This document shows, in pieces, positions 1 through 64,000 of a stretch of 64,000 bases of DNA. Under the pieces are notes generated by a model, which was given only the letters and a program-made list of their open reading frames with translations, did no database searches and was not told where the DNA came from. Where the stretch lies: positions 3,016,192 to 3,080,191 of the forward strand of contig LR026961.1 in the NCBI GenBank assembly GCA_900498135.1. Direction: 5' to 3'. The stretch's first letter is position 1. Each line of letters begins with the position of its first letter. The position numbers were made by a program, and so were the translations under genes. The DNA comes from an uncultured Desulfatiglans sp. Lineage in GTDB: Bacteria; Desulfobacterota; DSM-4660; Desulfatiglandales; Desulfatiglandaceae.

Positions 1-267
1 GGAAATGGTCTTTTTGGCCAATCTCGGCGTCAATCTGCACGTTTGCTTGTGCGGCGACCACCAGGTCGCCTCCGCGCAAACGCTTGATTTCCTTGATATT
101 GGCCAAACCGGGACCCGCCCCGCAGGGGTGGGCCTGAGCACGCGCAGCGTGTAAAGAAAAATCCTCATTTCTGGGTTGGAAACCAGGTTTTACCGGAAAG
201 GGTCTTTTTGGTCCATCCCGGTGTCCATCTGTACGTTTGCCTGTGCGGCGGCCTGTAGATGTTGCCG
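1..267 (-). repeat. MITE-like dispersed repeat, minus-oriented copy plus a degraded half copy
   Basis: The window opens inside a copy of the dispersed repeat found throughout this region. Positions 1-183 match, in reverse orientation, the core seen at 26247-26418 and 57186-57357, including the paired TTGGCCAAT arms and the Cys-Gly-rich GGCGACC segment. A second, more diverged half copy follows at about 188-267. The outer end is cut off by the window edge. It lies in the non-coding stretch upstream of tex, and I see no gene in 1-324. Confidence 0.8.
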
Positions 268-324
268 TATAAGCGATGAATATTATTGTTTTTTTTGAAC
301 GCGCCGTGGAGGCGTTTGCCGCGT

Positions 325-2598
325 ATGCTTGAGAAGCACCTCTCGATATTGACCGAAGAAATGGGCCTGGAGCCCTGGCAGGTGGAAGGAACCGCTGAAT
401 TGCTTGCCGAGGGCGCAACCATCCCTTTCATCTCCCGCTATCGCAAGGAGCGGACGGGTTCACTGGACGAGGTGGCGGTGGCCCGCATCCGTGACCGTCT
501 GGAGCAGCTCGAAGAGCTGGACAAGCGTCGTGAGTCGATTTTAGCCACGATCGCCGAGCAGGGAAAGCTGACCCCCGATCTTACGCTGCGCATTATGCGG
601 GCCGAATCCCTGGCCGTGCTGGAGGATCTCTATCTGCCTTACCGTCCCAAGCGCCGGACGCGTGGGACCATGGCGAAAGAAAAGGGGCTGGAGCCGCTGG
701 CCGCCCGGGTTTTCGAGCAGGGCGCAGGGGGCGATCCCGATGCGGCGGCCGAGGCCTTTGTCGACCCCGAAAAAGGGGTCGGAAGTGCGGCGGAGGCGCT
801 TCAGGGGGCGCGGGATATCATCGCCGAGTGGGTCAACGAGCATCAGGAGGCCCGGGCGCTTCTGCGGTCGCTTTTCGAGCAGAAGGGGACTTTTCAGTGC
901 AAGGTCGTCAGCGGCAAGGAGGACGAGGCGTCGAAGTACCGCGACTACTTCGATTGGGAGGAGCCGGTCCTCACTGCGCCGTCGCATCGTGTCCTGGCGA
1001 TGCGCCGCGGTGAAAAGGAGGGCCTCCTGAGCCTGCGCATCGCCCCGCCGGAGGAATCGGCGCTGGAGATTCTCGAGTCGGTTTTTGTCAAGGGCGCGTC
1101 GCCCCTGTCCGAACAGGTGCGGCAGGCGGTGCAGGATGGGTATCGCCGCCTCCTTTCCCATGGGCTCGAGACGGAGATCCGCCTCCAGACCAAGAAGCGG
1201 GCGGACGAAGAGGCGATCCGGATCTTTGCCGAGAATCTGAGGCAGCTCCTGCTGGCGCCCCCGCTCGGGGAAAAGCGGGTGATGGGCATCGATCCGGGAT
1301 TCCGGACGGGCTGTAAAGTGGTCTGCCTGAATGCGCAGGGGAGGCTCGAGCATAACGAGACCATCTATCCGCTCCTGTCGGCGAAGGCGCGGGCGGAGGC
1401 CGGGGAGCGGGTCCGTGCGCTGTGCGATCGATTCGCCATCCAGGCGATCGCATTGGGCAATGGCACCGGCGGCCGGGAGACGGAGACGTTTCTGAGGGAC
1501 TTGAAACTGTCCGCATCGGTCCAGATCGTGATGGTGAACGAGAGCGGCGCTTCGGTTTATTCCGCTTCGGAGGTCGCGCGGGAGGAGTTCCCCGACCACG
1601 ACCTGACGGTCCGCGGGGCCGTCTCGATCGGCAGGCGGCTGATGGATCCGCTGGCGGAACTCGTGAAGATCGATCCGAAATCGATCGGGGTCGGACAGTA
1701 CCAGCACGATGTGGATCAGCGGGGTCTCAAGGCCGGGCTGGACGATGTCGTCATGAGCTGCGTCAATGCGGTGGGGGTGGATGTCAACACGGCCAGCCGT
1801 CAGCTGCTGACGTATGTTTCCGGGCTGGGCCCGCAGTTGGCGGGGAATGTCGTGACCTTCCGGGACCGGAACGGCCCTTTTCGATCGCGGGAGGAACTGA
1901 TGGATGTCCCGCGTTTGGGGAGCAAGGCGTTCGAACAGTCGGCCGGATTTCTGCGCATCAGGGACGGTTTGAATCCGCTCGACGCCAGTGCGGTGCACCC
2001 GGAGAGCTACCCGATCGTGGAGACTATGGCGACGGATCTCGGCTGTGAGGTGGTCGACCTGATCCAGAAGGAGGCCGTCCGACAGCGTATCCGGCCTGAG
2101 CGGTATGTGAACGAAAAGGTTGGTCTGCCGACCCTGCGGGACATCCTCGATGAGTTGGCGAAGCCCGGTCGTGATCCGAGAGAACGTTTCGAGGCGGTCC
2201 AGTTCGATGAGGGCATCCAGACGATCGGCGATCTTCGCCCCGGGATGCGTCTTCCCGGGATCGTGACGAACATCACCGCGTTCGGCGCTTTTGTCGACAT
2301 AGGGGTTCATCAGGACGGGCTGGTGCACATCAGCGAGATGGCTGACCGCTTTGTAAAGGATCCAGGGGAAATCGTCAAGGTTCAGCAAAAGGTCCTGGTG
2401 AGGGTGCTCGATGTCGATACGGCCCGTCAGCGCATTGCGCTCAGCATGCGCACGGGCGGTGGCGCCGATGCAGGCCGTGAGGCCCGTCCCGGACCCGGCG
2501 GCCGCGGCGGCCATTCCGACAAGAGGTCCAATCCCCCTCGCGAGTCCGCTCAGCCCAGGCAATTCAACAACCCTTTCGCCAAGGTCTTCTCCAAATAG
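325..2598 (+). CDS. tex: Tex-family RNA-binding transcription accessory protein
   Basis: A 757-residue Tex protein, a cytoplasmic nucleic-acid-binding factor linked to transcription. It shows the family order: a helical Tex N-terminal domain, a YqgF/RNase H-like fold beginning near VMGIDPGFRTGCK, helix-hairpin-helix segments (SRQLLTYVSGLGPQLA and the following FRSREELMDVPRLG), and a C-terminal S1 domain (PGMRLPGIVTNITAFGAF to RIALSMR). A Gly/Arg-rich tail follows. The ATG at 325 is chosen because GGAGG lies 12 bases upstream; a TTG at 286 would add 13 residues but has no ribosome site. Length is normal for the family. It stands alone, downstream of a repeat. Confidence 0.96.
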   Translation: MLEKHLSILTEEMGLEPWQVEGTAELLAEGATIPFISRYRKERTGSLDEVAVARIRDRLEQLEELDKRRESILATIAEQGKLTPDLTLRIMRAESLAVLEDLYLPYRPKRRTRGTMAKEKGLEPLAARVFEQGAGGDPDAAAEAFVDPEKGVGSAAEALQGARDIIAEWVNEHQEARALLRSLFEQKGTFQCKVVSGKEDEASKYRDYFDWEEPVLTAPSHRVLAMRRGEKEGLLSLRIAPPEESALEILESVFVKGASPLSEQVRQAVQDGYRRLLSHGLETEIRLQTKKRADEEAIRIFAENLRQLLLAPPLGEKRVMGIDPGFRTGCKVVCLNAQGRLEHNETIYPLLSAKARAEAGERVRALCDRFAIQAIALGNGTGGRETETFLRDLKLSASVQIVMVNESGASVYSASEVAREEFPDHDLTVRGAVSIGRRLMDPLAELVKIDPKSIGVGQYQHDVDQRGLKAGLDDVVMSCVNAVGVDVNTASRQLLTYVSGLGPQLAGNVVTFRDRNGPFRSREELMDVPRLGSKAFEQSAGFLRIRDGLNPLDASAVHPESYPIVETMATDLGCEVVDLIQKEAVRQRIRPERYVNEKVGLPTLRDILDELAKPGRDPRERFEAVQFDEGIQTIGDLRPGMRLPGIVTNITAFGAFVDIGVHQDGLVHISEMADRFVKDPGEIVKVQQKVLVRVLDVDTARQRIALSMRTGGGADAGREARPGPGGRGGHSDKRSNPPRESAQPRQFNNPFAKVFSK

Positions 2599-2950
2599 GT
2601 AAACGGGGGCGGATTCGAAGGCGGCGACAGGCTTCTTGGTTTCAAGCGCTTGCGCAAAGGCATCTATCCTGTCGCTGCCGGGGCAAACGTTAAGAATGAC
2701 GGCGACACGGGCCGACAAGGCCGTCAGTGGACGGGAGCCGCTGGTCGGGAGGTGGATGGATCGACGGCTGCGCGCCATGCGGATCGATCTTCGCTTGACT
2801 TCTGATCGATCCGGGCCGATCTTTGGCGGACTCCTGGTTGATTGGGGAAACGGCAGCCGAAATGCCGATTTTTTCTTCGGACACGCATGCTGAAGACAGA
2901 CGCGGAATCCGGACGGATCCAGGCTGTTCAGATGCGGGAAAGGGATCGAG
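2599..2950. other. Non-coding stretch between tex and the next gene
   Basis: About 350 bases with no ORF that looks coding on either strand; those present are out-of-frame shadows. I see no convincing terminator, riboswitch or repeat here. It presumably carries the promoter of the small gene at 2951. Confidence 0.4.
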
Positions 2951-3379
2951 ATGTTCAAGGATAAACAGGAGCAGGAGGCCTTTCAGGCATGGGTGGATGA
3001 CTGGGCGGAGGATCCAATGAAGGCGGCTTTTTTGAAGCTCAAGCAGCACCTCGATGCCAAGGAGTCGACCGAACTGGTCTTCAAGGCGAGACCGGGCGTC
3101 AGCTATTCGCTCAGGGCCGTGCCGGTCGCTGAAACGGGCTACGACAAGCCGCTCTTCGCCATGGTGGATGTGGTGGACGATGACCCCGCCAACCGGTGGC
3201 TGTCGGTTTGTTTCTACGGCGACATGATCACGGATCCCGATGAGCAGGGCGACCTGATCCCCGGTGGTCTTCTGGGCGAGGACGGCTATTGCTTCGACAT
3301 GACCGAGGCCGATGACGGCCTGCTGGATTATCTGCGGGAGCGGTTGACCGAGGCGCACCGGAGCGCTCTGAACGGATAG
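2951..3379 (+). CDS. Conserved hypothetical acidic protein (142 aa)
   Basis: A 142-residue soluble, acidic protein without signal peptide or membrane segment. Codon use matches its neighbours, and the start ATG is preceded by a GGGAAAGGGATCGAG purine-rich stretch. The middle (LFAMVDVVDDDPANRWLSV) and the end (GYCFDMTEADDGLLDYLRER) look like a compact alpha/beta fold. I do not recognise a family or function. It sits alone between tex and the yidD pair. Confidence 0.7.
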   Translation: MFKDKQEQEAFQAWVDDWAEDPMKAAFLKLKQHLDAKESTELVFKARPGVSYSLRAVPVAETGYDKPLFAMVDVVDDDPANRWLSVCFYGDMITDPDEQGDLIPGGLLGEDGYCFDMTEADDGLLDYLRERLTEAHRSALNG

Positions 3380-3604
3380 GACGACTACTGTCCTGTTCGC
3401 AGCTCGACCTGTTTCGGGTCGTTCCTTTCTATGGAGGGTCAGTCAGGCCGCGATCGAGGGTGTTTCTTGTTCGCGACCGGCAAGGGCTGGAAGCGGCCCT
3501 TAAAGCAAAAGCCCCGATCGATGCCGTTATCGGTCCAAGCGGTCTATCTTTGATGAGCAGCCGATGGCGGCCCGGGTTTTTGGAGGGTTTATGACGAGGG
3601 GAAC

Positions 3605-4024
3605 ATGAAACGCCGTTCATCGATGGCCACGGGTGTTTGCCTCGGGCTCGCCTTGTGGCTTGCCTGCTCATCCGCAGCGCTTGCCGATGCCCCAGGGGTT
3701 TGCGCGGGATGCGCCGCCGGGGAAGCGGCATCGGATGAGCAGGCTGGTGGTGTGAATGCGGGCGCGTGGCTGGTCCGGCTCTTTCGCGACCACATCTCGG
3801 CGGTGGACAGCGACCGGTGTCCGAGCTATCCGTCTTGTTCGGAATACAGCGTGCGTGCTTTCGAGAAGCATGGATTCGTGATGGGTTGGCTGATGACGGT
3901 CGACCGTCTGATCCACGAAGGCTCCGAGGAAGAGGCCGTTTCAGGTACGGTGAAAGTAGGAGACCGCCTGTTGATCAACGATCCGGTTCACAACAACGAT
4001 TTCTGGTGGTACCGACCGAAATGA
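3605..4024 (+). CDS. yidD: YidD-like protein with an N-terminal export signal
   Basis: Residues 72-100 carry the YidD/DUF37 signature CPSYPSCSEYSVRAFEKHG, in the family part of a membrane-protein-insertion efficiency factor. Classical YidD is about 70-90 residues and has no cleavable signal. This 139-residue protein instead begins with a basic and hydrophobic leader (MKRRSSMATGVCLGLALW, then LACSSAALADA), so it is probably exported. It overlaps the downstream TPR gene by an ATGA, implying translational coupling. No rpmH, rnpA or yidC lies nearby, unlike the usual yidD context. Family assignment is good; a periplasmic role is inferred. Confidence 0.85.
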   Translation: MKRRSSMATGVCLGLALWLACSSAALADAPGVCAGCAAGEAASDEQAGGVNAGAWLVRLFRDHISAVDSDRCPSYPSCSEYSVRAFEKHGFVMGWLMTVDRLIHEGSEEEAVSGTVKVGDRLLINDPVHNNDFWWYRPK

Positions 4025-4956
4025 CGCCGCGCTGGATCAGCCGGGTTCTGTTGGGCCTCATCCTTCTTTTGATGTGCGGCGGCGCTCCGGGAGACGTCTT
4101 TTCATCGGAGGTGGTGATCCGAAGCGACCAGCAGTTCGCGTTCGCCAGGCAGTTTCTCGACCGTGGAGATTACCCGGCTGCAGCCGCTGAGTTCGAGCGC
4201 TTCCGCTATTTTTTCCCCGATGACCCGCGCGGGGACGAGGCGCTGTACCTGATCGGCTTCTGCCGGCTGCGCGAAGGCCGGCATGATGAGGCGCGGACCC
4301 TGTTCGGGCGCCTGGTGAATGAAGCCGCGGATCCATCCCTTGCCGCCAGGGCCATGTTCCTGGCGGGCGAGTCTTACTATGAAGAGGGGCGGATGGAAGA
4401 GGCCTCGGCCGTTTTCGAAGAGGTCGTCCGGCGCTATCCGGGGCTCGAGATCAAGAACGCCGCCCTGTATCGGCTGGGCTGGGTCGACCTGCGCCGGGAC
4501 CAGTGGGAAAAGGCCTCGGCCGCGTTCGAAGGCGTGAGCCCGGAGAGTCCTCTTTACGGAAGGGCCGGGCCGCTCGCCGGGGAGAGCCTCAAGGGGCCGG
4601 AACTCCCCTGGAAGGAGCCCTCTACGGCCGGGATGCTCGCGGCGGTCCTGCCGGGGGCAGGTCATGCCTATGTGGGCCGCTGGAAAGACGGTCTCGTGGC
4701 GCTGCTCCTGAACGGCGTCTTCATCTGGGCGGCCGTGGAGGCCTTCGACAGCGACCAGGATGTCCTGGGGGGGATCCTGGCCTTTTTGGAGGCCGGGTGG
4801 TATTCCGGCAATATCTACAGCGCCGTCAATGCAGCACACAAATTCAATCGCAAGGTGCGGGACGATTTCCGCAAAGGGCTCGATGAACGCCTAGACCTGA
4901 GGCTCTTTACGGGGGGCGGGGGTGCCGTGGGGCTAGGCGTCAGCTGGCGGTTCTAA
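4021..4956 (+). CDS. Exported TPR-repeat protein with hydrophobic C-terminal domain
   Basis: A 311-residue protein starting at the ATG in the ATGA overlap with yidD. It has a signal peptide (MTPRWISRVLLGLILLLMCG) and three or more TPR/Sel1-like helical repeats (for example FLDRGDYPAAAAEFERFRY and YEEGRMEEASAVFEEVVRRY), similar to the YbgF/BamD type. A C-terminal hydrophobic part follows (AAVLPGAGHAYVGRWKDG and LVALLLNGVFIWAAVEAF). The GAGHAYVGRWKDG segment resembles small membrane-protein motifs that often accompany exported YidD-like proteins. It probably works in the envelope with the YidD-like protein; the function is unknown. Confidence 0.85.
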   Translation: MTPRWISRVLLGLILLLMCGGAPGDVFSSEVVIRSDQQFAFARQFLDRGDYPAAAAEFERFRYFFPDDPRGDEALYLIGFCRLREGRHDEARTLFGRLVNEAADPSLAARAMFLAGESYYEEGRMEEASAVFEEVVRRYPGLEIKNAALYRLGWVDLRRDQWEKASAAFEGVSPESPLYGRAGPLAGESLKGPELPWKEPSTAGMLAAVLPGAGHAYVGRWKDGLVALLLNGVFIWAAVEAFDSDQDVLGGILAFLEAGWYSGNIYSAVNAAHKFNRKVRDDFRKGLDERLDLRLFTGGGGAVGLGVSWRF

Positions 4957-5583
4957 GCTTCGTCCCGTCAAACGGGAGTAGTCCTCAGGCGTGTCGAGGT
5001 CACGGTCATCGTAGGGCCCTTCGACCTCCACCAGGTGGATTTCTTCCGGGTGCTTCACAAAGAGAGCCTTGGCGCCTCTGTCCCCGCTCACTGCATGGAG
5101 TTCGCCGAACAACGGGCGGCTGACCATGACCGGGTGAGTTTTTTTGCCGCCTATAGCGGCCGCGCCCAAAGGGCATCCCGACGCCGGGACCACCCGGATC
5201 AGCCGGTTGATGACAGTGCGGTCGGTGTAGGGCATGTCTCCAAGGAGGATCATGATGTGGTCGAAGCGCCTTTCGACCGTCTCGAGCCCCAAAATGAGCG
5301 ACGTGCTCATCCCTTCCTGAAACCTCGGATTCTCCACTACCTCGAGCTTCGGGTGCGCCAGAAGGGCGCCGAGGCTCTTTCGCACACTCCCGGCCTCATA
5401 GCCCAGAACAAGGACGATCCTTTCGAGGTCCGAAGCGAGCACCTCTGTTAGAACCCTGGAGAGGAGGGGCCTTCCTTGGATGTCCAGCAGCTGCTTGGGC
5501 GTTCCCATGCGCCTGGAGGCCCCGGCGGCGAGGACGATTCCGGCTACGGCCCGGGATGGGCGGGGCCTGTGCGCCTCATGCAT
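4933..5583 (-). CDS. MobA-like nucleotidyltransferase (molybdenum cofactor type)
   Basis: A 216-residue NTP transferase with the diagnostic N-terminal nucleotide loop LAAGASRRMGTPKQLL (about residues 18-33) and the acidic metal site ILLGDMPY. It belongs to the MobA/MocA group that transfers CMP or GMP to molybdopterin, or to related sugar and cofactor NTP transferases. It overlaps the iorB stop codon at its start and the convergent TPR gene by 24 bases at its end. Its position behind iorAB suggests co-transcription, but a direct link to the oxidoreductase is not obvious. Confidence 0.85.
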   Translation of the reverse strand: MHEAHRPRPSRAVAGIVLAAGASRRMGTPKQLLDIQGRPLLSRVLTEVLASDLERIVLVLGYEAGSVRKSLGALLAHPKLEVVENPRFQEGMSTSLILGLETVERRFDHIMILLGDMPYTDRTVINRLIRVVPASGCPLGAAAIGGKKTHPVMVSRPLFGELHAVSGDRGAKALFVKHPEEIHLVEVEGPYDDRDLDTPEDYSRLTGRSLEPPADA

Positions 5584-6151
5584 AGGATTCGAGCCCTTTC
5601 AGATAGCCGGCATCGAAGACGGTGAGATTGGCGTCTTTCAGCCGCTCCGGACTGGCGACTTCGACGGCGGCACGCAACTCGGCATGGCCGATGGGCGCGC
5701 TCTCGAAGGCGGAGAAGAAGCCGAGAAGCGCCAGGTTGGTGGACAGGGGCGAGCCGAGGTCCATGGCGGTCCTCTGGGCGGGGAATGCCCTGCACACAGC
5801 CCCGAGACGGTCGAGATAGGCCTGGACCTCGGGCCGTATACTGCTGCCGGGGGCATCGAGATAAAGACGGCCCTCGGCCCGCAGGAAGGGCAGGGTGCGA
5901 TACCCTTCGCTCTCGTCCAGGGCCAGCAGAAAATGGGCCTTCCCTTCGGGCACGAGGCTGCTTTGGACTGGCCCTAGCCTCAAATGCGAGACGACCGAAC
6001 CTCCCCGCTGGGCCATGCCGTGGGTCTCCGCGCCCATCACCTCGAAGCCCTTCGCAAGCGCCGCCTGCGCGAGCAGTTTCGTCATGAACAGGATTCCCTG
6101 TCCACCGAGGCCGCTCAGAACGATGTTGACCGGATTGACTGCTGTTTCCAC
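5576..6151 (-). CDS. iorB: Indolepyruvate:ferredoxin oxidoreductase, beta subunit
   Basis: A 191-residue gamma-type subunit of the 2-oxoacid:ferredoxin oxidoreductase family. It starts with the typical NIVLSGLGGQGILFMTKLLA and contains GAETHGMAQRGGSVVSHLR. With IorA it oxidatively decarboxylates aryl pyruvates (indolepyruvate, phenylpyruvate) to aryl-acetyl-CoA and reduces ferredoxin in the cytoplasm. It begins 4 bases after the iorA stop, so the two are translated together. Length is normal. Confidence 0.95.
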   Translation of the reverse strand: METAVNPVNIVLSGLGGQGILFMTKLLAQAALAKGFEVMGAETHGMAQRGGSVVSHLRLGPVQSSLVPEGKAHFLLALDESEGYRTLPFLRAEGRLYLDAPGSSIRPEVQAYLDRLGAVCRAFPAQRTAMDLGSPLSTNLALLGFFSAFESAPIGHAELRAAVEVASPERLKDANLTVFDAGYLKGLESYA

Positions 6152-6155
6152 CTCG

Positions 6156-8018
6156 CTATACCTCCTTTATGGCGCCCTTGGGGCAGACCTGGATGCATAC
6201 CCCGCAGCCCGTGCAAAGGGCCTGGTTGACGGCCGTTTTCCCCAGGGCCTCGTCATGATAGAGAGCGGGGCACTCGAAGCGCTCGAGGCACAGGCGGCAT
6301 TCCACACAGTCATCCGTGACGGTCACCGTCCTGCGCACCGGAATGGCCTCTTTGCGGTAGGCGATGACACAGGGGTGGCGCGCGATGATCACGGCGATCC
6401 CGCCGTCGGGTTCAAGGGTGTAGCTGGCCGCCTCCTTGACGGCGCGGGTCATTTCGGCCAAGGCATAGGGGTCCACCACTCGCAGAAACTCGATCCCGCA
6501 GCCTTCCACCACCCTTTCGATCGAGACGGCCTTCCCCCGGGTTCCATCGGCGCGCAGGCCGAGCCCAGGGGTGGGCTGCATCCCGGTCATGGCGGTGATT
6601 TCGTTGTCGAGGATCACCAGGACGAAGCGTGCGTTGTTGTAGACGGCGTTGATCAACCCGGCCGTTCCGGAGTGGAAGAAGGTCGAATCGCCGATGGTGG
6701 CGACGACGGGCTGTGTCTCGCCGTCGGCTGCGAAGGCGTGGTAGAATCCAGCGGCCATGGTGATGCCGGCGCCCATGTCGAGGCACGTGTCGACGGCCCC
6801 GAGGTTGAGCCCGAGGGTGTAGCAGCCGATGTCCGAAGTGAAGATGGCCTTGGGCTGGGCCTTGCGTATGGCGAAGAAAGAGGCCCGGTGAGGGCACCCG
6901 GGGCACAGCGTGGGCCGGCGCATCGGCAGGCCGAGGCCTTCCACCAGGGCCCGCACCCCGAGGTCGGGGCCGGAGGAAAGCGGCTGCAGACCGGCCTCGT
7001 TCAGGGTCTTGTCCAGGATCGCGGCGATCCGCTCGGGAACGAGTTCGCCTTCGGCCGGGACATGTCCGGACAGACGGCCCAGGACCTTTTTACGGTCACC
7101 CAGGAGGTATTCGATGAAGGTGTCGGTTTCCTCCAGGACCAGGACCCGGTCGCATCGGTCCATGAAGACGTCGGCCGATTTGTAGGGGAAAGGAAAAGGA
7201 GCCCCGAGTTTGAGGATCGGGATATCGGAGAGGCCCTCCTCTGCCAGCAGGTCGGCCACGGCGGCGCTCGGCACCCCACCGGCCACGATGCCCAGGGGGA
7301 CTCGGGCGGGCGGGGCGGCGGCTCCCGCATTGAACGGTGCGAAGGCCTCGAAGCGCTCCTGGATGGCTTCGAGCTTCTGGTTCAGTTCGCCGTGGAGCTT
7401 CAACCTGAATTTTGGTGTGGCGGCCCAACGCAGGGGGTTCCTTTCGAAGGCAGCCTTCCCGGTGTCGGATGCAATGGGGCCCCAGGTCATGTTCTGCCTC
7501 GCATGGCAGACCCGGATCGCAGGCCGAAGGATGACCGGAAGGCGGAATTCCGCCGAAAGGTCCATCGCGGCCTTCACCATTTGCCGGGCCTCCTCGGGCG
7601 AGGAGGGATCGAAGACCGGCACCTTGGCAAGGCGCGCCATGAAGCGCGTGTCCTGTTCGGTCTGGGAGGAGTGCGGCCCCGGATCGTCGCACGAGATGAT
7701 GACCAGCGCGCCCGTAACGCCGAGGTAGGCTGAACTCATCAGGGAATCCGCGGCGACGTTGAGCCCGACCTGCTTCATGCAGCAGGCCGCCCGTTTCCCG
7801 GCCACGGCGGCGGCGTAGGCGGTGTCCAGTGCGACCTTTTCGTTCGTGGACCACTCGGTGTAGGCATGGATGCCCTCGGACTGCATCAGCCGCACCGTTT
7901 CGGGCAGGATTTCAGAGCTCGGGGTCCCGGGGTAGGAGGTCAGGACCTGGCAGCCCGCCTCCAGCAGGCCCAGCGCAATGGCCCCGTTTCCCAACAGAAA
8001 TTCAGAGCGCGTCGTCAC
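6156..8018 (-). CDS. iorA: Indolepyruvate:ferredoxin oxidoreductase, alpha subunit
   Basis: A 620-residue fused alpha subunit. The N-terminal part (LLGNGAIALGLLEAGCQ, SYPGTPSSEI) is the pyrimidine-binding half, and the middle holds the thiamine diphosphate site (LCPGCPHRASF, IGDSTFFHSGTAGLINAVYN). The C-terminus has two ferredoxin-type 4Fe-4S clusters (CVECRLCLERFECP and CTGCGVCIQVCPKGAI). It supplies ferredoxin electrons from aromatic amino acid breakdown, or runs reductively in synthesis. It overlaps the upstream Cys-rich gene by 4 bases (ATGA). Confidence 0.96.
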   Translation of the reverse strand: MTTRSEFLLGNGAIALGLLEAGCQVLTSYPGTPSSEILPETVRLMQSEGIHAYTEWSTNEKVALDTAYAAAVAGKRAACCMKQVGLNVAADSLMSSAYLGVTGALVIISCDDPGPHSSQTEQDTRFMARLAKVPVFDPSSPEEARQMVKAAMDLSAEFRLPVILRPAIRVCHARQNMTWGPIASDTGKAAFERNPLRWAATPKFRLKLHGELNQKLEAIQERFEAFAPFNAGAAAPPARVPLGIVAGGVPSAAVADLLAEEGLSDIPILKLGAPFPFPYKSADVFMDRCDRVLVLEETDTFIEYLLGDRKKVLGRLSGHVPAEGELVPERIAAILDKTLNEAGLQPLSSGPDLGVRALVEGLGLPMRRPTLCPGCPHRASFFAIRKAQPKAIFTSDIGCYTLGLNLGAVDTCLDMGAGITMAAGFYHAFAADGETQPVVATIGDSTFFHSGTAGLINAVYNNARFVLVILDNEITAMTGMQPTPGLGLRADGTRGKAVSIERVVEGCGIEFLRVVDPYALAEMTRAVKEAASYTLEPDGGIAVIIARHPCVIAYRKEAIPVRRTVTVTDDCVECRLCLERFECPALYHDEALGKTAVNQALCTGCGVCIQVCPKGAIKEV

Positions 8019-8293
8019 TTTTTCACGTTCCTTTCTTTGGCCTTTTCAATCAATTCGACCAGGGAAAGCAGTTTCGGCCTGGGAGGCGCCTCGAACACGG
8101 CATCCCACTCTTCCTGCGTCAATTCCGTGCGCAGGAAGGCCTCTACAGGGAAGTAGGGATGCCAGCAGATCAGGGTTCTCGAGCAGGGCAGCCCGTGGTT
8201 TTCGCGGCGGCAATAGGCGAAGCTGATCTGGTGCCCCAGCCGAGGGCATCGGATCTCGAAGTCATCGCCGGGGGGGACGATCGGATTTTCCAT
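8015..8293 (-). CDS. Small Cys-containing conserved protein coupled to iorA
   Basis: A 92-residue protein with four Cys at residues 16, 28, 37 and 43 (in CPRLGHQISFAYC and LPCSRTLICW), a spacing that could bind zinc or an Fe-S cluster. The C-terminal third is a charged helix. It overlaps iorA by an ATGA, which strongly implies a shared transcript and possibly a shared job, such as assembly or regulation of the oxidoreductase. The Shine-Dalgarno site is weak. I do not recognise a named family. Confidence 0.75.
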   Translation of the reverse strand: MENPIVPPGDDFEIRCPRLGHQISFAYCRRENHGLPCSRTLICWHPYFPVEAFLRTELTQEEWDAVFEAPPRPKLLSLVELIEKAKERNVKK

Positions 8294-8307
8294 GATTTAC
8301 CGGACAG

Positions 8308-8333
8308 GCCGAGGCCCCGTACGGGGCCTCGGG
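8308..8333 (-). terminator. Perfect GC-rich hairpin between trpB2 and the iorA operon
   Basis: CGAGGCCCCGTACGGGGCCTCG at 8310-8331 is a perfect palindrome. It follows the trpB2 stop (8349, minus strand) and precedes the small gene at 8293. No T-run follows, so it may be a weak terminator, a transcript stabiliser or a processing site within one long operon. Confidence 0.5.
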
Positions 8334-8348
8334 CAGGGATGAAGTGGG

Positions 8349-9725
8349 TTAACCGCGATACTGCTTCGGTTTGGGAAGGGAGGCGATGTCTCTGAGCGCG
8401 CGCTGGATCTCCTCCTCGGCCAGGGCGTGATCCTCGAGTTTTCCGGACAGATAGGCCTCGTAGGCCGCCATGTCCACCAGCCCGTGGCCGCTCCAGTTGA
8501 AGAGGATGACCTTTTCCTTCCCTTCCTCCTTGGCCTTGAGGGCCTCGCGGATGGCCATCGCTATGGCGTGATCCGTCTCGGGCGCGCTGATGAAGCCTTC
8601 CGTACGGGCGAAGGTGATCCCGGCCTTGAAGGTCTCGAGCTGAGGCACGGCCTCCGCCCGGATCAGGTTGCTCATGGCGAGCTGGCTGATGATGGGGGCC
8701 ATCCCGTGGTAGCGGAGGCCGCCGGCGTGGATGCCTTCCGGGACGAAGTTGTGCCCGAGGGTGTACATCGGAAGGAGCGGGGTCATTTGGACCGTGTCAC
8801 CGAAATCATAGGCGAAGGGGCCGCGGGTCATGGTCGGGCAGGAGGTCGGCTCGACGCCGATGATGTCGATATCCTTGCCGTTGATCTTGTCACGCACGAA
8901 GGGGAGGCAGATCCCGGCGAAGTTGCTTCCGCCCCCGGCGCAGCCGATGATCACGTCCGGATAATCGCCGGCCATGGCCATCTGCTTCTGGCACTCCAGG
9001 CCGTTGATCGTCTGGTGCATCATCACGTGGTTCAGGACGCTTCCGAGGGAGTATTTCGTGTCTTCATCCTGGACGGCGGCTTCCACCGCTTCGCTGATGG
9101 CGATTCCGAGGCTGCCTGGCGATTCGGGGTTCTGCGCGAGGATGCTGCGCCCGGCCTGTGTCTCGGTGCTCGGGCTGGCGACGCACTGGCCGCCCCAGGT
9201 TTCCATCATGATCCGCCGATAAGGCTTCTGATGGAAGCTCACCTTGACCATGTACACCTTGGCTTCGATCCCGAAGAGCGAGCAGCAGAAGCAGAGCGCG
9301 CTGCCCCACTGCCCGGCCCCCGTCTCGGTCGTGATGCGCTTTGTCCCGGAGATCTTGTTGTAGTAGACCTGGGCGATGGCGGTGTTCGGTTTGTGGCTCC
9401 CGGCCGGGCTCACCCCTTCATTCTTGTAATAGATCCTTGCCGGCGTCTGGAGGAACTTTTCGAGGGCATAGGCGCGGTAAAGGGGGGTAGGGCGCCAGAT
9501 GAGATATTTTTCCAGCACCTCGTCAGGGATGTCGATGTACGAATCCTGACTGACTTCCTGCTCGATCAGGGGCATGGGGAAGATCGGCAGAAGGTCCTCC
9601 GGCCCTACGGGCTGACCGGTGCCCGGGTGCAGAGGGGGTTCCATGGGGGTGGGCATGTCGGGCATCACGTTGTACCACTGCCTTGGTATCTCCGATTCCG
9701 GCAACACGATTTTCCTGGTCTGCAT
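8349..9725 (-). CDS. trpB: TrpB2-type tryptophan synthase beta subunit
   Basis: A 458-residue PLP enzyme of the TrpB2 branch (long form, with an N-terminal extension beginning [18 protein letters not shown]). The PLP lysine lies in [18 protein letters not shown] and the phosphate-binding loop is [12 protein letters not shown]. TrpB2 condenses indole with serine or O-phosphoserine. There is no trpA, trpC or other trp gene nearby, so it probably salvages free indole or serves the neighbouring aryl-pyruvate metabolism instead of de novo synthesis. A strong GGAGG precedes the ATG. Confidence 0.95.
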
Positions 9726-10287
9726 AATGCCTCCTTTCCTGACTATGGGGGGTGAATTGAGGTCCCGGATTAAACAATCATTGTCCGGTGCCCGAAAATC
9801 CGTTCTCCACCGTTTCCATCCGATCCACCGGTTTGAACCGCCTCAAGCTATAACAGGTTGGGTGCGGGGTTGGTGCCGTGAAAAACGATCGAGGCTCGAT
9901 TCGTATTACGACAACCTCGCGACGGGACCTTGTCCGTGAGCAGAAAAAATGGACATTGATGCTGGAATGAGCAACCCGGCAATCTGGCAGCGTACGTGGT
10001 TTGCAAACGAAAAATGAATCTGGAAAACCTTATTGCTTCCTTGCTCCGAAGTCAAACAGTATTTGTCCGGCCTTTATGCTCCCCATCCCGAGCGGCGATG
10101 AAACCGGTTTTTTTCTTTCGGGTTCTTGTCTTTCAGGAACAAAGGAGAGGAGTGAAAAAAGATTCGATCGAGGGCTCAAAAAACCGGAAGACGGGACGGG
10201 ATGTCTGATCGGCCGACAGGGGCGGGTTTTTGGAATGGCGGCTGCGGCGGACCCCGGAAACAACGGGGGCGCAGGCCCATGAAAGGC
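9726..10287. other. Non-coding stretch upstream of trpB2
   Basis: About 560 bases separating trpB2 from the next gene. Predicted ORFs here have no recognisable composition or ribosome sites. I looked for a T-box, trp leader peptide or riboswitch on the minus strand and found none that I could support. It probably contains the trpB2 promoter. Confidence 0.4.
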
Positions 10288-10320
10288 GAAGGGGAGCCCC
10301 TTTTGTGGGTGCTCCCCTTC
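10288..10320 (-). terminator. Hairpin after the AdoMetDC-like gene
   Basis: A perfect 10-bp inverted repeat (GAAGGGGAGC at 10288-10297 and its complement at 10311-10320, 13-base loop) lies 26 bases beyond the stop codon at 10346. It lacks a clear T-tract on the minus strand, so it may be a weak intrinsic terminator. Confidence 0.55.
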
Positions 10321-10345
10321 GATGGAGTTTTGTTGCGGAGGCGGC

Positions 10346-10729
10346 CTACATCCGTTCGGTGATGTGCACGTTGACGGATTTGCCGCCGAAGAAGCGTTTA
10401 GAAAATTCGGTCACCTTATCGGGGTCATACAATTTGCAGCTGAAGATGTCCAGGTATACGGCATTGGTCAGATTCGCAAAGTGGCCCGAAATCAGCGACG
10501 TTTCGATGAGCTGCAGCATCGAGTATCCGGCGACGCGTTCATCCTCGCCGAAGTGCACGACCTGGCACTCTCCAAACCGGCGCATCTCGATCAGATCACA
10601 CAGTTCCACTACGAAGCGTTTGATCGCTTCGGCGTCCCTAATGGTATCGGGGTTACAGTCATAAATGTCCAGGCTCGTCAATAGACCCCAGGGCTCCTTG
10701 GTTGCACGGGCAAGATTGTTCTGAATCAT
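10346..10729 (-). CDS. S-adenosylmethionine-decarboxylase-like (SpeH/SpeD fold) protein
   Basis: A 127-residue protein matching the small prokaryotic AdoMet decarboxylase fold. The core runs through VAGYSMLQLIETSLISGHF and AVYLDIFSCKLYDPDKV, giving the usual His (H83) and Cys (C98) region. At the self-cleavage site, where the family normally has Glu-Ser-His-Leu, this protein reads E76-T77-S78-L79 with one extra residue before the Cys motif. Either S78 makes the pyruvoyl group from a shifted position or this is a divergent homologue. AdoMetDC paralogues that decarboxylate ornithine or arginine are known. No speE lies nearby. AGGAGGG precedes the ATG. Confidence 0.8.
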   Translation of the reverse strand: MIQNNLARATKEPWGLLTSLDIYDCNPDTIRDAEAIKRFVVELCDLIEMRRFGECQVVHFGEDERVAGYSMLQLIETSLISGHFANLTNAVYLDIFSCKLYDPDKVTEFSKRFFGGKSVNVHITERM

Positions 10730-11105
10730 GTTTTAATCCCTCCTTTCAGATATGACGATATCCGGCCTTGTTGTAGAACCTGGCGCTCTGCCTTGCGGCT
10801 GCGGGAGCGGAGGGTGAGGAAGGCAGAGTGTCTGCCCCCTCTACCGCTCAAGCGCCCCCTCGGTGGGAAGGGGCCTCTTGATGGTTCTCCCGAAGCCGTT
10901 GGACGGCAGGCCGGAAGCGCTGGTCATATCGATAAAAACAAGCGATGATATGGTAGTCCGTTTTTTCTGTCAATGAATTTCGACATGCCCCAGAGAAAAA
11001 TAGAACAGGGAACAACTCCGTGTTTGCTTTTGTGTATTGATTACCAATGATTCCAATGTCTTGATTTGAATCCAGCCGGCGTTTTCCTCTCCGGTCGTGC
11101 TTGCC
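10730..11105. other. Non-coding stretch between the acyl-CoA dehydrogenase and the AdoMetDC-like gene
   Basis: About 375 bases. It is partly GC-rich with several short imperfect hairpins in what would be the 5' leader of the AdoMetDC-like gene (10740-10930). I could not match it to a known riboswitch class. Confidence 0.35.
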
Positions 11106-12245
11106 TCAGAGCAGGGATCGGGCGATGATAATCTTTTCGATTTCTTTGGTCCCTTCATAGATCTCGATGATCTTGGCATCGCGATAAAAACGCTCGATGT
11201 CATATTCTGCGAAGTACCCGTAGCCCCCGTGGATTTGAAGCGCCTCCTGGGCGGTGTAGGTGCAGGTCTCTCCGGCATACCATTTGGCCATGGCGGTGAG
11301 GGTGTGATCGGGCCTCCCCTGGTCCGCCCTGAAGGCGGCTTCGTAGACCATGTTGCGGGCGGCGTGGATGCGCGTGGCCATCTCGGCGACCTTGAACTGG
11401 TTCGCCTGGTAGGCTCCGAGGGGATGCCCGAATTGATGCCGTGTCTTGAGATGCCGGATGGCGCGGTCCAGGGCCCCCTGGGCGATGCCCACCCCTTCGG
11501 CGCCGACATGGATGCGGGTGAGATTGAAAAAATGCATGAACTGATAAAACCCCTGCCCTTCCTCCCCGATCAGGTGATCTTTGGGAACGCGGACGGTCTT
11601 GAACACCAATTCGGCGGTGTCCGAGGCCCGTATCCCTAGTTTGTGGCGGAGTTTGTTGGCCTCGAAGCCTGGGCGGTCCCGCTCGACCAGAATGACGCTG
11701 TGCCGCCGGTGCCTCGAAGGGTTGTCGGGGTCGGTCAGGCACAGGACGACGAAATAGCTGCCCACCGTGCCGTTGGTGATGAACATCTTCGATCCGTCGA
11801 TGATGTAGCCGTCCTCTGCGGCACGCGCCTCGGTCCGTGTGGAGGCGACGTCGCTGCCGGCGTCGGGTTCCGTAATGGCCGAACCCATGACCGCCTGGCC
11901 GCAGGTGAGGGGCTGGAGCCAGGTCTTCTTCTGGGCTTCGTTCCCGAAAAGCAGGATCATATCGGCACCGAAAGTCGCTGAGATCAAGACAGAGCCAAGG
12001 CCCGGATCGACCCGCCAGAAGGCCTCACAGACCAGGCATTTTTCAAGATAGCCGTACCCGGTGCCTCCATAGGCCTCGGGCAGGTTGACGCCGATGAAAC
12101 CCAGCCCCGCGGCCTTGCGGACCAACTCCATCGGATACCGTTCCTCCCGGTCGCATTCCCTGGCGAGGTCGGGGAATTCGCCTTCGGCGAATTCGCCTGC
12201 GGCGCGGGCTATATCTTTCTGTTCTTTGGTGAGATCGAAGTCCAT
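11106..12245 (-). CDS. Acyl-CoA dehydrogenase
   Basis: A 379-residue flavoprotein of the acyl-CoA dehydrogenase family. The FAD/substrate segment AITEPDAGSDVASTRTEA, the middle-domain motif IDGSKMFITNGTVGSYFVV and the C-terminal RFYRDAKIIEIYEGTKEIEK are all present; the Glu in IYEGT is the expected catalytic base. It oxidises an acyl-CoA to the 2-enoyl-CoA and passes electrons to ETF. Substrate length cannot be told from the sequence. The start is MDFDLTKEQ at 12245, preceded by GGAAAGGA; upstream in-frame codons lack homology. It is not adjacent to other beta-oxidation genes. Confidence 0.93.
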   Translation of the reverse strand: MDFDLTKEQKDIARAAGEFAEGEFPDLARECDREERYPMELVRKAAGLGFIGVNLPEAYGGTGYGYLEKCLVCEAFWRVDPGLGSVLISATFGADMILLFGNEAQKKTWLQPLTCGQAVMGSAITEPDAGSDVASTRTEARAAEDGYIIDGSKMFITNGTVGSYFVVLCLTDPDNPSRHRRHSVILVERDRPGFEANKLRHKLGIRASDTAELVFKTVRVPKDHLIGEEGQGFYQFMHFFNLTRIHVGAEGVGIAQGALDRAIRHLKTRHQFGHPLGAYQANQFKVAEMATRIHAARNMVYEAAFRADQGRPDHTLTAMAKWYAGETCTYTAQEALQIHGGYGYFAEYDIERFYRDAKIIEIYEGTKEIEKIIIARSLL

Positions 12246-12770
12246 CGCTGATCCTTTCCGACCGGCGGCCCCCATGCGGCCCGGTCCAGTCCCTGCCCGA
12301 CGGCGGGACCTCGAGAAGCCCGCTCGGAATGCCCGGGGATCGGCGTTTTCCGGGTCCCGCGCTTCCGGCGGCCGAATGCATGTGCATCGAATATCGTGGT
12401 AGGAATGATCTCCGGCATCGGCAGGGCCCAGGGCGGGGCTTCGTCCCGGACGCCGCGCCGTGATCAGCGCCCAATCTAAAGCGAATGGCATCTTTTGACA
12501 ACAAAAAGGGAGTGGACTGTGATAGGTTGGAGTCGGTCTGAAGACATGTTTTTCCTTCTCAGTCTTCCTGGCGCACCGGGTCCGATCTCAAACAGCCGTT
12601 TGACGGCCTTGTCGTCAGCAGGTTTCTTTGCGCATGTCGGATTCGACCCCAGCGGGATGAGTCGGGGCGTTATGAAGGGTTCGACCCGCGAAGCGCCGCG
12701 CCGGGACAGGGTTTCCCGTGGTGTTTGAGGCCGCTTGAGCCGGACACGATCCATGGAGTATATGAATTCG
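12246..12770. other. Divergent intergenic region
   Basis: About 525 bases between the divergently transcribed acyl-CoA dehydrogenase and yhbY genes. It must hold promoters for both. No repeat copy, tRNA or known riboswitch is apparent; the short GGTTCGACCC at about 12678 is not part of a tRNA cloverleaf that I can draw. Confidence 0.4.
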
Positions 12771-13106
12771 ATGCATCGACTCGACAGTTCACAGCGAAAA
12801 TATTTGCGCGGTTTGGCACATCGTTTGAAGCCGGTCGTTCTAATCGGACAGAAGGGCCTGACCGGGGGTGTCGCCCAATCGATCGATCAGGCCTTGGAAG
12901 CCCATGAGCTGGTCAAGGTGAAATTCATCGATCTCAAGGAAAAGGGTCTGAAGGAAGCGATCGCCCTCGAGATCGAGCAGAAGATGGAGTGCCAGTCCGT
13001 GGGCGCCATCGGGCATACGGTGATCCTCTATCGCCGGCAGAGCCAGCCGGAAAAACGGCGGATTGCGCTTCCGGTGGCCCGAGAGGATGAGGGAGCGAAG
13101 GGATAG
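12771..13106 (+). CDS. yhbY: YhbY-family CRM-domain RNA-binding protein
   Basis: A 111-residue CRS1/YhbY (CRM) domain protein, known to associate with pre-50S ribosomes. It has the family opening (SSQRKYLRGLAHRLKPVV) and the conserved LIGQKGLTGGV loop. The ATG at 12771 fits the usual start (Met about seven residues before the KYLRGLAH block) with GGAG at 12755-12758; in-frame ATGs at 12753 and 12762 are alternatives. A basic tail follows. The gene leads a co-directional group with a J-domain protein and queE. Confidence 0.93.
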   Translation: MHRLDSSQRKYLRGLAHRLKPVVLIGQKGLTGGVAQSIDQALEAHELVKVKFIDLKEKGLKEAIALEIEQKMECQSVGAIGHTVILYRRQSQPEKRRIALPVAREDEGAKG

Positions 13107-13115
13107 GGGCGATCG

Positions 13116-13634
13116 ATGGATCTGAAGCGGTGCTATGAAGTCCTGGAGGTCGGCCCGGACGCTGATCCGGATGAGATTCGAAAGGCCTACAGGGACCTGG
13201 CCAGCGTCTGGCATCCGGACCGTTTTGCCGGCAATGAAAGGCTGAGCGGAAAGGCGGCCGAAAAGATCAAAGAGATCAATGTGGCCTATGAAACCCTGTC
13301 CGCTTCCTGGAAGAGCCGTCCAGACGATGGGCAAGGGGGGGATCCTTCCCGGTCCGAGGAACGGGACGAACCGGAACGCGGGAGGCGGCAGCCGGAGACG
13401 GAAACCCAGCTGGAGCGTCTGGTCGAAACGGGCACCGGCCTGGTCCTGTCGGCGTATTCGCGTCTGTCGAGGGCGGTCAGGAGTTGGCTCGAGAGCGGCG
13501 GCGCAGATGGCCCGGGCAGCCGACCGGCAGGTGGAAGAGGGGCCGGGGGCCTTGCAGGGGGAGCCGGGGCCGGCCGGGGTTGCAGGCGTGCCGGAGGCGG
13601 CGGTCGTCGCGCAGGACGGGGACGGCGCAGATAG
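13116..13634 (+). CDS. J-domain (DnaJ-like) protein with low-complexity tail
   Basis: A 172-residue protein. Residues 1-65 form a J-domain with the HPD triad in VWHPDRFAG, predicted to stimulate an Hsp70 (DnaK). After a charged linker and one helix (LVLSAYSRLSRAVRSWLES) comes a Gly/Ala/Arg-rich tail with no recognised zinc-finger or substrate domain, so this is a type III J-protein, not DnaJ. It starts 9 bases after yhbY and ends 9 bases before queE. The extreme GC-rich tail may be disordered. Confidence 0.88.
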   Translation: MDLKRCYEVLEVGPDADPDEIRKAYRDLASVWHPDRFAGNERLSGKAAEKIKEINVAYETLSASWKSRPDDGQGGDPSRSEERDEPERGRRQPETETQLERLVETGTGLVLSAYSRLSRAVRSWLESGGADGPGSRPAGGRGAGGLAGGAGAGRGCRRAGGGGRRAGRGRRR

Positions 13635-13643
13635 GCGGGGTGC

Positions 13644-14294
13644 ATGGTGGACGAACTGCTCGTCAACGAGATCTTCTACAGCATCCAGGGCGAGTCGTCC
13701 TGGGCCGGGCTGCCGTGCGCCTTTGTAAGGCTCACAGGCTGCAACCTTCGCTGCTCGTATTGCGATACGCGCTATGCCTACGATCAGGGCCGTCCGATGA
13801 GGGCGGGGGAGATCGTGGATGCCCTGCTGGGCTATGGGGTCGGGCTGGTCGAGATAACCGGCGGGGAGCCTCTTCTTCAGCCGGGTACCCCAGCCCTGGC
13901 GGCCGCCCTGGCGGGCTGGGGGTGCCGCGTTCTCGTCGAAACCAATGGCAGCTTCGACATCGACGTCCTCCCGGAGGCGTGCATCCGGATCGTGGATATC
14001 AAGTGCCCATCCAGCGGGGAGGCGGCGCGGATGGATCTCGAAAATCTGCATCGGCTGAGGGCCGGAGACGAAGTCAAGTTCGTGATGTCGAACCGCGGCG
14101 ACTATGATTACGCCCTCCGCATCCTGCCGCGCATCATCGCGTCGAGCCCGTGCCGGACCGTTCATTTTTCACCGGTCTTCGGCGTTCTGGAGCCTGCTCT
14201 ATTGGCTGCGTGGATGCTCGCCGATCGGCCGGAGGCGCGGCTGCACCTGCAACTCCACAAGATCGTCTGGGGTGCGGACCGGCGCGGCGTGTAG
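13644..14294 (+). CDS. queE: 7-carboxy-7-deazaguanine synthase
   Basis: A 216-residue radical-SAM enzyme that converts 6-carboxytetrahydropterin to 7-carboxy-7-deazaguanine in queuosine synthesis. The short family-specific cluster motif CNLRCSYCDT (about residues 32-41), the opening NEIFYSIQGESSWAGLP and the SAM-binding EITGGEPLLQ are all clear. A GGCGGGG purine run precedes the ATG. Other que genes are not in the window. Confidence 0.95.
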   Translation: MVDELLVNEIFYSIQGESSWAGLPCAFVRLTGCNLRCSYCDTRYAYDQGRPMRAGEIVDALLGYGVGLVEITGGEPLLQPGTPALAAALAGWGCRVLVETNGSFDIDVLPEACIRIVDIKCPSSGEAARMDLENLHRLRAGDEVKFVMSNRGDYDYALRILPRIIASSPCRTVHFSPVFGVLEPALLAAWMLADRPEARLHLQLHKIVWGADRRGV

Positions 14295-14432
14295 CGGTGC
14301 GGCAAGCCGGGTAGCCGGATCTCTCCAGCGGGAAGCGGCATCGGAAAGACGCTCATTGCCGATCCGAAAGCTGGAGGCATCCTGACGCTTCTCTAGAGCG
14401 GGCCGGAGCGGGAATGCTTCCGAGGCGAGCCC

Positions 14433-17400
14433 ATGCGCACTGGAAGAAAATTTCTCTGGATCGCCGTATGGACCGTGGTGGTGTTTGCGGCCGTCTCGGG
14501 GGCCGCGGCGGTCTTTCTCTATCACAGGCCTGATGCCGTTAAACGGCTCCTGGAAAACGCCCTGAGCAGCCTCAGCGGGGCCCAGGTCGAAATAGGGGCG
14601 CTGCGGTACGGGATCGCCCCGTTCGAGATCGAGGTCCTCGATGTCCGGGTCTGCGCAGGAGAGGCCCCGGACAGCCTGATCCTCTCCATTCACCGCGCCC
14701 GGGCCGGTGCAGACTTCGAGGGGCCTTTCGGTCGCCGCCGCCTGGTGATTCGAGCCTTGCAGATCGATGGACCCATCGCGGAGCTTTCGGGCGAGCCGTC
14801 CATCCTGGGCCGTCTGTCCGCCCCGCCGGCTGCATCTCCATCTTCGGGTCTGGCCAAGCATATCCTTTCTTGGCTCCTTTTCAAAGAAGTGCGATTCGAC
14901 ACGCTGGATCTCTCGGAAGGCCGCCTGTCCTGGCAGCATCCGGACGCGAGCCTGCGGCTCGACGAGGTCCGCGCAAACTTGCGGCCGGAGAGCGGCGGCA
15001 CGGCTTCGTCCAGGGTCGAGGCGGTCTCTTCGGACGGACGGACGCGGCTGTCTATTCCCTCCGCAGGCCTTTCGCTGCCGCAGGGGTTGTCTTTAGGCGG
15101 GCAAGATGTTCCGTTCGAGATGCACATCGAGAGGGGGGACTTGGAAGGCCCTTCAGTGTCGGCCGGATCCTTCGCACTGCGATGGACGGCCCTCTATCGG
15201 GCCGAGAGCGGTCGGCTCACCATCCAGTCCGCTGAAGGCCGCGCAAAGGCCGTTTCGATCGTCATCCTCGATGCCCGGTTTGTCTTCCCGCTTTCCTTCG
15301 AGCTGCCGCAGGGTGCAGAGGTGCGACTCGACGGGATGCGGGCCGCAGTCCCGCGCTTTGCAGTCCGGACGGGAGAGGGGCTCGACCTCTCCGGGTCGGC
15401 TGCAGCGGCCCTCGGGGATGTCCGTGAATGGCGGCTGAACGATTTGAGCGGCGCCGCCGATCTCGATGCGCTGCTCGGCTTTTTGCCTCCGTCTGAACGG
15501 AGCGCTTGTGTGACCGGTTTGAGCGGCACCCTGAGGCTCCGTGGCAGCCTGGCCGCCCGCCTCGATGAAGCGGGCTGGCGCCTGATGCCCGATCTCCAGC
15601 TGAGGGTCGATGACGGCGGCCTGTCCTGCCGCCTGGGGGAGGACAGGTTGCGGGCGGATTTCCGCTGCGGCGCCGCGGTCAAAGGCGCATTCCCCAGGCC
15701 GGGGATCGGCGCGGAATTCACCGCCAGTGGGATAGAGTTGGAAGGCCCCGCCGTGTCGTTTTCCGGTGCGGCGGCCAGTTTGACGGTAGAGGGGGTCTAT
15801 CCTGTCTTTCACGTTCGGGGGGTCGAATGTCGGGTCCCCCGGTTCCAGGTGCGCACTCCGAAAGGTTCCGTTCCCATTCAGCCGATCGATGTGGATGCAC
15901 CTGCTTTGAGGCTGAATGTCCTCGATCGGACCGCAGATCTGCCTGATTTTGTCGTTCGCATTTCGGGCCGGGAGGGTCTGCGGGGATCGCTGAACGTATC
16001 GCCTTCGGGGGGCTCGGGTGAGGTCGGAGCGAAGGATCTGCTGGCGCTCCTGGGGGGATCCGGTTTGGGTGTGCTGCCCGAGAGCTGGACGGTCGAAGGA
16101 CGGGACGCCTTGACCGGGCGGCTGGCCTATTCGCCGAAGGCCGGATTTCGGGGGGACTTCGACTGGGCGTTGAAGGCGCTTCGATTCGAGAGCCCCGACG
16201 GAGTCTTCATGGGGGAAGGCATCGGGCTCGATGTCCGGTTGAGGGCCTCCTCGGACCGGCAGGGCCGGCGTATCCAGGCCGACATCCAGGCCGGCTGCAA
16301 GAAGGGGGAGGTCCTTTATGACCGCTGGTACGCGGATCTTGCCCGACGCAGCGTTGCGGCGGCGGTCGAGGCGGCAGTCCTCCCCGCTTCGGCTCTGCTG
16401 GAGGTGAAAGAGGCTTCGCTCAGTGCGGCGGGGCTCTTCGAGGCCTCTCTTTCGGGCACTGTCGAACGGTTTACCGATGCGCCGGCGGGCCGCCTGGCCG
16501 TCGAGGTCGAAGCCCCCGATCTTGCCCCGCTGGTGACCGCTATCCTCAAAGAGCCGTTCCAGGATGTGCTGCCGGTGCTGCGCGGCCTCGATGCCGCCGG
16601 ACCTTCCGAAGTGTCCATGACCCTGGATTGGGCGGGAAGGGATTGGCGGGCCAAAGGGTTCTGGGACTGGCGCGACGGCGCGCTGCGGTTGGAGGAGATG
16701 GACGTCGAGCTCCAAGGTCTCGATCTTCGACTTCCGGTATGGGCCGCTGGAGGGGGTTGGAAGGGGGCCGGCGGGCCGGGGCGGCTCGAGGGGCGCATGT
16801 CTGTGCGCAAAGCCGTCTTTCCGTTCGGGGCCCTCGAGGACGCCGCTTGGAGACTGGAGGCGGAGCCGAATGCCCTGCACGCGGATGCCACGATCGATTT
16901 TTCGGTAGCGGACGGCACCGTGCGTCTGAAGGGCCTGCACATGAACGATCTTTACGGGGAAGGGGCCTCGCTGAAGACGTCGGTCGAAATGGTGGATCTG
17001 GATGTGGGCCGATTCCTGGCCGATTTCTGGCCGCGTCCGGTGCAAGGGGCGTTGAACGGACGGCTGGATCCCGTTATAATGACGCAGCAGGCCATTCAGA
17101 CGACCGGGGAATTCCGAATGGATCTTTTCGGCGGCAGGTGGGTCGTAAAGGACCCGGGTGCGCGGGCGCTCTTTACATCGGCGCCGGTCTTCCGACTGGA
17201 TGCGCGCTGGCGGGATGTCCAACTCGGACTGCTGACGGCCGGAACGCCCTTTGGGAAGATGGAGGGATTGCTCGAAGGACACGTCAACGGCCTCGAGATT
17301 GCGGCGGGGCAGCCGCAGGCCTTCGACCTCCTGCTGGAGACGGTGCCTCGAGAAGGGGTCCCGCAACGGATCAGTGTCGAGGCGGTCGACAGCATCGCCC

Positions 17401-17684
17401 GCATCGGAGGAGGGCAGAGCCCGTTTTTGGGGCTGGCCGGCAGTTTCGCATCGCTTTTCCAGGAGTTCCCTTACAGCAAATTGGGGATCCATGCCACACT
17501 GGCGAACGATCTCTTCCGGATCGACGGAACCATTCGGGAAGACGGCAAGGAGTATCTGGTCAAAAGGAGGGGATTCGCGGGGGTCAATGTGGTGAACCAG
17601 AGTCCGGGGAGCGCGATCGGCTTCAAGGACATGGTAAAGCGCATTCAGCGCATCCGGTCCGGCTCCGGTCCGGTGATCGATTAG
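14433..17684 (+). CDS. YdbH/AsmA-like intermembrane bridge protein
   Basis: A 1083-residue protein with one N-terminal membrane anchor (FLWIAVWTVVVFAAVSGAAA) followed by a very long beta-rich periplasmic part, the pattern of AsmA-like proteins (TamB, YhdP, YdbH) thought to carry lipids between inner and outer membranes. The next gene encodes a protein with YnbE- and YdbL-like parts, the E. coli partners of YdbH, which supports YdbH over TamB. The C-terminal stretch (PFGKMEGLLEGHVNGLEI, FSKLGIHATLAND-like) fits the YdbH/DctA-type end. It is longer than E. coli YdbH. Confidence 0.85.
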   Translation: MRTGRKFLWIAVWTVVVFAAVSGAAAVFLYHRPDAVKRLLENALSSLSGAQVEIGALRYGIAPFEIEVLDVRVCAGEAPDSLILSIHRARAGADFEGPFGRRRLVIRALQIDGPIAELSGEPSILGRLSAPPAASPSSGLAKHILSWLLFKEVRFDTLDLSEGRLSWQHPDASLRLDEVRANLRPESGGTASSRVEAVSSDGRTRLSIPSAGLSLPQGLSLGGQDVPFEMHIERGDLEGPSVSAGSFALRWTALYRAESGRLTIQSAEGRAKAVSIVILDARFVFPLSFELPQGAEVRLDGMRAAVPRFAVRTGEGLDLSGSAAAALGDVREWRLNDLSGAADLDALLGFLPPSERSACVTGLSGTLRLRGSLAARLDEAGWRLMPDLQLRVDDGGLSCRLGEDRLRADFRCGAAVKGAFPRPGIGAEFTASGIELEGPAVSFSGAAASLTVEGVYPVFHVRGVECRVPRFQVRTPKGSVPIQPIDVDAPALRLNVLDRTADLPDFVVRISGREGLRGSLNVSPSGGSGEVGAKDLLALLGGSGLGVLPESWTVEGRDALTGRLAYSPKAGFRGDFDWALKALRFESPDGVFMGEGIGLDVRLRASSDRQGRRIQADIQAGCKKGEVLYDRWYADLARRSVAAAVEAAVLPASALLEVKEASLSAAGLFEASLSGTVERFTDAPAGRLAVEVEAPDLAPLVTAILKEPFQDVLPVLRGLDAAGPSEVSMTLDWAGRDWRAKGFWDWRDGALRLEEMDVELQGLDLRLPVWAAGGGWKGAGGPGRLEGRMSVRKAVFPFGALEDAAWRLEAEPNALHADATIDFSVADGTVRLKGLHMNDLYGEGASLKTSVEMVDLDVGRFLADFWPRPVQGALNGRLDPVIMTQQAIQTTGEFRMDLFGGRWVVKDPGARALFTSAPVFRLDARWRDVQLGLLTAGTPFGKMEGLLEGHVNGLEIAAGQPQAFDLLLETVPREGVPQRISVEAVDSIARIGGGQSPFLGLAGSFASLFQEFPYSKLGIHATLANDLFRIDGTIREDGKEYLVKRRGFAGVNVVNQSPGSAIGFKDMVKRIQRIRSGSGPVID

Positions 17685-17705
17685 ATGTTTTCGAGGGAGG
17701 GTCGC

Positions 17706-18257
17706 ATGGTTTCGAGACAGAAGAAGCTGGGCGTCATGGCTGTGTTCCTGGCCGGCGTGTTCGCCTGCGTGACGATCAACATCTATTTTCCTGCCGAAAA
17801 GGTCGAGTCGGTGGCGGGCGAGATCGTCAAAGACATCCGGGGCCAGGAGCCCAAAGGGTCCGAGGCCGTTCCGAAGAGTGAGCCCGAATCATCTCTGCAG
17901 GAACGCTGGTTCGCGCTCTTCCCGTTCGTGGGCGCCGCCTGGGCCGAAGATGTGACGGTCGTGTCGAATCCGGCGATCAGGGCCCTGAAGCAGAGCATGA
18001 AGAGCCGCTATCCGCTGCTCCGTCCATTCTATCAGAAAGGCGCCATTCGGGAGGGGGACGACGGATTTCTGGTGCAGACCGGTTCCGGGGAGGTGAGCCT
18101 GAAGGAAAAACGGGATCTGAATACCCTGGTCTCTGCCGAGAACGCCGACCGTCGACGTCTTTATCAGGAGGTGGCCAAGGCGTTGAACATCGACCCCTCG
18201 CAGGTGGACCGCATCGGGGGCATCTTCGCCAAAGAGTGGCAAAAATCCGTTCGTTGA
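17706..18257 (+). CDS. YnbE/YdbL-like (DUF1318) envelope protein, apparent fusion
   Basis: A 183-residue protein. The N-terminus (VFLAGVFACVTINIYFP) carries a hydrophobic signal ending at a Cys that could be lipidated, followed by the ITIN-type segment typical of the small lipoprotein YnbE. Residues from about 95 on (NPAIRALKQSMKSRYPLL, LNTLVSAENADRRRLYQEVA) are DUF1318, the YdbL domain. The start at 17706 is preceded by GAGGGAGGG; an ATG at 17685 directly after the upstream stop has no such site. It is presumably the partner of the YdbH-like protein encoded just upstream. Confidence 0.85.
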   Translation: MVSRQKKLGVMAVFLAGVFACVTINIYFPAEKVESVAGEIVKDIRGQEPKGSEAVPKSEPESSLQERWFALFPFVGAAWAEDVTVVSNPAIRALKQSMKSRYPLLRPFYQKGAIREGDDGFLVQTGSGEVSLKEKRDLNTLVSAENADRRRLYQEVAKALNIDPSQVDRIGGIFAKEWQKSVR

Positions 18258-18377
18258 TGCGGTGCGGGAGGCGCTGTCTTTCCTTGTGCCGAGCCGGTTC
18301 AGTTCTGGAATCGTTTTGCGGCAGGAAGAGACCCGGACCGTAAGTCAGCAGCGGCTGTGACCGCTTGCGTGACGCTG

Positions 18378-19328
18378 TCAATTCTGCGGCTTTGGCCGGT
18401 GAGGCCAGTCGGTGCCGGAGACGTCGATGAGCTCTGCAATGAAGCTTCCGATGATCACCTTGCTTTTCAGACGCACAGGGATCCTGTATCGGTCCGCCGA
18501 GACCCAGACCTGGATTTTGGCGTCCTTGGCCTTTTCAAAGACCCCTCCCACGTGTTCGAGGGAAGGTTCGACCAGGAAGGTGTCGATCTCCCCCATGGCG
18601 CACTGCAGTTTCTCACGGCGGATGACCGTTGCGGTCCCCGTAATGCATTTCTTCCCATCCGTCACCGGCCCCGAGAGGACGGCGCCCACATGAAGGTCTT
18701 CGAGGCGGAAGGCGTAGAAGATCGAAAGCGGGTCGAGGGATCCCGGCTGGATGGGCAATGGGTCCCGCCGTTCATCCATATTGGTGTACTGCGCTTTCCG
18801 CCGCTCCCAGTCGAAGGTGACCGTGACGTCCTTGGGGCGCCGCCCTTCGGATCTTTCTCTGTAGAGGAGGGTGCGCGAAACGCTTCGGTCGGTATAGGCG
18901 TCGATGCGGTTGCGGACTTTGTAGAACAAGTCGATGACGGGGTAGCTCCAGGCGGTGGCGGCGAAATGCAGCGCGGGGGTTTGGCCCACGCTGTCGGAAG
19001 TCAGGACCTCGAGCACCGCTTCCCCGGCAGGTATGAATTCCCACCGGGCTTGAAAAACCAGTCGTTCGCCGGCCTGGAAAGGAAGCGGCGGTTCGGCAGG
19101 TTCGGTCGGCGGCGACGCTGCCGCCGTCTGAGCGAGCAAGAGGAGCATCAGTAGACCGATTCCTTTTATAACACTCGACAAGCTCTTCGGCATCCCTGGA
19201 ATACCCGTCGACGCGGTGTCTTTTCCCTTTCCGAGGCTGCCGTTCAGAGCCTCGTGAGGCTTGGAGGACGAGAGCCCCTGCGGGCCGGTTTTCGGATCAA
19301 CGCCCATGGCGTGTTCGAATGCTTTCAT
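18378..19328 (-). CDS. DUF3108 exported protein
   Basis: A protein of the DUF3108 family, found in the periplasm of many proteobacteria and of unknown function. The hydrophobic segment GLLMLLLLAQTAAASPP is a signal peptide, followed by FQAGERLVFQARWEFIPAG, characteristic of the family. The start is uncertain: ATG at 19328 has AGGA six bases upstream, whereas ATG at 19193 would place the signal peptide at the very N-terminus but has a poorly spaced site. It converges with the YnbE/YdbL gene. Confidence 0.85.
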   Translation of the reverse strand: MKAFEHAMGVDPKTGPQGLSSSKPHEALNGSLGKGKDTASTGIPGMPKSLSSVIKGIGLLMLLLLAQTAAASPPTEPAEPPLPFQAGERLVFQARWEFIPAGEAVLEVLTSDSVGQTPALHFAATAWSYPVIDLFYKVRNRIDAYTDRSVSRTLLYRERSEGRRPKDVTVTFDWERRKAQYTNMDERRDPLPIQPGSLDPLSIFYAFRLEDLHVGAVLSGPVTDGKKCITGTATVIRREKLQCAMGEIDTFLVEPSLEHVGGVFEKAKDAKIQVWVSADRYRIPVRLKSKVIIGSFIAELIDVSGTDWPHRPKPQN

Positions 19329-19513
19329 GTCGGTCCTGAATCTTCCTTTTCAGAGCGTTTCCCATCCTGCTTCCCCTGTGTTTGAGCGGCAGGACCCCGG
19401 GGTTTCCTGTTCCCGTACATTTTCAAAGCTTGACACGCCTCGAAACAGGATATTACCATGATAACCGGTTCTCAAGCGGATTGGGGCTTTTTTCGACCGG
19501 AATCATGAGTTGG

Positions 19514-19792
19514 TATCCAGCCGGAAATGATTTCCCGGCAGAACCCGGTTTCCAATCCGGAAATGTGGATTTTTCTTCACACGCTGCGCGTGCGCGGTCC
19601 CACCCCTGCGGGGCGGGTCCCGGTGTCTTTACACCCTTCGGGTGCTCAGTTCCACCCCTGCGGGGCGGATCCCGGTTTGGCCAATATCAAGGAAATCAAG
19701 CGTTTGCGCGGAGGCGACCTGCAGATCGCCGCACAAGCAAACGTGCAGATTGACGCCGCGATTGGCCAAAAAGACCATTTCCGGATGGAAAC
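19514..19792 (+). repeat. MITE-like dispersed repeat, long form
   Basis: A plus-oriented copy of about 280 bases. It starts at CCAGCCGGAAATG and ends at CATTTCCGGATGGAA, an imperfect terminal inverted repeat. Between them are an extra hairpin module (ACACCCTTCGGGTGCT and CCCCTGCGGGGCGG units, repeated) and the common core with paired TTGGCCAAT and ATTGGCCAA arms. It ends 23 bases before the Slp gene, whose ribosome site lies just outside the element. Confidence 0.88.
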
Positions 19793-19814
19793 GGGTAGGT
19801 TTTCGGAGGCTGCG

Positions 19815-20357
19815 ATGCGAAGGGGCAGCGGTTCGTTGGCGGCGATGATCGTCGTCTGCATCGTTATCGGCGGGGCGGGTTGCGCCTCGGTCATTTCACA
19901 GGATCTCCTGCAGCGGGCCGATCGGACCATCCGGTTTCAGGACCTGCGGGAACAACCCGGTCTGCACGAAGGGAAGGTCGTCCTGCTGGGCGGAATGATC
20001 GTTTCAACCAAGAATCAGCCGGCGGGCACCCTGATCGAAATCGTACAGAAGCCGCTCGATTTCGAGAAGCGCCCGATCAGCGGGGATACGACGTTCGGCC
20101 GCTTCCTGGCGCTGCACGACGGATATCTCGACCCGGCCATATACGCTGAAGGCCGCGACGTGACGGTAGCGGGCCCGTTCATCGGCCTGAGGGAGCAGCC
20201 GCTGGATGAAATCACTTACACCTACCCCCTCGTGCGCGCTCAGGAGATCCATCTTTGGGCGCTCAGGACAGAGGATCGGGACTATCCTTACCCCCCGGGC
20301 GGCTGGTGGGGGTATCCACCCTGGTGGCGTTATCCTTACTGGGGGCCATGGTATTGA
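19815..20357 (+). CDS. Slp-family outer-membrane lipoprotein
   Basis: A 180-residue protein of the Slp family (E. coli Slp, starvation-inducible outer-membrane lipoprotein). The N-terminal signal ends in GGAGCAS, where the Cys is the likely lipidation site. FQDLREQPGLHEGKVVLLGG and the RDVTVAGPFIGL block are typical. The C-terminus is Trp/Tyr/Pro-rich (GGWWGYPPWWRYPYWGPWY). GGAGG lies five bases upstream of the ATG at 19815; an in-frame reading extends further upstream through the repeat but is not needed. Homologues often occur in two or three copies. Confidence 0.9.
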   Translation: MRRGSGSLAAMIVVCIVIGGAGCASVISQDLLQRADRTIRFQDLREQPGLHEGKVVLLGGMIVSTKNQPAGTLIEIVQKPLDFEKRPISGDTTFGRFLALHDGYLDPAIYAEGRDVTVAGPFIGLREQPLDEITYTYPLVRAQEIHLWALRTEDRDYPYPPGGWWGYPPWWRYPYWGPWY

Positions 20358-20467
20358 AAACGGACGGATGAGATCTTCCCCCGTTCGACCGAACGCCGGC
20401 CTGCCATCGTGAATTCAGCCGCTTGAACGGCGATTTCTCCACCCGGCCCTTCTGTGTCGTCTCCGCC

Positions 20468-20575
20468 TGGGAATGGACTTCCTATCCATTTCGGCATCGA
20501 TTTGTGGTTCGCTTTTGCGGCGATCTGCAGACCGCCTTCGCGCCATGGTGTGAAGAAACCGGAACCCGCCGCGAT
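20468..20575 (-). repeat. Degraded repeat copy
   Basis: A diverged minus-oriented copy of the dispersed core: TTTCGGCATCGATTTGTGG and TTGCGGCGATCTGCAGACCG match the consensus with many substitutions. It lies in the convergent gap between the Slp gene and the Cys-cluster gene. Confidence 0.6.
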
Positions 20576-21105
20576 CATTCCCTTTCTTTGCGCTGGCGGA
20601 GCCACCGCCGCATGAAGGTTTCGGTCTCGAGGCCCAAAAGCAGTTCACGCCCGGCGACGGCCAGCAGGTCCGCCGTCCCGGATGGCCCCAACGCCTCGCG
20701 CAGGGTTGGGCAAAGGAAGTTCACGCAGAAAGAATGCCTCGCCTTGAGCCGGCAACCCCTTTCACCCAGAAAAAGGCATTGCCCCTCGGCTTCGGGCCGG
20801 CGGGGAATGGAGACGTTCATCAGCCTGTTGATCAGCAGGATCTCCGGTTCGTACCAGCCCTCAACCCCTTTGAAGCAGCAGCTGCCGGAGGGCTGGCTGT
20901 CGCAGCGGGCGCAGGCGGCCACGACGCCTAGCGTGCGCATCCTCTCCTGGGTTCGGGAAATTGCCTCGCTGTAAGCATCGAGCAGATCGGTGAGCGTTTT
21001 TTCACGGGCCAGCTCCCCGGCATGCCGGTCGTACAGGGCATTCGCCTGATCGATGGACACGGCAACCGCGGCGTCCAGATTCCCGGTGTTTCTATCGAAA
21101 ACCAT
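20575..21105 (-). CDS. Cysteine-cluster protein, YkgJ-like metal-binding type
   Basis: A 176-residue protein with a helical N-terminus and a Cys-rich centre (C65, C68, C76, C77 in CARCDSQPSGSCC, then CLFLGERGCRLKARHSFC and NFLCP). This spacing resembles the YkgJ/CxxCxxCC family thought to chelate zinc or iron, but the match is loose. AGGAGGG precedes its ATG, which overlaps the end of the endonuclease V gene by 14 bases. It is the last gene of the cbiMQO-nfi operon. Confidence 0.75.
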   Translation of the reverse strand: MVFDRNTGNLDAAVAVSIDQANALYDRHAGELAREKTLTDLLDAYSEAISRTQERMRTLGVVAACARCDSQPSGSCCFKGVEGWYEPEILLINRLMNVSIPRRPEAEGQCLFLGERGCRLKARHSFCVNFLCPTLREALGPSGTADLLAVAGRELLLGLETETFMRRWLRQRKERE

Positions 21106-21856
21106 GGAGCCCTCCTGACGATGCGAGCCGGTGAGCGTAGCGGGTGGTTTCGGGCAGCCTGTACCGTGTGGTGCAGGCCAGCACGAACCGGCGTGCGGTC
21201 ATCAAACCGACGCGGTGACCGATGGAGACATAGAGGGGTTTTACTTCCGTCCGGGTGCGCAGGACAACCCCGATGCACTCCGTTCCGTCCTTGAGGAGGG
21301 CGTATTGCCCTTTAAGGAGCCCCACCGGACGATGCGTCCCGATCAGTCGGCTCTTGGCGGCCCCAATGGTAGGGATGCCGGTCAGGAGGCCGAAGTGGCA
21401 GGCGATCCCGAAGCGGCGGGGGTGGGCCAGCCCCTGGCCGTCGCAGAGCACGAGGTCCGGGATTTGCCTGAGGTTTCCCAAGGCCTCCAGCATCACCGGG
21501 ATCTCGCGGAAACTCAGCAGCCCGGGGACGTAGGGGAAGGTCAGGGGTCGCTCGGCAACGGCCCAATCGCAAAGCTGCAGTTCCGGAAAGCTCAAAACCA
21601 CCGCCGATGCCCGTGCGACGGAGCGCCGGGCGTCTAAACCGACATCCATGCCCGCCACGAAATGCACGTCGCCGAGGCGGTCTTCCGTGACCACAAGGCG
21701 CGCGAGGGACTCCTGGATGGCCCGGGCCTCGGGGATGCCCACATCCCAGCGGTGCGAGAGCCCCCCGGAACAGGCAGGGGCTTCGCCGGCCCCCGGCTCC
21801 CCGGTTGGCCCAGGGGAGGCGGAGGGCGCTTCGCCGGTCGGCTGGTTCTTACTCAT
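21092..21856 (-). CDS. nfi: Endonuclease V
   Basis: A 254-residue endonuclease V, which cuts DNA or RNA one base 3' of deoxyinosine or inosine. The core motifs are present: FVAGMDVGLDA (first catalytic Asp), FPYVPGLLSFREIP, LVLCDGQGLAHPRRFGIA (second Asp) and IGAAKSRLIG. A disordered Pro/Gly-rich leader of about 35 residues precedes the domain. ATG at 21856 overlaps the cbiO stop (ATGAGTAA), so it is translationally coupled to a metal transporter, an unusual neighbour for a repair enzyme. Confidence 0.94.
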   Translation of the reverse strand: MSKNQPTGEAPSASPGPTGEPGAGEAPACSGGLSHRWDVGIPEARAIQESLARLVVTEDRLGDVHFVAGMDVGLDARRSVARASAVVLSFPELQLCDWAVAERPLTFPYVPGLLSFREIPVMLEALGNLRQIPDLVLCDGQGLAHPRRFGIACHFGLLTGIPTIGAAKSRLIGTHRPVGLLKGQYALLKDGTECIGVVLRTRTEVKPLYVSIGHRVGLMTARRFVLACTTRYRLPETTRYAHRLASSGGLHGFR

Positions 21857-22565
21857 GGGCATGGGGATAGGCCCCGTGTCGATGTCCGTGGATGTGGCGA
21901 TGCAGTTTGACTTCTTCGTCCCATTGAATGCGGCCGTCGGCCATGGCGTAGACGGCCGTGGTCGTTTCCATCAGAAAATCGAGTTCGTGCGAAATGATGA
22001 TGTAGGTGAGATCGAGGCCTTTGAGCAATTGAGTGAGCCTTTCCTTGGTCCGCTCATCGAGGCCCGCGGTCGGTTCATCCAGGAGCAGGACCTTGGGCTC
22101 CATAGCCAACACCGTGGCGAGGGCCACGAGTCGTTTTTCTCCGCCGGAGAGGCGGTGCGTAATCCGTTCCTCGAAGTGTTCGAGTCCAAGTTTCTCTAAT
22201 GTTTTCAGGGCGATCGACTGCGCTTCTTCGCGGCTTTTCCCCAAATTGAGAGGGCCGAAGGCGACATCTTCGAGGACCGTAGGGTGGAACAGTTGATCGT
22301 CCGCATCCTGAAACAGGAAGCCGATCTGCCGCCGGACGGACTCGAAGTCCTTTTCCTCGCGGACTTCCCGTCCGAAGATTTCGATCCTGCCCGAATCGGG
22401 CTTCAACAGCCCCATGATAAGGTGGAAAAGGGTCGTTTTTCCTGCGCCGTTGGGGCCCATGAGGCCGATCCGCTCCCCCTCCCGAAGGGTCAGATCCGCG
22501 CGTTCCAGGACCGTTGCCCGCCCCGGATAAGCGAAGCTGATACCATCGAGCCGGATCAGTGCCAT
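21849..22565 (-). CDS. cbiO: Cobalt/nickel ECF transporter ATPase
   Basis: A 238-residue ABC ATPase with Walker A GPNGAGKTT, Q-loop FLFQDADDQLF, signature LSGGEKR and Walker B VLLLDEPTAGLDE. The C-terminus is His-rich (HRHIHGHRHGAYPHAHE), probably binding nickel or cobalt. MALIRLDG at 22565 is chosen as the start (GGAG upstream) and overlaps the cbiQ stop. With CbiM and CbiQ it powers uptake of nickel or cobalt ions. Confidence 0.95.
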   Translation of the reverse strand: MALIRLDGISFAYPGRATVLERADLTLREGERIGLMGPNGAGKTTLFHLIMGLLKPDSGRIEIFGREVREEKDFESVRRQIGFLFQDADDQLFHPTVLEDVAFGPLNLGKSREEAQSIALKTLEKLGLEHFEERITHRLSGGEKRLVALATVLAMEPKVLLLDEPTAGLDERTKERLTQLLKGLDLTYIIISHELDFLMETTTAVYAMADGRIQWDEEVKLHRHIHGHRHGAYPHAHE

Positions 22566-23317
22566 CCCGTCGTCCACTCCAGCATGATCAATCCACTCAT
22601 CGCGCATCCCGCTGCAAACGGCCAGATCCAGTCACGCCGCGCCAGAGTGAAGGTCTTGAGCGTCCTGAAGCGTCCGGTGAACCCCCTGCAGAGCATGGCC
22701 TGATGCACCCGTTCCGCACGGGCGCTCGCCCTGACGAAGAGCATCCCGACCAGATAGGCATAGGTCCGGTAGGTGTGCAGGCTGGTCTGCGGCCGGAAGC
22801 CGCGCATGCGCATCGCCCTTGCCAGACGCTCGTATTCCTGCTCGAGGACGAAAAGATATCGATATGTGAGCAGGAGCAGCAGCACCATCTTGGCAGGAAC
22901 GTGAAGGCGATGCAAGGCATAACCCAGGGTGGCGATCGGACTGGTGGCGACCAAAGCGATCAGGGCCAGGATGATGGCGTTGGATTTCAGGGTGATCTGG
23001 GCGCAAAAGCGCACGCCTTCGAGGCTCAGAGCGAACGGGCCGATCGATGCCAGCGGTTTCCCGGGAAAGGTGAAAGGCAAAAGAAGCCACAGGAACAGGA
23101 TCAAACCGTTGGCGAGCCCGAGTCGCCGAAACAGCGCCCGGCTATCCAGCCTGGCAATAGCAACCAGTGCGATCGAAAGGACGAGGGCGGTCAGGAGCGC
23201 CGGGAACCCTTGAAGAACGGCCACGAGGAAAGAATAGGCCGTCGCGAGGATGATCTTGAGCCTCGGGTCCGTCTGGTGGAGCGGCGAACCGCCTATAGCA
23301 AAAGGCTCTTGGATCAC
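22556..23317 (-). CDS. cbiQ: Cobalt/nickel ECF transporter transmembrane protein
   Basis: A 253-residue T-component with several membrane segments (for example IILATAYSFLVAVLQGFPAL and NGLILFLWLLLPF) and the coupling-helix motifs ARAMRMRGFRP and HQAMLCRGFTGRF that contact the ATPase. It overlaps cbiM by four bases and cbiO by ten. Confidence 0.94.
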   Translation of the reverse strand: MIQEPFAIGGSPLHQTDPRLKIILATAYSFLVAVLQGFPALLTALVLSIALVAIARLDSRALFRRLGLANGLILFLWLLLPFTFPGKPLASIGPFALSLEGVRFCAQITLKSNAIILALIALVATSPIATLGYALHRLHVPAKMVLLLLLTYRYLFVLEQEYERLARAMRMRGFRPQTSLHTYRTYAYLVGMLFVRASARAERVHQAMLCRGFTGRFRTLKTFTLARRDWIWPFAAGCAMSGLIMLEWTTGWH

Positions 23318-23967
23318 TGTTGCGGGGGCCCGGCGGGAGAGTTGGTAAATGCGGCGGCCTCGAGGGGCTGGTTCCCCGGTAACATATGCGGCTGGACCTT
23401 TTTCAGGAAGGACACGCAGAACAGGGTCAGGATTCCTTCGATAATCATCACCGGCAGATTGGCGGCCACGATGAGGGAGGAGACCTTGAAGAAATTCTCC
23501 TCAGTGGAGATCAAGGCCAACCCGACAAGAATGGCGCTCAGGAAGACGGCGAGGAATCCGCAGGCAAAAGACGCCGTGAGACTCACGGTCTGCCTGCCGT
23601 GGATGAGGCGTGCAAAAAGAAGGTAGCAGACCACCGCCGGGGCGGCCATGATCACGGTGTTGACGCCCAGGGTCGTGATCCCGCCGTACTGGAAAAACAA
23701 CGCCTGCAGGACCAGGGCGACCAGAATGGCGGGGAAGGCTGCCCAGCCGAGCAACAGTCCAACGATCCCGTTCAGAACCAGATGGACGCTCGAAGGGCCT
23801 ATGGGGACATGAATCAGCGATCCTACGAAAAAGGCGGCAGCGAGCATCCCGGTCTGTGGAATGCGGTTGAAGTCCATCTTCTTGAAACCGATGCCTGTGC
23901 CGACTGCGGCCAGGACCATGCCCGAAATGAGGACAGGAGCCGAAAGGACCCCTTCCGAGATATGCAT
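23314..23967 (-). CDS. cbiM: Cobalt/nickel substrate-binding membrane protein
   Basis: A 217-residue S-component starting MHISEGVLSAPVL; the N-terminal Met-His is the known metal-binding end of CbiM/NikM proteins. Further motifs IPIGPSSVHL-like (VPIGPSSVHLVLNG) and QALFFQYGGITTLGVN are typical. No CbiN-like gene is seen, and the C-terminus lacks the NikN fusion, so the small accessory subunit may be elsewhere. Cobalt versus nickel cannot be decided. Confidence 0.94.
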   Translation of the reverse strand: MHISEGVLSAPVLISGMVLAAVGTGIGFKKMDFNRIPQTGMLAAAFFVGSLIHVPIGPSSVHLVLNGIVGLLLGWAAFPAILVALVLQALFFQYGGITTLGVNTVIMAAPAVVCYLLFARLIHGRQTVSLTASFACGFLAVFLSAILVGLALISTEENFFKVSSLIVAANLPVMIIEGILTLFCVSFLKKVQPHMLPGNQPLEAAAFTNSPAGPPQQ

Positions 23968-24304
23968 AGGCTATCCTCGGAAAAAGCGGCGCAACCGGAA
24001 GGGCTCCGGCCGCCATGCCGCACAAAAAAAGCCACGTTAGCCATAGGGTGCCGCTTTAGGCCTTCGTGACCTGCTTGATCTTCAGACTTCCTGAAAAACC
24101 GCCGCGGGCTTCGTGCCCGCCTTCCACCACTTCTAACGCTGTTGCTGGCGGATGTCAATCCCTTTTCTGGATGCAGGTGCGCGCGCCTGTGAATACAGAC
24201 CTTAGCGATCAGCTTCTCAGAGGTCCATCCGATCTCTGGGAAGGATTGTCGGGTCCTTTGCCCCTGTACGATGGGTGAAGCGCGTTCGAGGAAAAGGGGT
24301 TGTA
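23968..24304. other. Non-coding leader upstream of cbiM
   Basis: About 340 bases. On the minus strand it contains a GCGGGC-ACGAA-GCCCGC hairpin (about 24093-24110) followed by GGCGGTTTTTC, which could be a leader terminator for cbiM. I could not fit a cobalamin or NiCo riboswitch or a NikR operator to it. Confidence 0.4.
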
Positions 24305-24329
24305 GTCCGCCCCGCTTGCCGGGGCGGAC
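24305..24329 (-). terminator. Terminator-like hairpin after the flavoprotein gene
   Basis: GTCCGCCCCG (24305-24314) and its perfect complement CGGGGCGGAC (24320-24329) with a five-base loop lie 20 bases beyond the minus-strand stop at 24349. The T-run is weak. Confidence 0.6.
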
Positions 24330-24348
24330 CGTTCGTGCACATTCCACC

Positions 24349-25704
24349 CTATGAGAGGCGCTGCTGCCGGGCGACCAATTCAGCCGCTTTGATCAATGGA
24401 TAGGCTATGGGGGGGCCGGTCAAAAGCGGATGTGTTCCGATTTGCGCCGTCAGGAGTGCGTCCACACTCATCCTGTTTTGAATGATAAAGCCGATCAGAT
24501 TGGTCAGTTCGCCCGTAGATTTTCCGCCGATCACCTCTCCGCCCAGAACGATTCCCGATTCCTTTGCCACGATCAGCTTTACGGTTTGCTTCTGCGTGCC
24601 AGGCAAAGTTCCCGGGTGCTGATCCGTTCCCTGAAAGGTGCCGGTCAGGATGTCGAACTCGCGTTCGGTCGCCAGGTTTTCAGTGACGCCGGCCGCGCCG
24701 AATGCCAGGTCTCCGATGGCGGTGCAGAAGATGGAGATGGTCCCACCGAACAGCCTGACCGTCGAGAGCTTGTATAGACTCATGGCAGCAATACGCGCTT
24801 CGGCGCAGGAAGTGGAGGCGAGCATCGTGGGTTTGGGGGACCGTGTGATAAAGCTGCTTTTTGCGGCACAGTCTCCGACTGCGAAGATATCCGGATGCTC
24901 TGTCTTCATGTACTCGTTGACCTGAATGAACCCCATCTTATTCGTGGGGAGCCCCGCCTTTTCCGCAAGCGCGGAATTGGGACGATATCCGACCGACAGG
25001 ATGACCGCTTCGGCCGGCAGCTTTTCGCCGTTTTCGAGGGTTACTCCGACTGCTTTGTTCTTTTCTCCGTTGATTTCCCGAACGCTGACCCCCGTTTTCA
25101 GACGGATGCCTCTGCTTCGGAGCTCTTTCTCGAGCTCTAAAGCCAGTTCATCATCAAATGCCATGCTCAGCACGTGGGGCATCATTTCGACGACAGTGAC
25201 CTTCTTGCCCGATTTGTTGAGTTCATCAGCCATTTCGATGCCGATGAAACCGCCGCCGACAATGATTACGTTTTCAACCTCGCTCAGGCTGGCTTTAAAG
25301 TGATCCAGGTAGATTTTGTCCTTCGGAATCGTGGAAACGTTTTCCAATTCCGCTCCTTTCAGCCATTTAGGCCTTATAGGGGTGGATCCCGTAGCCAGAA
25401 TGAGCTTTTCGAACCTGATGTCCGCATTTCCTTTGATCTTGCAGACCTTTTCCTCCGTGTCGATGGAATCGACCTCTACTATTTTCAACGCGATTCCCGC
25501 ATTGAGAAGGATGGAGTCGGGTATCTGATCCTGATCACTGGACTCCAGCGTTCCGAAAATGTATGGCATCCCGCAAGGAACCAACACATTTTCCTCTTTT
25601 CTGACCAAGGTTACTTTTTTCTCCGGATGAAATGATTTGGCTGTTGTCGCTGCAACAATACCGGCCGCACTGCCTCCAATGATCAACACATCTGTTTGGT
25701 CCAA
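24349..25704 (-). CDS. FAD-dependent CoA-disulfide reductase / NADH oxidase family protein
   Basis: A 451-residue flavoprotein. It has the FAD loop DVLIIGGSAAGIVAA, the redox cysteine C44 in VPCGMPY (single Cys, as in NADH oxidase, NADH peroxidase and CoA-disulfide reductase), the NAD(P)H loop VIIVGGGFIGIEMA, and FAVGDCAAK near the flavin. The C-terminal dimerisation domain is complete. Such enzymes reduce CoA disulfide, polysulfide or oxygen. The start is a TTG with GGGAG upstream. Lower GC and more AT-rich codons than its neighbours hint at recent acquisition. Confidence 0.9.
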   Translation of the reverse strand: MDQTDVLIIGGSAAGIVAATTAKSFHPEKKVTLVRKEENVLVPCGMPYIFGTLESSDQDQIPDSILLNAGIALKIVEVDSIDTEEKVCKIKGNADIRFEKLILATGSTPIRPKWLKGAELENVSTIPKDKIYLDHFKASLSEVENVIIVGGGFIGIEMADELNKSGKKVTVVEMMPHVLSMAFDDELALELEKELRSRGIRLKTGVSVREINGEKNKAVGVTLENGEKLPAEAVILSVGYRPNSALAEKAGLPTNKMGFIQVNEYMKTEHPDIFAVGDCAAKSSFITRSPKPTMLASTSCAEARIAAMSLYKLSTVRLFGGTISIFCTAIGDLAFGAAGVTENLATEREFDILTGTFQGTDQHPGTLPGTQKQTVKLIVAKESGIVLGGEVIGGKSTGELTNLIGFIIQNRMSVDALLTAQIGTHPLLTGPPIAYPLIKAAELVARQQRLS

Positions 25705-26143
25705 TTTTCAAACGCTCCCTGTCCCTGCGAATAAACGCTATAAAAGGTTGATGATGTCTGATCGATGGCCGTCTGCTTGCACGGGCAACGAACCATCGCC
25801 GCCTCTGTTCCGCATCCCCTTGGAATTCACTGTAATCCTCAGCTTCTGAATGAGAGGATTGCCTTTCCCATCGTTCGAGGATCGATGCGCTTGAGCTCTT
25901 ACCAGACTATCAAGTTTCGTGCCGTAGAGGTGGAAAAGAGGCCGCTGGAAATCAGGAATCGCTTCCGATGCCCAATTCCTACCCGATGCCGTCAGGTGGC
26001 TGCTTTCATTCCGAGATGCTTTTTCAATAGTTATTTTTGAAATTTAGGCGAAATATTCCCGCCGTGGGGTGAATAATGGCATGTAAGAAGGCTTGTCTTC
26101 CCGTCAACAGTATCAAGAAAAAATGGGCATGGAATGGATTTCC

Positions 26144-26193
26144 GACCAGCTATGTAACGTTACATATGTCTCTGTAACGTTACATAGCTGGTC
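26144..26193. promoter_or_regulatory. Perfect 21-bp inverted repeat holding two TGTAACGTTACA palindromes
   Basis: The arms 26144-26164 and 26173-26193 are perfect complements around an eight-base spacer (TATGTCTC). Each arm itself contains the 12-bp palindrome TGTAACGTTACA. A single half-like TTGTAACG follows at 26194-26201. Palindromes with a central CG resemble LacI/GalR-type operators, but no such regulator lies nearby. It could alternatively be an RNA hairpin or mobile-element end. Confidence 0.6.
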
Positions 26194-26246
26194 TTGTAAC
26201 GCTCCTGGTCGGTCCTCTCGATAGAACGGGACGTCTGAGGTTAGCG

Positions 26247-26418
26247 TCCATCCGGAAATGATTTCGCGGTAGGACTAAGTTTCCAATCCGGAAATGAGGA
26301 TTTTTGGCCAATATCAAGGAAATCAAGCGTTTGTGCGGAGGCGACCTGCAGGTCGCCGCACAAGCAAACGTGCAGATTGACGCCGAGATTGGCCAAAAAG
26401 ACCATTTCCGGATGGAAA
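26247..26418 (+). repeat. MITE-like dispersed repeat with flanking direct repeats
   Basis: A compact plus-oriented copy with ends TCCATCCGGAAATG and CATTTCCGGATGGA (inverted). The core contains the palindrome GGCGACCTGCAGGTCGCC and outer TTGGCCAAT arms. The direct repeat GAGGTTAGCGTC occurs at 26237-26248 and again at 26420-26431, as expected of a target-site duplication. Confidence 0.9.
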
Positions 26419-26742
26419 CGAGGTTAGCGTCGGGGGACTGAGGAGGGAAAAAAGTTTCCCAGCCTGTTAGGCTTCCGCCTGGGGCGCTTCGGCGGATGCC
26501 CGCGATTCACGACGGTTAAGCTGCTGGAGCGGGCGAAGAAGGAAGGAGAGGTGGGAACGTGGGAAATGGGTTGCGGGCAACCGGTGAAACAGGTTAGTAT
26601 TTATAAACATGATCTGCTAGTATCTTGTGATTTCAATAGATTAAACAGTGTCGACCCTCTTTACCGGCAGATGTCGGAATGCAAGGGTCCAGTATAATGG
26701 GATCCTTCAATAGGCAATCTTTTTGGGGAAAGGAGTGTTGCA

Positions 26743-28344
26743 ATGCAAAGGGTGGAGAAGACGATCGGAAGTCTTTTCAGGGAAGTCGCATCCGCATATT
26801 CCTCGAGAGAGGCCTTGATCCATGTCTCTTCCGGCCTTCGCTACAACTATGGGCTGTTGGACTGGGAAGCGGATCGTGCTGCGAAGGGGTTGATCCGGCT
26901 GGGCATACAGCCGGGAGACCGGGTTGCGCTCTGGGCCCCCAATGTGGCCGAGTGGATAGTAGCCATGCTGGCGCTGGCGCGGATGGGCGCGCTGATGGTG
27001 CCGATCGATCCCGAGGCCGAGCCGGCCGATGTGCAATACATCCTGAGTCAATCCGAGGCGCGCGCCCTCATTGCCTGCAAGGAAGCCGACCTGGAGGATT
27101 ACATCGATATGATGCTGGAGATGCGCGACAGCGTGCCTTCTCTGGAACATATCATCCTGATCGCAGACGAATCCTTTCCCGAGACCGAGCTGTGGACGGA
27201 GGTCCTCGCGGGAGGCGAGGATGTCCCGCCGGAGGTCCTTTTGGATATATCGTTTGGTCAGCAGCCGAGCGATCCGGTGGCCGTCATGTACACCTCCGGG
27301 ACGACCGGGTCTCCGAAAGGAGTGGTTTTGGATCATGCGGGTTTGATCAACAAGTCCTTTCACAGCACCGCTCGTCAGGGGATTACGGCAGAGGACCGTC
27401 TTTGTCTCTATTTCCCCTTGTTTCACATGTTCGGGAACACCTGCATGGCGCTTGCCGGATTGATCAGAGGGGCCTGCATCGTGATGCCCTGTCTGAGCTT
27501 CGATGCCTCAGCGATCCTGAAGGCATTGAAAGAGGAGCAATGCACGGCGGTTTATGGGTCACCCAGCATGTTCATGGGGCTGGTAGAGCACCCGGAAAAT
27601 CAGACGAAGCTCTGGGGGACCGTCCTGAAAGGGATCGTCGGGGGGGCGCCATGCCCCATGGAACTCATGCAGCGGTTGGTGGAGGAGATCGGCGTCGCGC
27701 GCATTACGGTCGCATACGGCATCACTGAGGCCTCTTCATGGATCACCATGACCGATCCGGACGATCCGCTCGACCTGCGGGTGGGCACCATCGGTCGCCC
27801 TCTGCCTTGCAATGAAGTCAAGATCGTAGATTCTGCGAGCGGCGAAGAAGTGCCGCCTGGGGACCGCGGTGAGCTTTGCACCCGCGGATTTCTCATGAAG
27901 GAGTATTATAAGATGCCGGCCGCCACCGCCGCTGCCGTCGATCAGGATGGTTGGCTCCACACGGGTGACATTGCCCGGATGGATGCGAAGGGCTACGTGA
28001 CGATCTCCGGCCGGGTCAAGGACACCATCTTTCGCAACGGCGTCGAGATCCACCCGGTCGAGGTGGAAGAGGTGCTCTACAAGCGTCCTGAGGTTCTCGA
28101 AGCGCAGGTCTTCGGGTTTGTGCACCCGGAAAAGGGTGACGAGGTGGCCGCCTGGGTGCGCCTCAAAGAAGGGGCGGTTCTTTCCACGTTGACCTTGGCC
28201 GCCCATGCCAAGGACAACGTGCAGGACGAGTGCCTCCCTCATTTTTTCAAGATCGTGGATCGATTCCCGACGACGCGCAGCGGAAAGGTGCAGAAATATA
28301 AACTGGCCGAGATGGCGCGGGTGGAGTACGGGGGAGGCCTCTGA
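26743..28344 (+). CDS. Acyl-CoA ligase (AMP-forming)
   Basis: A 533-residue ANL-superfamily ligase. The AMP-binding loop MYTSGTTGSPKG (about residue 183), the VAYGITEASS motif (A5), LHTGDIARMDAKGYVTISGR (A7) and the C-terminal lysine in TRSGKVQKYKL (A10) are all present, so it should be active. It activates a carboxylic acid, probably a fatty, alicyclic or aromatic acid, to its CoA thioester. AAAGGAG lies upstream of the ATG. It converges on gcdA and the glutaryl-CoA dehydrogenase, suggesting a shared catabolic theme. Confidence 0.93.
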   Translation: MQRVEKTIGSLFREVASAYSSREALIHVSSGLRYNYGLLDWEADRAAKGLIRLGIQPGDRVALWAPNVAEWIVAMLALARMGALMVPIDPEAEPADVQYILSQSEARALIACKEADLEDYIDMMLEMRDSVPSLEHIILIADESFPETELWTEVLAGGEDVPPEVLLDISFGQQPSDPVAVMYTSGTTGSPKGVVLDHAGLINKSFHSTARQGITAEDRLCLYFPLFHMFGNTCMALAGLIRGACIVMPCLSFDASAILKALKEEQCTAVYGSPSMFMGLVEHPENQTKLWGTVLKGIVGGAPCPMELMQRLVEEIGVARITVAYGITEASSWITMTDPDDPLDLRVGTIGRPLPCNEVKIVDSASGEEVPPGDRGELCTRGFLMKEYYKMPAATAAAVDQDGWLHTGDIARMDAKGYVTISGRVKDTIFRNGVEIHPVEVEEVLYKRPEVLEAQVFGFVHPEKGDEVAAWVRLKEGAVLSTLTLAAHAKDNVQDECLPHFFKIVDRFPTTRSGKVQKYKLAEMARVEYGGGL

Positions 28345-28363
28345 GGGCGGTCGGTGAAGTAAA

Positions 28364-28403
28364 ACGGCTTTTGCGTCCGCCCGAAGACAGCCGCAAAAGC
28401 CGT
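28364..28403. terminator. Bidirectional hairpin between convergent ligase and gcdA genes
   Basis: A perfect 12-bp inverted repeat (ACGGCTTTTGCG at 28364-28375, complement at 28392-28403) sits between the stop codons of the acyl-CoA ligase (28344) and gcdA (28434). It probably terminates both transcripts. Confidence 0.7.
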
Positions 28404-28433
28404 GGTTTCAACCCGCAGATGCGCGGAGGTTCA

Positions 28434-30167
28434 TCAGCCCTTGACAATCCTCGGGATCATCATGTGGTTCTGGGGGCAGATGGAGGTCGGGTTCTGGTAA
28501 CAGCATCCGGCGAAGGCCGCGATGTATTTGCGCAGCAGCGGCAGGGATACGATCTCGTCGACGAAGCCGCGTTTGGCGCAGTAGACCGGGCGGGATTTGT
28601 CGTAATACTCCTTCACCAGGGCGTTCATCTTTTCGATGACCGGCTCGAGGGGCCGACCGCCGTCCTTTTCCTTGACGAGGCGCCGTGCGAACGACGCGGC
28701 TGCGGCCGTCTCACCGTGCATGACGTAGATCTCCGTCATGGGGGTGCCCAGGGTGAAGGCGTTGTGGTTGTTGGCCGTGGGGCCGCCCATGATGTAGTGC
28801 GCCGCCGCTGTGCCTTTGCGCAGGACAACGCAGATCATGGGAACGTCCGTCTGCTCGATGGAGTAGATGAGCGACTGCCCCAGGCCCAGCAGTTCGGCCT
28901 TTTCAGCGATATCGCCCACGTCGATACCGGAGGTGTCCTGGAACCAGACGATTGGAACGCGGTCACGCCCGCACAGGGTCACGAACTCGTTCATCTTGAT
29001 GAGACCCTGACGGTAGAGCTTGCCGCCGATGCCCATGTAATCCGCGTATTCCGGATACTTGGCGCCCAGGAACCCCTGGCGGTTGCCGATGAAGCCCACG
29101 AGGAACCCGTCGATTTTGGCAAGCCCCGTGTAGACCTCCGGCCCGTAGCCCGGGCGGAACTCCATGTGCTCGCTGTTGTCGAAGATGCGTGAGAGGACTT
29201 CGTCGAAATTGTAGCTTCGCTTCTGGTTGAAGGCGACGAGGTAATCGAGGTCCTCTCCGGGGAAACGGGGTTCCTTCGGTTCGGCGACCCGGAAGAAGGA
29301 CGGATCGTAGGCCGGCATCATGTCCATGTACTTCTTGAGGGCGTCCAAGACCCCCTGTTCGGTCTCGTACACTTCCTTGAAAAAGCCTGTTTCGTTGTGA
29401 TGGATAGGCACGCTGCCCGGGGGTACTTCCTTGAAGTGCCGGGTGGCCTCGATCAGCTGCTCGGCCCCTTCCATGTCGAAGTAGCCCTTCGGACTCATGC
29501 CGCTGACGATGCCGCCTCCGCCGACAGCGATGTTGGCGTCCTTGTGGGCGATCAACAGCGTCGGGCTGATCCCTTGGTAGCCGCCGCCCGCCGGGTTGGT
29601 TCCGTAGATCCCGGCCAGGATGGGCACGCCCACCTTTTCGAGTTCGGCATGGCGGAAAAAGGTCGTGCCGTTACCGCGGCGATTGGCGTAGACCTCTTCC
29701 TGCTCGGGAAGTTTGACGCCGCTGCAGTTGACCAGCCACACCAGGGGCACATGCAGGCGTTTGGCCATGTCGGTGACCCGGAGCTGGTTGTCGGCCTGCC
29801 CGGCGATCCATGCCCCGGCCATGACCTTGTTGTCGAACCCGATCACGACGGCCCACTTGCCGTTGATCTTGGCGAGTCCGTCGATGACACCGGTGGTTCC
29901 CTCCTCGTTGAACAGGGGGTCGTACAGGGTGTGCAGCGGGCACCAGGTGCCGGGATCGATCAAATACTCGATCCGTTCCCAGACGGTCATCTGCCCGCGT
30001 TTCTTGATCTTTTCAGCCGGGATGCCCGCGTTTTTCACAGCCTCGATGGCCTCGGCCACCGTCTTCTCGACCTCGCGGATCTCTTTGACGTTCTGTTCCC
30101 CGGATTTCTTCTGTCCTTCGGTAAGCTCTTTACCGAAGGATTCCATCTTCTCAAAATACGGTCGCAT
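28434..30167 (-). CDS. gcdA: Glutaconyl-CoA decarboxylase alpha subunit (carboxyltransferase)
   Basis: A 577-residue carboxyltransferase very similar along its length to clostridial and Acidaminococcus GcdA: LHVPLVWLVNCSGVKLPEQ, GIYGTNPAGGGYQGISPT, VGGGGIVSGMSPKG, GGKLYRQGLIKMNEFVTLC and IVWFQDTSGIDVGD. It moves the carboxyl group of glutaconyl-CoA to biotin; with membrane subunits it forms crotonyl-CoA and pumps sodium. Those beta, gamma and delta subunits are not in the window. The start MRPYFEKM at 30167 has GGAGG upstream. It follows the glutaryl-CoA dehydrogenase by 20 bases. Confidence 0.95.
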   Translation of the reverse strand: MRPYFEKMESFGKELTEGQKKSGEQNVKEIREVEKTVAEAIEAVKNAGIPAEKIKKRGQMTVWERIEYLIDPGTWCPLHTLYDPLFNEEGTTGVIDGLAKINGKWAVVIGFDNKVMAGAWIAGQADNQLRVTDMAKRLHVPLVWLVNCSGVKLPEQEEVYANRRGNGTTFFRHAELEKVGVPILAGIYGTNPAGGGYQGISPTLLIAHKDANIAVGGGGIVSGMSPKGYFDMEGAEQLIEATRHFKEVPPGSVPIHHNETGFFKEVYETEQGVLDALKKYMDMMPAYDPSFFRVAEPKEPRFPGEDLDYLVAFNQKRSYNFDEVLSRIFDNSEHMEFRPGYGPEVYTGLAKIDGFLVGFIGNRQGFLGAKYPEYADYMGIGGKLYRQGLIKMNEFVTLCGRDRVPIVWFQDTSGIDVGDIAEKAELLGLGQSLIYSIEQTDVPMICVVLRKGTAAAHYIMGGPTANNHNAFTLGTPMTEIYVMHGETAAAASFARRLVKEKDGGRPLEPVIEKMNALVKEYYDKSRPVYCAKRGFVDEIVSLPLLRKYIAAFAGCCYQNPTSICPQNHMMIPRIVKG

Positions 30168-30187
30168 GGTCTTCCTCCGTTTCCGAT

Positions 30188-31351
30188 CTACCGGTTCGCC
30201 TTCCGGATGCCGAGTTGATCCAGGGCCACGATCCACTTGCAGATGTTGGTGGACCCTTCTACGATCTGGTAGGTCGGGGCATCGCGGTAGTAACGGGCCA
30301 CGGGGTATTCCGTGGAGTAGCCGTAGGCCCCGAGGATCTTCATGGCCACCTGGGAGGCCTTTACAGCCACTTCACCGGCGAGGTACTTGGCCTGGGCGAC
30401 CTCGAGGGTGTTGTTCAGGTTTCCCTGATCCTTCTGCCACGCGGCCTTGTAGACCACGAGCCTTGCGGCTTCGATCTCGCAGGTGATCTGGGCGATGAGG
30501 TCCTGGTTCATCTGAAACTGACCGATGGGCTTCCCGAACTGCTCGCGCTCCGCGCAGTAGGCGGTGGCCGCGTCCAGGCAGGCCTGCGCGACGCCGATGC
30601 CGCCGGCGGCCGCCGAGAGGCGAGTCTGATTCAGGGAGCCGAAGACGATCTTGGCGCCGTCCCCGGGCTTGCCGAGGATGTTTTCCTTCGGAACCTTCGT
30701 GTCTTCCAGGTAGATCTCTCCGGTCGGTGAAGAGCGCGATCCCATCTTGTCGAGGTTCGTCGTGTGGATCCCGTTGAAGTTCTTGGGCTCGATGACAAAG
30801 GCCGAAAGGCCTCGGCCCCGGGCTTCTTTATCCGTGTAGGCATAAAAGATCAGGGCATCGGCGACCGAGGTATTGGAGATCCAGGTCTTGGATCCATTGA
30901 TGAGCCAGTGGTCGCCCTTGTCGGCAGCCGTGGACTTCATGTTCATGACATCGGAGCCGGCGTTTGGTTCGGTGATACCGAAGCCGCCCATGTGTTCGGC
31001 GCTGACGAGCTTCGGGATGTACTTCTTCTTCAGGTCTTCCGTACCGTAGCGGAAGATCGTGAAGGCGCACCCGAGGGTCTGCATGTTGATCTGAACCCTG
31101 AGGGAACTCGAGGCCCGGGCGATCTCCTCCGTCAGGATCATGGCGGCCAGCCAGCCCATTTCATTGCCGCCGTACTCCTCGGGGATGACGGTGCCGAAGA
31201 ATCCGAGCTCGCCCATGGGCCTGACGGCTTCTTCGTAAGGGAAATAATGGTTTTCATCCCATTCGTCCGCAAACGGGGCGATCTTTTCGGCGGCAAAGTC
31301 GCGCGCCATGTCACGCAGCATCTGTAGCTCTTCACTTAACTCAAATTCCAT
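30188..31351 (-). CDS. Glutaryl-CoA dehydrogenase, probably non-decarboxylating
   Basis: A 387-residue acyl-CoA dehydrogenase whose whole length resembles the Desulfococcus non-decarboxylating glutaryl-CoA dehydrogenase (YFPYEEAVRPMGELGFFG, FGITEPNAGSDVMNM, ILGKPGDGAKIVFGSLNQTR, YGYSTEYPVARYYRDAPTY). The residue before the catalytic Glu is Val (IVEGST); decarboxylating enzymes have Tyr there (TYEGT). After the substrate Arg it reads RVQIN, not RSAMS. Both changes match the enzyme that stops at glutaconyl-CoA, which GcdA then decarboxylates. The start MEFELSEEL has GGAGGAG upstream. Confidence 0.93.
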   Translation of the reverse strand: MEFELSEELQMLRDMARDFAAEKIAPFADEWDENHYFPYEEAVRPMGELGFFGTVIPEEYGGNEMGWLAAMILTEEIARASSSLRVQINMQTLGCAFTIFRYGTEDLKKKYIPKLVSAEHMGGFGITEPNAGSDVMNMKSTAADKGDHWLINGSKTWISNTSVADALIFYAYTDKEARGRGLSAFVIEPKNFNGIHTTNLDKMGSRSSPTGEIYLEDTKVPKENILGKPGDGAKIVFGSLNQTRLSAAAGGIGVAQACLDAATAYCAEREQFGKPIGQFQMNQDLIAQITCEIEAARLVVYKAAWQKDQGNLNNTLEVAQAKYLAGEVAVKASQVAMKILGAYGYSTEYPVARYYRDAPTYQIVEGSTNICKWIVALDQLGIRKANR

Positions 31352-31556
31352 AAACATCTCCTCCTTTTTTATCCAGTTGGGGCAATCCCGCATGGCCACG
31401 CGCCGGCGTCAACGATCCGCCGATGTTTGTGCCCCATGATTTTGATTCAACGGCTGGCAGGAAATTGGCCGCTTTTTGAACAGTATTCAAAAAATGCTAT
31501 CTATAGAACAATCTATTTGGAATAGCAACCGGTAAATTTACATTGTAGCTATTTTC
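31352..31556. other. Upstream region of the glutaryl-CoA dehydrogenase operon
   Basis: Non-coding leader of the gdh-gcdA operon. The AT-rich part (31470-31550) may carry its promoter, but no site is certain. It continues into repeat fragments. Confidence 0.4.
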
Positions 31557-31735
31557 CAGAGGCGCATCCGGAAAGGGCTTTTCGGCCGTTATCGGCGCGA
31601 ACCCCATGCGCTGCAGCGGCCTGCAGATCGCCCGCCAGGCCGCCGTCGCGCAGCGGATCGTGAACACTTCGAGTCCATCCGGAAATGATTTCACCATACG
31701 ACCCGCTTTCCAATCCGAAAACGGAGCCGGGACAC
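31557..31735. repeat. Degraded fragments of the dispersed repeat
   Basis: Two decayed pieces. The first, at about 31568-31640 (CATCCGGAAAGGGCTTTT and CAGCGGCCTGCAGATCGCC), is core-like. The second, at 31674-31730 (TCCATCCGGAAATGATTTC then TTTCCAATCCG), is end-like. They resemble the intact copies but have lost much of the palindrome. Confidence 0.6.
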
Positions 31736-31817
31736 CCGAATGAAGGGCCGTGCTCTTTGTTTTTTTGACAAGTTCTGTCAAAAGGTTTAGAAATAAAAAT
31801 TTCGAGTTTTGTAAGTG

Positions 31818-32096
31818 GCTTCCATGCGGAAGCGATTTCCCGGTAGTAGCCGGATATCGATTCCGAATGAGGGATTTTTCTTTACACTCTCTTCGGGTGC
31901 TCAGTCCTACCACTGCGCAGCGGGTTCCGGTTTCTTCACACCCTTCGGGTGCTCAGTCCCACCGCTTCGCGGCGGGTCCCAGTTTGACAATATGAATGAA
32001 ATTAATCGCTTGTGCCGATGTGACTCTGGATCGCTGCACAAGTAAACGCGCAGATCGAAGCTCAGATGGACCGCAAGGCCATTTCCGGATGAAAAC
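31818..32096 (+). repeat. MITE-like dispersed repeat, long form
   Basis: A plus-oriented long copy, mildly diverged. It has two tandem modules of about 50 bases with CCTTCGGGTGCTCAGTCC and CCGCTTCGCGGCGGG hairpins, then a degraded core (AATATGAATGAAATTAATCG) and a right end CATTTCCGGATGAAA. It finishes 47 bases before the thrC start; an open frame through the element is continuous with thrC. Confidence 0.82.
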
Positions 32097-32142
32097 GGAA
32101 TGGCTTCGACAGGATGGCAGGGTAGGAAGGGTTTTGGATCCT

Positions 32143-33606
32143 ATGGGAAAGATACGTTATTACAGTACGAACAACGCGAGCGAACAGGCGGACTTCAAGA
32201 CGGCGCTGATGCGCGGGCTTGCATCCAACTACGGCCTCTATATGCTTGGGCGGGCCGATGTGCCGAAGATCCCCCGGGAGGTGGTTCGAGGCATGTCCGG
32301 GATGTCGTATGCGGAGATCGCCTTCGAGGTGTTGTATCCCTTCCTGGAGGGTGATATCGAGGAAAAGTCGCTTCGCGCCATCTTGAACGACGCGTACCGG
32401 GAAGAGGTCATCCCGACCGAGATCCAGCGGTTGACCGGCCGGACCTACATCATGTGGTTGACCCATGGACCGACGTACTCTTTCAAGGATTATGCGGCGC
32501 GTTTCTTCGGGAGGATGCTCGACCACTTCCTCGAGGAGACCGGGGAGCGGCGCGTCGTCGCGGTCGCGACCAGCGGGGACACCGGCGGGGCGGTGGCCGA
32601 TGCGCTGCACGGGCTCGAGAGCGTCGACACGGTCGTCTTTTTCCCGCAGGGCTCCATCACGGAAAGGCAGCGGCGGCAGATGACCACGCTGATGGGGAAT
32701 GTCCACGCCTTCGAGGTCAACGGGGATTTCGACGTCTGTCAGGCCATGGCCAAACGTCTTTTGGGGGACCGGCGCTTCGCCCGGGATTGCTTCGGGGACG
32801 CGGACCGGTTTACCTCCGCCAATTCCATCAGCCTGGGGCGGCTTCTGCCGCAGGCGGTCTATCCCTTCTTCGCCTCTTCGCGCATCCCGGCAGACGGTGA
32901 GCCCCTGATCGCGAGTGTGCCCTCCGGCAATTTCGGGGACATGATGGGGACCGTTCTGGCGAGGGAGATGGGCCTGCCGATCGGCAGGATCCTCTGCGGC
33001 GTGAACGAGAACAGAGAGTTTCCGGAGTTTCTGGCGACAGGCGGTTACCTCGTGCGGCCGTCGGTCAAGTCCCCTTCGTCAGCCATGATCGTGTCCAACC
33101 CGAGCAATTTTGCGCGGCTCGTCGATTTTTACGGCGGGCATGTCTTTGACCGGCGGGACGAGGCGGGCAAGATCATCGAGGAAGGCGTCATGGACCGTAT
33201 GCCGGACCTGGAGGCGATGCGGCGGGACTTTTATTCCATTGCGGTCAGCAACCCGGACCATTACCAGGCCATCAGGGAGGTCTACGAACGATTCGGGGTC
33301 ATCATCGAGCCCCACGGGGCTGTGGGCTGGCGGACATTGGACACCTTCCTCGAGGGCCGGCACGACCGGCCGGCGGTGATCTACGAAACCGCCGACCCCG
33401 GCAAGTTCCCGGACGACGTCGAGAAGGCGATCGGCATCGTGCCCGCCGTGCCCGGGAGGATGGCGGCCCAGGCGCGGCTGGAGGAGCGCATCTACGGCGT
33501 CACCGAGCCGCCGTTCCGGAAGGGCGATGGGTCGCTGGTGCTGAGCGATGCCCAGTACGAACAGGCCAAAGAGATCATACGGGGGATCTTCTGCTCTTCA
33601 AACTGA
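32143..33606 (+). CDS. thrC: Threonine synthase
   Basis: A 487-residue PLP enzyme converting O-phosphohomoserine to threonine. The PLP lysine is in HGPTYSFKDYAARF, the phosphate site in VATSGDTGGAVADA, with NSISLGRLLPQ and SVPSGNFGDMMGT typical of the long (yeast and proteobacterial) class. The start MGKIRYYSTNN at 32143 matches the family N-terminus; the open frame extends upstream through the repeat to 31996 but that part is not homologous. Other threonine genes are absent. Confidence 0.95.
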   Translation: MGKIRYYSTNNASEQADFKTALMRGLASNYGLYMLGRADVPKIPREVVRGMSGMSYAEIAFEVLYPFLEGDIEEKSLRAILNDAYREEVIPTEIQRLTGRTYIMWLTHGPTYSFKDYAARFFGRMLDHFLEETGERRVVAVATSGDTGGAVADALHGLESVDTVVFFPQGSITERQRRQMTTLMGNVHAFEVNGDFDVCQAMAKRLLGDRRFARDCFGDADRFTSANSISLGRLLPQAVYPFFASSRIPADGEPLIASVPSGNFGDMMGTVLAREMGLPIGRILCGVNENREFPEFLATGGYLVRPSVKSPSSAMIVSNPSNFARLVDFYGGHVFDRRDEAGKIIEEGVMDRMPDLEAMRRDFYSIAVSNPDHYQAIREVYERFGVIIEPHGAVGWRTLDTFLEGRHDRPAVIYETADPGKFPDDVEKAIGIVPAVPGRMAAQARLEERIYGVTEPPFRKGDGSLVLSDAQYEQAKEIIRGIFCSSN

Positions 33607-33661
33607 TCGCTTTCGATGTCTGGGGCAGGAGGACAGGGGATCCGCACCCAGGTATTAAAAA

Positions 33662-33690
33662 TTGACTTTCAGCATCGAAGTGTTTACTAA
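33662..33690 (+). promoter_or_regulatory. Sigma-70-like promoter before the selenoprotein gene
   Basis: TTGACT (33662-33667), a 17-base spacer and TACTAA (33685-33690) form a good match to a housekeeping promoter, in the AT-rich gap after thrC. Transcription would begin near 33697, upstream of the terminator hairpin at 33716. Confidence 0.55.
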
Positions 33691-33715
33691 TAAATAGCGG
33701 TTACTCGAAGCAAAA

Positions 33716-33756
33716 TCCCCCGGCGATCGAAAAAACCGTCGGGGGGTGTTTTTTTA
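33716..33756 (+). terminator. Intrinsic terminator in the leader of the selenoprotein gene
   Basis: A roughly 10-bp GC-rich stem (33716-33725 with 33737-33746, two G-U pairs, loop ATCGAAAAAAC) is followed by TG and seven Ts. It can terminate thrC. Because a promoter lies upstream of it and the next ATG lies 25 bases downstream, it might also act as an attenuator. Confidence 0.8.
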
Positions 33757-33780
33757 TAAACGATAACAGGAGGGTGATGA

Positions 33781-35082
33781 ATGGAGCCGATTGCTATTAA
33801 CCGTAAGGAGGGCAAACTTAGGGTCGCCCCCGAGTGGGCGGACGTTTGCTTTACCTGTGGGACCTGCGCCGGCGGTTGCCCGGTGACCGGCGTCGACGGA
33901 ATGGACCCCAGGAAAGCCGTGCGCATGGCCGCCCTCGGGCTGGATCAGGAGCTGATCGACTCGCGGTTTCCCTGGGTCTGCACGCTCTGTGGCCGCTGCG
34001 AATACGCCTGTCCGCAAGGGGTGGAGATCCTCAAGATGATGCGCCGCGCCCGGACCCTGCGCGCGAGGGACAAGGTCCCCGGCCCGATCCACAAGGGCGT
34101 CGTGATGGATCTGGAAAGGGGGAACAACCTGGGCATCCCGAAGGAGGATTTCCTCTTTCTGCTGGCGGATCTGGGGCGGGAAATGGACGAGGACGAGGGC
34201 TTCCCGGGGTTCTATGTCCCCGTGGACAAGAAGGGCGCCAACGTCTTCGTGACGATCAATTCGAAGGAGCCTTTCGGCGAACCGGATGACATGAAGTTCT
34301 GGTGGAGGATCTTCTATGCCGCCAAGGAGGACTGGACCACCGCCTCGACCGAGTGGGAAGGGGTCAACTGGGCTCTTTTCTCAGGCGACGACGAATCCAT
34401 GAAGGCGTTGGTGGGACGGATCGTCAACCACATGGAGCGCCTGGAGTGCAAGACGCTCCTGTTGCCGGAATGAGGCCACGCCTACTATGCGACCAGGCTT
34501 GGTCTGCAAACGTGGTACCCTGAAGTCTTTGAAAAGTACAAGGTGGTTTCCGTCCACGATCTTCTGAAGGAATACATCGAAACGGGGCGGATCAAACTCG
34601 ACAAGTCGATCCACCACGAGCTGACGACGATCCACGACCCCTGCAACTACGGCCGGAAGAGCCAGAAGGCCTTCGGGCACGGCTATTTCGAGGAGCCCCG
34701 CTGGATCACCCAGCAGTGCTGCGAGAACTTCGTCGAGATGCAGCCGAACCGGATGAACAACTTCTGCTGCGGAGCCGGCGGCGGCGCTTGGGCGATGCCC
34801 TACGAGAACGAGCGGATTTATTACGGCCGCGTCAAGGCGCAGCAGATCCGGGACACCGGGGCGGAGCTGGTGATCGCGCCGTGCCATAACTGCCGGGATC
34901 AGATTATGAAGTCCCTGACCAAGGAATACGATCTGGGGATCGAGACCAAGTACCTTTGGGAGCTGGTGGCCGATTCGCTGATCGTGGAGCCGTGGAGCGA
35001 AGAAGAGATCGAGCAGGCCCGGGCGCTGCGGGATGAGCAGTTCGAGCGGGACGGCATCGATCTCGAAGCGGAGATGTACTAG
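33781..35082 (+). CDS. Selenocysteine-containing HdrD-like Fe-S oxidoreductase (in-frame UGA)
   Basis: One 433-residue gene interrupted by UGA at 34471-34473, best read as selenocysteine 231 (LLLPE-U-GHAYYATR). The Cys version of the same protein is encoded at 57400-58722 (MIMPDCGGGSYGCREG aligns). N-terminal clusters: C23/C26/C29/C33 (CFTCGTCAGGCP) and C67/C70/C73/C77 (CTLCGRCEYACP). The C-terminal half has a CCG-type motif (HDPCNYGRK, NNFCCGAGGGAW, CHNCRDQI) as in heterodisulfide reductase HdrD and DsrK. The frame remains open with normal codons for 203 residues past the UGA. AGGAGGG precedes the ATG. The electron partner is unknown; no cytochrome b subunit is adjacent. Confidence 0.92.
34474..34520 (+). 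promoter_or_regulatory. Putative bacterial SECIS element
   Basis: Immediately after the UGA, GGCCACG/CGTGGT-type outer pairing (CCACG at about 34476-34480 with CGTGG at 34511-34515) encloses an inner stem GACCA (34491-34495) and TGGTC (34500-34504) with a GGCT loop. The apical loop lies about 22 bases past the UGA, the distance SelB needs. Confidence 0.75.
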
Positions 35083-35163
35083 ATCCCTCGAGCGGCGGGC
35101 TTTTCCATGCAGTCCGCAGCAAAATCCTCCGCGTTTAAACGCGGGGAGGGAAGAAAGCGATGA

Positions 35164-35199
35164 AAAGGCCGCAGAGCGATGCTCTGCGGCCTTTGTCTT
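35164..35199. terminator. Strong bidirectional terminator
   Basis: AAGGCCGCAGAGC (35165-35177), loop GAT, and its perfect complement (35181-35193) form a 13-bp stem with TTTGTCTT after it on the plus strand and a run of A/T on the other side. It separates the convergent selenoprotein gene and the tpr-yedE-tusA-dsrE operon. Confidence 0.88.
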
Positions 35200-35233
35200 C
35201 AGTGCGTCCTGCTGAAGGGCGGCACAGTTCTTC

Positions 35234-35727
<494 letters not shown>

Positions 35728-36033
35728 CTAGAAGACGATGTAACGGTCGCAGTCCTCGATCAACTCGCCATGCCTGGCCTGGGTGGCATAGTCCTTTTCG
35801 TCGATGCCCGGAACCGGCGGTTTCAGATGGTGGCTCTCGAATCCGACGTTGCACAGGGCCATCTTGGCGAGGCCTTCAAGTTCGCTGAATCTGGGGTCCT
35901 GCGTGAGCAGGGTGCCCAAGTGGGTGAAAAAGATCGAGACCTCCACGTCTTTCCGGCGGGCGGCGAGGCACAGGTCGATCAGCTTGTCCAGATGCTTGTC
36001 GGAAGTGACGAAGACTCCTAGATGCTTGCCCAT
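35728..36033 (-). CDS. DsrE-like protein 2
   Basis: A 101-residue DsrE/DsrF-type protein (MGKHLGVFVTSDKHLDKLID, KDVEVSIFFTHLGTLL). Conserved-looking Cys residues occur at LIDLCLAARR, MALCNVGFE and EDCDRYIVF. AAGGAG precedes the ATG. It lies 25 bases after tusA in the same direction. Function inferred as a sulfur- or selenium-relay subunit. Confidence 0.82.
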   Translation of the reverse strand: MGKHLGVFVTSDKHLDKLIDLCLAARRKDVEVSIFFTHLGTLLTQDPRFSELEGLAKMALCNVGFESHHLKPPVPGIDEKDYATQARHGELIEDCDRYIVF

Positions 36034-36058
36034 CAGTGACTCCTTTTCCGGATGGAGA

Positions 36059-36298
36059 CTACTTCACTTTGATGTAAAAACGGCTGAATCCCTCATCCTG
36101 CTTTTCGCCCAGATATTCATGTCCGGACCGCTTCGAGAAGGCGGGAAGATCATTGCGGGTGCCGGGATCGGTGCCGAGGATCTCTAGGATTTGGCCGGAT
36201 TTCATCGTGCCGATCAGCTTCTTGGTCTTGAGGATTGGCATGGGGCAGCTTAGGCCGCGGCAATCGAGGGTTTGGTCGGGGGTTACGTTATCTACCAT
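36059..36298 (-). CDS. tusA: TusA-family sulfur-carrier protein
   Basis: A 79-residue TusA/SirA protein. The signature LDCRGLSCPMPILKTKK has the persulfide-forming Cys at residue 18 in CPMP and an additional Cys at 13. TusA proteins pass sulfur, and some related proteins selenium, between donors and acceptors. The start at 36298 has a perfect AAGGAGG; the longer open frame upstream is non-homologous. It is encoded between yedE and the DsrE proteins, a pairing typical of YedE-coupled carriers. Confidence 0.93.
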   Translation of the reverse strand: MVDNVTPDQTLDCRGLSCPMPILKTKKLIGTMKSGQILEILGTDPGTRNDLPAFSKRSGHEYLGEKQDEGFSRFYIKVK

Positions 36299-36414
36299 GA
36301 TGTGTTCCTCCTTCGGATATAATAATAGTGAAACGGGTTGTCGTTTTTCATCGGAAAAGGCACGCTTGCAGCCTTCCCGGAACCAGACTCGAAGATTTCT
36401 CACCCTGCAATGGT

Positions 36415-37617
36415 CTACAAGTCGACGGTGAAGGTGTCCGTTTCCTCGTTCCAGGTAGCGACTACGAAATAGACGAAGAGAAACACCAGCAACAGGATGA
36501 CGGTCCACCGGTACGTCAGGAAATCAGGCAGGAAAACGCGGTGGCCCATGAGTTTGTTCAGGCCCTCCGATGTCATCATCCAAAGCTTGAAAAGCGAGGT
36601 CGAGAGCGCAAAGAAGACCACGGCGATCATGAGCTTGATCTGGCCTTCACCGGCGCGCCAGACCGAGCCGCTGCCGCAGCCGCCCGCCACCACCATGCCG
36701 ACGCCGAAGATGATGCCGCCCACGAGGCCCCCGAACCAGAAGGCCTGAGGCACGTAGACCGATTCCTCCCGCAGGCCGGTCCACTTGAGGGCCGCAAAGC
36801 CGATGACGCTGATCATGAGGCTCAGGGCGATGGCACGCGCCACCTCTCCTTCGCCCGTCATGAAGGGGTCTCTGAAGCCGCGCACGAAGCAGAAACGGCA
36901 GCGTTGAATGATGATTCCAAAAGCCAGCCCGCACAGGAGCAGGCCCCCCTCGCGGGTAAGAGCCTCACGGCTGTAAGCGATGGATGCAGCAACCGCTCCG
37001 ATGAGCACCAGGACCCCCAGGTAGGGGGAGAGATCGCGCAGATGGAGTCCGCCTTTATCCCCCTCGCCGGCCGGCGCGTGTCCGCTCGAGCCCGAGGGCA
37101 GGTGCTCCAACTCCCAGTAAAGGTATCGTATCCCCAGGTAGGCGCCGATGAAGAGCCCGATCATCATGGCAAGGCCGCTCAGCGACAGCGCGCTCAGGGC
37201 GGTGTAAAAGCCGCCTACATTGCACCCGCCTGCCATGGCGGCCCCCACGCCCATGAGGATGCCTCCGACGACGCCTTTGGCCAGTTCGAGCGGGGGGGCC
37301 ATCCGCAGGGCGAACTGTTTCGAGAGGAGCGCCGATGCGAAGGCACCCCATAAAAGCCCTACGGTCAGGATGGAGTTGGTGGAGGTGACGGGGGAGGCAG
37401 TGGGGAAGGGATAGATGCCTACGGCACTGAAAAACCAGTCGCCCCAGTTGCGGAGTCCGCCTGCCACCCCCCAGGGCCTGGCCCAGGCAAAGGTGATGAC
37501 GCTCATGAGCCCGATAAGCACTCCGCCCAGCCAGATAGGCCAGTTTTCGTAAAAAACGGCATGGTAGCCTCGCCTCAAAATGCCGACAAGAACCGGGTTT
37601 CCTCTCTCCTCGCTCAT
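36415..37617 (-). CDS. yedE: YeeE/YedE-family membrane transporter
   Basis: A 400-residue inner-membrane protein with about ten hydrophobic segments and internal duplication. The conserved thiol motifs of YeeE/YedE are present: MAGGCNVGGFYTAL, QRCRFCFVRGFRDP and VAGGCGSGSVWRAGEG. Relatives import thiosulfate (TsuA) or are associated with selenium metabolism (YedE/FdhT). A TusA-like gene directly downstream supports coupled uptake and transfer. Substrate is not determined by the sequence. Confidence 0.9.
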   Translation of the reverse strand: MSEERGNPVLVGILRRGYHAVFYENWPIWLGGVLIGLMSVITFAWARPWGVAGGLRNWGDWFFSAVGIYPFPTASPVTSTNSILTVGLLWGAFASALLSKQFALRMAPPLELAKGVVGGILMGVGAAMAGGCNVGGFYTALSALSLSGLAMMIGLFIGAYLGIRYLYWELEHLPSGSSGHAPAGEGDKGGLHLRDLSPYLGVLVLIGAVAASIAYSREALTREGGLLLCGLAFGIIIQRCRFCFVRGFRDPFMTGEGEVARAIALSLMISVIGFAALKWTGLREESVYVPQAFWFGGLVGGIIFGVGMVVAGGCGSGSVWRAGEGQIKLMIAVVFFALSTSLFKLWMMTSEGLNKLMGHRVFLPDFLTYRWTVILLLVFLFVYFVVATWNEETDTFTVDL

Positions 37618-37635
37618 GGTCTTTTCCCCCTGACG

Positions 37636-38070
37636 CTAGCAGCCTTCATCGTGCATGATCCGAAACTCCCCCGGTTTCGGAGGAGCAGGCATCGCCGGCT
37701 TGGGGGGCGGGGGCGGCGGCGAGGCTTCCCCGCCGGTGTCCGGCGGACCCTCTGTACGCTGGGAGGCCGATGGGAACGTCAGGTCGGCGTTCTGCTCCAC
37801 CTTTTCGGCCAGGCCGAAGAGGACCGCCTGGTCATAATAGCGCCAGGCCTTCAGAGAGGATGGATCGGCCTGCACCGCCTTGCGGAAGAATTCTTTGGCG
37901 TCGAGATACTTACCGCGCGCATACGCTTCCTGGCCGAATCGCAGCATTCGTTCGCACTGCTCCTTGTCGACGCATGGGGTTTTTTCATCGGCCCTGGCGG
38001 CCGTAGGCAGGATCAACAGGCAAGACAGGAGCAACATACCCGGCAAAAACAGCCAGAATCCGGCTTTCAT
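37636..38070 (-). CDS. Exported single-TPR, Pro-rich protein
   Basis: A 144-residue protein with a signal peptide (FWLFLPGMLLLSCLLILPTAARA), a TPR-like hairpin (ERMLRFGQEAYARGKYLDAK and EFFRKAVQADPSSLKAWRYY) and a Pro-rich end (SPPPPPPKPAMPAPPKPG) terminating HDEGC. GGAGG precedes the ATG at 38070. It starts the yedE operon, so it may act in the periplasm with the transporter; no specific function is known. Confidence 0.82.
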   Translation of the reverse strand: MKAGFWLFLPGMLLLSCLLILPTAARADEKTPCVDKEQCERMLRFGQEAYARGKYLDAKEFFRKAVQADPSSLKAWRYYDQAVLFGLAEKVEQNADLTFPSASQRTEGPPDTGGEASPPPPPPKPAMPAPPKPGEFRIMHDEGC

Positions 38071-38418
38071 AGGCTGCACCTCCATTGTTTGGTTGAACAT
38101 CAACGCCCCGGACGGGATTCGCGAATCCCCTGCTTCCGGTCTGCATCTCGACGTGTGATCAAGGGGCAACACCCTCTATCGGCTGCCTGGCCCCGAGGAC
38201 CAGCGCGGCAGATCATCCGTCCATGGACCGGCCTGTACACTGGCCCTGGGAAAAGGGCGGCTGGTCGTCCATCGCAACGATGACGGGTGGATCGAAGCCG
38301 ACTGGTGTGCGGCCTCTTCTTGGGATAGGCGTTTGTTTTTCAAGCACAAAAACTTATTTCTAACGAAAAACGGTTCAAAGGTCAACCCCGATATTACCGG
38401 CAGCACTCCTGAGGGCGG
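38071..38418. other. Non-coding stretch upstream of the tpr-yedE operon
   Basis: About 350 bases. The AT-rich segment around 38325-38375 may carry the operon promoter. No repeat, hairpin terminator or riboswitch that I can support. Confidence 0.35.
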
Positions 38419-38616
38419 TCAATTCAGGGAATGGGGCATTCCCCGGTAGTTGAAGGAAGGTCCTTTGGGATCTATTCCTCGGATTGTCTCAGGCCAGATA
38501 GCGGATTGATTCCGCTTGATCCAGATGTGATAGCATCGGGACAGTCCGGGATCTTTCATGATCCAGGTTTCGCCGATGAGTTTCAATTCTTCGATCATTT
38601 TCCAGTAAAAATGCAT
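38419..38616 (-). CDS. Small hypothetical protein (65 aa)
   Basis: A 65-residue basic protein (MHFYWKMIEELKLIGETWIM ... YRGMPHSLN) with a strong AAGGAGGG three bases before its ATG and a promoter-like sequence about 90 bases upstream (38708-38736). No recognised domain. The expression signals make it a better gene candidate than the neighbouring shadows. Confidence 0.5.
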   Translation of the reverse strand: MHFYWKMIEELKLIGETWIMKDPGLSRCYHIWIKRNQSAIWPETIRGIDPKGPSFNYRGMPHSLN

Positions 38617-38950
38617 GAGCCCTCCTTGTGGATGATGAAAAAAATGGTTTGGTCCGCCTGCCTTCGGAAGGCGGTATCAGCCGCATCTCCCGATGTTCAC
38701 AGCGAACTCTATAGCAGATAGGGAGCCGACAATCAAGCCGTATCTTGTGGATTGATCACCTGAAATTCCTGTATATTGTGTTTCTCCATGCGGCGCGCCG
38801 GGCAAGGAGCCATCACGTCCAGGCGATGGTCGAATAGACCAGGATGCCGCGGCCTTTGGGCGGCGGCGGTGCTGCCTCTCCTGATCCATCGAGCCTCACG
38901 GCGCGGGGTCACAAATCTCCGGCCAGAGGCGGTTCTCGGGCCGCAGGTCA
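38617..38950. other. Non-coding stretch between the small gene and the TraB-family gene
   Basis: About 330 bases with the promoter-like site noted separately. No other supported feature; short ORFs here look like noise. Confidence 0.35.
38708..38736 (-). promoter_or_regulatory. Promoter-like sequence for the 65-aa gene
   Basis: On the minus strand, TTGATT (38731-38736), a 17-base spacer and TATAGA (38708-38713) resemble a sigma-70 promoter pointing at the small gene ending at 38419. Confidence 0.45.
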
Positions 38951-40111
38951 TCAGGCCATGAAGCGGGCCATAAGCGGAATGGCCACGAAGGTGCCGAGGG
39001 AGCTGCCAAGGTTCGTCATGACGACGATCAACAGGATACGGGTGATCTTATTGGTCCAGAAGCCTCTAATGGTCACGATATCTTCTGAAAGCCGTTCAAA
39101 GTCGCTCACCTTCGGCTTGTTCAAGAAGATCTGGACCAGCCCGGCAACCCATCCGGCGGCAATCATAGGGTTGAGGGACGTGAAAGGTGCGGCGATGACC
39201 GCCGTCAGGATCGTCAGGGGGTGGGCGAGGGCCAGGGCGGCGCCCAGGCCGGACAGCCCCGCATTGGCCAGTACCCATGTCTTGATCATGTCGGTGCCGC
39301 CGGTTTTCCCTGAGTAAAAGAATCCAAGAACCATCAAAAGCAGGACCAATGCCGGGATGCCCCATTTCAGAATCCCTGCCAGCGGACTGCGAGGCGGAAC
39401 GATTTCGAGATCCTCGAGCCGGATGGTCTGGTCCCAGGCCCGTTTGATGCCGGGGACGTGTCCGGCGCCGACGACGGCGACCACTTTGCCGCCGGGTGCC
39501 TGGCGGATGCGATGGGTGAGGTAAAGGTCCCTTTCATCGATCAGGATGCGGCGCATCTCTGGAAGGTGAGTTCCCATCTCGGAGAGAAGGCTCTCGAGGA
39601 CGTCTTCCCTTTTCATCCGTTCGATGTCCTCCTCTTCGATATCGTCGACATCGCCGAAGGAGACGAGCATCTGAAAGAGGAGTTTCATCTTGCTCCAGAA
39701 TCCCATCAGGCGCCAGACCCTGGCGAGGGTGATGCGGATATCCCGGTCGGCAAGATGGATCCGAGCGCCCGTCTCCTCGGCGCACGCGATGGCCCTGCGC
39801 ATCTCCTCACCGGGTTGGATGCCGAGCTTCCGGCCGACCCGCTTTTGAAAGGCGCTCAAGATGAGGTTGGCCAGGAGCAGGAACGCCTTTTTTTCCTTGA
39901 TGATCTTGAAAAGGTCGGTGTCCTGCCACGTTTTCTGCTGGGTCAGGGTTTCGTATCGGGCCTGGCACAGTTCTATGCAGACGGTATCGGGCTTTTCTTC
40001 CCGGATAACGTTCTCGACCAGACGGGTGCTTTCCTCGGAGACATGCGCCGTCCCCACAAGGATGATTTCTCTTCCGGATTCGTGTATACGGTAAATATTT
40101 TCTTCATTCAT
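38951..40111 (-). CDS. TraB/PrgY-family membrane protein
   Basis: A 386-residue protein. The N-terminal two thirds is a TraB (Tiki-like) domain: ILVGTAHVSEESTRLVENVI, DTVCIELCQARYETL and VVAVVGAGHVPGI carry the conserved GTAH, E and GxGH residues. The C-terminus has several membrane helices (IPALVLLLMVLGFFYSG, LGAALALAHPLTILTAVIAA, ILLIVVMTNLGSSLGTFVAI). Homologues inhibit pheromone signalling in enterococci or act as membrane-bound proteases in animals; the bacterial role is unclear. Start at 40111 fits the domain boundary. Confidence 0.92.
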   Translation of the reverse strand: MNEENIYRIHESGREIILVGTAHVSEESTRLVENVIREEKPDTVCIELCQARYETLTQQKTWQDTDLFKIIKEKKAFLLLANLILSAFQKRVGRKLGIQPGEEMRRAIACAEETGARIHLADRDIRITLARVWRLMGFWSKMKLLFQMLVSFGDVDDIEEEDIERMKREDVLESLLSEMGTHLPEMRRILIDERDLYLTHRIRQAPGGKVVAVVGAGHVPGIKRAWDQTIRLEDLEIVPPRSPLAGILKWGIPALVLLLMVLGFFYSGKTGGTDMIKTWVLANAGLSGLGAALALAHPLTILTAVIAAPFTSLNPMIAAGWVAGLVQIFLNKPKVSDFERLSEDIVTIRGFWTNKITRILLIVVMTNLGSSLGTFVAIPLMARFMA

Positions 40112-40321
40112 GATAGACTGTATAGGGCTCCTGAAGGGAATGCCGAAAGGGTCGGCGAGGTGATTGGGCTGTGCATCCGGCCGCTGAGATTGATCAGGGC
40201 AAGATCGATCTGCAGCGGCTGCGAGGATGACCGTTTGCGGTCTCGCAGCCGGACAATAAAAAAGTATGGCACATGTCTCCAGCCTTTCCAAGGATTTTGA
40301 TCGAAAGGGGAAAACAGGCGC

Positions 40322-41440
40322 ATGGACAGGTCCGGAGAGGATGAAAGTAGGATGCCGCTCAGCAGGCGCCAGCTGCATCGAGGCGTGGAGGAATGCGTTT
40401 TTCCGGGCGGCGTCCTCCTTGCGGCCAGGGAGGGGAGAATCCTTCTCCTCGAGGCGTGCGGGCGGCTTTCTTCGGCGCCGGCGGAGCCTGCGGTCCGGGT
40501 TGACACCCTTTTCGATCTCGCGTCGTTGACCAAGCCGCTGGCCGCAACCATGGCCGTCATGCGTCTCGTCGATCGGGGCAGGCTCCATTTGGACCAGCCG
40601 CTCGAGACGATTCTCTTCGATCAGCAGGTGCCCGAGGACAAGGCGGGATTGACCCCTCGGATGCTCCTGGCGCATGCATCGGGTCTGAAGGACTGGCACC
40701 CGTTTTATCGGGATCTGGCCGGCGCGCCGGCCGGGGAGCGCAGGCAGGCGGTCCGGCGGGCCGTTCTCGAGATGCCTCTCGTCCATCGTCCGGGACAGGC
40801 GACGCTCTACAGCGACCTTGGATTTATCCTCCTCGAATGGATCGTGGAGCGCGCCGGAGGCATGCCCCTGGATCGCTGCGTCCGAGAGGGGATTTACGAA
40901 CCTCTGGGCCTGTCCGAGGCGTTTTTCTGGGGTGGAGCCGTTCCGGCGCACCGTTCGAGGACCACGGCGGCCACCGAATATTGCCCCTGGCGGGGCCGGA
41001 TGCTTCGGGGGGAGGTGCATGACGAAAACGCTTGGTTCATGGGGGGATTCTCGGGGCATGCCGGTCTTTTCGGTACGGCCCGAGGGGTATACGCCCTGAC
41101 CGACATGCTGGTGCAGCACCTGGACGGCCGGAGAGAGGACATTTTCCGTCCCGGGACGGTGAGGTGTTTTCTGCATCGACAGGACCTCGGAGACGGCACC
41201 CGCACCCTGGGTTGGGATACGCCGTCGGGGGAACATTCGAGCGCGGGGCGTTTTTTTTCACGTCAGAGCATCGGTCATCTGGGGTTCACCGGGACATCCG
41301 TCTGGGTGGATCTCGAGCGGCGTATCGTGGTGATCCTCTTGACCAACCGGGTGCATCCCAGCCGTGAAAACATAGCGATAAGGGCCTTCCGGCCTATCCT
41401 GCACGACACGGTGATGGCCGAGCTTCTGCAGAAAACATGA
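40322..41440 (+). CDS. Serine hydrolase, class C beta-lactamase family
   Basis: A 372-residue beta-lactamase/DD-peptidase-like hydrolase with the SxxK nucleophile at S68 (FDLASLTKPLAATMAVM) and the Tyr motif YSD in ATLYSDLGFILLEW; GHLGFTGTSVWVDLE near the C-terminus holds the third (HxG-like) element. There is no signal peptide, so it is probably cytoplasmic and may be an esterase or peptidase instead of a lactamase. It is divergently arranged to the TraB-family gene. Confidence 0.9.
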   Translation: MDRSGEDESRMPLSRRQLHRGVEECVFPGGVLLAAREGRILLLEACGRLSSAPAEPAVRVDTLFDLASLTKPLAATMAVMRLVDRGRLHLDQPLETILFDQQVPEDKAGLTPRMLLAHASGLKDWHPFYRDLAGAPAGERRQAVRRAVLEMPLVHRPGQATLYSDLGFILLEWIVERAGGMPLDRCVREGIYEPLGLSEAFFWGGAVPAHRSRTTAATEYCPWRGRMLRGEVHDENAWFMGGFSGHAGLFGTARGVYALTDMLVQHLDGRREDIFRPGTVRCFLHRQDLGDGTRTLGWDTPSGEHSSAGRFFSRQSIGHLGFTGTSVWVDLERRIVVILLTNRVHPSRENIAIRAFRPILHDTVMAELLQKT

Positions 41441-41499
41441 GGCGGGCCGAAGTCGTGTGAAGCGGAGCCGGCCCGGCTCGAGAGGAGGTTTTGTGGCAG

Positions 41500-42030
41500 A
41501 TGGGCGAGATTCGAAGCACTTTGGACATTATCATGGAAAAGACGAAGGGGCTTACCCTGACCGAGGAAGAAAAACTGGAGATGCAGGAGCGTGAGCTGCG
41601 GGGGTGGGTGCAGGGTCTGCTGCAGCGCTGCGTCGACGGCCTGATCGACCCGTCGGCCCTGCTGAAGGAACTCGATGAGCAGGATCCCGCCAGGCGCAAG
41701 CGCGCCATCGAGATGATCGTGGAAGGAACCCTCGATCGTCTGGACCCTGAAGGAGACAACTCACGCCTGATCGAGATCGTTCAGGAGGCGGCCGGAAGCG
41801 GCGGCGCCTCTCTCAAGGCGATGCTCGATGCCGGCCGGGACGATTTTTCGCGGAAACGCGAAGCCCACCGGCAGTCGCTCGTGGCGGCCCTGGCGGAAAA
41901 GGGAATCCGCGGGAGTGCCGTCATCCCGAACCTGGAAGCCGACCCGCGCTGGGGCGCCCTTAAAAAAGAGGAAACCGTTGCCCTCGTGAACAGGGCGAAG
42001 GCCCTCTTCCGTCAAGACCGGAATCCCTGA
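41500..42030 (+). CDS. Conserved hypothetical helical protein
   Basis: A 176-residue, mostly helical, charged protein (MGEIRSTLDIIMEKTKGLTL ... TLDRLDPEGDNSRLIEI) with alternating acidic and basic residues suggestive of a coiled coil. GGAGG at 41484-41488 fits the ATG at 41500 better than the TTG at 41491. It follows the serine hydrolase by about 60 bases. No recognised family or function. Confidence 0.75.
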   Translation: MGEIRSTLDIIMEKTKGLTLTEEEKLEMQERELRGWVQGLLQRCVDGLIDPSALLKELDEQDPARRKRAIEMIVEGTLDRLDPEGDNSRLIEIVQEAAGSGGASLKAMLDAGRDDFSRKREAHRQSLVAALAEKGIRGSAVIPNLEADPRWGALKKEETVALVNRAKALFRQDRNP

Positions 42031-42184
42031 ACAAGGGGGCATCCCAAATTTTGAGGTTTGTTCACCGGCCTGCTCGGGCCGGCATCCTTGAAACGGGGGA
42101 ACCTTTCATTGGGGCCGTCGCAGCCGGTAAGATGCGGCCTGGAATCCCCGAACGACCTCGTTCTTTTTTTCGCTGTCCGCTGGA

Positions 42185-42225
42185 TCGAAGGCAGGCGCCT
42201 GTGTGTGCGGCGCCTTCTTGTTCGC
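42185..42225 (-). terminator. Hairpin after yedF
   Basis: GAAGGCAGGCGCC and GGCGCCTTC around TGTGTGTGC form a strong stem beyond the yedF stop (42258). On the minus strand it is followed by AT-rich sequence, so it is probably the end of the selD-yedF transcript. Confidence 0.6.
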
Positions 42226-42257
42226 CGATACCCCGCCAAAAGAGCCGGCGATGCCCT

Positions 42258-42857
42258 TCAGATGTTGATGACCGAATCGGCCAGCTGCATGGCGGTGACG
42301 ATATCGAGCATGTTGGTGGTTTCGCCCACCTCCTTTTCCTGCAGCAGGTCGAAATGCGTCAGACACGTCCCGCAGACCAGGATCGTGATTCCCGCGGCCT
42401 CGAGCTCCTTGAGCAAAGGAAGAACGGCCGATCCCCTTACGGTCATCTTGACGCCGTTGTTGACGAAAACGAGGCGCCAGAGTTCTCCGCCCATCTCCTT
42501 GAGGGTCTTCAAAAAGCTCACCATCAGCTTGGCGCCCAGTTCGTCGTCGCCATGACCCATCTTGTCGTGGGTGACCATCACCATGATCTTCCGCGTCTCT
42601 TCACGGCTGGGTGCATCCGGTGCGGGGGCGGCCTCCGCGTCCCCGGACTTTCGGCCCTCGACACGAATATGCCGCTCTTCCTCCACAGTGGAAACCGTGA
42701 AGCCTTGCGTGCGCAGAAACCGGGAGACGTTTTCCCGGGAGGCTTCACCATCGACGAGGACGGCGACGTCGCGGGACGGGTTTTTTTCGAGCCATTCCTT
42801 GGTCTGGAGAACCGGGGCAGGGCAGGCCAATCCGCGGCAATCGATTTCGTGGGTCAT
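42258..42857 (-). CDS. yedF: Selenium-metabolism sulfurtransferase-like protein YedF
   Basis: A 199-residue protein with a TusA-like N-terminal domain (IDCRGLACPAPVLQTKEWL, Cys 7 and 12) and a DsrE-like C-terminal domain (MVMVTHDKMGHGDDELG, RLVFVNNGVKMTVRGS, ITILVCGTCLTHFDLL). This two-domain layout is the YedF family that co-occurs with SelD in selenium-using bacteria. AGGAG lies upstream. It follows selD on the same strand with a 189-base gap. It may carry selenide or sulfide to SelD. Confidence 0.93.
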   Translation of the reverse strand: MTHEIDCRGLACPAPVLQTKEWLEKNPSRDVAVLVDGEASRENVSRFLRTQGFTVSTVEEERHIRVEGRKSGDAEAAPAPDAPSREETRKIMVMVTHDKMGHGDDELGAKLMVSFLKTLKEMGGELWRLVFVNNGVKMTVRGSAVLPLLKELEAAGITILVCGTCLTHFDLLQEKEVGETTNMLDIVTAMQLADSVINI

Positions 42858-43046
42858 TGCAACACTCCTGAGGCCGGTTTCATGGGGTTGGTGCGTATAG
42901 GCCCGGTGCTCCGCGCCGATCCAAAGCGCCAGGCGTGCCGGAGAAGCGGCCCGAACAGCCTTCCAGGCCCTCGGCTACGTTCACAGGTCGCCTCCTGAGA
43001 AACAGCGTGGGCTGGTCCGGGAAGGGGCGAAACCCTCCCGGGTCCT

Positions 43047-44099
43047 TCAGGACGCCTCCACGACGATGCGGCCGACAGGCTCTGGAACGATCTCGCCCAC
43101 GAGCGCCGCGCAATCCACCCCTTCCTGGAGGAGTGCGGAGGCCAATTCCTCAGCCGGGCCGGCCGGTGCTGATATCAGCAACCCGCCCGACGTCTGCGGA
43201 TCGAAGAGCAGATCCGACAGTACGGGGTCCAGCTCGGAAAGCCCATCGACCATGCAGGCCCTGAACGCTTTGTTGCGATAGGCGCCCGCCGGGAAGAGGC
43301 CCATGCTTCCGTATTCGATCGCCTCCGGCAGGATGGGGATGCGGGAGGCTTGCACGACGGCGCCGAACCCGGATCCTTCGACCATCTCGGCCAGGTGCCC
43401 CAGGAAACCGAACCCCGTGATGTCCGTGCAGGCATGGACGGGGTAATGCGCCATGACCTCCGCCGCCTTGCGGTTCAGCGTAGCCATCAGGCGGGTCACG
43501 CGCTCGACCAGTTCCGGCGGCGCCATATCGGCTTTGATGGCCGTATTGATGACCCCGGTCCCCAGGGGCTTCGTCAGGATCAGCCGGTCGCCCGGGCGGA
43601 GGTTCTTCTTGGTGAGCACCCGGTCGGGGTGGATGAAGCCCGTGACGGAAAGGCCGTATTTGAGCTCCTTGTCCTCGACACTGTGCCCGCCTATCAGCAC
43701 GACTTCCGCCTCCCGCAGCTTGGCGATTCCGCCCTCGATCACGCTCCGGAAGACGGACAGGTCCATTTCCTTGAGGGGAAATGCCACCAGATTCATGGCG
43801 GTTTTGGGCACACCCCCCATGGCGTAGACATCGCTCAGGGCGTTGGCCGCTGCGATCTGACCGAACCAGTAAGGGTCATCGACGATCGGGGTGAAGAAAT
43901 CGACGGTCTGTATCAGCGCCAGCTGGTCGGAGACCTTGTAAACCCCGGCATCGTCCGCCTTCTCGAGCCCCACCAGTACGTTTTCGTCCGTCGGGAACAC
44001 GATTCCGCAAAGCGCCTGCTCCAGGTCCCCTGGAGGAAGTTTCGAGGCTCAACCGGACCCCGAGACGGTTTCCGTCAACCTGCGGGTTGTGTTTTCCAT
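43047..44099 (-). CDS. selD: Selenophosphate synthetase, selenocysteine form (in-frame UGA)
   Basis: A 350-residue SelD that makes selenophosphate from selenide and ATP. Reading from ATG at 44099 gives MENTTRRLTETVSGSG-U-ASK, with UGA at 44049-44051 as residue 17, exactly where SelD has its catalytic Cys or Sec (usual form LT...G-C/U-xxK). The remaining part is classical: TVDFFTPIVDDPYWFGQIAA, GGHSVEDKELKYGLSVTG, CTDITGFGFLGHL, DPQTSGGLL. A gene call starting at the GTG at 44000 loses this active-site loop. Directly upstream of yedF. Confidence 0.94.
44014..44048 (-). promoter_or_regulatory. Putative SECIS element of selD
   Basis: On the minus strand, directly after the UGA, GCCT (44045-44048) pairs with AGGC (44014-44017), and an inner perfect stem CTCCAG/CTGGAG (within 44019-44035) carries a short GGGAC loop. 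Spacing from UGA to the apical loop (about 20 bases) fits a bacterial SECIS. Confidence 0.8.
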
Positions 44100-44223
44100 G
44101 GCGATCGGCATCCTCGTCCTTTTCGGCCGGAAAGGGTCGTTCGTGCTTTAGGCGTTATACCCCACCGTTCTCGAAGGGGCCTGCTGGCGGGGGAACTCGC
44201 AGAAAGGCCCCTGCCTGCTACCT

Positions 44224-44469
44224 CGTTTCCATCCGGAAATGAGAATTTTTCTTCACAATCTGTGCATGCTCAGTCCCACCGCTTCGCGGCGGGTCCCGGT
44301 TTCTTTACACCCTTCGGGTGCTCAGTCCCACCGCTTCGCGGCGGGTCCCGGTTTGACCAATATCAAGGAAATCAAGTACTTGTGCAGAGTCGACCTCCAG
44401 ATCGCCGCACAAGCAAACGTGCGGATTGACGCCGAGATTGGCCAAAAAGACTATTACCGGATGGAAACG
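44224..44469 (+). repeat. MITE-like dispersed repeat, long form
   Basis: The best-preserved long copy. Its ends CGTTTCCATCCGGAAATG and CATTTCCGGATGGAAACG are perfect 17-18-base inverted repeats. Two hairpin modules (CCGCTTCGCGGCGGG twice and ACCCTTCGGGTGCT) precede the core, which carries the sequence GACCTCCAGATCG where other copies have a perfect palindrome. It lies in the gap between selD and the HIT gene. Confidence 0.9.
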
Positions 44470-44653
44470 ACCCCGCATTCCAACGGGCTCACCGAAACAC
44501 CTCTTCCTTCTTCCACGGTCGCTCGATGCAACCGAAGGGTGCTCGAGATGCGGGTCCGCGGCCGTTGTCAAGAGAAAGAGTAAGGAGACGGAAAGGGCTT
44601 GTCAAACGGGATTATACGATCATTCACTTGTGCGGAATCGGTTTATCCGATGT
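44470..44653. other. Non-coding remainder between the repeat and the HIT gene
   Basis: No gene or clear terminator recognised; the start of the 44100-44653 gap is occupied by the selD promoter region and the repeat copy. Confidence 0.35.
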
Positions 44654-44992
44654 TCATTTCCGCTGCCATCCGCCGAAGAGATGCAGGTGAAGGTGGAACA
44701 CGAACTGGCCGCCGCCTTTTTCGACATTGAAGAGGAGTTTGTACCCGCTGGATGCGATGCCGGCCTCCCGCGCCAGATCACGGGCAAGGAGGATCATTTC
44801 CGCGATGAGCGATGCATCCTCTCCGGCGAGGTCGTTGATGCTGCGGATGTGTTTGCGTGGGACGAGGAGGATGTGCACCGGCGCACTCGGTCTGATGTCT
44901 CTGAAGGCGACGATGCGCTCTCCCTGATGGACGAAATCGGCGGGTTGTTCGCCGCGGACGATGCGGCAGAAGATGCAGTCTTTTTCACTCAT
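44654..44992 (-). CDS. HIT-family (HINT-like) nucleotide hydrolase
   Basis: A 112-residue histidine-triad protein: zinc pair C6/C9 in EKDCIFCRIVRG, and the catalytic triad in QFVFHLHLHLFGGW. HINT enzymes hydrolyse AMP-lysine and similar phosphoramidates. The ATG at 44992 overlaps the stop of the PEP-synthase-like gene as ATGAGTGA, so an in-frame ATG at 45004 is less likely. Translational coupling suggests a common process. Confidence 0.93.
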   Translation of the reverse strand: MSEKDCIFCRIVRGEQPADFVHQGERIVAFRDIRPSAPVHILLVPRKHIRSINDLAGEDASLIAEMILLARDLAREAGIASSGYKLLFNVEKGGGQFVFHLHLHLFGGWQRK

Positions 44993-47405
44993 GGTTCCGT
45001 TCATGACCCTCCACGGCGGCGATCTGGGATTTGAGTTCAGGGAAGCCCTCTGGGTTGACCGAGAAGGCGGCGAGCCCTGCTTTCAGGAACAGCTTCACGA
45101 GGTGGTTCGAGCCCACGAAGGTCCGGCTTCGGAGGGCGACGGGGCGTCCGGCCGCCCGCGCGGCCGTCAAGAAGGCTTCGATACCGTCCCGCAGAGAGGA
45201 TTCGCTGGACTCACTCTCCTCCTCCGCCAGGAGGCCGGCGGACGCCCTCAGGGCATGGTGAAGCTGCCTCAGTTTGTTGACGGAAAGGCTGAAGGCGTCG
45301 AAGTATTCGGCGAACTCCTTGACCTGCCGCAGGTTGGCGGGCAGATCGCAGGCAAGGTGGAATTCCAGCCCCTCGGCTCCTCTCCGAATTCCGTTTTCTC
45401 TGAAGAGGTCGATGATCCGCCGGGCGTCGCGCGTGCTTCCGCAATACGGCAGCATCAGGTGGAGGTTCTGCAGCCCCTTTTCCTCTCTCGCACGCCTGAA
45501 GGCCTCGCATTCCAAGGCGAAGGCCTCGACGTAACGGTCGTCCAGGTAGCGCTCGACCCCTCGATAAGAGCGAGGGACCATCTGTGGATCCGGCTCGAAA
45601 AATTTCGCACCGACCAGATCGAGGTATTCTTCGACCGCCATGTTGCTGGTACGCAGGATGACTGGGGCAGGGTGACGGGAGGCGGCGATCTCGGCGATGG
45701 CATGGCTGAGGGTGTCCAGGAAGAAATCCCTCTTGTCGTTGTAGCCGCGCGTGAGCTGCGCAATCTGATGAAGGACGATCCGGTTCTTCAATTCCCCGAA
45801 ACGGATCAACGCCATCGGGTGGATCTGGGTGATGTGCTTCAGGATATAGTCGAGGCGGATCATTCCGATGCCGTCGGCCGGCAGCCGCCACCACTGAAAG
45901 GCCGCCGCAGGGCTCGGGATGTTGAGCAGCACCTTCGTACGGGTGGAGGCGATGCCCGAGATGCGCACGGTCTTCTGCTGCCAGGCGAGCCGGCCGTCGT
46001 AAATATAGCCGTGATCGCCTTCGATCGAGGCCATCGTAATCTCCTGATCCGGCCGAAGAACCTCCGTGCCGTTGCCGGTTCCGACGATGCCGGGTACGTC
46101 GAGTTCCCGGCACAGGATAGCCGCATGCGAGTTCGGCCCCCCGAAGTCGGTGATGATGCCTTTGATGTTCTTCTGCCTGAGAATAGACACCCAGCCGGTA
46201 TTGGCGATCTCGGAAACCAGGATGGAATGATCGCTCACCTTCTGGATATTCCTGTAAGTCTCGACAAAAGTGGCCCGGCCGCTGGCGATCCCTTCCCCGA
46301 TGCTGATTCCCCGGGCCAGCAAGCGGCCCGACTGCAGGAGGCGGCAGAGGGTGATTTCCTCCCTGGCGCACTGGGTCAGACCGGTGAGCGGACGAGCCTG
46401 GACGATCCAGAGATCCTGCGTTTCTCCGTCCTTCGCCCACTCGAGATCCATGGGACGTCCGAACCGTTCCTCAACGGCTGTCGCCCACCGTGCCAGCCGT
46501 AGAATCTCCTCATCGTCCAGGATGAACCTGTTTTGTTCAACCTCCGAGGTTGGAATATCCCGGGTGCCGCTATTTGAGCCTTCCGCGCAGACCGACCGCT
46601 TGTCCTTGCCGCCGAGAAGCCTCCCGGTGATCGGCGTGCACCCGGATCGGGCCAGCAGAGGTTTGAAGACATGGAATTCATCGGGTCCCACCCTGCCCTG
46701 GACGACGCTTTCGCCCAGTCCCCAGGCCCCTGAGATGACGATCAGGTCCGGAAAGCAGGACCGCTTGTGCATCGTGAAGATCACACCGGCGCAGGCCTTG
46801 TCGGCTCGGACCATCTTCTGTATCCCGGCGCTTAGGAAGATGCGGAGGTGATCGAAGCCCATCCTTTCACGATAATGGATCGCCCGGTCGGTGAACAGCG
46901 AGGCGAAGCAGCGCCTGACGCTGTCGAGCAGAGCGGCTTCCCCCCGGATATTGAGGAAGCTCTCGAGCATTCCGGCAAAGCTCGCTTCGGGAAGATCCTC
47001 GGCATTGGCGCTGCTGCGGACGGCTACATCCAGCTCTTCGGTATGGTAGATGCGGCCGAGGCGGCGGTAGGCCTCGAGGATCGCCCAGGACAAGGCTTCG
47101 GGAAACCTGCCCCGAAGGAAGAGTCCGCGGATGTTCTCCCCCACCTCCTCGAGCACGTCCTTTCCCCGGGTGAGATTATCGATCTGTTCGCGGATCCCCT
47201 CCTGGAGTTCATTGAATTCCGTAAAGGCGCGGTAGGCCTCGGCCGTCGTCGCAAACCCGCGTGGAACAGCGACACCGGCCTCCTTCAGGTTCCGGAGCAT
47301 CTCGCCGAGCGCGGCGTTTTTGCCTCCGGCCACGCCGATGTCCCGGGCGTCGATTTCTTCCAGCCAGGCGATAAACGGTGCATTTCGAAGTCTGCCCGTC
47401 TGCAT
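44985..47405 (-). CDS. Phosphoenolpyruvate-synthase-like protein with altered active site
   Basis: An 806-residue protein built like PEP synthase: ATP-grasp N-terminus (AGGKNAALGEM, VAVRSSANAEDLPEASFAGM), swivelling His domain (FGGPNSHAAILCRELDVPG, His at about residue 427) and a barrel-like C-terminus. In the barrel, places where PpsA has its substrate residues are changed: the SNDLTQ-type motif reads SVNKLRQ, the PFVRT-type motif reads PYCGST, and the CGQGPSDHP loop with the catalytic Cys reads LRSRTFVGSNH. So it probably phosphorylates something other than pyruvate, or is regulatory. It is coupled to the HIT gene. Confidence 0.88.
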   Translation of the reverse strand: MQTGRLRNAPFIAWLEEIDARDIGVAGGKNAALGEMLRNLKEAGVAVPRGFATTAEAYRAFTEFNELQEGIREQIDNLTRGKDVLEEVGENIRGLFLRGRFPEALSWAILEAYRRLGRIYHTEELDVAVRSSANAEDLPEASFAGMLESFLNIRGEAALLDSVRRCFASLFTDRAIHYRERMGFDHLRIFLSAGIQKMVRADKACAGVIFTMHKRSCFPDLIVISGAWGLGESVVQGRVGPDEFHVFKPLLARSGCTPITGRLLGGKDKRSVCAEGSNSGTRDIPTSEVEQNRFILDDEEILRLARWATAVEERFGRPMDLEWAKDGETQDLWIVQARPLTGLTQCAREEITLCRLLQSGRLLARGISIGEGIASGRATFVETYRNIQKVSDHSILVSEIANTGWVSILRQKNIKGIITDFGGPNSHAAILCRELDVPGIVGTGNGTEVLRPDQEITMASIEGDHGYIYDGRLAWQQKTVRISGIASTRTKVLLNIPSPAAAFQWWRLPADGIGMIRLDYILKHITQIHPMALIRFGELKNRIVLHQIAQLTRGYNDKRDFFLDTLSHAIAEIAASRHPAPVILRTSNMAVEEYLDLVGAKFFEPDPQMVPRSYRGVERYLDDRYVEAFALECEAFRRAREEKGLQNLHLMLPYCGSTRDARRIIDLFRENGIRRGAEGLEFHLACDLPANLRQVKEFAEYFDAFSLSVNKLRQLHHALRASAGLLAEEESESSESSLRDGIEAFLTAARAAGRPVALRSRTFVGSNHLVKLFLKAGLAAFSVNPEGFPELKSQIAAVEGHERNHE

Positions 47406-47662
47406 GCGCTTTCCTCAAAAGGATAGGTGCCGGCAGCGCCCACGCCGCGGGCGGCGTCCCCTGGCCGGACAACGACAATGGAGGCGCTGTTCCCGGAGGC
47501 CCGATGAGGCGGAGCGGGGGACGGTGCCGACGAAGGGCCGTCAGAAGGCGGTTGCCGATAAACTGGTGTGAAGCTTAATGAGAAAAGCGGAGCAGGGTCA
47601 AGCTGAATCGCATGCATCTGCGAGGTGACCGGCAGGATGCTTCGGGGTCTGCAACCGTTCTT

Positions 47663-48529
47663 TTATGCGAAGGGCCAGGCCGGGACCAGCCGATGTTCCA
47701 TGAAATCGGTGGCGGCGGTCTGCCCCTGGACCGTCGCGAGGGCGCCCAATATGACGCGGCGTTCGATCAGGCGCCGGCTCAGTCTCAGGGCCTGGTCCAG
47801 CGCCTTCGAAACGGTGTTCTTGCTGAGGGTTCCAATACTGCAGGTGATCATCCTGCCCCGGATATCCGTTGCCGGATTGATCTCCTCCGCCGGCCGCTGG
47901 ATGGTCTGGGCGTTCGAAACATAGGTGGCATTGGCGATGGCCGTGGCGGCGGCATCCGCCCTGGCGGCCGTTTCCGCCACGACCGTTACGGAGGCGGCGA
48001 TACCGCAGGTGAGCCCGGGGTGGCCGAGTCCGCTCGTCGCAATGCCCCAGCTCGGCAGTTGGTCATCCAGTTCGAGGAGATGCTCGAAGATGTTCGATCC
48101 GACGTCGGGCCTGATGCCGACCATGAGGGAGGCCGGCTCCCCGATCCGGACGGCTGCATCCTCTCCGTTTTCGACCAGAACAACCGTCATTCCGCGCGTG
48201 TACAGGAAATCGGCCACGGCATCGGCCAGGGCCCCTCTTACGGCGGCCAGGGGTGTCAGATCCGCGTCTCCCACCTCTCGCACGCTCTGAAGCATCGATT
48301 CTGCAAGCGGATCCAGGAAATGGCCGGCGATTTCACTCAGGTGGCGCTTCAATTGCTCCTCAGCGAGCGAGATACGCTCGATATAGCCGAACGCCTCGCG
48401 CGCCGCCTGGATGCACAGGCTCCTTTGGGGTGTGCGCCCGACGCGGGCGTAGATGACGAGCCGCGTGGACCCGTGCCGGGCCAGGATCCGCCCCTGATCA
48501 AGGGCATGGATGGCCTTTTCGACGCGCAT
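47663..48529 (-). CDS. UPF0280-family protein (ApbE-like)
   Basis: A 288-residue protein of the UPF0280 family, related to ApbE flavin transferases (GDADLTPLAAVRGALADAVA, SWGIATSGLGHPGLTCGIA, DIRGRMITCSIGTLS). Function unproven; a small-molecule or flavin-transfer role is suspected from the fold. GGAGGCAATGAG precedes the ATG. It is 50 bases after dctM in the same direction, so it may belong to the TRAP transporter operon. Confidence 0.88.
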   Translation of the reverse strand: MRVEKAIHALDQGRILARHGSTRLVIYARVGRTPQRSLCIQAAREAFGYIERISLAEEQLKRHLSEIAGHFLDPLAESMLQSVREVGDADLTPLAAVRGALADAVADFLYTRGMTVVLVENGEDAAVRIGEPASLMVGIRPDVGSNIFEHLLELDDQLPSWGIATSGLGHPGLTCGIAASVTVVAETAARADAAATAIANATYVSNAQTIQRPAEEINPATDIRGRMITCSIGTLSKNTVSKALDQALRLSRRLIERRVILGALATVQGQTAATDFMEHRLVPAWPFA

Positions 48530-48579
48530 CTCTCATTGCCTCCTTCGAGGAGCGGTCAGCGTGTTACGGGCGGAAACGA

Positions 48580-49893
48580 CTACCTCAACATCATATCCGG
48601 CAGACACAACACAAGCTCCGGGTAGACGGTGACCACGCAGAGCACCGCAAAGATCGCCAGGAGAAAGGGGGCGACGCCCACGAAGATCTCTTCGACGCGG
48701 ATGTCCCTGGCGACGCCTGCGACCGTAAAGATGTTCAATCCCATCGGCGGCGTGATCAAACCGGCTTCCATCATGAGGACGGCGATCACCCCGAACCAGA
48801 TGGGATCGAATCCGAGCGTCAGGACGATGGGAAAGATCACCGGCATGGTCAGCACCATCATGGAGATGGCATCCAGAAAGCACCCTAGAAAAAGGTAAAT
48901 CAAGACGATAATCGCCAGAACGGCAAAACGCGATACGGAAAGGTCGGCGGCCCAGGCCGCGACCTCCATCGGGATGGTCGACAAGGCCAGGAAGTAGCTG
49001 AAGACGTTGGCGCCGGCAACGAGAAAGAGCACCATGACGGAGGTGCGAACGGCTTCGCTCAGTCCTTGCATGAGATTGCGCCGGTTCAAACGTCTTTTCA
49101 AGAGCGCTGCGAGCAGCAGGAGTGTCGCCCCTACCGCTCCGGCCTCGGTGGGGGTAAAAAATCCCAGGTAGATGCCTCCCATGACGACCACAAAGATGCT
49201 GAGGGGCTCCCACACGCTGAGCAGAGACCGGAGTTTCCGGCTCCAGGCGACCGGCTGGGGATCGGTCGGTGCCAGATTCGGTTTGAGCTTGACCAGGAGC
49301 AGGATGATGGCGACGTAGGCCAGGGAGAGGAGCAGGCCCGGGATCATCCCGGCGATCAGCAGTTTCCCGATGGATTGTTCCGTGAGCATGCCGTAGACGA
49401 CAAAACCGATGCTCGGTGGGATGAGAAAGCCCAGGGTGCCGCCGGCGGCGATCGTGCCGCTGGCGAAACGAGGGTCGTAGCCGAACCGCTGCATCTCCGG
49501 CAAAGCCACGGTGCCCATGGCCGCGGCGGTTGCAACGGAAGAGCCGGAGACGGCCGAGAATCCGGCGCAGGCGCCGATGGTCGCGATCCCCAAACCGCCC
49601 GGGAGCCTTCGCAGCCAGTGATCGAAGGTCCTGTAGAGCTCCCGGGTCATGCCGGAGCTCCCGGCAAAACCGCCCATGAGGATGAAGAGCGGGATGACGG
49701 TGTAGGGATAGTAGGCCGAGACCTCGTAGATCGTGCGGGATGCGACAGGGAGAGCCGCTCCCATGCTGGTCAGTTGGGCGATCCCGGCAAAGCCGGCCAG
49801 CATCAGGGCGAAAGCGATGGGCATACCGAGAAAGAGCAGGATAAACACCCCGGCCATGCCAAGCATCCCTGTGGTTACCGGGTCCAAAATCAT
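48580..49893 (-). CDS. dctM: TRAP transporter large membrane subunit (DctM)
   Basis: A 437-residue membrane protein with about twelve hydrophobic segments and the DctM motifs FSAVSGSSVATAAAMGTVALPEM and AGGTLGFLIPPSIGFVVYG, plus FLGCFLDAISMMVLTMPVIF. It is the ion-coupled channel half of a tripartite ATP-independent transporter for organic acids. The ATG at 49893 lies in an ATGA overlap with the dctQ stop. Confidence 0.95.
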   Translation of the reverse strand: MILDPVTTGMLGMAGVFILLFLGMPIAFALMLAGFAGIAQLTSMGAALPVASRTIYEVSAYYPYTVIPLFILMGGFAGSSGMTRELYRTFDHWLRRLPGGLGIATIGACAGFSAVSGSSVATAAAMGTVALPEMQRFGYDPRFASGTIAAGGTLGFLIPPSIGFVVYGMLTEQSIGKLLIAGMIPGLLLSLAYVAIILLLVKLKPNLAPTDPQPVAWSRKLRSLLSVWEPLSIFVVVMGGIYLGFFTPTEAGAVGATLLLLAALLKRRLNRRNLMQGLSEAVRTSVMVLFLVAGANVFSYFLALSTIPMEVAAWAADLSVSRFAVLAIIVLIYLFLGCFLDAISMMVLTMPVIFPIVLTLGFDPIWFGVIAVLMMEAGLITPPMGLNIFTVAGVARDIRVEEIFVGVAPFLLAIFAVLCVVTVYPELVLCLPDMMLR

Positions 49894-50399
49894 CTCCTTT
49901 TCAGCTCTCCGATGGTGTCGACGAGTTCGATCAGGAGTTCCAGCCACAGCAGGAAGGCGCCCAGCGCGACCAGCAGCCTGAAGGGCCATTGCGGGATTCT
50001 GAGCATGTCCGAAACTGCACTGGTGTGAAGGCCGATCAGGCATCCCTGCCAGGCGACGATTCCGATAATCAGCAGACCCAGGGAAATCGTTACGGCATCG
50101 AGGAAGAGGCGTCCCCGTTCCGGCAGGCGCGAGGTGAGGACCGAGACCCGGACATGCCCCCGGACCTGATGGGTATAGGCGAGACCGAGAAGGATGAAGA
50201 CCGACAGGAGGTAGCTCGAGAGCTCGACCATCCCGCTGACAGGTGCGCGCCAGAAGGTCCGGCCCACGACGTCTCCGGCCGTCATGAACATCATGGGCAG
50301 GAGGAGAAGCATCCCTGCGTGGCAGAGCCTCCGGTTGATGCGCTGGATTTCTTCTTTGACGGCTGTCCAGTTCATGAATGGCAACGGATCACGGAGCAT
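49890..50399 (-). CDS. dctQ: TRAP transporter small membrane subunit (DctQ)
   Basis: A 169-residue four-helix membrane protein (MLLLLPMMFMTAGDVVGRTF, YLLSVFILLGLAYTHQVRGHVRV, WLELLIELVDTIGEL). The HVRV/RGH motif after helix 2 is typical of DctQ. The start is uncertain: ATG at 50399 lies 17 bases after the dctP stop, and an in-frame ATG at 50459 would overlap dctP. Confidence 0.9.
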   Translation of the reverse strand: MLRDPLPFMNWTAVKEEIQRINRRLCHAGMLLLLPMMFMTAGDVVGRTFWRAPVSGMVELSSYLLSVFILLGLAYTHQVRGHVRVSVLTSRLPERGRLFLDAVTISLGLLIIGIVAWQGCLIGLHTSAVSDMLRIPQWPFRLLVALGAFLLWLELLIELVDTIGELKRR

Positions 50400-50415
50400 C
50401 GGGCGGCCGGCAGGC

Positions 50416-51474
50416 TCAATCCTTCCATTCGCTCGGATAGGCGACGCACTCGACTCCATGTTTGTGGGCTTCTTCAGCGAAGATGTCTACGGCCTTGCGC
50501 GCGGGGAGGCCCTTGGCCTCCAATTCGGCCACCCATTTTCTGGTTTCATCCTGAAAGACCTTGAACCAGCGCTGCTCTTCATCTTGCGGAAGCCGGTAGA
50601 GGGAGACCCCCTTCTTCTCGATTTCCTTCATCATGGTTCGATAGACTTCCTGATTCAAGCCCTGAGTGGTCTTGAAGGGGTTTCCCACGACCTCTTCGAT
50701 GATCGGCTTCAGATCGTCCGGCGTCTTTTCCCAGCTTCTGCGGTTCATGACAACCCCTTCTGAGACGCACCCGAAGGTGAGGATGACGCCGTGCTGGATG
50801 ACCTCCGGGAGTTTGAAGGCGAGTACGAGCGGCGGACAGGTGACGAGGCCGTCGATCGTGCCGGTCTCTACCGCCAGATAGACGTCGCCCAGGGGCATGA
50901 ACACCGGTTCGGCGCCGATGGCGTGGATATAGCGGGTCTGATGACCGCCCGGGGTGCGCAGCCGCAGGCCTTTGCAGTCTTCGAGGGTGCGGATCGGCTT
51001 CTTGGTCCACAAAAAGGCCTGGATGCATCCGTTCAATTCCAGGACTTTCACATCGGGGAACTCGTTCCTGAGGATTCTCCGGTAAGTGGCGTTGCCGATC
51101 TCGACTCCGACGTCTTTTCCATCGACCCAGGCCGCCAGCGAGAGGACATCGGTCAAGGGGAAGCGCCCGGGTGTCCAGGTGGCCGTGAAATACCCCATGT
51201 CGGAGAGTCCCTGGGCGACGATGTCATAGTGTTCGGGGCCGGTGCCGAGGGCTCCGCCTGCGTATAGGGTGAACGTGATCCTGCCGTTGCTCCGCTTATT
51301 GAGCTCCTCGAGCATAGGCGCCCACACCGTTTTCACCTCACGGCTCGCCGGTGGGTGCCAGGTGCTGAATTTGATGTGGATGCCGTCTTCGGCTACAGCT
51401 GGAGGGGCGGCCGAGAGGCCGACGAGCAAGATCCAGAGGACGCCGAACAAGATCGAAAGCCGGTTTTTGCGCAT
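50416..51474 (-). CDS. dctP: TRAP transporter solute-binding protein (DctP)
   Basis: A 352-residue periplasmic binding protein with a signal peptide (RLSILFGVLWILLVGLSAAP ending AVAEDG). IKFSTWHPPASREVKTVWAP, ITFTLYAGGALG and the carboxylate-binding Arg region (GLRLRTPGGHQTRYIHAIGA) are typical. Ligand probably an organic acid; identity unknown. It leads the dctP-dctQ-dctM-UPF0280 operon. Confidence 0.94.
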   Translation of the reverse strand: MRKNRLSILFGVLWILLVGLSAAPPAVAEDGIHIKFSTWHPPASREVKTVWAPMLEELNKRSNGRITFTLYAGGALGTGPEHYDIVAQGLSDMGYFTATWTPGRFPLTDVLSLAAWVDGKDVGVEIGNATYRRILRNEFPDVKVLELNGCIQAFLWTKKPIRTLEDCKGLRLRTPGGHQTRYIHAIGAEPVFMPLGDVYLAVETGTIDGLVTCPPLVLAFKLPEVIQHGVILTFGCVSEGVVMNRRSWEKTPDDLKPIIEEVVGNPFKTTQGLNQEVYRTMMKEIEKKGVSLYRLPQDEEQRWFKVFQDETRKWVAELEAKGLPARKAVDIFAEEAHKHGVECVAYPSEWKD

Positions 51475-51884
51475 GATCCGGATTCTCCCTTCGCATTGAC
51501 CGTAAGGGTTGAGTCACGGCGGGGTCGCTCCGGCGCTCCCCCGGTGTCAGCCGACAAAGTGCAGTCCGGAATACGCCGATGGCTGGTGGCCCTTCCGATG
51601 TCGAAGAAAACTCGGGCGATGGTGGATGACGATGGCGGTCTATGCCCCATTATGTGAATCGACCGGATCGCCTTGTCAAGTAAAAAGGCTGGAACCGCCG
51701 CCTGAGAAAAGCGCCGGTTCGGCGCCCTAGCGGCCGCCGCCTGCCGGTGCCGAGGACGGGCAGCGTGGAGAAACGATCGGGATCATGAGGACTCTCGGGG
51801 TCAATGAGCAATGGAGCCGAGCCTGCCTGCCCGACGGGCGGGGGGAAACGGCGGGGGCAGGGAAGCGGGGGCGCAGGGGACGAC
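51475..51884. other. Non-coding gap between dctP and thiD
   Basis: About 410 bases upstream of dctP and downstream of thiD on the same strand. No repeat copy or terminator hairpin that I can support; very GC-rich near 51840-51880. Confidence 0.4.
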
Positions 51885-52730
51885 CTATTGCCAGAACGGG
51901 AACAGGTGGTGCACCGGTCCATGGCCCTTTCCCAGGCGGTAGGGGACGCCGGCGCGGATGGCGGCGTGGATGTATTCTTTGGCCTTCCGGACGGCCTCCG
52001 GGATGTCGAGTCCGTGGGCCAGGTACGCAGCCGCTGCGGCTGAGAGCGTGCAGCCTGTCCCGTGGTTGTTCCGGGTGTCGATGCGCGGGGCCTTGAGTTC
52101 GACGAAGCGGTCTTCCTGCTTCAGATACAGGATATCGTTGCTTTCCGGATCGTTTTCGAGATGGCCCGCCTTCAGCAGAACGGCGGCACTGCCGAATGCA
52201 GAAAGGGATCGGGCGGCGGACCGCAGGTCTTTCAATTCTCCATGCTCCGCTCCGAGCAGCACCGCTGCTTCCGGAAGGTTGGGAGTGATGATGTCGGCCA
52301 GCGGGATAAGCAGTTCCTTGAAGGCCTCCACTGCATCGCCGCGGAGGAGCCGGTGCCCGCTTTGGGAGATCATCACGGTATCCAGGACGATCCGGCGTGC
52401 ACCATGCTTTTGCAGTCGGCCTGCTACAGCGGCGATCAACTCGGCCGAGTAGAGCATGCCGATCTTGACCGCATCGGCGCCCATGTCGCTGAAGACCGCC
52501 TCCAGTTGATCCTCCACGAATGCGGCGGGAACGGGGTGTATATCCGTCACCCCGAGGGTGTTCTGGGCCGTCAGGGCGGTAATGGCCGACATGCCGTAGC
52601 AGCCGAGGGCCGCAAAGGTCTTGAGATCTGCCTGGATGCCGGCGCCGCCGCCGCTGTCGGAGCCGGCTATGGTCAGCGCCTTGCGGTAACTGCGCGGGGC
52701 GGTGTTAGAATCCGCCGGGATGGTTGCCAT
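51885..52730 (-). CDS. thiD: Hydroxymethylpyrimidine/phosphomethylpyrimidine kinase
   Basis: A 281-residue kinase: LTIAGSDSGGGAGIQADLKT, MSAITALTAQNTLGV, and the anion-hole motif NNHGTGCTLSAA are diagnostic. It makes HMP pyrophosphate, the pyrimidine half of thiamine. The start at 52730 lies inside the end of thiL (26-base overlap). Last gene of the thiM-thiE-thiL-thiD operon. Confidence 0.96.
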   Translation of the reverse strand: MATIPADSNTAPRSYRKALTIAGSDSGGGAGIQADLKTFAALGCYGMSAITALTAQNTLGVTDIHPVPAAFVEDQLEAVFSDMGADAVKIGMLYSAELIAAVAGRLQKHGARRIVLDTVMISQSGHRLLRGDAVEAFKELLIPLADIITPNLPEAAVLLGAEHGELKDLRSAARSLSAFGSAAVLLKAGHLENDPESNDILYLKQEDRFVELKAPRIDTRNNHGTGCTLSAAAAAYLAHGLDIPEAVRKAKEYIHAAIRAGVPYRLGKGHGPVHHLFPFWQ

Positions 52731-53745
52731 GGGGGTCGCCTGCCTGAAAGTGGTTCCAGCCTGATGCCGTAAAGGGGATGATCCGGCCCTCACGGGTTTC
52801 GATTTCGAGACGTCCGGAGCTGTTCATCCGGCCGATGGGGTAAAGGATGCGGCCGAAGAGGCGGCGGTATTCTTTCGCCAGATCCTCAGCCCTGGCAGGG
52901 TCCACGGTGCAGACGAGAACGTAGTCCTCGCCGCCTGCAAGGGCGAAGTCGACCGGGTCGAAGCCGAAGCGTTTGCAGAAGGCCGGGAGATGGTCCGAAA
53001 AGGGGATTTTCGCCGCCGAAAGCAGCACTCCGAGGCCGCTCGCCTCCGCAATATGCCCGAGGTCCGAACTGAGCCCGTCGCTGACATCGATGGCCGCGTG
53101 CACGCCGCCAGCGCCTGCGAGGAACCTTCCTTCATGGATATGAGGGCGCGGCCTCAGATGGGCCTCGATCAGGCCCCGGTCCATTGGCGATTCCGGGGCC
53201 GCCTCCTGCAGGATGAGGTGCAGCCCGGCGCGGCTGTCTCCGAGCGGGCCGGTGATGAAAACGATGTCGCCTGTCCTGGCGGTGTGGCGAAAGAGGATCT
53301 CCGCTTCCGGCACCTCTCCCGTCACGGCGACGTTGATGACCAGATCCCGGCGCGAACCGGTGGTGTCACCCCCGAGGATATTGACGGAAAAGGCCTGGGC
53401 CAGGGATTTCATGCCGTCATAGAGGTGGTCGAGGTAGTCGAGCGGCACCTCTTCAGGGATGGCGATGCTTACGAAGGCCTCCCGCGGGGTTCCTCCCATC
53501 GCGGCGATGTCGCTCAAGTTGACGGCCAGAGATTTGTACCCGAGGTCGAAACCGCTGATCCGGTCACGGATGAAGTGGACCCGTTCGACCAGCAGGTCGG
53601 TGGTCAGCAGGGTGATCCGCCCCTCCGCCGTTCGGAAGGCCGCCGCATCGTCGCCGATGCCTTTGAGGACTCCGTCCGGACGGACGAGGCACCCCTGGGT
53701 CACTCTGCGGATGAATCCGAACTCGCCGATCTCTTTCAGCCCCAT
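52705..53745 (-). CDS. thiL: Thiamine-monophosphate kinase
   Basis: A 346-residue ThiL that phosphorylates thiamine monophosphate to the active diphosphate. It has the IGDDAAAF Mg-binding motif, NLSDIAAMGGTPREAF, GGDTTGSRRDLVINV and IDVSDGLSSDLGHIAE of the PurM-like fold. It overlaps thiE by ten bases. Confidence 0.96.
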   Translation of the reverse strand: MGLKEIGEFGFIRRVTQGCLVRPDGVLKGIGDDAAAFRTAEGRITLLTTDLLVERVHFIRDRISGFDLGYKSLAVNLSDIAAMGGTPREAFVSIAIPEEVPLDYLDHLYDGMKSLAQAFSVNILGGDTTGSRRDLVINVAVTGEVPEAEILFRHTARTGDIVFITGPLGDSRAGLHLILQEAAPESPMDRGLIEAHLRPRPHIHEGRFLAGAGGVHAAIDVSDGLSSDLGHIAEASGLGVLLSAAKIPFSDHLPAFCKRFGFDPVDFALAGGEDYVLVCTVDPARAEDLAKEYRRLFGRILYPIGRMNSSGRLEIETREGRIIPFTASGWNHFQAGDPHGNHPGGF

Positions 53746-54386
53746 TGCGCCTTAGCCCTTTCGATCGCCGCCCGAAGTTGTCTGGCGGCCGCCTCGGGGT
53801 CTTCTGCGGATACGATGGCGGAAACGACCGCCAGGCCGCTCCCGCCGTGCCGGATGACCTCGGCGGCGTTTTCGAGGTTGAGACCCCCGATGCCGATCAG
53901 CGGCAGCCGGACAGCCGCCCGGATCGCCGCGAGCCCGGAGAGTCCAAGGGCGGGGGCGGTGTCCGTCTTGGTCGGGGTGGTGAAGATAGGGCTTACCCCG
54001 ATGTAATCCGCGCCCTCCGCTTCCGCCCGGAGGGCGTCGTCCAGGCTTTCCGCGGAGATTCCGATAAGAGCCTTGTCCCCGAGGATCGCTCTTGCCTGCG
54101 GAAGCGGCATGTCGGTCTGACCGAGGTGGACCCCGTCGGCCTCGACGGCCAGAGCCACATCCACGCGATCGTTGATGATGAGGGGGATGCCGTTTTCATG
54201 CAGGAGGCTCCGCAGAACGAGCGCCTCCTCGATGAAGGTGCGGGTGGAGCAGGCCTTCTCCCTCAGCTGGACGCAGGTCACTCCTCCTCTGACGGCGGCC
54301 TCCACTATGGCTCGCGTCGGACGTCCGCGGGCGAGGCTGCGGTCCGTGACGAGGTACAAGGAATAATCGATCTGTTTGATCTGCAT
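53736..54386 (-). CDS. thiE: Thiamine phosphate synthase
   Basis: A 216-residue TIM-barrel enzyme joining HMP-PP and thiazole phosphate. VTCVQLREKACSTRTF, IPLIINDRVDVALAVEADGVHLGQTDM, YIGVSPIFTTPTKTD and IGIGGLNLENAAEV are the classical motifs, with the pyrophosphate- and thiazole-binding residues intact. It lies 148 bases after thiM. Confidence 0.97.
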   Translation of the reverse strand: MQIKQIDYSLYLVTDRSLARGRPTRAIVEAAVRGGVTCVQLREKACSTRTFIEEALVLRSLLHENGIPLIINDRVDVALAVEADGVHLGQTDMPLPQARAILGDKALIGISAESLDDALRAEAEGADYIGVSPIFTTPTKTDTAPALGLSGLAAIRAAVRLPLIGIGGLNLENAAEVIRHGGSGLAVVSAIVSAEDPEAAARQLRAAIERAKAQWG

Positions 54387-54534
54387 GGGGTCATCTCTCG
54401 GCTCGAAGGTCGGCGGGCCAGGTTTACGCGGTTCGTAGGGTTCGGAACCGGCCGCCGCCCGCCGAGCGGGCCTCCCGGATGGCGTGCCTCAATGAAACGA
54501 GTCTATGTCAACGGAAATCCCTTTTGACCGTCTG

Positions 54535-55344
54535 TCAGGGCTGCTCGAACCGGCAGCCGGCAGCCAGGGCCTCCGGGGTCAAGTTGTACAGGGCATCGAG
54601 GAAGGCGGTCATAAAACTGCCCGGCCCGTGGCAACTGGAAGCACCGATTTCACCGGCCAGTCCGAAGAAGGCGAGCGCGGTCGCCGCAGCGCTCCAAGGA
54701 TCAGGGTCGACCGCCAGGAACGCCCCGATGGTGACCGTTGCAGCGCAGCCGGTCCCCGTAATGGTCGACATCAGCGGGTGCCCGTTTCCCACCTTGACGG
54801 TCCTCACGCCGTCTGTGACGAGGTCCCTCGGGCCGGTGACGGCGAAGACCGCATGCCGGTTCAGGGCCATTTCCTCGACCCTGTCTCCGAGATCTTCGAC
54901 GGTGTGCAGCGAGTCCACCCCTTTCGTCTTCGAACCGGTCCGGGCCAGGGCGAGGATCTCCGAGGCGTTCCCCCTGATGACGGATGGTTTTGCCGCCTCC
55001 ATGATTTCCAGGGCGGTCCGGGTTCGGAGTTCGGTCGCGCCTGCGCCCACCGGGTCCAGAATGACGGGTTTGTGCAATTCAGCGGCTTTTCTGCCGGCCT
55101 TGAGCATCGAAGCAATCCAAGGGCCGCTGAGGGTCCCGATGTTCAGAACCAGCGCTCCGGCCAAAGAGACCATTTCCTCCACTTCTTCCTCGGCGTGGGC
55201 CATGACCGGACTTGCGCCCATCGCAAGAAGGGTGTTGGCGGTGAAGTTCATCACCACGAAATTGGTGATGCTGTGGACCAGAGGTTTCTGGTCCCGGACG
55301 GATGTCAGATTGCGAACCGCCTGTTCCTTTAACGTATCGAGCAT
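54535..55344 (-). CDS. thiM: Hydroxyethylthiazole kinase
   Basis: A 269-residue salvage kinase: PLVHSITNFVVMNFTANTLL, ILDPVGAGATELRT, RGNASEI and TGTGCAATVTIGAF (anion hole) are present. It phosphorylates 4-methyl-5-hydroxyethylthiazole. The ATG at 55344 is preceded by a GGGGGG run. First gene after the TPP riboswitch; with thiE, thiL and thiD it forms a salvage operon without thiC or thiG in the window. Confidence 0.96.
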   Translation of the reverse strand: MLDTLKEQAVRNLTSVRDQKPLVHSITNFVVMNFTANTLLAMGASPVMAHAEEEVEEMVSLAGALVLNIGTLSGPWIASMLKAGRKAAELHKPVILDPVGAGATELRTRTALEIMEAAKPSVIRGNASEILALARTGSKTKGVDSLHTVEDLGDRVEEMALNRHAVFAVTGPRDLVTDGVRTVKVGNGHPLMSTITGTGCAATVTIGAFLAVDPDPWSAAATALAFFGLAGEIGASSCHGPGSFMTAFLDALYNLTPEALAAGCRFEQP

Positions 55345-55371
55345 GCTCAACCCCCCGAAAGATGACCCATG

Positions 55372-55404
55372 AAAAAAGCCGCAACCCATCGCGCGGGAAG
55401 CGGC
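55372..55404 (-). terminator. Riboswitch-controlled intrinsic terminator
   Basis: On the minus strand GCCGC-TT-CCC, a seven-base loop, and GGG-TT-GCGGC are followed by six Ts, 28 bases before the thiM ATG. Its position just behind the TPP aptamer marks it as the expression platform. Confidence 0.85.
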
Positions 55405-55439
55405 CTCCTGGTCCATCCAAATGAATGGAGCCTTCCTTC

Positions 55440-55510
55440 TTATCCCTACGCTGGCATGACCCAGATCAGGTTCAACGGGTATAATCTCAGGCCTTTAAGG
55501 CCACCCCGAA
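55440..55510 (-). promoter_or_regulatory. TPP riboswitch (THI element)
   Basis: Minus strand reads GGGGUGGCC, then CUGAGAUUAUACCCGU, GAACCUGAUCUGGGUCAUGCC and AGCGUAGGG, the conserved aptamer of the thiamine pyrophosphate riboswitch. It lies upstream of thiM and the terminator at 55372, so TPP should cause premature termination of thiM-thiE-thiL-thiD. Confidence 0.97.
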
Positions 55511-55665
55511 ATCTGATTTTTCACAATTTATCCTTCATTTTAAAGAGGCGATACCGGGCTGTCAAGAGGGAGGTTCGATGCGGAACTGAAAAACCGATGG
55601 TGCTGAGCCAGGCTGTGGAGAAAGCTATGCGCCGACAGGGAACGTCCGGTTCGTGGGCGAGGCGT

Positions 55666-56832
55666 TCAGTTGGCCTTACCACCGTGGGATCGGCGCGGGT
55701 CATCGTGTTCCCGATACTCCTGAAGGGCACGCGAAACGGTTTTTCCGCAGGTTTCTTCAAAACGCTTTTCGAGGGCCTGCACTTTGTCGATCCCGCGCCT
55801 ATCCGCTTCGGATCCCTCACTTTCCCCGAAGCAGGATGACGGTGTCCCCACCGAAGAGGCCGCGGTGCCGGTAGCAGCCCCCCGGCGAAGATGACAGTCG
55901 GCCAGGAGCAGGATATCCGCCTCCTTCAGGGGCCCTGTGGAGAGAGGGTCGATGTGTGCAGCGGTGGCCAGGGTTTCAGCCACACGCCCGAAGCCGATGT
56001 CCTTTAGAAACGCGGGCAGGCTTTCCGGATGCTCGGATGCTGCAGGCTTGAGATGCTGCAGGAGTGCAGCCGCCTCGAGGCGTTGGAGGTCCAGAGTGTG
56101 CCCGCATGCCGTGAGGGTATGCCCCAGGAAAGTGGCTAGACACGATGCCTCCTGAATGCGGCGGAGTTCTTCCGGCGGGGTGTTCAGACTGCGAAGCAGT
56201 GCAAGGCATTCCTCCCGGTCCGGGATGTCCTGCCGGGGCAGTGCTAAGAGAAGGGCCCGATATTTTTCGGGGGTGTCCATGTCCAGCAGCATGAGCCGAT
56301 CGGGTACGTCCACCTCCACGCAGTTGCCGGCTTGGGACTGGAAAAAACCTCGCAGCCCATAAGGGCCTTGCCATTGCAGGATGGCCTCGGCCCAGCCCGC
56401 ATCCAGGAGGGGGGGGTGGCCTCTTCTACCCGAGAAACGCGGAATGAAGATCCCTTTGCGCGTCGAGGCGTCAAGCGCGTTCGCCAGGAAGCGAAAGGTG
56501 CCCGGCCGCACGAGCGGCGTGTCCACCGGAAGGACGAAAAAGCCGTCGAGGCCTCGAGGGAGGCTTTGGATCCCGGTCTGGATGGAGGAGAACATCCCCT
56601 CTTCGAAGTGCGGGTTGTGGACCGCCACGGCCCCCGAGGCGGCCAGTCGCCCCGCGAGTTCATCGGCACGAAATCCTGTGATCACGTGAATGTCGCTGAG
56701 CCCTATGCTCCTGAGGTTCCGGATAAGATGCTCCGCCACCGTCGTTTCTCCGAACGGGAGGAGGGGTTTGAAGGCCCCCATCCTGGAGGAGAAGCCGGCG
56801 GCGAGCACGATCACGCCGAGGCGTTTTTGCAT
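55666..56832 (-). CDS. MobA-like nucleotidyltransferase fused to an HD-like domain
   Basis: A 388-residue protein. Residues 1-190 are a MobA/MocA-type NTP transferase (VIVLAAGFSSRMGAFKPLLP, FFVLPVDTPLVRPGTF). Residues from about 215 to 330 are helical and resemble the HD-domain region of bacterial NTP transferase/HD fusions (LATFLGHTLTACGHTLDLQRLEAA, EADILLLADCHLRRG), but the HD pair is replaced (ALLQHLKPAA), so the phosphohydrolase site is probably dead. Low-complexity tail. GGAG precedes the ATG at 56832. Role unknown; such fusions occur near molybdenum hydroxylases. Confidence 0.82.
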   Translation of the reverse strand: MQKRLGVIVLAAGFSSRMGAFKPLLPFGETTVAEHLIRNLRSIGLSDIHVITGFRADELAGRLAASGAVAVHNPHFEEGMFSSIQTGIQSLPRGLDGFFVLPVDTPLVRPGTFRFLANALDASTRKGIFIPRFSGRRGHPPLLDAGWAEAILQWQGPYGLRGFFQSQAGNCVEVDVPDRLMLLDMDTPEKYRALLLALPRQDIPDREECLALLRSLNTPPEELRRIQEASCLATFLGHTLTACGHTLDLQRLEAAALLQHLKPAASEHPESLPAFLKDIGFGRVAETLATAAHIDPLSTGPLKEADILLLADCHLRRGAATGTAASSVGTPSSCFGESEGSEADRRGIDKVQALEKRFEETCGKTVSRALQEYREHDDPRRSHGGKAN

Positions 56833-56988
56833 CGATTGGACTCCGGGTAGGAAAACTCGCTCGGGTGGTCCCGGTCCCAGGCAGGGATACAGAGGCGGCA
56901 TTCCCCGCCCTGGAGCCGTTGAGGCGGAGAAAATCCCCTTCCGCTACGAGGCACCGAAACCGGACCCTTTGAGGAGTATCAATATAGT

Positions 56989-57176
56989 ATCCGTCCGGAA
57001 ATGAGGATTATCCTCATACCCTTCAGGTACGCAGTCCGACCGCTTTGCGGCGGGTCCCGGTCTGGCAGATATCGAAAAAATCAAACGTTTGCGCAACGGC
57101 GGCCTGCAGGCCGCCGTTCAGGCAAACGTGCAGATCGATGCCGGGATTGGCCAAAAAGGCCATTTCCGGATGGAAC
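56989..57176 (+). repeat. MITE-like dispersed repeat (first of a tandem pair)
   Basis: A plus-oriented copy with a diverged left end (ATCCGTCCGGAAATG), one hairpin module, a core with the perfect GGCGGCCTGCAGGCCGCC palindrome (compensatory relative to GGCGACC...GGTCGCC elsewhere) and right end CATTTCCGGATGGAA. Confidence 0.88.
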
Positions 57177-57185
57177 CCAGGTAGT

Positions 57186-57357
57186 TCTCATCCGGAAATG
57201 ATTTCCCTTGAGAACCCGGTTTCCAATCCGGGAATGAGGATTTTTGGCCAATATCAAGGAAATCAAGCGTTTGCGCGGAGGCGACCTGCAGGTCGCCGCA
57301 CAAGCAAACGTGCAGATTGACGCCGAGATTGGCCAAAAAGACCATTTCCGGATGGAA
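57186..57357 (+). repeat. MITE-like dispersed repeat (second of a tandem pair)
   Basis: A compact copy nearly identical to 26247-26418. The sequence ACCCAGGTA occurs at both its borders (57175-57183 and 57357-57365). The two tandem copies fill the gap between the fused nucleotidyltransferase and the HdrD-like gene. Confidence 0.9.
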
Positions 57358-57399
57358 CCCAGGTAAGAGGTCCGCTGGTGGGCATGGGTTATAAATGGT

Positions 57400-58722
57400 C
57401 TACCATTCCTGGTCGAGATCGACGCCCAGCCGTTCCCATTGGGCGGCACCCTCGGCTTCGCCCCGGGCGACCTCATCTTCGGTCCAGGGGTCCAGTACGA
57501 GGCTGTCGGCGACCAGTTCCCAGATGTATTTCACCTCGTACTTGTAATCCGGGTAGAACTTGGGGATGCGCTTCATGATCTGGTCGTGGCAGTTGGAGCA
57601 GCCGACGACCACCACGTGGGCGCCCGAATTCTTGATCTGGTTGTACTTCATGCGTCCATGCCAGGCGGCTTCTTCCTCGTAGGGTCCGGGCCACATGCCG
57701 CCGCCGGCGCCGCAGCAGAAGTTGTTGGCGCGGCCCGGCTCCATATCCACGAATTCGTCCACGCACTGCTGGATGATCCAGCGCGGTTCGTCATAGTAAC
57801 CCTTCCCGAAGTGCCGTTCGAGTTCGCGACCGTGTTTACAGGAGTCATGCCAGGTGAAGATCTTGCCGGCGTTGACGCTCTTGTCGAGCTTGATGCGGCC
57901 GGTCTCGATGAGTTCCTTCAGATAATCGTAGAGGTAGATATAATTGATCTCGTTGTCGGGATTCTCGTGGACGCACATCTTCATGCCTTCCCGGCAGCCG
58001 TAGGACCCGCCGCCGCAGTCGGGCATGATCATGCGCTTGATCCGATGCGTCTTCACGAAGTCGATCTTCCGGCGTGCGAGTTCCTTAATGGCGTCATAGT
58101 TGCCGGTAAAGAGCCCCCAGTCGACCGACTCCCAGTTCTCAGAAGGGACCGTCCAGTTTTCTTTGGCGGCATAAAAGATCTTCCACCACCATTTCATGTC
58201 CTCGTTGTCCGCAAAGACCTCTTTGGAGTTGGGGAAGAAGAGGATGTCGGCGTCGTCCTTGTCGACGGGGACGTAGAAGCCCGGCAATTCCTCCTCGGCC
58301 AGCTCGTTGCCGAGGTCTGAGAGCAGGAAGAAATAGTCTGTCTGGGGAATGGCCATGTTGTTGCCGGTGCTCAGGGCATTCGCAACGCCCTTGTGGAGGA
58401 TCCCGGGGACCTCGTCGCGGGGCCGCAGGTGCTTCATGTGCAGCATGATCCAGGGGATGTCGATGCCCATCGGGCAGGCGTAGGCGCAGCGGCCGCAGCC
58501 GGTGCAGAGCCAGGGGAACTTTGAACTCACCACCTCGTCCAGCATGCCTAAGACCAGCATGCGCAGAACCTTGCGGGTATCCCATCCCTCCATTCCGGGG
58601 GTCCCCGTGATGGGGCAGCCATTGGTGCAGGTGCCGCAGGTCATGCAGGCGTTGAGATCGAATTTGGATAAATGGTCCTGAACGTCCTTGGGTAGTCTTT
58701 TCGGGCTGAGAGCCTCTGTCAT
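57400..58722 (-). CDS. HdrD-like Fe-S oxidoreductase (cysteine form)
   Basis: A 440-residue paralogue of the selenoprotein at 33781-35082. N-terminal 4Fe-4S motifs CMTCGTCTNGCP and CTGCGRCAYACP, then a C-terminal CCG-type region (WHDSCKHGRE, NNFCCGAGGGMW, GCSNCHDQI). At the selenocysteine position it has Cys (MIMPDCGGGSYGC), with an additional Cys seven residues later. Such proteins resemble HdrD and DsrK and probably pass electrons from or to a thiol/disulfide system. No membrane cytochrome partner is adjacent. Confidence 0.9.
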   Translation of the reverse strand: MTEALSPKRLPKDVQDHLSKFDLNACMTCGTCTNGCPITGTPGMEGWDTRKVLRMLVLGMLDEVVSSKFPWLCTGCGRCAYACPMGIDIPWIMLHMKHLRPRDEVPGILHKGVANALSTGNNMAIPQTDYFFLLSDLGNELAEEELPGFYVPVDKDDADILFFPNSKEVFADNEDMKWWWKIFYAAKENWTVPSENWESVDWGLFTGNYDAIKELARRKIDFVKTHRIKRMIMPDCGGGSYGCREGMKMCVHENPDNEINYIYLYDYLKELIETGRIKLDKSVNAGKIFTWHDSCKHGRELERHFGKGYYDEPRWIIQQCVDEFVDMEPGRANNFCCGAGGGMWPGPYEEEAAWHGRMKYNQIKNSGAHVVVVGCSNCHDQIMKRIPKFYPDYKYEVKYIWELVADSLVLDPWTEDEVARGEAEGAAQWERLGVDLDQEW

Positions 58723-59099
58723 GTCATCCTCCGATTCCCGGGGCAGCCTGGCGGTCCAGCAGACAGGCGGGGTCCCCGTTCGATATACGTGTATTCTTGC
58801 CCTGTGCGAGCCGTGAAGCCGTCACCATCCCGGTCTTCCAGGTTTGGAATACCAGCCTTTTACCGTAGCCCAGAGTCTTCCTGCTGTCGGACAGGTCAAA
58901 CAGGCTCTTGGGGATCCAACGGCTGCGGGAAGGCCGGAAATGACCCTGCGGGTGACTGTATCCCCGAGCGCCGGTTTTGTCAAAGAGGTTTTGCACAAAA
59001 AGTTCACGGAATTTGAACCGGGGGTTTGGCTTATTTCGGTCGAAGGGAGGCGGTTCTCCGATCGCGGCTGGACGATTCTGAGCGCTGCGGGACCGATGC
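58723..59099. other. Non-coding stretch upstream of the HdrD-like gene
   Basis: About 375 bases between the HdrD-like start and a degraded repeat. No gene, riboswitch or terminator recognised. It should hold the promoter for the gene at 58722. Confidence 0.4.
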
Positions 59100-59360
59100 C
59101 TGGTCTCCATCCGGAAAGGGACTTTTTGGACGATTCGTGCGTCTATCTGCATAGTTGCCTGGGCAGCGGCCTGCAGATCGCTGTAGCGCGTCGCAGCGCA
59201 AACGATTGATTTTCTATGCATTAATAAGATGTGATCCGGCGAGAAACGGTGAGGCTGAGCACGCGCTGCGTGTGAAGTAACCTGGAACCCGTCCCACGGG
59301 GGTGGGACCGAGCACACGCACTGCATGAAGAAAAATCCTCATCTGCGGATGGTAAAGCAG
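59100..59360 (-). repeat. Degraded dispersed-repeat copy
   Basis: A heavily diverged minus-oriented long copy: TCCATCCGGAAAGGGACTTTTTGG at one end, GGCCTGCAGATCGC in the core, and hairpin-module remains (GAGCACGCGCTGCGTG, CCCACGGGGGTGGG) at the other. It abuts the intact copy at 59363. Confidence 0.65.
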
Positions 59361-59362
59361 GT

Positions 59363-59537
59363 TCTAGCCGGGAAATCATTTCCGGATGGACTAAGTTTCC
59401 AATCCGGAAATGAGGATTTTTGGCCAATATCAAGGAAATCAAGTGTTTGCGCGGAGGCGACCTGCAGGTCGCCGCACAAGCAAACATGCAGATTGACGCC
59501 GAGATTGGCCAAAAAGACCATTTCCGGATTGGAAACT
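59363..59537 (+). repeat. MITE-like dispersed repeat, compact form
   Basis: A plus-oriented copy with the perfect GGCGACCTGCAGGTCGCC palindrome and TTGGCCAAT arms; its right end reads CATTTCCGGATTGGAAAC. It ends four bases before the -35 box of the TetR gene promoter. Confidence 0.88.
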
Positions 59538-59540
59538 AGG

Positions 59541-59584
59541 TTGACAATGTATCGAGTGTTCGATATGATATCGATCACTCGATA
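59541..59584 (+). promoter_or_regulatory. TetR-gene promoter with nested palindromic operator
   Basis: TTGACA (59541-59546), 17-base spacer, TATGAT (59564-59569). Over the spacer and -10 box lies a nested palindrome: outer TATCGAGTG (59550-59558) with CACTCGATA (59576-59584), inner TCGATAT-G-ATATCGA (59560-59574). The arrangement predicts autorepression by the TetR protein encoded 100 bases downstream. Confidence 0.82.
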
Positions 59585-59685
59585 TAGCCCGTGGCTTTTT
59601 TTGAATCAGCCGGTGGCTTTTTCCTCTGTCTGATGGTTTTCCATGGTGCATTTCGTTTTTTGAAATCATTGCAAATGAGGGGACT

Positions 59686-60279
59686 GTGTCTGGAAATCAG
59701 GGCAGCAAAGAAAAACTCATCCAAGTGGCCGTGGAACTTTTTGCGAACAGGGGATTCGCGGGGACGTCCATCCGGGACATCGCGAGCGCGATGGGGATGA
59801 GCATCTCGAATATCTACCATTATTTCGGCAACAAGGAAGGCCTTCTCCTCGCGATACTGGAATACGCTTCCGAGGCTTTGCTGAGGAGGCTCAGAGAGGG
59901 TTCGGAAAAAGAGGAGGAACCTGTCCGAAAACTGAAGAGCCTCGTCCAGACGCACCTGAAGCTTTCAAGAGAATTTCTGAGGGAATCGAAGATATTCTTT
60001 CTGGACGAGGATCATCTTTCGCAGGAAGGGCATCGGATCAACTGCAGGATTCAGCGGGAAATCCTGGATATGTACGTCCAGGTCCTCAGTGATCTTGCAG
60101 AGGAAGGTCTGGTGCAAACCCGCAGCATCAAGATTCTGGCATTCAACATACTAGGGGTGATCAACTGGCATCTGAAGTGGTTCCGCACCGAAGGGGAACT
60201 CTCTCACGAGCAGGCCGTCGAAGAGATTTTGGATTTCATCCTTCATGGCGCATTGGGCTTGGGGCGAGGGGAGTGCTGA
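59686..60279 (+). CDS. TetR-family transcriptional regulator
   Basis: A 197-residue repressor. The N-terminal HTH (KEKLIQVAVELFANRGFAGT then SIRDIASAMGMSISNIYHYF) is the canonical TetR domain, followed by an all-helical ligand domain with a Trp/His-rich patch (GVINWHLKWF). GTG at 59686 follows GAGGGG; a nested palindrome overlaps its promoter. It probably controls itself and perhaps the zinc alcohol dehydrogenase downstream. In such anaerobes related TetR proteins often sense acyl-CoAs; the ligand here is unknown. Confidence 0.93.
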   Translation: MSGNQGSKEKLIQVAVELFANRGFAGTSIRDIASAMGMSISNIYHYFGNKEGLLLAILEYASEALLRRLREGSEKEEEPVRKLKSLVQTHLKLSREFLRESKIFFLDEDHLSQEGHRINCRIQREILDMYVQVLSDLAEEGLVQTRSIKILAFNILGVINWHLKWFRTEGELSHEQAVEEILDFILHGALGLGRGEC

Positions 60280-60560
60280 TCAGCGAGGAACCATGCCTCG
60301 AGCATCCAGCGGGATGCGTCCTTGCTTCCGGCAGGTTCGATGGGTTGCCGGCGCGAGCGCACGGGTCTGTCTCATCCGGCCCTGCTTTGCGTTTGAGTGT
60401 GGATCTCGAGCGTGTTTCCGGATATCGCCGTGGAAGAAGTTGAGAGGGCAGACCGGTGCAGTCAGGTATGGGGCCGGGAAATGGTAAGGGCATGTTCTGA
60501 AACGCTGAGAGGCGGAACAGACCATCGACTTGAATCGAGTGGACACGGAGGGGAGTCATC

Positions 60561-61604
60561 ATGAAGGCAGTGGTGTTGATGGAAGGTCAACGGGTGGGGA
60601 TGGCGGAGGTGCCGGAGCCCAGGCTTCAGAAAAACGACGACGTTCTCGTAGAGGTGAAGGCCGCGGCCATCTGCGGATCGGACATTCATATCAAGCACGG
60701 GCAGTTGCCGGGAATTGCGCCTGGGACGGTCATGGGCCACGAATTCGTGGGGGTGGTGAGAGAAACCGGCGGGGATGTCAGCCGGTTCAAACCCGGAGAC
60801 CGAGTCTCCGTTCCGGCGGCGGTATGGTGCGGCACCTGCCCTGCATGCCGGCGGGGTCAGATCCAGTACTGCCCGAACGGGGGTGTGTGGGGCGGCGGAG
60901 AGTTTTTCGGCAAGGGGCTGGCAGGCGCCCAGACATCTTATGTGCGCGTCCCTTATGCGGACATGTGTCTGACCCCGATTCCCGATCAGGTTTCGGATGA
61001 GCAGGCCGTTTTTGTGGGGGATGTCTTCAGCACGGGCTATCATGCAGCACTCGAGGGCGGGATCGCCACAGGGGATACGGTGGCGATTTTCGGCTGCGGT
61101 CCCATCGGTTTGGCGGCATTGGTCTCGGCCTGGCAGATGGGACCCCGAGAGGTCTTTGCCGTGGACATGTTCGACAACCGGCTGGAGATAGCGCGGCACT
61201 ACGGCGCCACCGTCGTCGACGCCCGCGAAGAAAATGCCGTCGAGCGGCTGCGGGAAGCCACGGGCGGAGAGGGAGTGGATGCGGTCATCGAGGCGATCGG
61301 AAACCCGGCGACCTTCCAGCAGGCCCTGCGGTCCGTGCGCCGTGGTGGGACGGTGTCGGTAGTCGGTCTTTTCCCGGCCCCGGTGGAGTTCCCCTTGAAC
61401 GAACTCGCTTACTACGGCGTGCGCATCAACATGGGACTCGGGAGCCTTGCTCATATGCCGCAGTTGATGGGCCTGCTCGAAGCGGGTCGGGTCGACCTCA
61501 CGCCGCTTGCAACGCACTCTTTCGCTCTCGAGGATGCAGTCGAGGCCTATGATCTTTTCGAAAACCACAAGGACGCCTGTATCAAAGTCATCCTGAAGCC
61601 TTGA
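60561..61604 (+). CDS. Zinc-dependent medium-chain alcohol dehydrogenase
   Basis: A 347-residue MDR enzyme. Catalytic zinc ligands lie in AAAICGSDIHIKHG and GHEFVGVVRETGG, the structural zinc motif is CGTCPACRRGQIQYC, and the NAD-binding loop is VAIFGCGPIGLAALVSAWQ followed by an acidic residue (VDMFDNR), indicating NAD preference. Related to threonine, sorbitol or galactitol dehydrogenases; the substrate is not evident. GGAGGGGA precedes the ATG. Co-directional with the TetR gene, 280 bases downstream. Confidence 0.93.
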   Translation: MKAVVLMEGQRVGMAEVPEPRLQKNDDVLVEVKAAAICGSDIHIKHGQLPGIAPGTVMGHEFVGVVRETGGDVSRFKPGDRVSVPAAVWCGTCPACRRGQIQYCPNGGVWGGGEFFGKGLAGAQTSYVRVPYADMCLTPIPDQVSDEQAVFVGDVFSTGYHAALEGGIATGDTVAIFGCGPIGLAALVSAWQMGPREVFAVDMFDNRLEIARHYGATVVDAREENAVERLREATGGEGVDAVIEAIGNPATFQQALRSVRRGGTVSVVGLFPAPVEFPLNELAYYGVRINMGLGSLAHMPQLMGLLEAGRVDLTPLATHSFALEDAVEAYDLFENHKDACIKVILKP

Positions 61605-61770
61605 GCTCAAGCGTTCAGCACTGCGCTCCGTGCCCGCTCTGTTTCTCCGTGCGGAGGTCATTTTGAAAGAGAAGATTGTTCAATGATTCGATCCGCCCTT
61701 TTGGGAGGTCGCATGTGCAGCGTGCCGGCGGCAGTCATCTGCCGTCGGCATATTCGTTTACGGATCCTCC

Positions 61771-62676
61771 TCAGGCCGGTACTGGAATACGGCTTGGCAC
61801 CACCATCACCTGGGCGTTCGGCAAGGTCTGTTTGAGGCCGGCTTCCAGGCGGTCTATCAGGTTGTACACCTCTTGCATCTGTTTTTGCCGGTCAAATTCC
61901 AGAAACAGCTCGATGAAGATATGGCTGCCGGACCGGCGGGTGCGGAAGCCATGGATTTGTTCATACGCATCGAAATTGGCGGCCAGTTCACGCAGGATCA
62001 GGAGCAGGTCCCGCTCGTCGAGGCTCCGGTCGAGCAGGTCGCCGATGGAACCGGAAAAGACGTCGCGGGTGGATTTGAGGAAGCTCAGGAGGAGGATGGA
62101 GGTGGCACCGACGTCCAGAAAGCGCGTCCAGGGAGCGCCGTGGAAGATCAAGGCGAGCCCGACAGCCAGGATAATGAGGATGTCTTCGAGGGCGCCCATC
62201 CGGGCCATACGCCACATGGCGCCGAATATGGGGGAGTGCTCGGTTCGGCTCAGGCGCAGGTTGCGAATCCAGAGCCAGACGGAGACCACACAGGAGACGC
62301 TCGTCAGGACCATCGCCAGCAGGCCGCCATGTTGCTCCGCGGGGTGGCGAACCTTCATGAGGGTCTCATAGCCGATGAAAACGGCCGCGAGCAGCATGGC
62401 GATTCCGACCACCATGCTCGAGATGGTTTCCAGACGCCCGAATCCGTAAGTGTTGCGGAGGTCGGTGCGATGCGTCATGCGTTTGACCGTGTACAGGGAC
62501 AGACCTGAGGCGAGGGCGGCGGTCAGGGCGATGACGAAATTCGCGACGAACACCAGGGAATTGGAGGTGAGCATTCCGACGGTGGAGGCGCCGACCGTGT
62601 AGAGTTCCATGGCGAGGGTGACCGCCAGCAGGCGGATCTTGGTGGCATTGGAAACAGCTGCAGAAAAACCGCTCAT
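61771..62676 (-). CDS. CDF-like cation transporter with atypical metal site
   Basis: A 301-residue membrane protein of the cation diffusion facilitator family: six hydrophobic segments, NTYGFGRLETISSMVVG (the HPYGHGRxE-like loop) and a C-terminal cytoplasmic domain (FIELFLEFDRQKQMQEVYNL). The usual Asp/His ligands are altered: helix 2 reads VFVANFVIAL where a HxxxD is expected and helix 5 reads GALEDILIILAV. So the transported ion may differ or transport may be lost. Start uncertain (62676 chosen; the frame is open to 62796). Confidence 0.85.
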   Translation of the reverse strand: MSGFSAAVSNATKIRLLAVTLAMELYTVGASTVGMLTSNSLVFVANFVIALTAALASGLSLYTVKRMTHRTDLRNTYGFGRLETISSMVVGIAMLLAAVFIGYETLMKVRHPAEQHGGLLAMVLTSVSCVVSVWLWIRNLRLSRTEHSPIFGAMWRMARMGALEDILIILAVGLALIFHGAPWTRFLDVGATSILLLSFLKSTRDVFSGSIGDLLDRSLDERDLLLILRELAANFDAYEQIHGFRTRRSGSHIFIELFLEFDRQKQMQEVYNLIDRLEAGLKQTLPNAQVMVVPSRIPVPA

Positions 62677-62976
62677 GAGGATCGCCTTTGCGAAAAATGA
62701 TCCCGCCCGCTTGATAATCAGGGTGGATGGCTTCTGCCGGATCCGGGAACGGGGCCCCGAACGCCATGGAAGCCCGACTTTCAGCCGCATGCTCAAAAGG
62801 TTGGGGGCTTCTGCCTAGTCAGATAAAGAGGGATGTCCCTCGCCTTCATCGCCATCTTTTAACAAAAGCCGGCTGCTGATGGAAATGAAAATTCGATCGA
62901 AAAGGAGAGGATTCAGGGGCCTATCGAAAAAAGATCCATCCGGGGGGGTTGAAGAGTTTTCCCTGCTCTGCGAGGT
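62677..62976. other. Non-coding stretch upstream of the CDF-like gene
   Basis: About 300 bases. If the longer start at 62796 were used, part of it would be coding. Otherwise no supported feature. Confidence 0.35.
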
Positions 62977-63170
62977 CGTTTCCATCCGGAAATGGTCTTT
63001 TTGGCCAATCTCGGTGTCAATCTGAACGTTTGCTTGCGCGGCGACCACCAGGTCGCCTCCGTACAAACACTTGATTTCCCTGATATTGGTCAAACCCGGA
63101 CCCGCCGCGAAGCGGTGGGACTGAGCACGCGAAGCGTGTGAAGAAAATTCCTCATTTCCGGATTGGAAAC
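62977..63170 (-). repeat. MITE-like dispersed repeat
   Basis: A minus-oriented copy with CGTTTCCATCCGGAAATGG at its left, the core with TTGGCCAATCTC, GGCGACCACCAGGTCGCC in the palindrome position, one hairpin module and right end CATTTCCGGATTGGAAAC. It lies just downstream of the asparagine synthetase gene. Confidence 0.88.
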
Positions 63171-63248
63171 TTTGCCGCGCAGGCAGCACCGGCAAAAGAA
63201 GGGCAGACTCGCGATTGCCCCTCTTTAGGGTGCTGCATGGGCGGGTTG

Positions 63249-64000
63249 TTATTTGAAAGGATCCCAGCGGACCGTCTGCTTTTCGTAGGAGGGCGGAAAG
63301 AGCTTCAGAAATTCGTCGTAATAGTACAGCTCCTTGAAGGACGCGAAGGGGAGTCCGTAAGCGGCTTTGGGCCGCCTTTTCAGTTCATCGGGATCGATCT
63401 TTCGTGAGACGATCTCATCCATGACGTCGTCCATGCCTGTGCCCATCGCGAATCGCAGTTTTTCGCGGTTGGCGATCCGCTCCGGGAGCATATCCCGGAA
63501 GGCCTCGCGGAGGACGTATTTCTCCACCTGTTTTTCGCCGTAGATTTTCCATGACATGGGTATGGTTTTGGCGAAGGCGACGACGCGGGTGTCCAAGAAC
63601 GGCGTCTTGTAAATGACGGAATTGCCCATCCAACTCCGGTCGAGGCGTCTTAGCGCCGTATTATAAGCGATATCGAGCAGTTTTTGAGCGAGGCGTTCAC
63701 GCTGTTCGGGGCTTTTGACACGGGGGTTCTTGAGGACCATTCGGTAACCGCCGAAAAGTTCATCGGCGCCTTCTCCGACAAGGACTGCATTGCTGTATTC
63801 CTTCACCATTTTGGAGACGAAATAGTTCGAAAGAATCCCCGAGATGCAGTCTTCGTCGAAGCTCTCCAGGTACCAGACGGCCTGGGGGATGAATCCTTCG
63901 ATATCTTCGTTCGTGATTTCACAGATATGATGCGACATGCCGAGAAAGTCGGCCATGAGTTTGGCGTTTTCGAGGTCGGGCCCCGGCGCGCTTTTGACGG
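63249..64000 (-). CDS. asnB: Asparagine synthetase B-type, C-terminal part (cut by window end)
   Basis: The last 250 residues of a glutamine-hydrolysing asparagine synthetase; the reading frame is open through position 64000, so the N-terminus lies outside. The ATP-pyrophosphatase-type synthetase domain is seen: VLVGEGADELFGGYRMVLK, TALRRLDRSWMGNSVIYKTPFLD and KYVLREAFRDMLPERIANREK. Whether it makes asparagine or amidates a cell-wall or other substrate cannot be told without the amidotransferase half. Confidence 0.9.
   Translation of the reverse strand, partial: VKSAPGPDLENAKLMADFLGMSHHICEITNEDIEGFIPQAVWYLESFDEDCISGILSNYFVSKMVKEYSNAVLVGEGADELFGGYRMVLKNPRVKSPEQRERLAQKLLDIAYNTALRRLDRSWMGNSVIYKTPFLDTRVVAFAKTIPMSWKIYGEKQVEKYVLREAFRDMLPERIANREKLRFAMGTGMDDVMDEIVSRKIDPDELKRRPKAAYGLPFASFKELYYYDEFLKLFPPSYEKQTVRWDPFK

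Follow-up and report, generated by a model that had tools for sequence, protein, structure and literature searches.

An HdrD-type Fe-S oxidoreductase gene of an uncultured Desulfatiglans sp. with an in-frame UGA very likely decoded as selenocysteine

The UGA that interrupts an Fe-S oxidoreductase gene of an uncultured Desulfatiglans sp. is very likely decoded as selenocysteine (Sec), giving a single protein of the HdrD type. The gene lies in a stretch of 64,000 nucleotides (C1:3016192-3080191, hereafter the window) of a complete genome of 4.80 Mb (G000), and the selenoprotein call is a computational one, based on genes, alignments and RNA covariation. It is well supported that the gene is a member of a selenoprotein family already known from sulfate-reducing bacteria. 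New here is a large, almost all-Sec and well-delimited orthologous group within that family, whose gene often closes hdrA-flxDCBA operons and, in the window's order, stands apart from them next to glutaryl-CoA dehydrogenase. The gene and its Sec codon are:

33781..35082, plus strand: Sec-containing HdrD/DsrK-like Fe-S oxidoreductase gene, single frame, 433 aa, U231
34471..34473, plus strand: selenocysteine codon 231, an in-frame UGA in the context LLLPE-U-GHAYY, at a column that holds only Sec or Cys

The frame contains one TGA, at codon 231, and no other stop; the open lengths on its two sides (690 and 609 bases) and the position of the UGA, as given by a first-pass annotation of the window, proved exact on re-reading. 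That annotation had also expected a pipeline to report two truncated genes here, and ordinary gene calling indeed splits the locus into pieces of 230 and 179 aa. Automatic annotation usually halves such genes, so that a conserved component of electron flow in sulfate reducers is easily missed in pathway reconstructions.

Homologues were compared at the UGA column, as the first-pass annotation had proposed. With all subfamilies pooled, the 145 distinct homologues divide at this position into 125 with Sec and 20 with Cys, and none has another residue. Around 40 matches from other members of the order (81-99% identity) each have exactly one TGA, always in PE-U-GHAY, which excludes chance. A close orthologue is present in 36 of the 85 genomes of the window's class; the full-length ones have exactly one internal TGA each, and additional TAA or TAG codons are limited to draft or fragmentary cases. 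Scanning contigs with peptide patterns that leave out the Sec position yielded 80 further loci, all 80 with the UGA in (L/Y)PE-U-GHAY, and the UGA is conserved across the phylum as well as the order. The closest named relative found was strain NaphS2 (L116), an aromatic degrader. According to the tree, at least nine changes between Sec and Cys are needed, seven of them forced by well-supported branches, and Cys members exist within the same clade (L214-L217, L223 and L224). The motif E-C-G-[H/T] is retained in DsrK-like and HmcF/TmcB-like proteins too.

A short stem spans positions +18 to +36 relative to the UGA:

34489..34507, plus strand: bacterial SECIS-like hairpin, GCGACCA-GGCT-TGGTCTGC, with a bulged U and a GG apical loop, recognized by covariation and folding energies

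The first-pass annotation had pointed to a hairpin of plausible geometry behind the UGA, and this hairpin is real: it covaries across genomes and its stability in the window exceeds that of 98.2% of synonymous recodings. The GG of the apical loop is found in 96 of 104 distinct sequences, and the stem occurs in two registers, with compensating changes in both. Pair 23-30 of register A is C-G (ACC...GGT) in 52 distinct sequences and U-A (ACU...AGU) in 21, with zero mismatches. On a tree built with the hairpin region masked, this pair changed seven times, both sides together each time. Restricted to well-supported branches, five of five independent pairs change jointly, all in one direction, a small number that taken alone gives p = 0.06. 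Mean folding energy is -9.3 kcal/mol for Sec genes and -3.9 kcal/mol for Cys genes. A search with Rfam RF00031 (SECIS_1) gave no match in G000, and none in the control genomes either; the SECIS was assessed by covariation and folding energy. The switch between C-G and U-A also replaces Gly by Ser in the protein (ATRLGL/ATRLSL), and this polymorphism tracks the stem pairing exactly in the window (34489-34507) and 88 homologous loci. At this site the RNA structure dictates the protein residue. Among the Cys homologues, L217 (G321, 7205-8848) has a strong SECIS-like stem that lacks the GG loop, and it is probably a recent Sec-to-Cys conversion.

These data bear on two other readings of the UGA. 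The codon might be a true stop between two proteins, one HdrC-like and one HdrB-like, the second starting from the GTG at 34543, 72 nt past the UGA; HdrC and HdrB are indeed separate genes in other systems. The 23 intervening codons are, however, kept as protein: variation amounts to 5.3, 8.0 and 30.0% at codon positions 1, 2 and 3, and such mainly third-position variation indicates that the stretch is translated. Together with the restriction of the column to Sec or Cys in more than 140 proteins, and with a covarying SECIS placed exactly behind the UGA, this led us to reject the two-protein arrangement, which we regard as highly improbable. A pseudogene or a sequencing error at codon 231, which would typically show up as one in-frame stop, has in our estimate a negligible probability. 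Independent assemblies of about 40 order members and of dozens of further genera show the same UGA, the codons vary as is typical of selection, and UGA conservation and covariation together refute this explanation.

The genome is equipped to insert Sec. The search for tRNA-Sec, selA and selB suggested by the first-pass annotation retrieved all three: selB scored above its family cut-off, selA was found, and there is one tRNA-Sec with anticodon UCA. The fourth gene, selD, lies inside the window:

43047..44102, minus strand: SelD of the Sec type, with its own UGA at 44049-44051 (SG-U-ASKLPPG), start codon inferred; supplies selenophosphate

The selenophosphate synthetase is thus itself a selenoprotein (UGA context SG-U-ASKLPPGDLEQAL), and a plain ORF call, starting at 44000, misses its beginning. 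In G000, ten or more HdrA-like loci were observed, several with an in-frame TGA, which marks this genome as selenoprotein-rich. Two of these loci (1001579-1002874 and 2602313-2603608) have identical scores, as do nearby HdrD-like matches, which suggests a duplicated Hdr cluster.

The protein is an HdrD-type fusion with the HdrD/DsrK/TmcB/EtfD fold: a single chain begins with an HdrC-like part and continues into an HdrB-like one. The cluster motifs of its two halves are:

33847..34011, plus strand: two [4Fe-4S] ferredoxin motifs of the HdrC-like half (Cys 23, 26, 29, 33, 67, 70, 73 and 77)
34642..34893, plus strand: CCG noncubane-cluster motif of the HdrB-like half (Cys 288, 329, 330, 368 and 371)

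Pfam assigns a 4Fe-4S dicluster domain (Fer4_8/Fer4_17) and a CCG domain. The HdrC-like half was delimited by the Fer4_8/Fer4_17 matches, its invariant Cys and a fold match to HdrC; the CCG motif by the Pfam domain, invariant columns and alignment of its Cys with Cys637/672/673/709/712 of EtfD. Invariant in an alignment of 43 sequences are the eight cubane Cys, the five CCG Cys, the Sec/Cys231 column and Gly232, while His233 is kept in more than 90%. The solved folds closest to the AlphaFold2 model (pLDDT 91, pTM 0.90) are mycobacterial EtfD, with Z 26.2 across 382 residues, followed by HdrB at Z about 20 and HdrC at Z 11. The best NCBIfam matches, nearly full length, are HmcF (214 bits, cut-off 750), TmcB (193, cut-off 735) and DsrK (164, cut-off 400); all are far under the cut-offs, so that the protein is not assigned to any of these three equivalogs. 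The HdrD/DsrK-like family named in the first-pass annotation is supported.

HdrB has two complete CCG motifs. Of the two, the 43 sequences keep only the C-terminal one invariant, with its five Cys, and Sec/Cys231 is the sole remnant of the N-terminal set. In the profile alignment U231 corresponds to Cys581 of EtfD and H233 to His583. The former helps to hold a linear [3Fe-4S] cluster in EtfD, and the latter binds the noncubane cluster as its sixth ligand and renders that cluster non-catalytic (PMC13083937). Judged from the alignment, Sec231 would take the place of one ligand of the absent second cluster. Since the other ligands of that cluster are missing, Sec231 is expected in the pocket between the CCG halves, where it should face the single noncubane cluster.

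A Cys paralogue is encoded in the same window:

57403..58722, minus strand: Cys paralogue, 51% identity, member of an all-Cys clade (MPD-C-GGGS)

The first-pass annotation placed it at 57400-58722 and had it aligning across the UGA with Cys at that column, as it does. Its clade is all-Cys (PDCGG), has no conserved His and is separate from the Sec clade. At a cut-off of E<=1e-40, and with many class assemblies incomplete, it accompanies the Sec gene in three of the 36 Sec-bearing genomes of the class (G000, G039 and G058). Because of this separate clade and rare co-occurrence, we rejected the idea that the paralogue is a dedicated backup for selenium starvation. Its adjoining genes encode a MobA-like NTP transferase and a hydroxyethylthiazole kinase (54538-56901, minus strand), unexpected company for an HdrD-like protein.

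In the window, the Sec gene stands alone, outside any hdrA-frhD-frhG-frhA operon, the context that was typical, not defining, in the 2006 description of the family. It is divergent from a pair of genes on the other strand:

30188..31399, minus strand: glutaryl-CoA dehydrogenase, non-decarboxylating type (NCBIfam NF045552, 783 bits, cut-off 470)
28434..30236, minus strand: acyl-CoA carboxylase/decarboxylase carboxyltransferase subunit (TIGR01117, below cut-off), adjoining the glutaryl-CoA dehydrogenase

Of 23 same-order loci, 15 retain this divergent glutaryl-CoA dehydrogenase. Downstream, at 35404-37617 and 42258-42857 (minus strand), are genes for two small proteins that have no Pfam match, TusA, a YedE-type transporter and a TusA-DsrE (YedF-like) protein. 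Together these genes, close to SelD, form a selenium/sulfur relay set. The first-pass annotation had stressed the location of the Sec gene beside this set, but the functional link is weak, as the genes are arranged tail-to-tail and this neighbourhood is kept in just 6-7 of 28 testable relatives in the order, less often than that of the glutaryl-CoA dehydrogenase.

Outside the order the context differs. Among the 54 outside-order loci with enough upstream sequence, 17 have the Sec gene directly 3' of flxA, where it ends an hdrA-flxD-flxC-flxB-flxA operon. Within the order, most loci have it apart from the flx operon; in four members it follows hdrA-hdrC-hdrB, and in one (G065) it is still located about 2 kb beyond flxB. 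G000 has its own hdrA-flxDCBA operon at 2.368-2.377 Mb (L248, 4461-12979), with Sec in hdrA and flxD/mvhD, and this operon ends without an HdrB, HdrC or HdrD gene.

Computation shows the recoding signal and the fold, a Sec/Cys column that is conserved, and motifs for two cubane clusters and for one noncubane cluster with five Cys; partner and substrate are what we infer in the following. The UGA would be decoded as Sec by SelB and tRNA-Sec with the SECIS hairpin just behind it, and the product would be a soluble HdrC-HdrB fusion. Electrons may enter from a flavin donor, cross both cubane clusters and reach the noncubane [4Fe-4S] cluster, or take the opposite course. Sec231 probably faces the noncubane cluster from the interdomain pocket that in HdrB would house a second such cluster. 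As a selenol of low pKa, Sec231 could take one sulfur of a disulfide (or polysulfide) and the cluster the other; alternatively, it might be an exchangeable cluster ligand. Disulfide chemistry at Sec231 is in our view quite possible, though the chances fall somewhat short of even. The donor would probably be a flavoprotein of the HdrA/Flx type, judging by relatives in which the gene closes an hdrA-flxDCBA operon. For the window's order, whose gene is detached and adjoins glutaryl-CoA dehydrogenase, ETF or an acyl-CoA-dehydrogenase chain may serve instead.

How the protein is partnered can be read in two ways. It could be the catalytic subunit of an HdrA-FlxDCBA complex that became separated from its operon in G000, for which a detached partner is attractive since the G000 operon itself has no HdrB, HdrC or HdrD; the position next after flxA in the 17 outside-order relatives and the proximity to flxB in G065 also point this way. 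Co-occurrence in the class is weak, however: of the genomes that carry the Sec gene 29 of 36 have FlxB, and of those that lack it 34 of 49. Being nearly as common without the gene, it gives no support for Flx as an obligate partner, and obligate pairing as a detached Flx-Hdr subunit was rejected on this test. Moreover, the hdrA-hdrC-hdrB set that precedes the gene in four order members needs no further HdrD. We consider the catalytic-subunit role a plausible one, while leaning slightly against it. The protein could also be a soluble EtfD/DsrK-like carrier between ETF, fed by the glutaryl-CoA dehydrogenase chain, and a membrane complex, with Sec tuning or ligating the cluster and no disulfide cleavage taking place. 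EtfD is the best fold match, the dehydrogenase neighbour is retained in most order members, and the His that makes the EtfD cluster non-catalytic (PMC13083937) is retained in the window protein as well. Such a carrier would nevertheless have no membrane part here, and no etf or membrane subunit gene adjoins it in the window. Beyond the order its neighbours are HdrA/Flx genes and not acyl-CoA dehydrogenases, and so strictly kept a Sec suggests chemistry over plain electron transfer. We hold the carrier role to be possible, but lean more clearly against it.

A wider proposal is that an Hdr-like branch exists in which one Sec replaces one of the two catalytic noncubane [4Fe-4S] clusters of HdrB, and that in many Desulfobacterota the fusion supplants HdrBC in Flx-type electron-bifurcating complexes. 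We offer this as speculative and rather unlikely; if true, disulfides would be cleaved in this Sec-bearing branch by one cluster plus one selenol. As a large, nearly all-Sec group with few Cys exceptions, the orthologues described here allow clean tests of the reason for retaining Sec next to a noncubane cluster, and of whether one selenol can replace a second cluster.

With regard to known systems, a Sec-containing 'Fe-S oxidoreductase (GlpC)' family was reported by Zhang et al. (2006; PMC1794560), in agreement with the statement of the first-pass annotation that such proteins had been described from Deltaproteobacteria, and a 2026 review lists an 'Fe-S oxidoreductase-like protein' (PTHR43551) with the motif UGH (PMC13188914). 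Strittmatter et al. (2009; PMC2702500) found a Sec HdrD (HdrD4) among the soluble HdrC-HdrB fusions of Desulfobacterium autotrophicum HRM2, where Sec and non-Sec paralogues occur, one or more of each, in every Hdr group. The five Sec genes listed in the D. multivorans genome paper include hdrA, mvhD and bamE, and no hdrD. The novelty that the first-pass annotation saw in the pairing of Sec and Cys paralogues therefore fails, as the UGH family was known in 2006 and Sec HdrD with Sec/Cys paralogues in 2009, for every Hdr group; the paralogue in the window is, besides, not a paired backup.

The window protein is a CCG-type Fe-S oxidoreductase with Sec in U-G-H. It shares with the Sec GlpC/UGH family (WP_174406253.1), to which it is likened by motif and description only, this same motif, the occurrence in Deltaproteobacteria and the vicinity of hdrA and mvhD genes. 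The operon published in 2006 is glpC-hdrA-frhD-frhG-frhA, whereas the relatives here have hdrA-flxDCBA or hdrA-hdrC-hdrB, and the Sec GlpC of 2006 may be nearer to a clade with NTE-U-GH, of about 40% identity. HdrD4 of D. autotrophicum HRM2 is, by description, likewise a soluble HdrC-HdrB fusion with Sec and with Cys paralogues in the same genome. HmcF, TmcB and DsrK match over nearly the full length and keep the ECG[H/T] motif, but the scores are far below the equivalog cut-offs and no membrane partner gene lies alongside. With mycobacterial EtfD (9OJN) and methanogen HdrBC the protein shares the fold, the noncubane CCG motif and the His next to the Sec position. Unlike both, it has a single Sec in place of a second cluster, and unlike EtfD it has no N-terminal heme b membrane domain, its 433-aa model aligning from EtfD residue 286. 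Finally, FlxABCD-HdrABC is resembled in that hdrA, flxD, flxC, flxB and flxA adjoin the gene in many relatives, and differs in that one Sec-containing fusion stands instead of HdrBC, encoded in the window genome by a detached gene.

Follow-up and report, generated by a model that had tools for sequence, protein, structure and literature searches.

A predicted selenocysteine-containing SelD in an uncultured Desulfatiglans sp. and the comparative evidence for its SECIS hairpin

The window analysed here, a stretch of 64,000 nt from the genome of an uncultured Desulfatiglans sp., holds a selD coding sequence on its minus strand (43047–44099), which comprises 350 amino acids plus a terminal TGA and has a predicted selenocysteine (Sec) at residue 17. 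Translated with UGA as Sec, 44099–43047 yields a product beginning with MENTTRRLTETVSGSGUASKLPPGDLEQALCGIVFPTDENV. The in-frame UGA at 44049–44051 (minus strand) falls on the catalytic Cys/Sec site, residue 17, which is Cys17 in E. coli SelD. The TIGR00476 model (SelD equivalog) scores 375.6 bits over residues 7–312 (cut-off 125), almost the entire product can be aligned with solved bacterial SelD structures, and the catalytic loop G-[C/U]-x-x-K is found as GSGUASK, with U17 and K20. These matches support the identification of the product as selenide, water dikinase, SelD, for which selenophosphate synthesis is predicted.

The initial annotation had described this gene as a SelD with Sec at residue 17 that is mis-started at a GTG, and both points hold. 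If the UGA is taken as a stop, as in the standard code, the frame begins no earlier than GTG 44000 (43998–44000, minus strand); this start is an artefact of that reading, and the first 33 residues including the active-site loop are missing. Reading from ATG 44099 restores the loop with the UGA at the catalytic site, as had been claimed, and the coordinates given for it were correct.

Two in-frame ATG codons may serve as the start. The likely one, at 44097–44099 (minus strand), aligns without gaps to the start of E. coli SelD and reproduces its distance from the start to residue 17. The other one (44109–44111, minus strand) lies 12 nt further upstream and would add four residues, so that the product begins with MPIAMENTT; it has an AGGA 5 nt upstream (44120–44117) and is kept in the nearest relative, a congener. 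Many homologues have a Met about 15–18 residues ahead of the Sec. We prefer ATG 44099 over ATG 44111.

The UGA itself is conserved far beyond this genome. GTDB species genomes were scanned and the best 80 related loci retained; the residue-17 codon is TGA in all 77 loci of this set that were readable by pattern, from which one spurious pattern match (L083) had been left out. When the site was placed by tblastn in all related loci (n = 128, overlapping the 77-locus set and holding 116 distinct sequences), 126 had TGA, one had TGC (Cys) and one was masked. Furthermore, 148 genomes sampled from the phylum gave 138 SelD matches spanning residue 17, and 135 of these have an in-frame TGA. The SelD of the congener is 93% identical and likewise has the TGA.

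These data bear directly on one alternative, namely a broken selD whose UGA arose by nonsense mutation or by a sequencing error and from which either a short protein, starting at GTG 44000, or none at all is made. It is true that a conventional ORF call yields exactly the frame from GTG 44000. However, the identical TGA occurs in nearly all relatives and in independent assemblies, including that of the congener, which all but rules out both a sequencing error and a local nonsense mutation. The short form would also lack the invariant L8, T9, G16, position 17 and K20, and the genome encodes a Sec machinery (see below). We regard a broken gene as having next to no probability.

Shortly 3' of the UGA, a core hairpin of the bacterial SECIS type, CUCCAGG-GGA-CCUGGAG, is located at 44019–44035 (minus strand). 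It has 7 bp, a loop GGA at 44028–44026 and a distance of 20 nt from the UGA to the loop. The published bSECIS rules ask for a loop of 3–9 nt, a stem of 4–16 bp, 16–37 nt from the UGA, a G within the first two loop positions and a minimum free energy of at most -7.5 (PMC13188914). The selD hairpin, with its GGA loop, a stem of 7 bp, a spacing of 20 nt and an energy of -16.6 kcal/mol for a 45-nt segment, agrees with these rules, as do 111 of the 116 distinct sequences. Folding energy adds little to this. The 45-nt stretch 44054–44010 reaches -13.9 kcal/mol, which is no better than shuffles (z 0.29); among 2000 synonymous resamples 34 fold as well as or better than the selD hairpin, a result that is only suggestive; and when the in-frame UGAs of the window are ranked by fold energy, the SelD site is 22nd of 153, so that this ranking does not discriminate. 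Rfam gave no match at the SECIS site.

The comparison of codons and pairs among relatives is more telling. In 78 Sec-SelD genes, the hairpin core uses GGG in 78 of 78 cases (25% elsewhere in those genes), CTG also in 78 of 78 (37% in the remainder), GAC for 77 of 77 Asp codons (36% elsewhere) and CCA in 69 of 78 (12.5% in the remainder). Across the 116 distinct sequences, which are related and not independent, 88% of the stem cells are paired, compared with 14–49% in slid registers. Compensatory changes are seen at one pair, 23–27, which is G-C in 102, A-U in 7 and G-U in 3 of these sequences. The outer pairs 17–33 and 18–32 are less well kept, so that the SECIS core effectively consists of the five inner pairs. 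The nearest Cys homologue (L110, 62% identical) retains the peptide KLPPGDL, but the codons GGC GAT replace GGG GAC, and its apical stem shrinks to 4 bp. Thus, as far as one close Cys homologue can tell, the constraint follows the use of Sec and not the peptide. The sequences show the hairpin to be constrained at the RNA level. Taken together, the comparative evidence, and not the energy, supports a real SECIS hairpin beyond chance. The initial annotation had spoken of a near-perfect SECIS hairpin at 44014–44048: the conserved core 44035–44019 does lie inside this segment, but near-perfect is too loose a term for a structure whose energy does not exceed that of shuffled sequences.

The genome, 4.8 Mb in a single contig, was examined for the Sec machinery, the absence of which the initial annotation had named beforehand as the point that would speak against it. 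A selA match (624.9 bits), a selB match (386.8 bits, open frame of 642 aa) and a tRNA-Sec with the anticodon UCA (71.7 bits) were all found, at three separate genomic places. These genes also bear on a second alternative, in which a suppressor tRNA, or a reassignment of the genetic code, would place Trp, Cys or some other amino acid at residue 17. The inserted residue cannot be read from the sequence alone, which leaves some room for such a decoding. On the other hand, selD has TGA as its own terminator, so that TGA serves as a stop too; SelA, SelB and the UCA tRNA-Sec are present; and the hairpin codons are constrained in Sec genes and relaxed in the Cys homologue. Such a decoding is thus very improbable, and decoding as Sec is the reading followed here.

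A second SelD of the Cys type was sought in the genome and none was found; SelD is single. The only other SelD-related match, at 52996–53655 of the window (28% identity), lies inside the frame 52705–53745 and was read as ThiL-like. In this part of the window, the frames at 51885–54386 read like ThiD, ThiL and ThiE, and a TPP riboswitch (71.3 bits) is located nearby at 55425–55518 on the minus strand.

It is almost certain, judged from the sequence, that the only selD of this genome encodes a selenoprotein, with SelB, Sec-tRNA(Sec) and the hairpin inserting Sec at residue 17. SelB carrying Sec-tRNA(Sec) would recognise the hairpin just 3' of UGA 44051–44049, and Sec would be inserted at this residue. 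U17 and Lys20 would then form the active site, at which selenide and ATP are converted into selenophosphate, and selenophosphate would pass via SelA to Sec-tRNA(Sec), closing a loop onto the synthesis of SelD. We infer the insertion of Sec and the enzyme activity from established knowledge of the family. Since the sole SelD is a predicted selenoprotein, its synthesis would require its own product, and this self-dependence is probably common to many relatives. That the read-through at residue 17 might act as a feedback switch, by which the selenium supply sets the Sec capacity of the whole cell, is a speculative and rather unlikely extension.

Several neighbouring genes fit a handling of sulphur or selenium. 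The next gene downstream of selD is yedF, coding for a sulfurtransferase-like selenium metabolism protein (42258–42857, minus strand; TIGR03527, 215.5 bits). A YedE/FdhT-like membrane protein at 37617–36415 matches its model below the cut-off, and a TusA domain is found at 36508–36059. Upstream of selD, at 44248–44351, lies a 52-nt element repeated in tandem, the core of which is the palindromic CCCACCGCTTCGCGGCGGG; the element occurs also at 31958–31977 and 63100–63119 and has at least 42 matches in the genome, with only 40 of 182 candidates scored. It folds far better than shuffles (z -6.1) and looks like a REP/BIME-type element; six matches to the Y1 transposase family occur in the genome. 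On the plus strand at 33781–35082, two frames join across UGA 34471–34473 (LLLPE-UGA-GHAYYATR) into a product of 433 aa with an Fe-S/CCG domain; its matches to the HmcF, TmcB and DsrK models stay under the respective cut-offs, and a hairpin lies 3' of this UGA. This is probably a second selenoprotein gene.

Sec-containing SelD of Deltaproteobacteria has been described since 2006, and SelD is tabulated as a selenoprotein for instance in Syntrophobacter, Syntrophus, Desulfotalea and Geobacter (PMC1794560); that selD itself contains Sec is also stated elsewhere (PMC8318568). The protein described here belongs to the same enzyme family and the same broad bacterial group and is likewise a predicted selenoprotein; it comes from another genome, and no functional or structural difference was found. 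Plasmid-borne SelDs served as wider controls, the E. coli one alone being used in detail. E. coli SelD (structure 3u0o) shares 41% identity, the catalytic loop, Lys20 and the start distance, and U17 and K20 fall without gaps on its invariant catalytic Cys and Lys. In contrast, its residue 17 is Cys and a SECIS-like core is missing, with an energy of -2.4 kcal/mol for the apical fold. The Sec-SelD found here is therefore ordinary for this group of anaerobes and a further case of a known type.

Existing knowledge of SelD is unchanged by this result, which corrects the annotation of one gene, selD, and shows, in a clean comparative case, how a SECIS hairpin restricts the choice among synonymous codons. 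For the organism, the decoding of UGA as selenocysteine is strongly implied, although to say that the gene independently proves it, as the initial annotation did, is too strong. Consequently, the other UGA-interrupted genes of the window merit the same reading.
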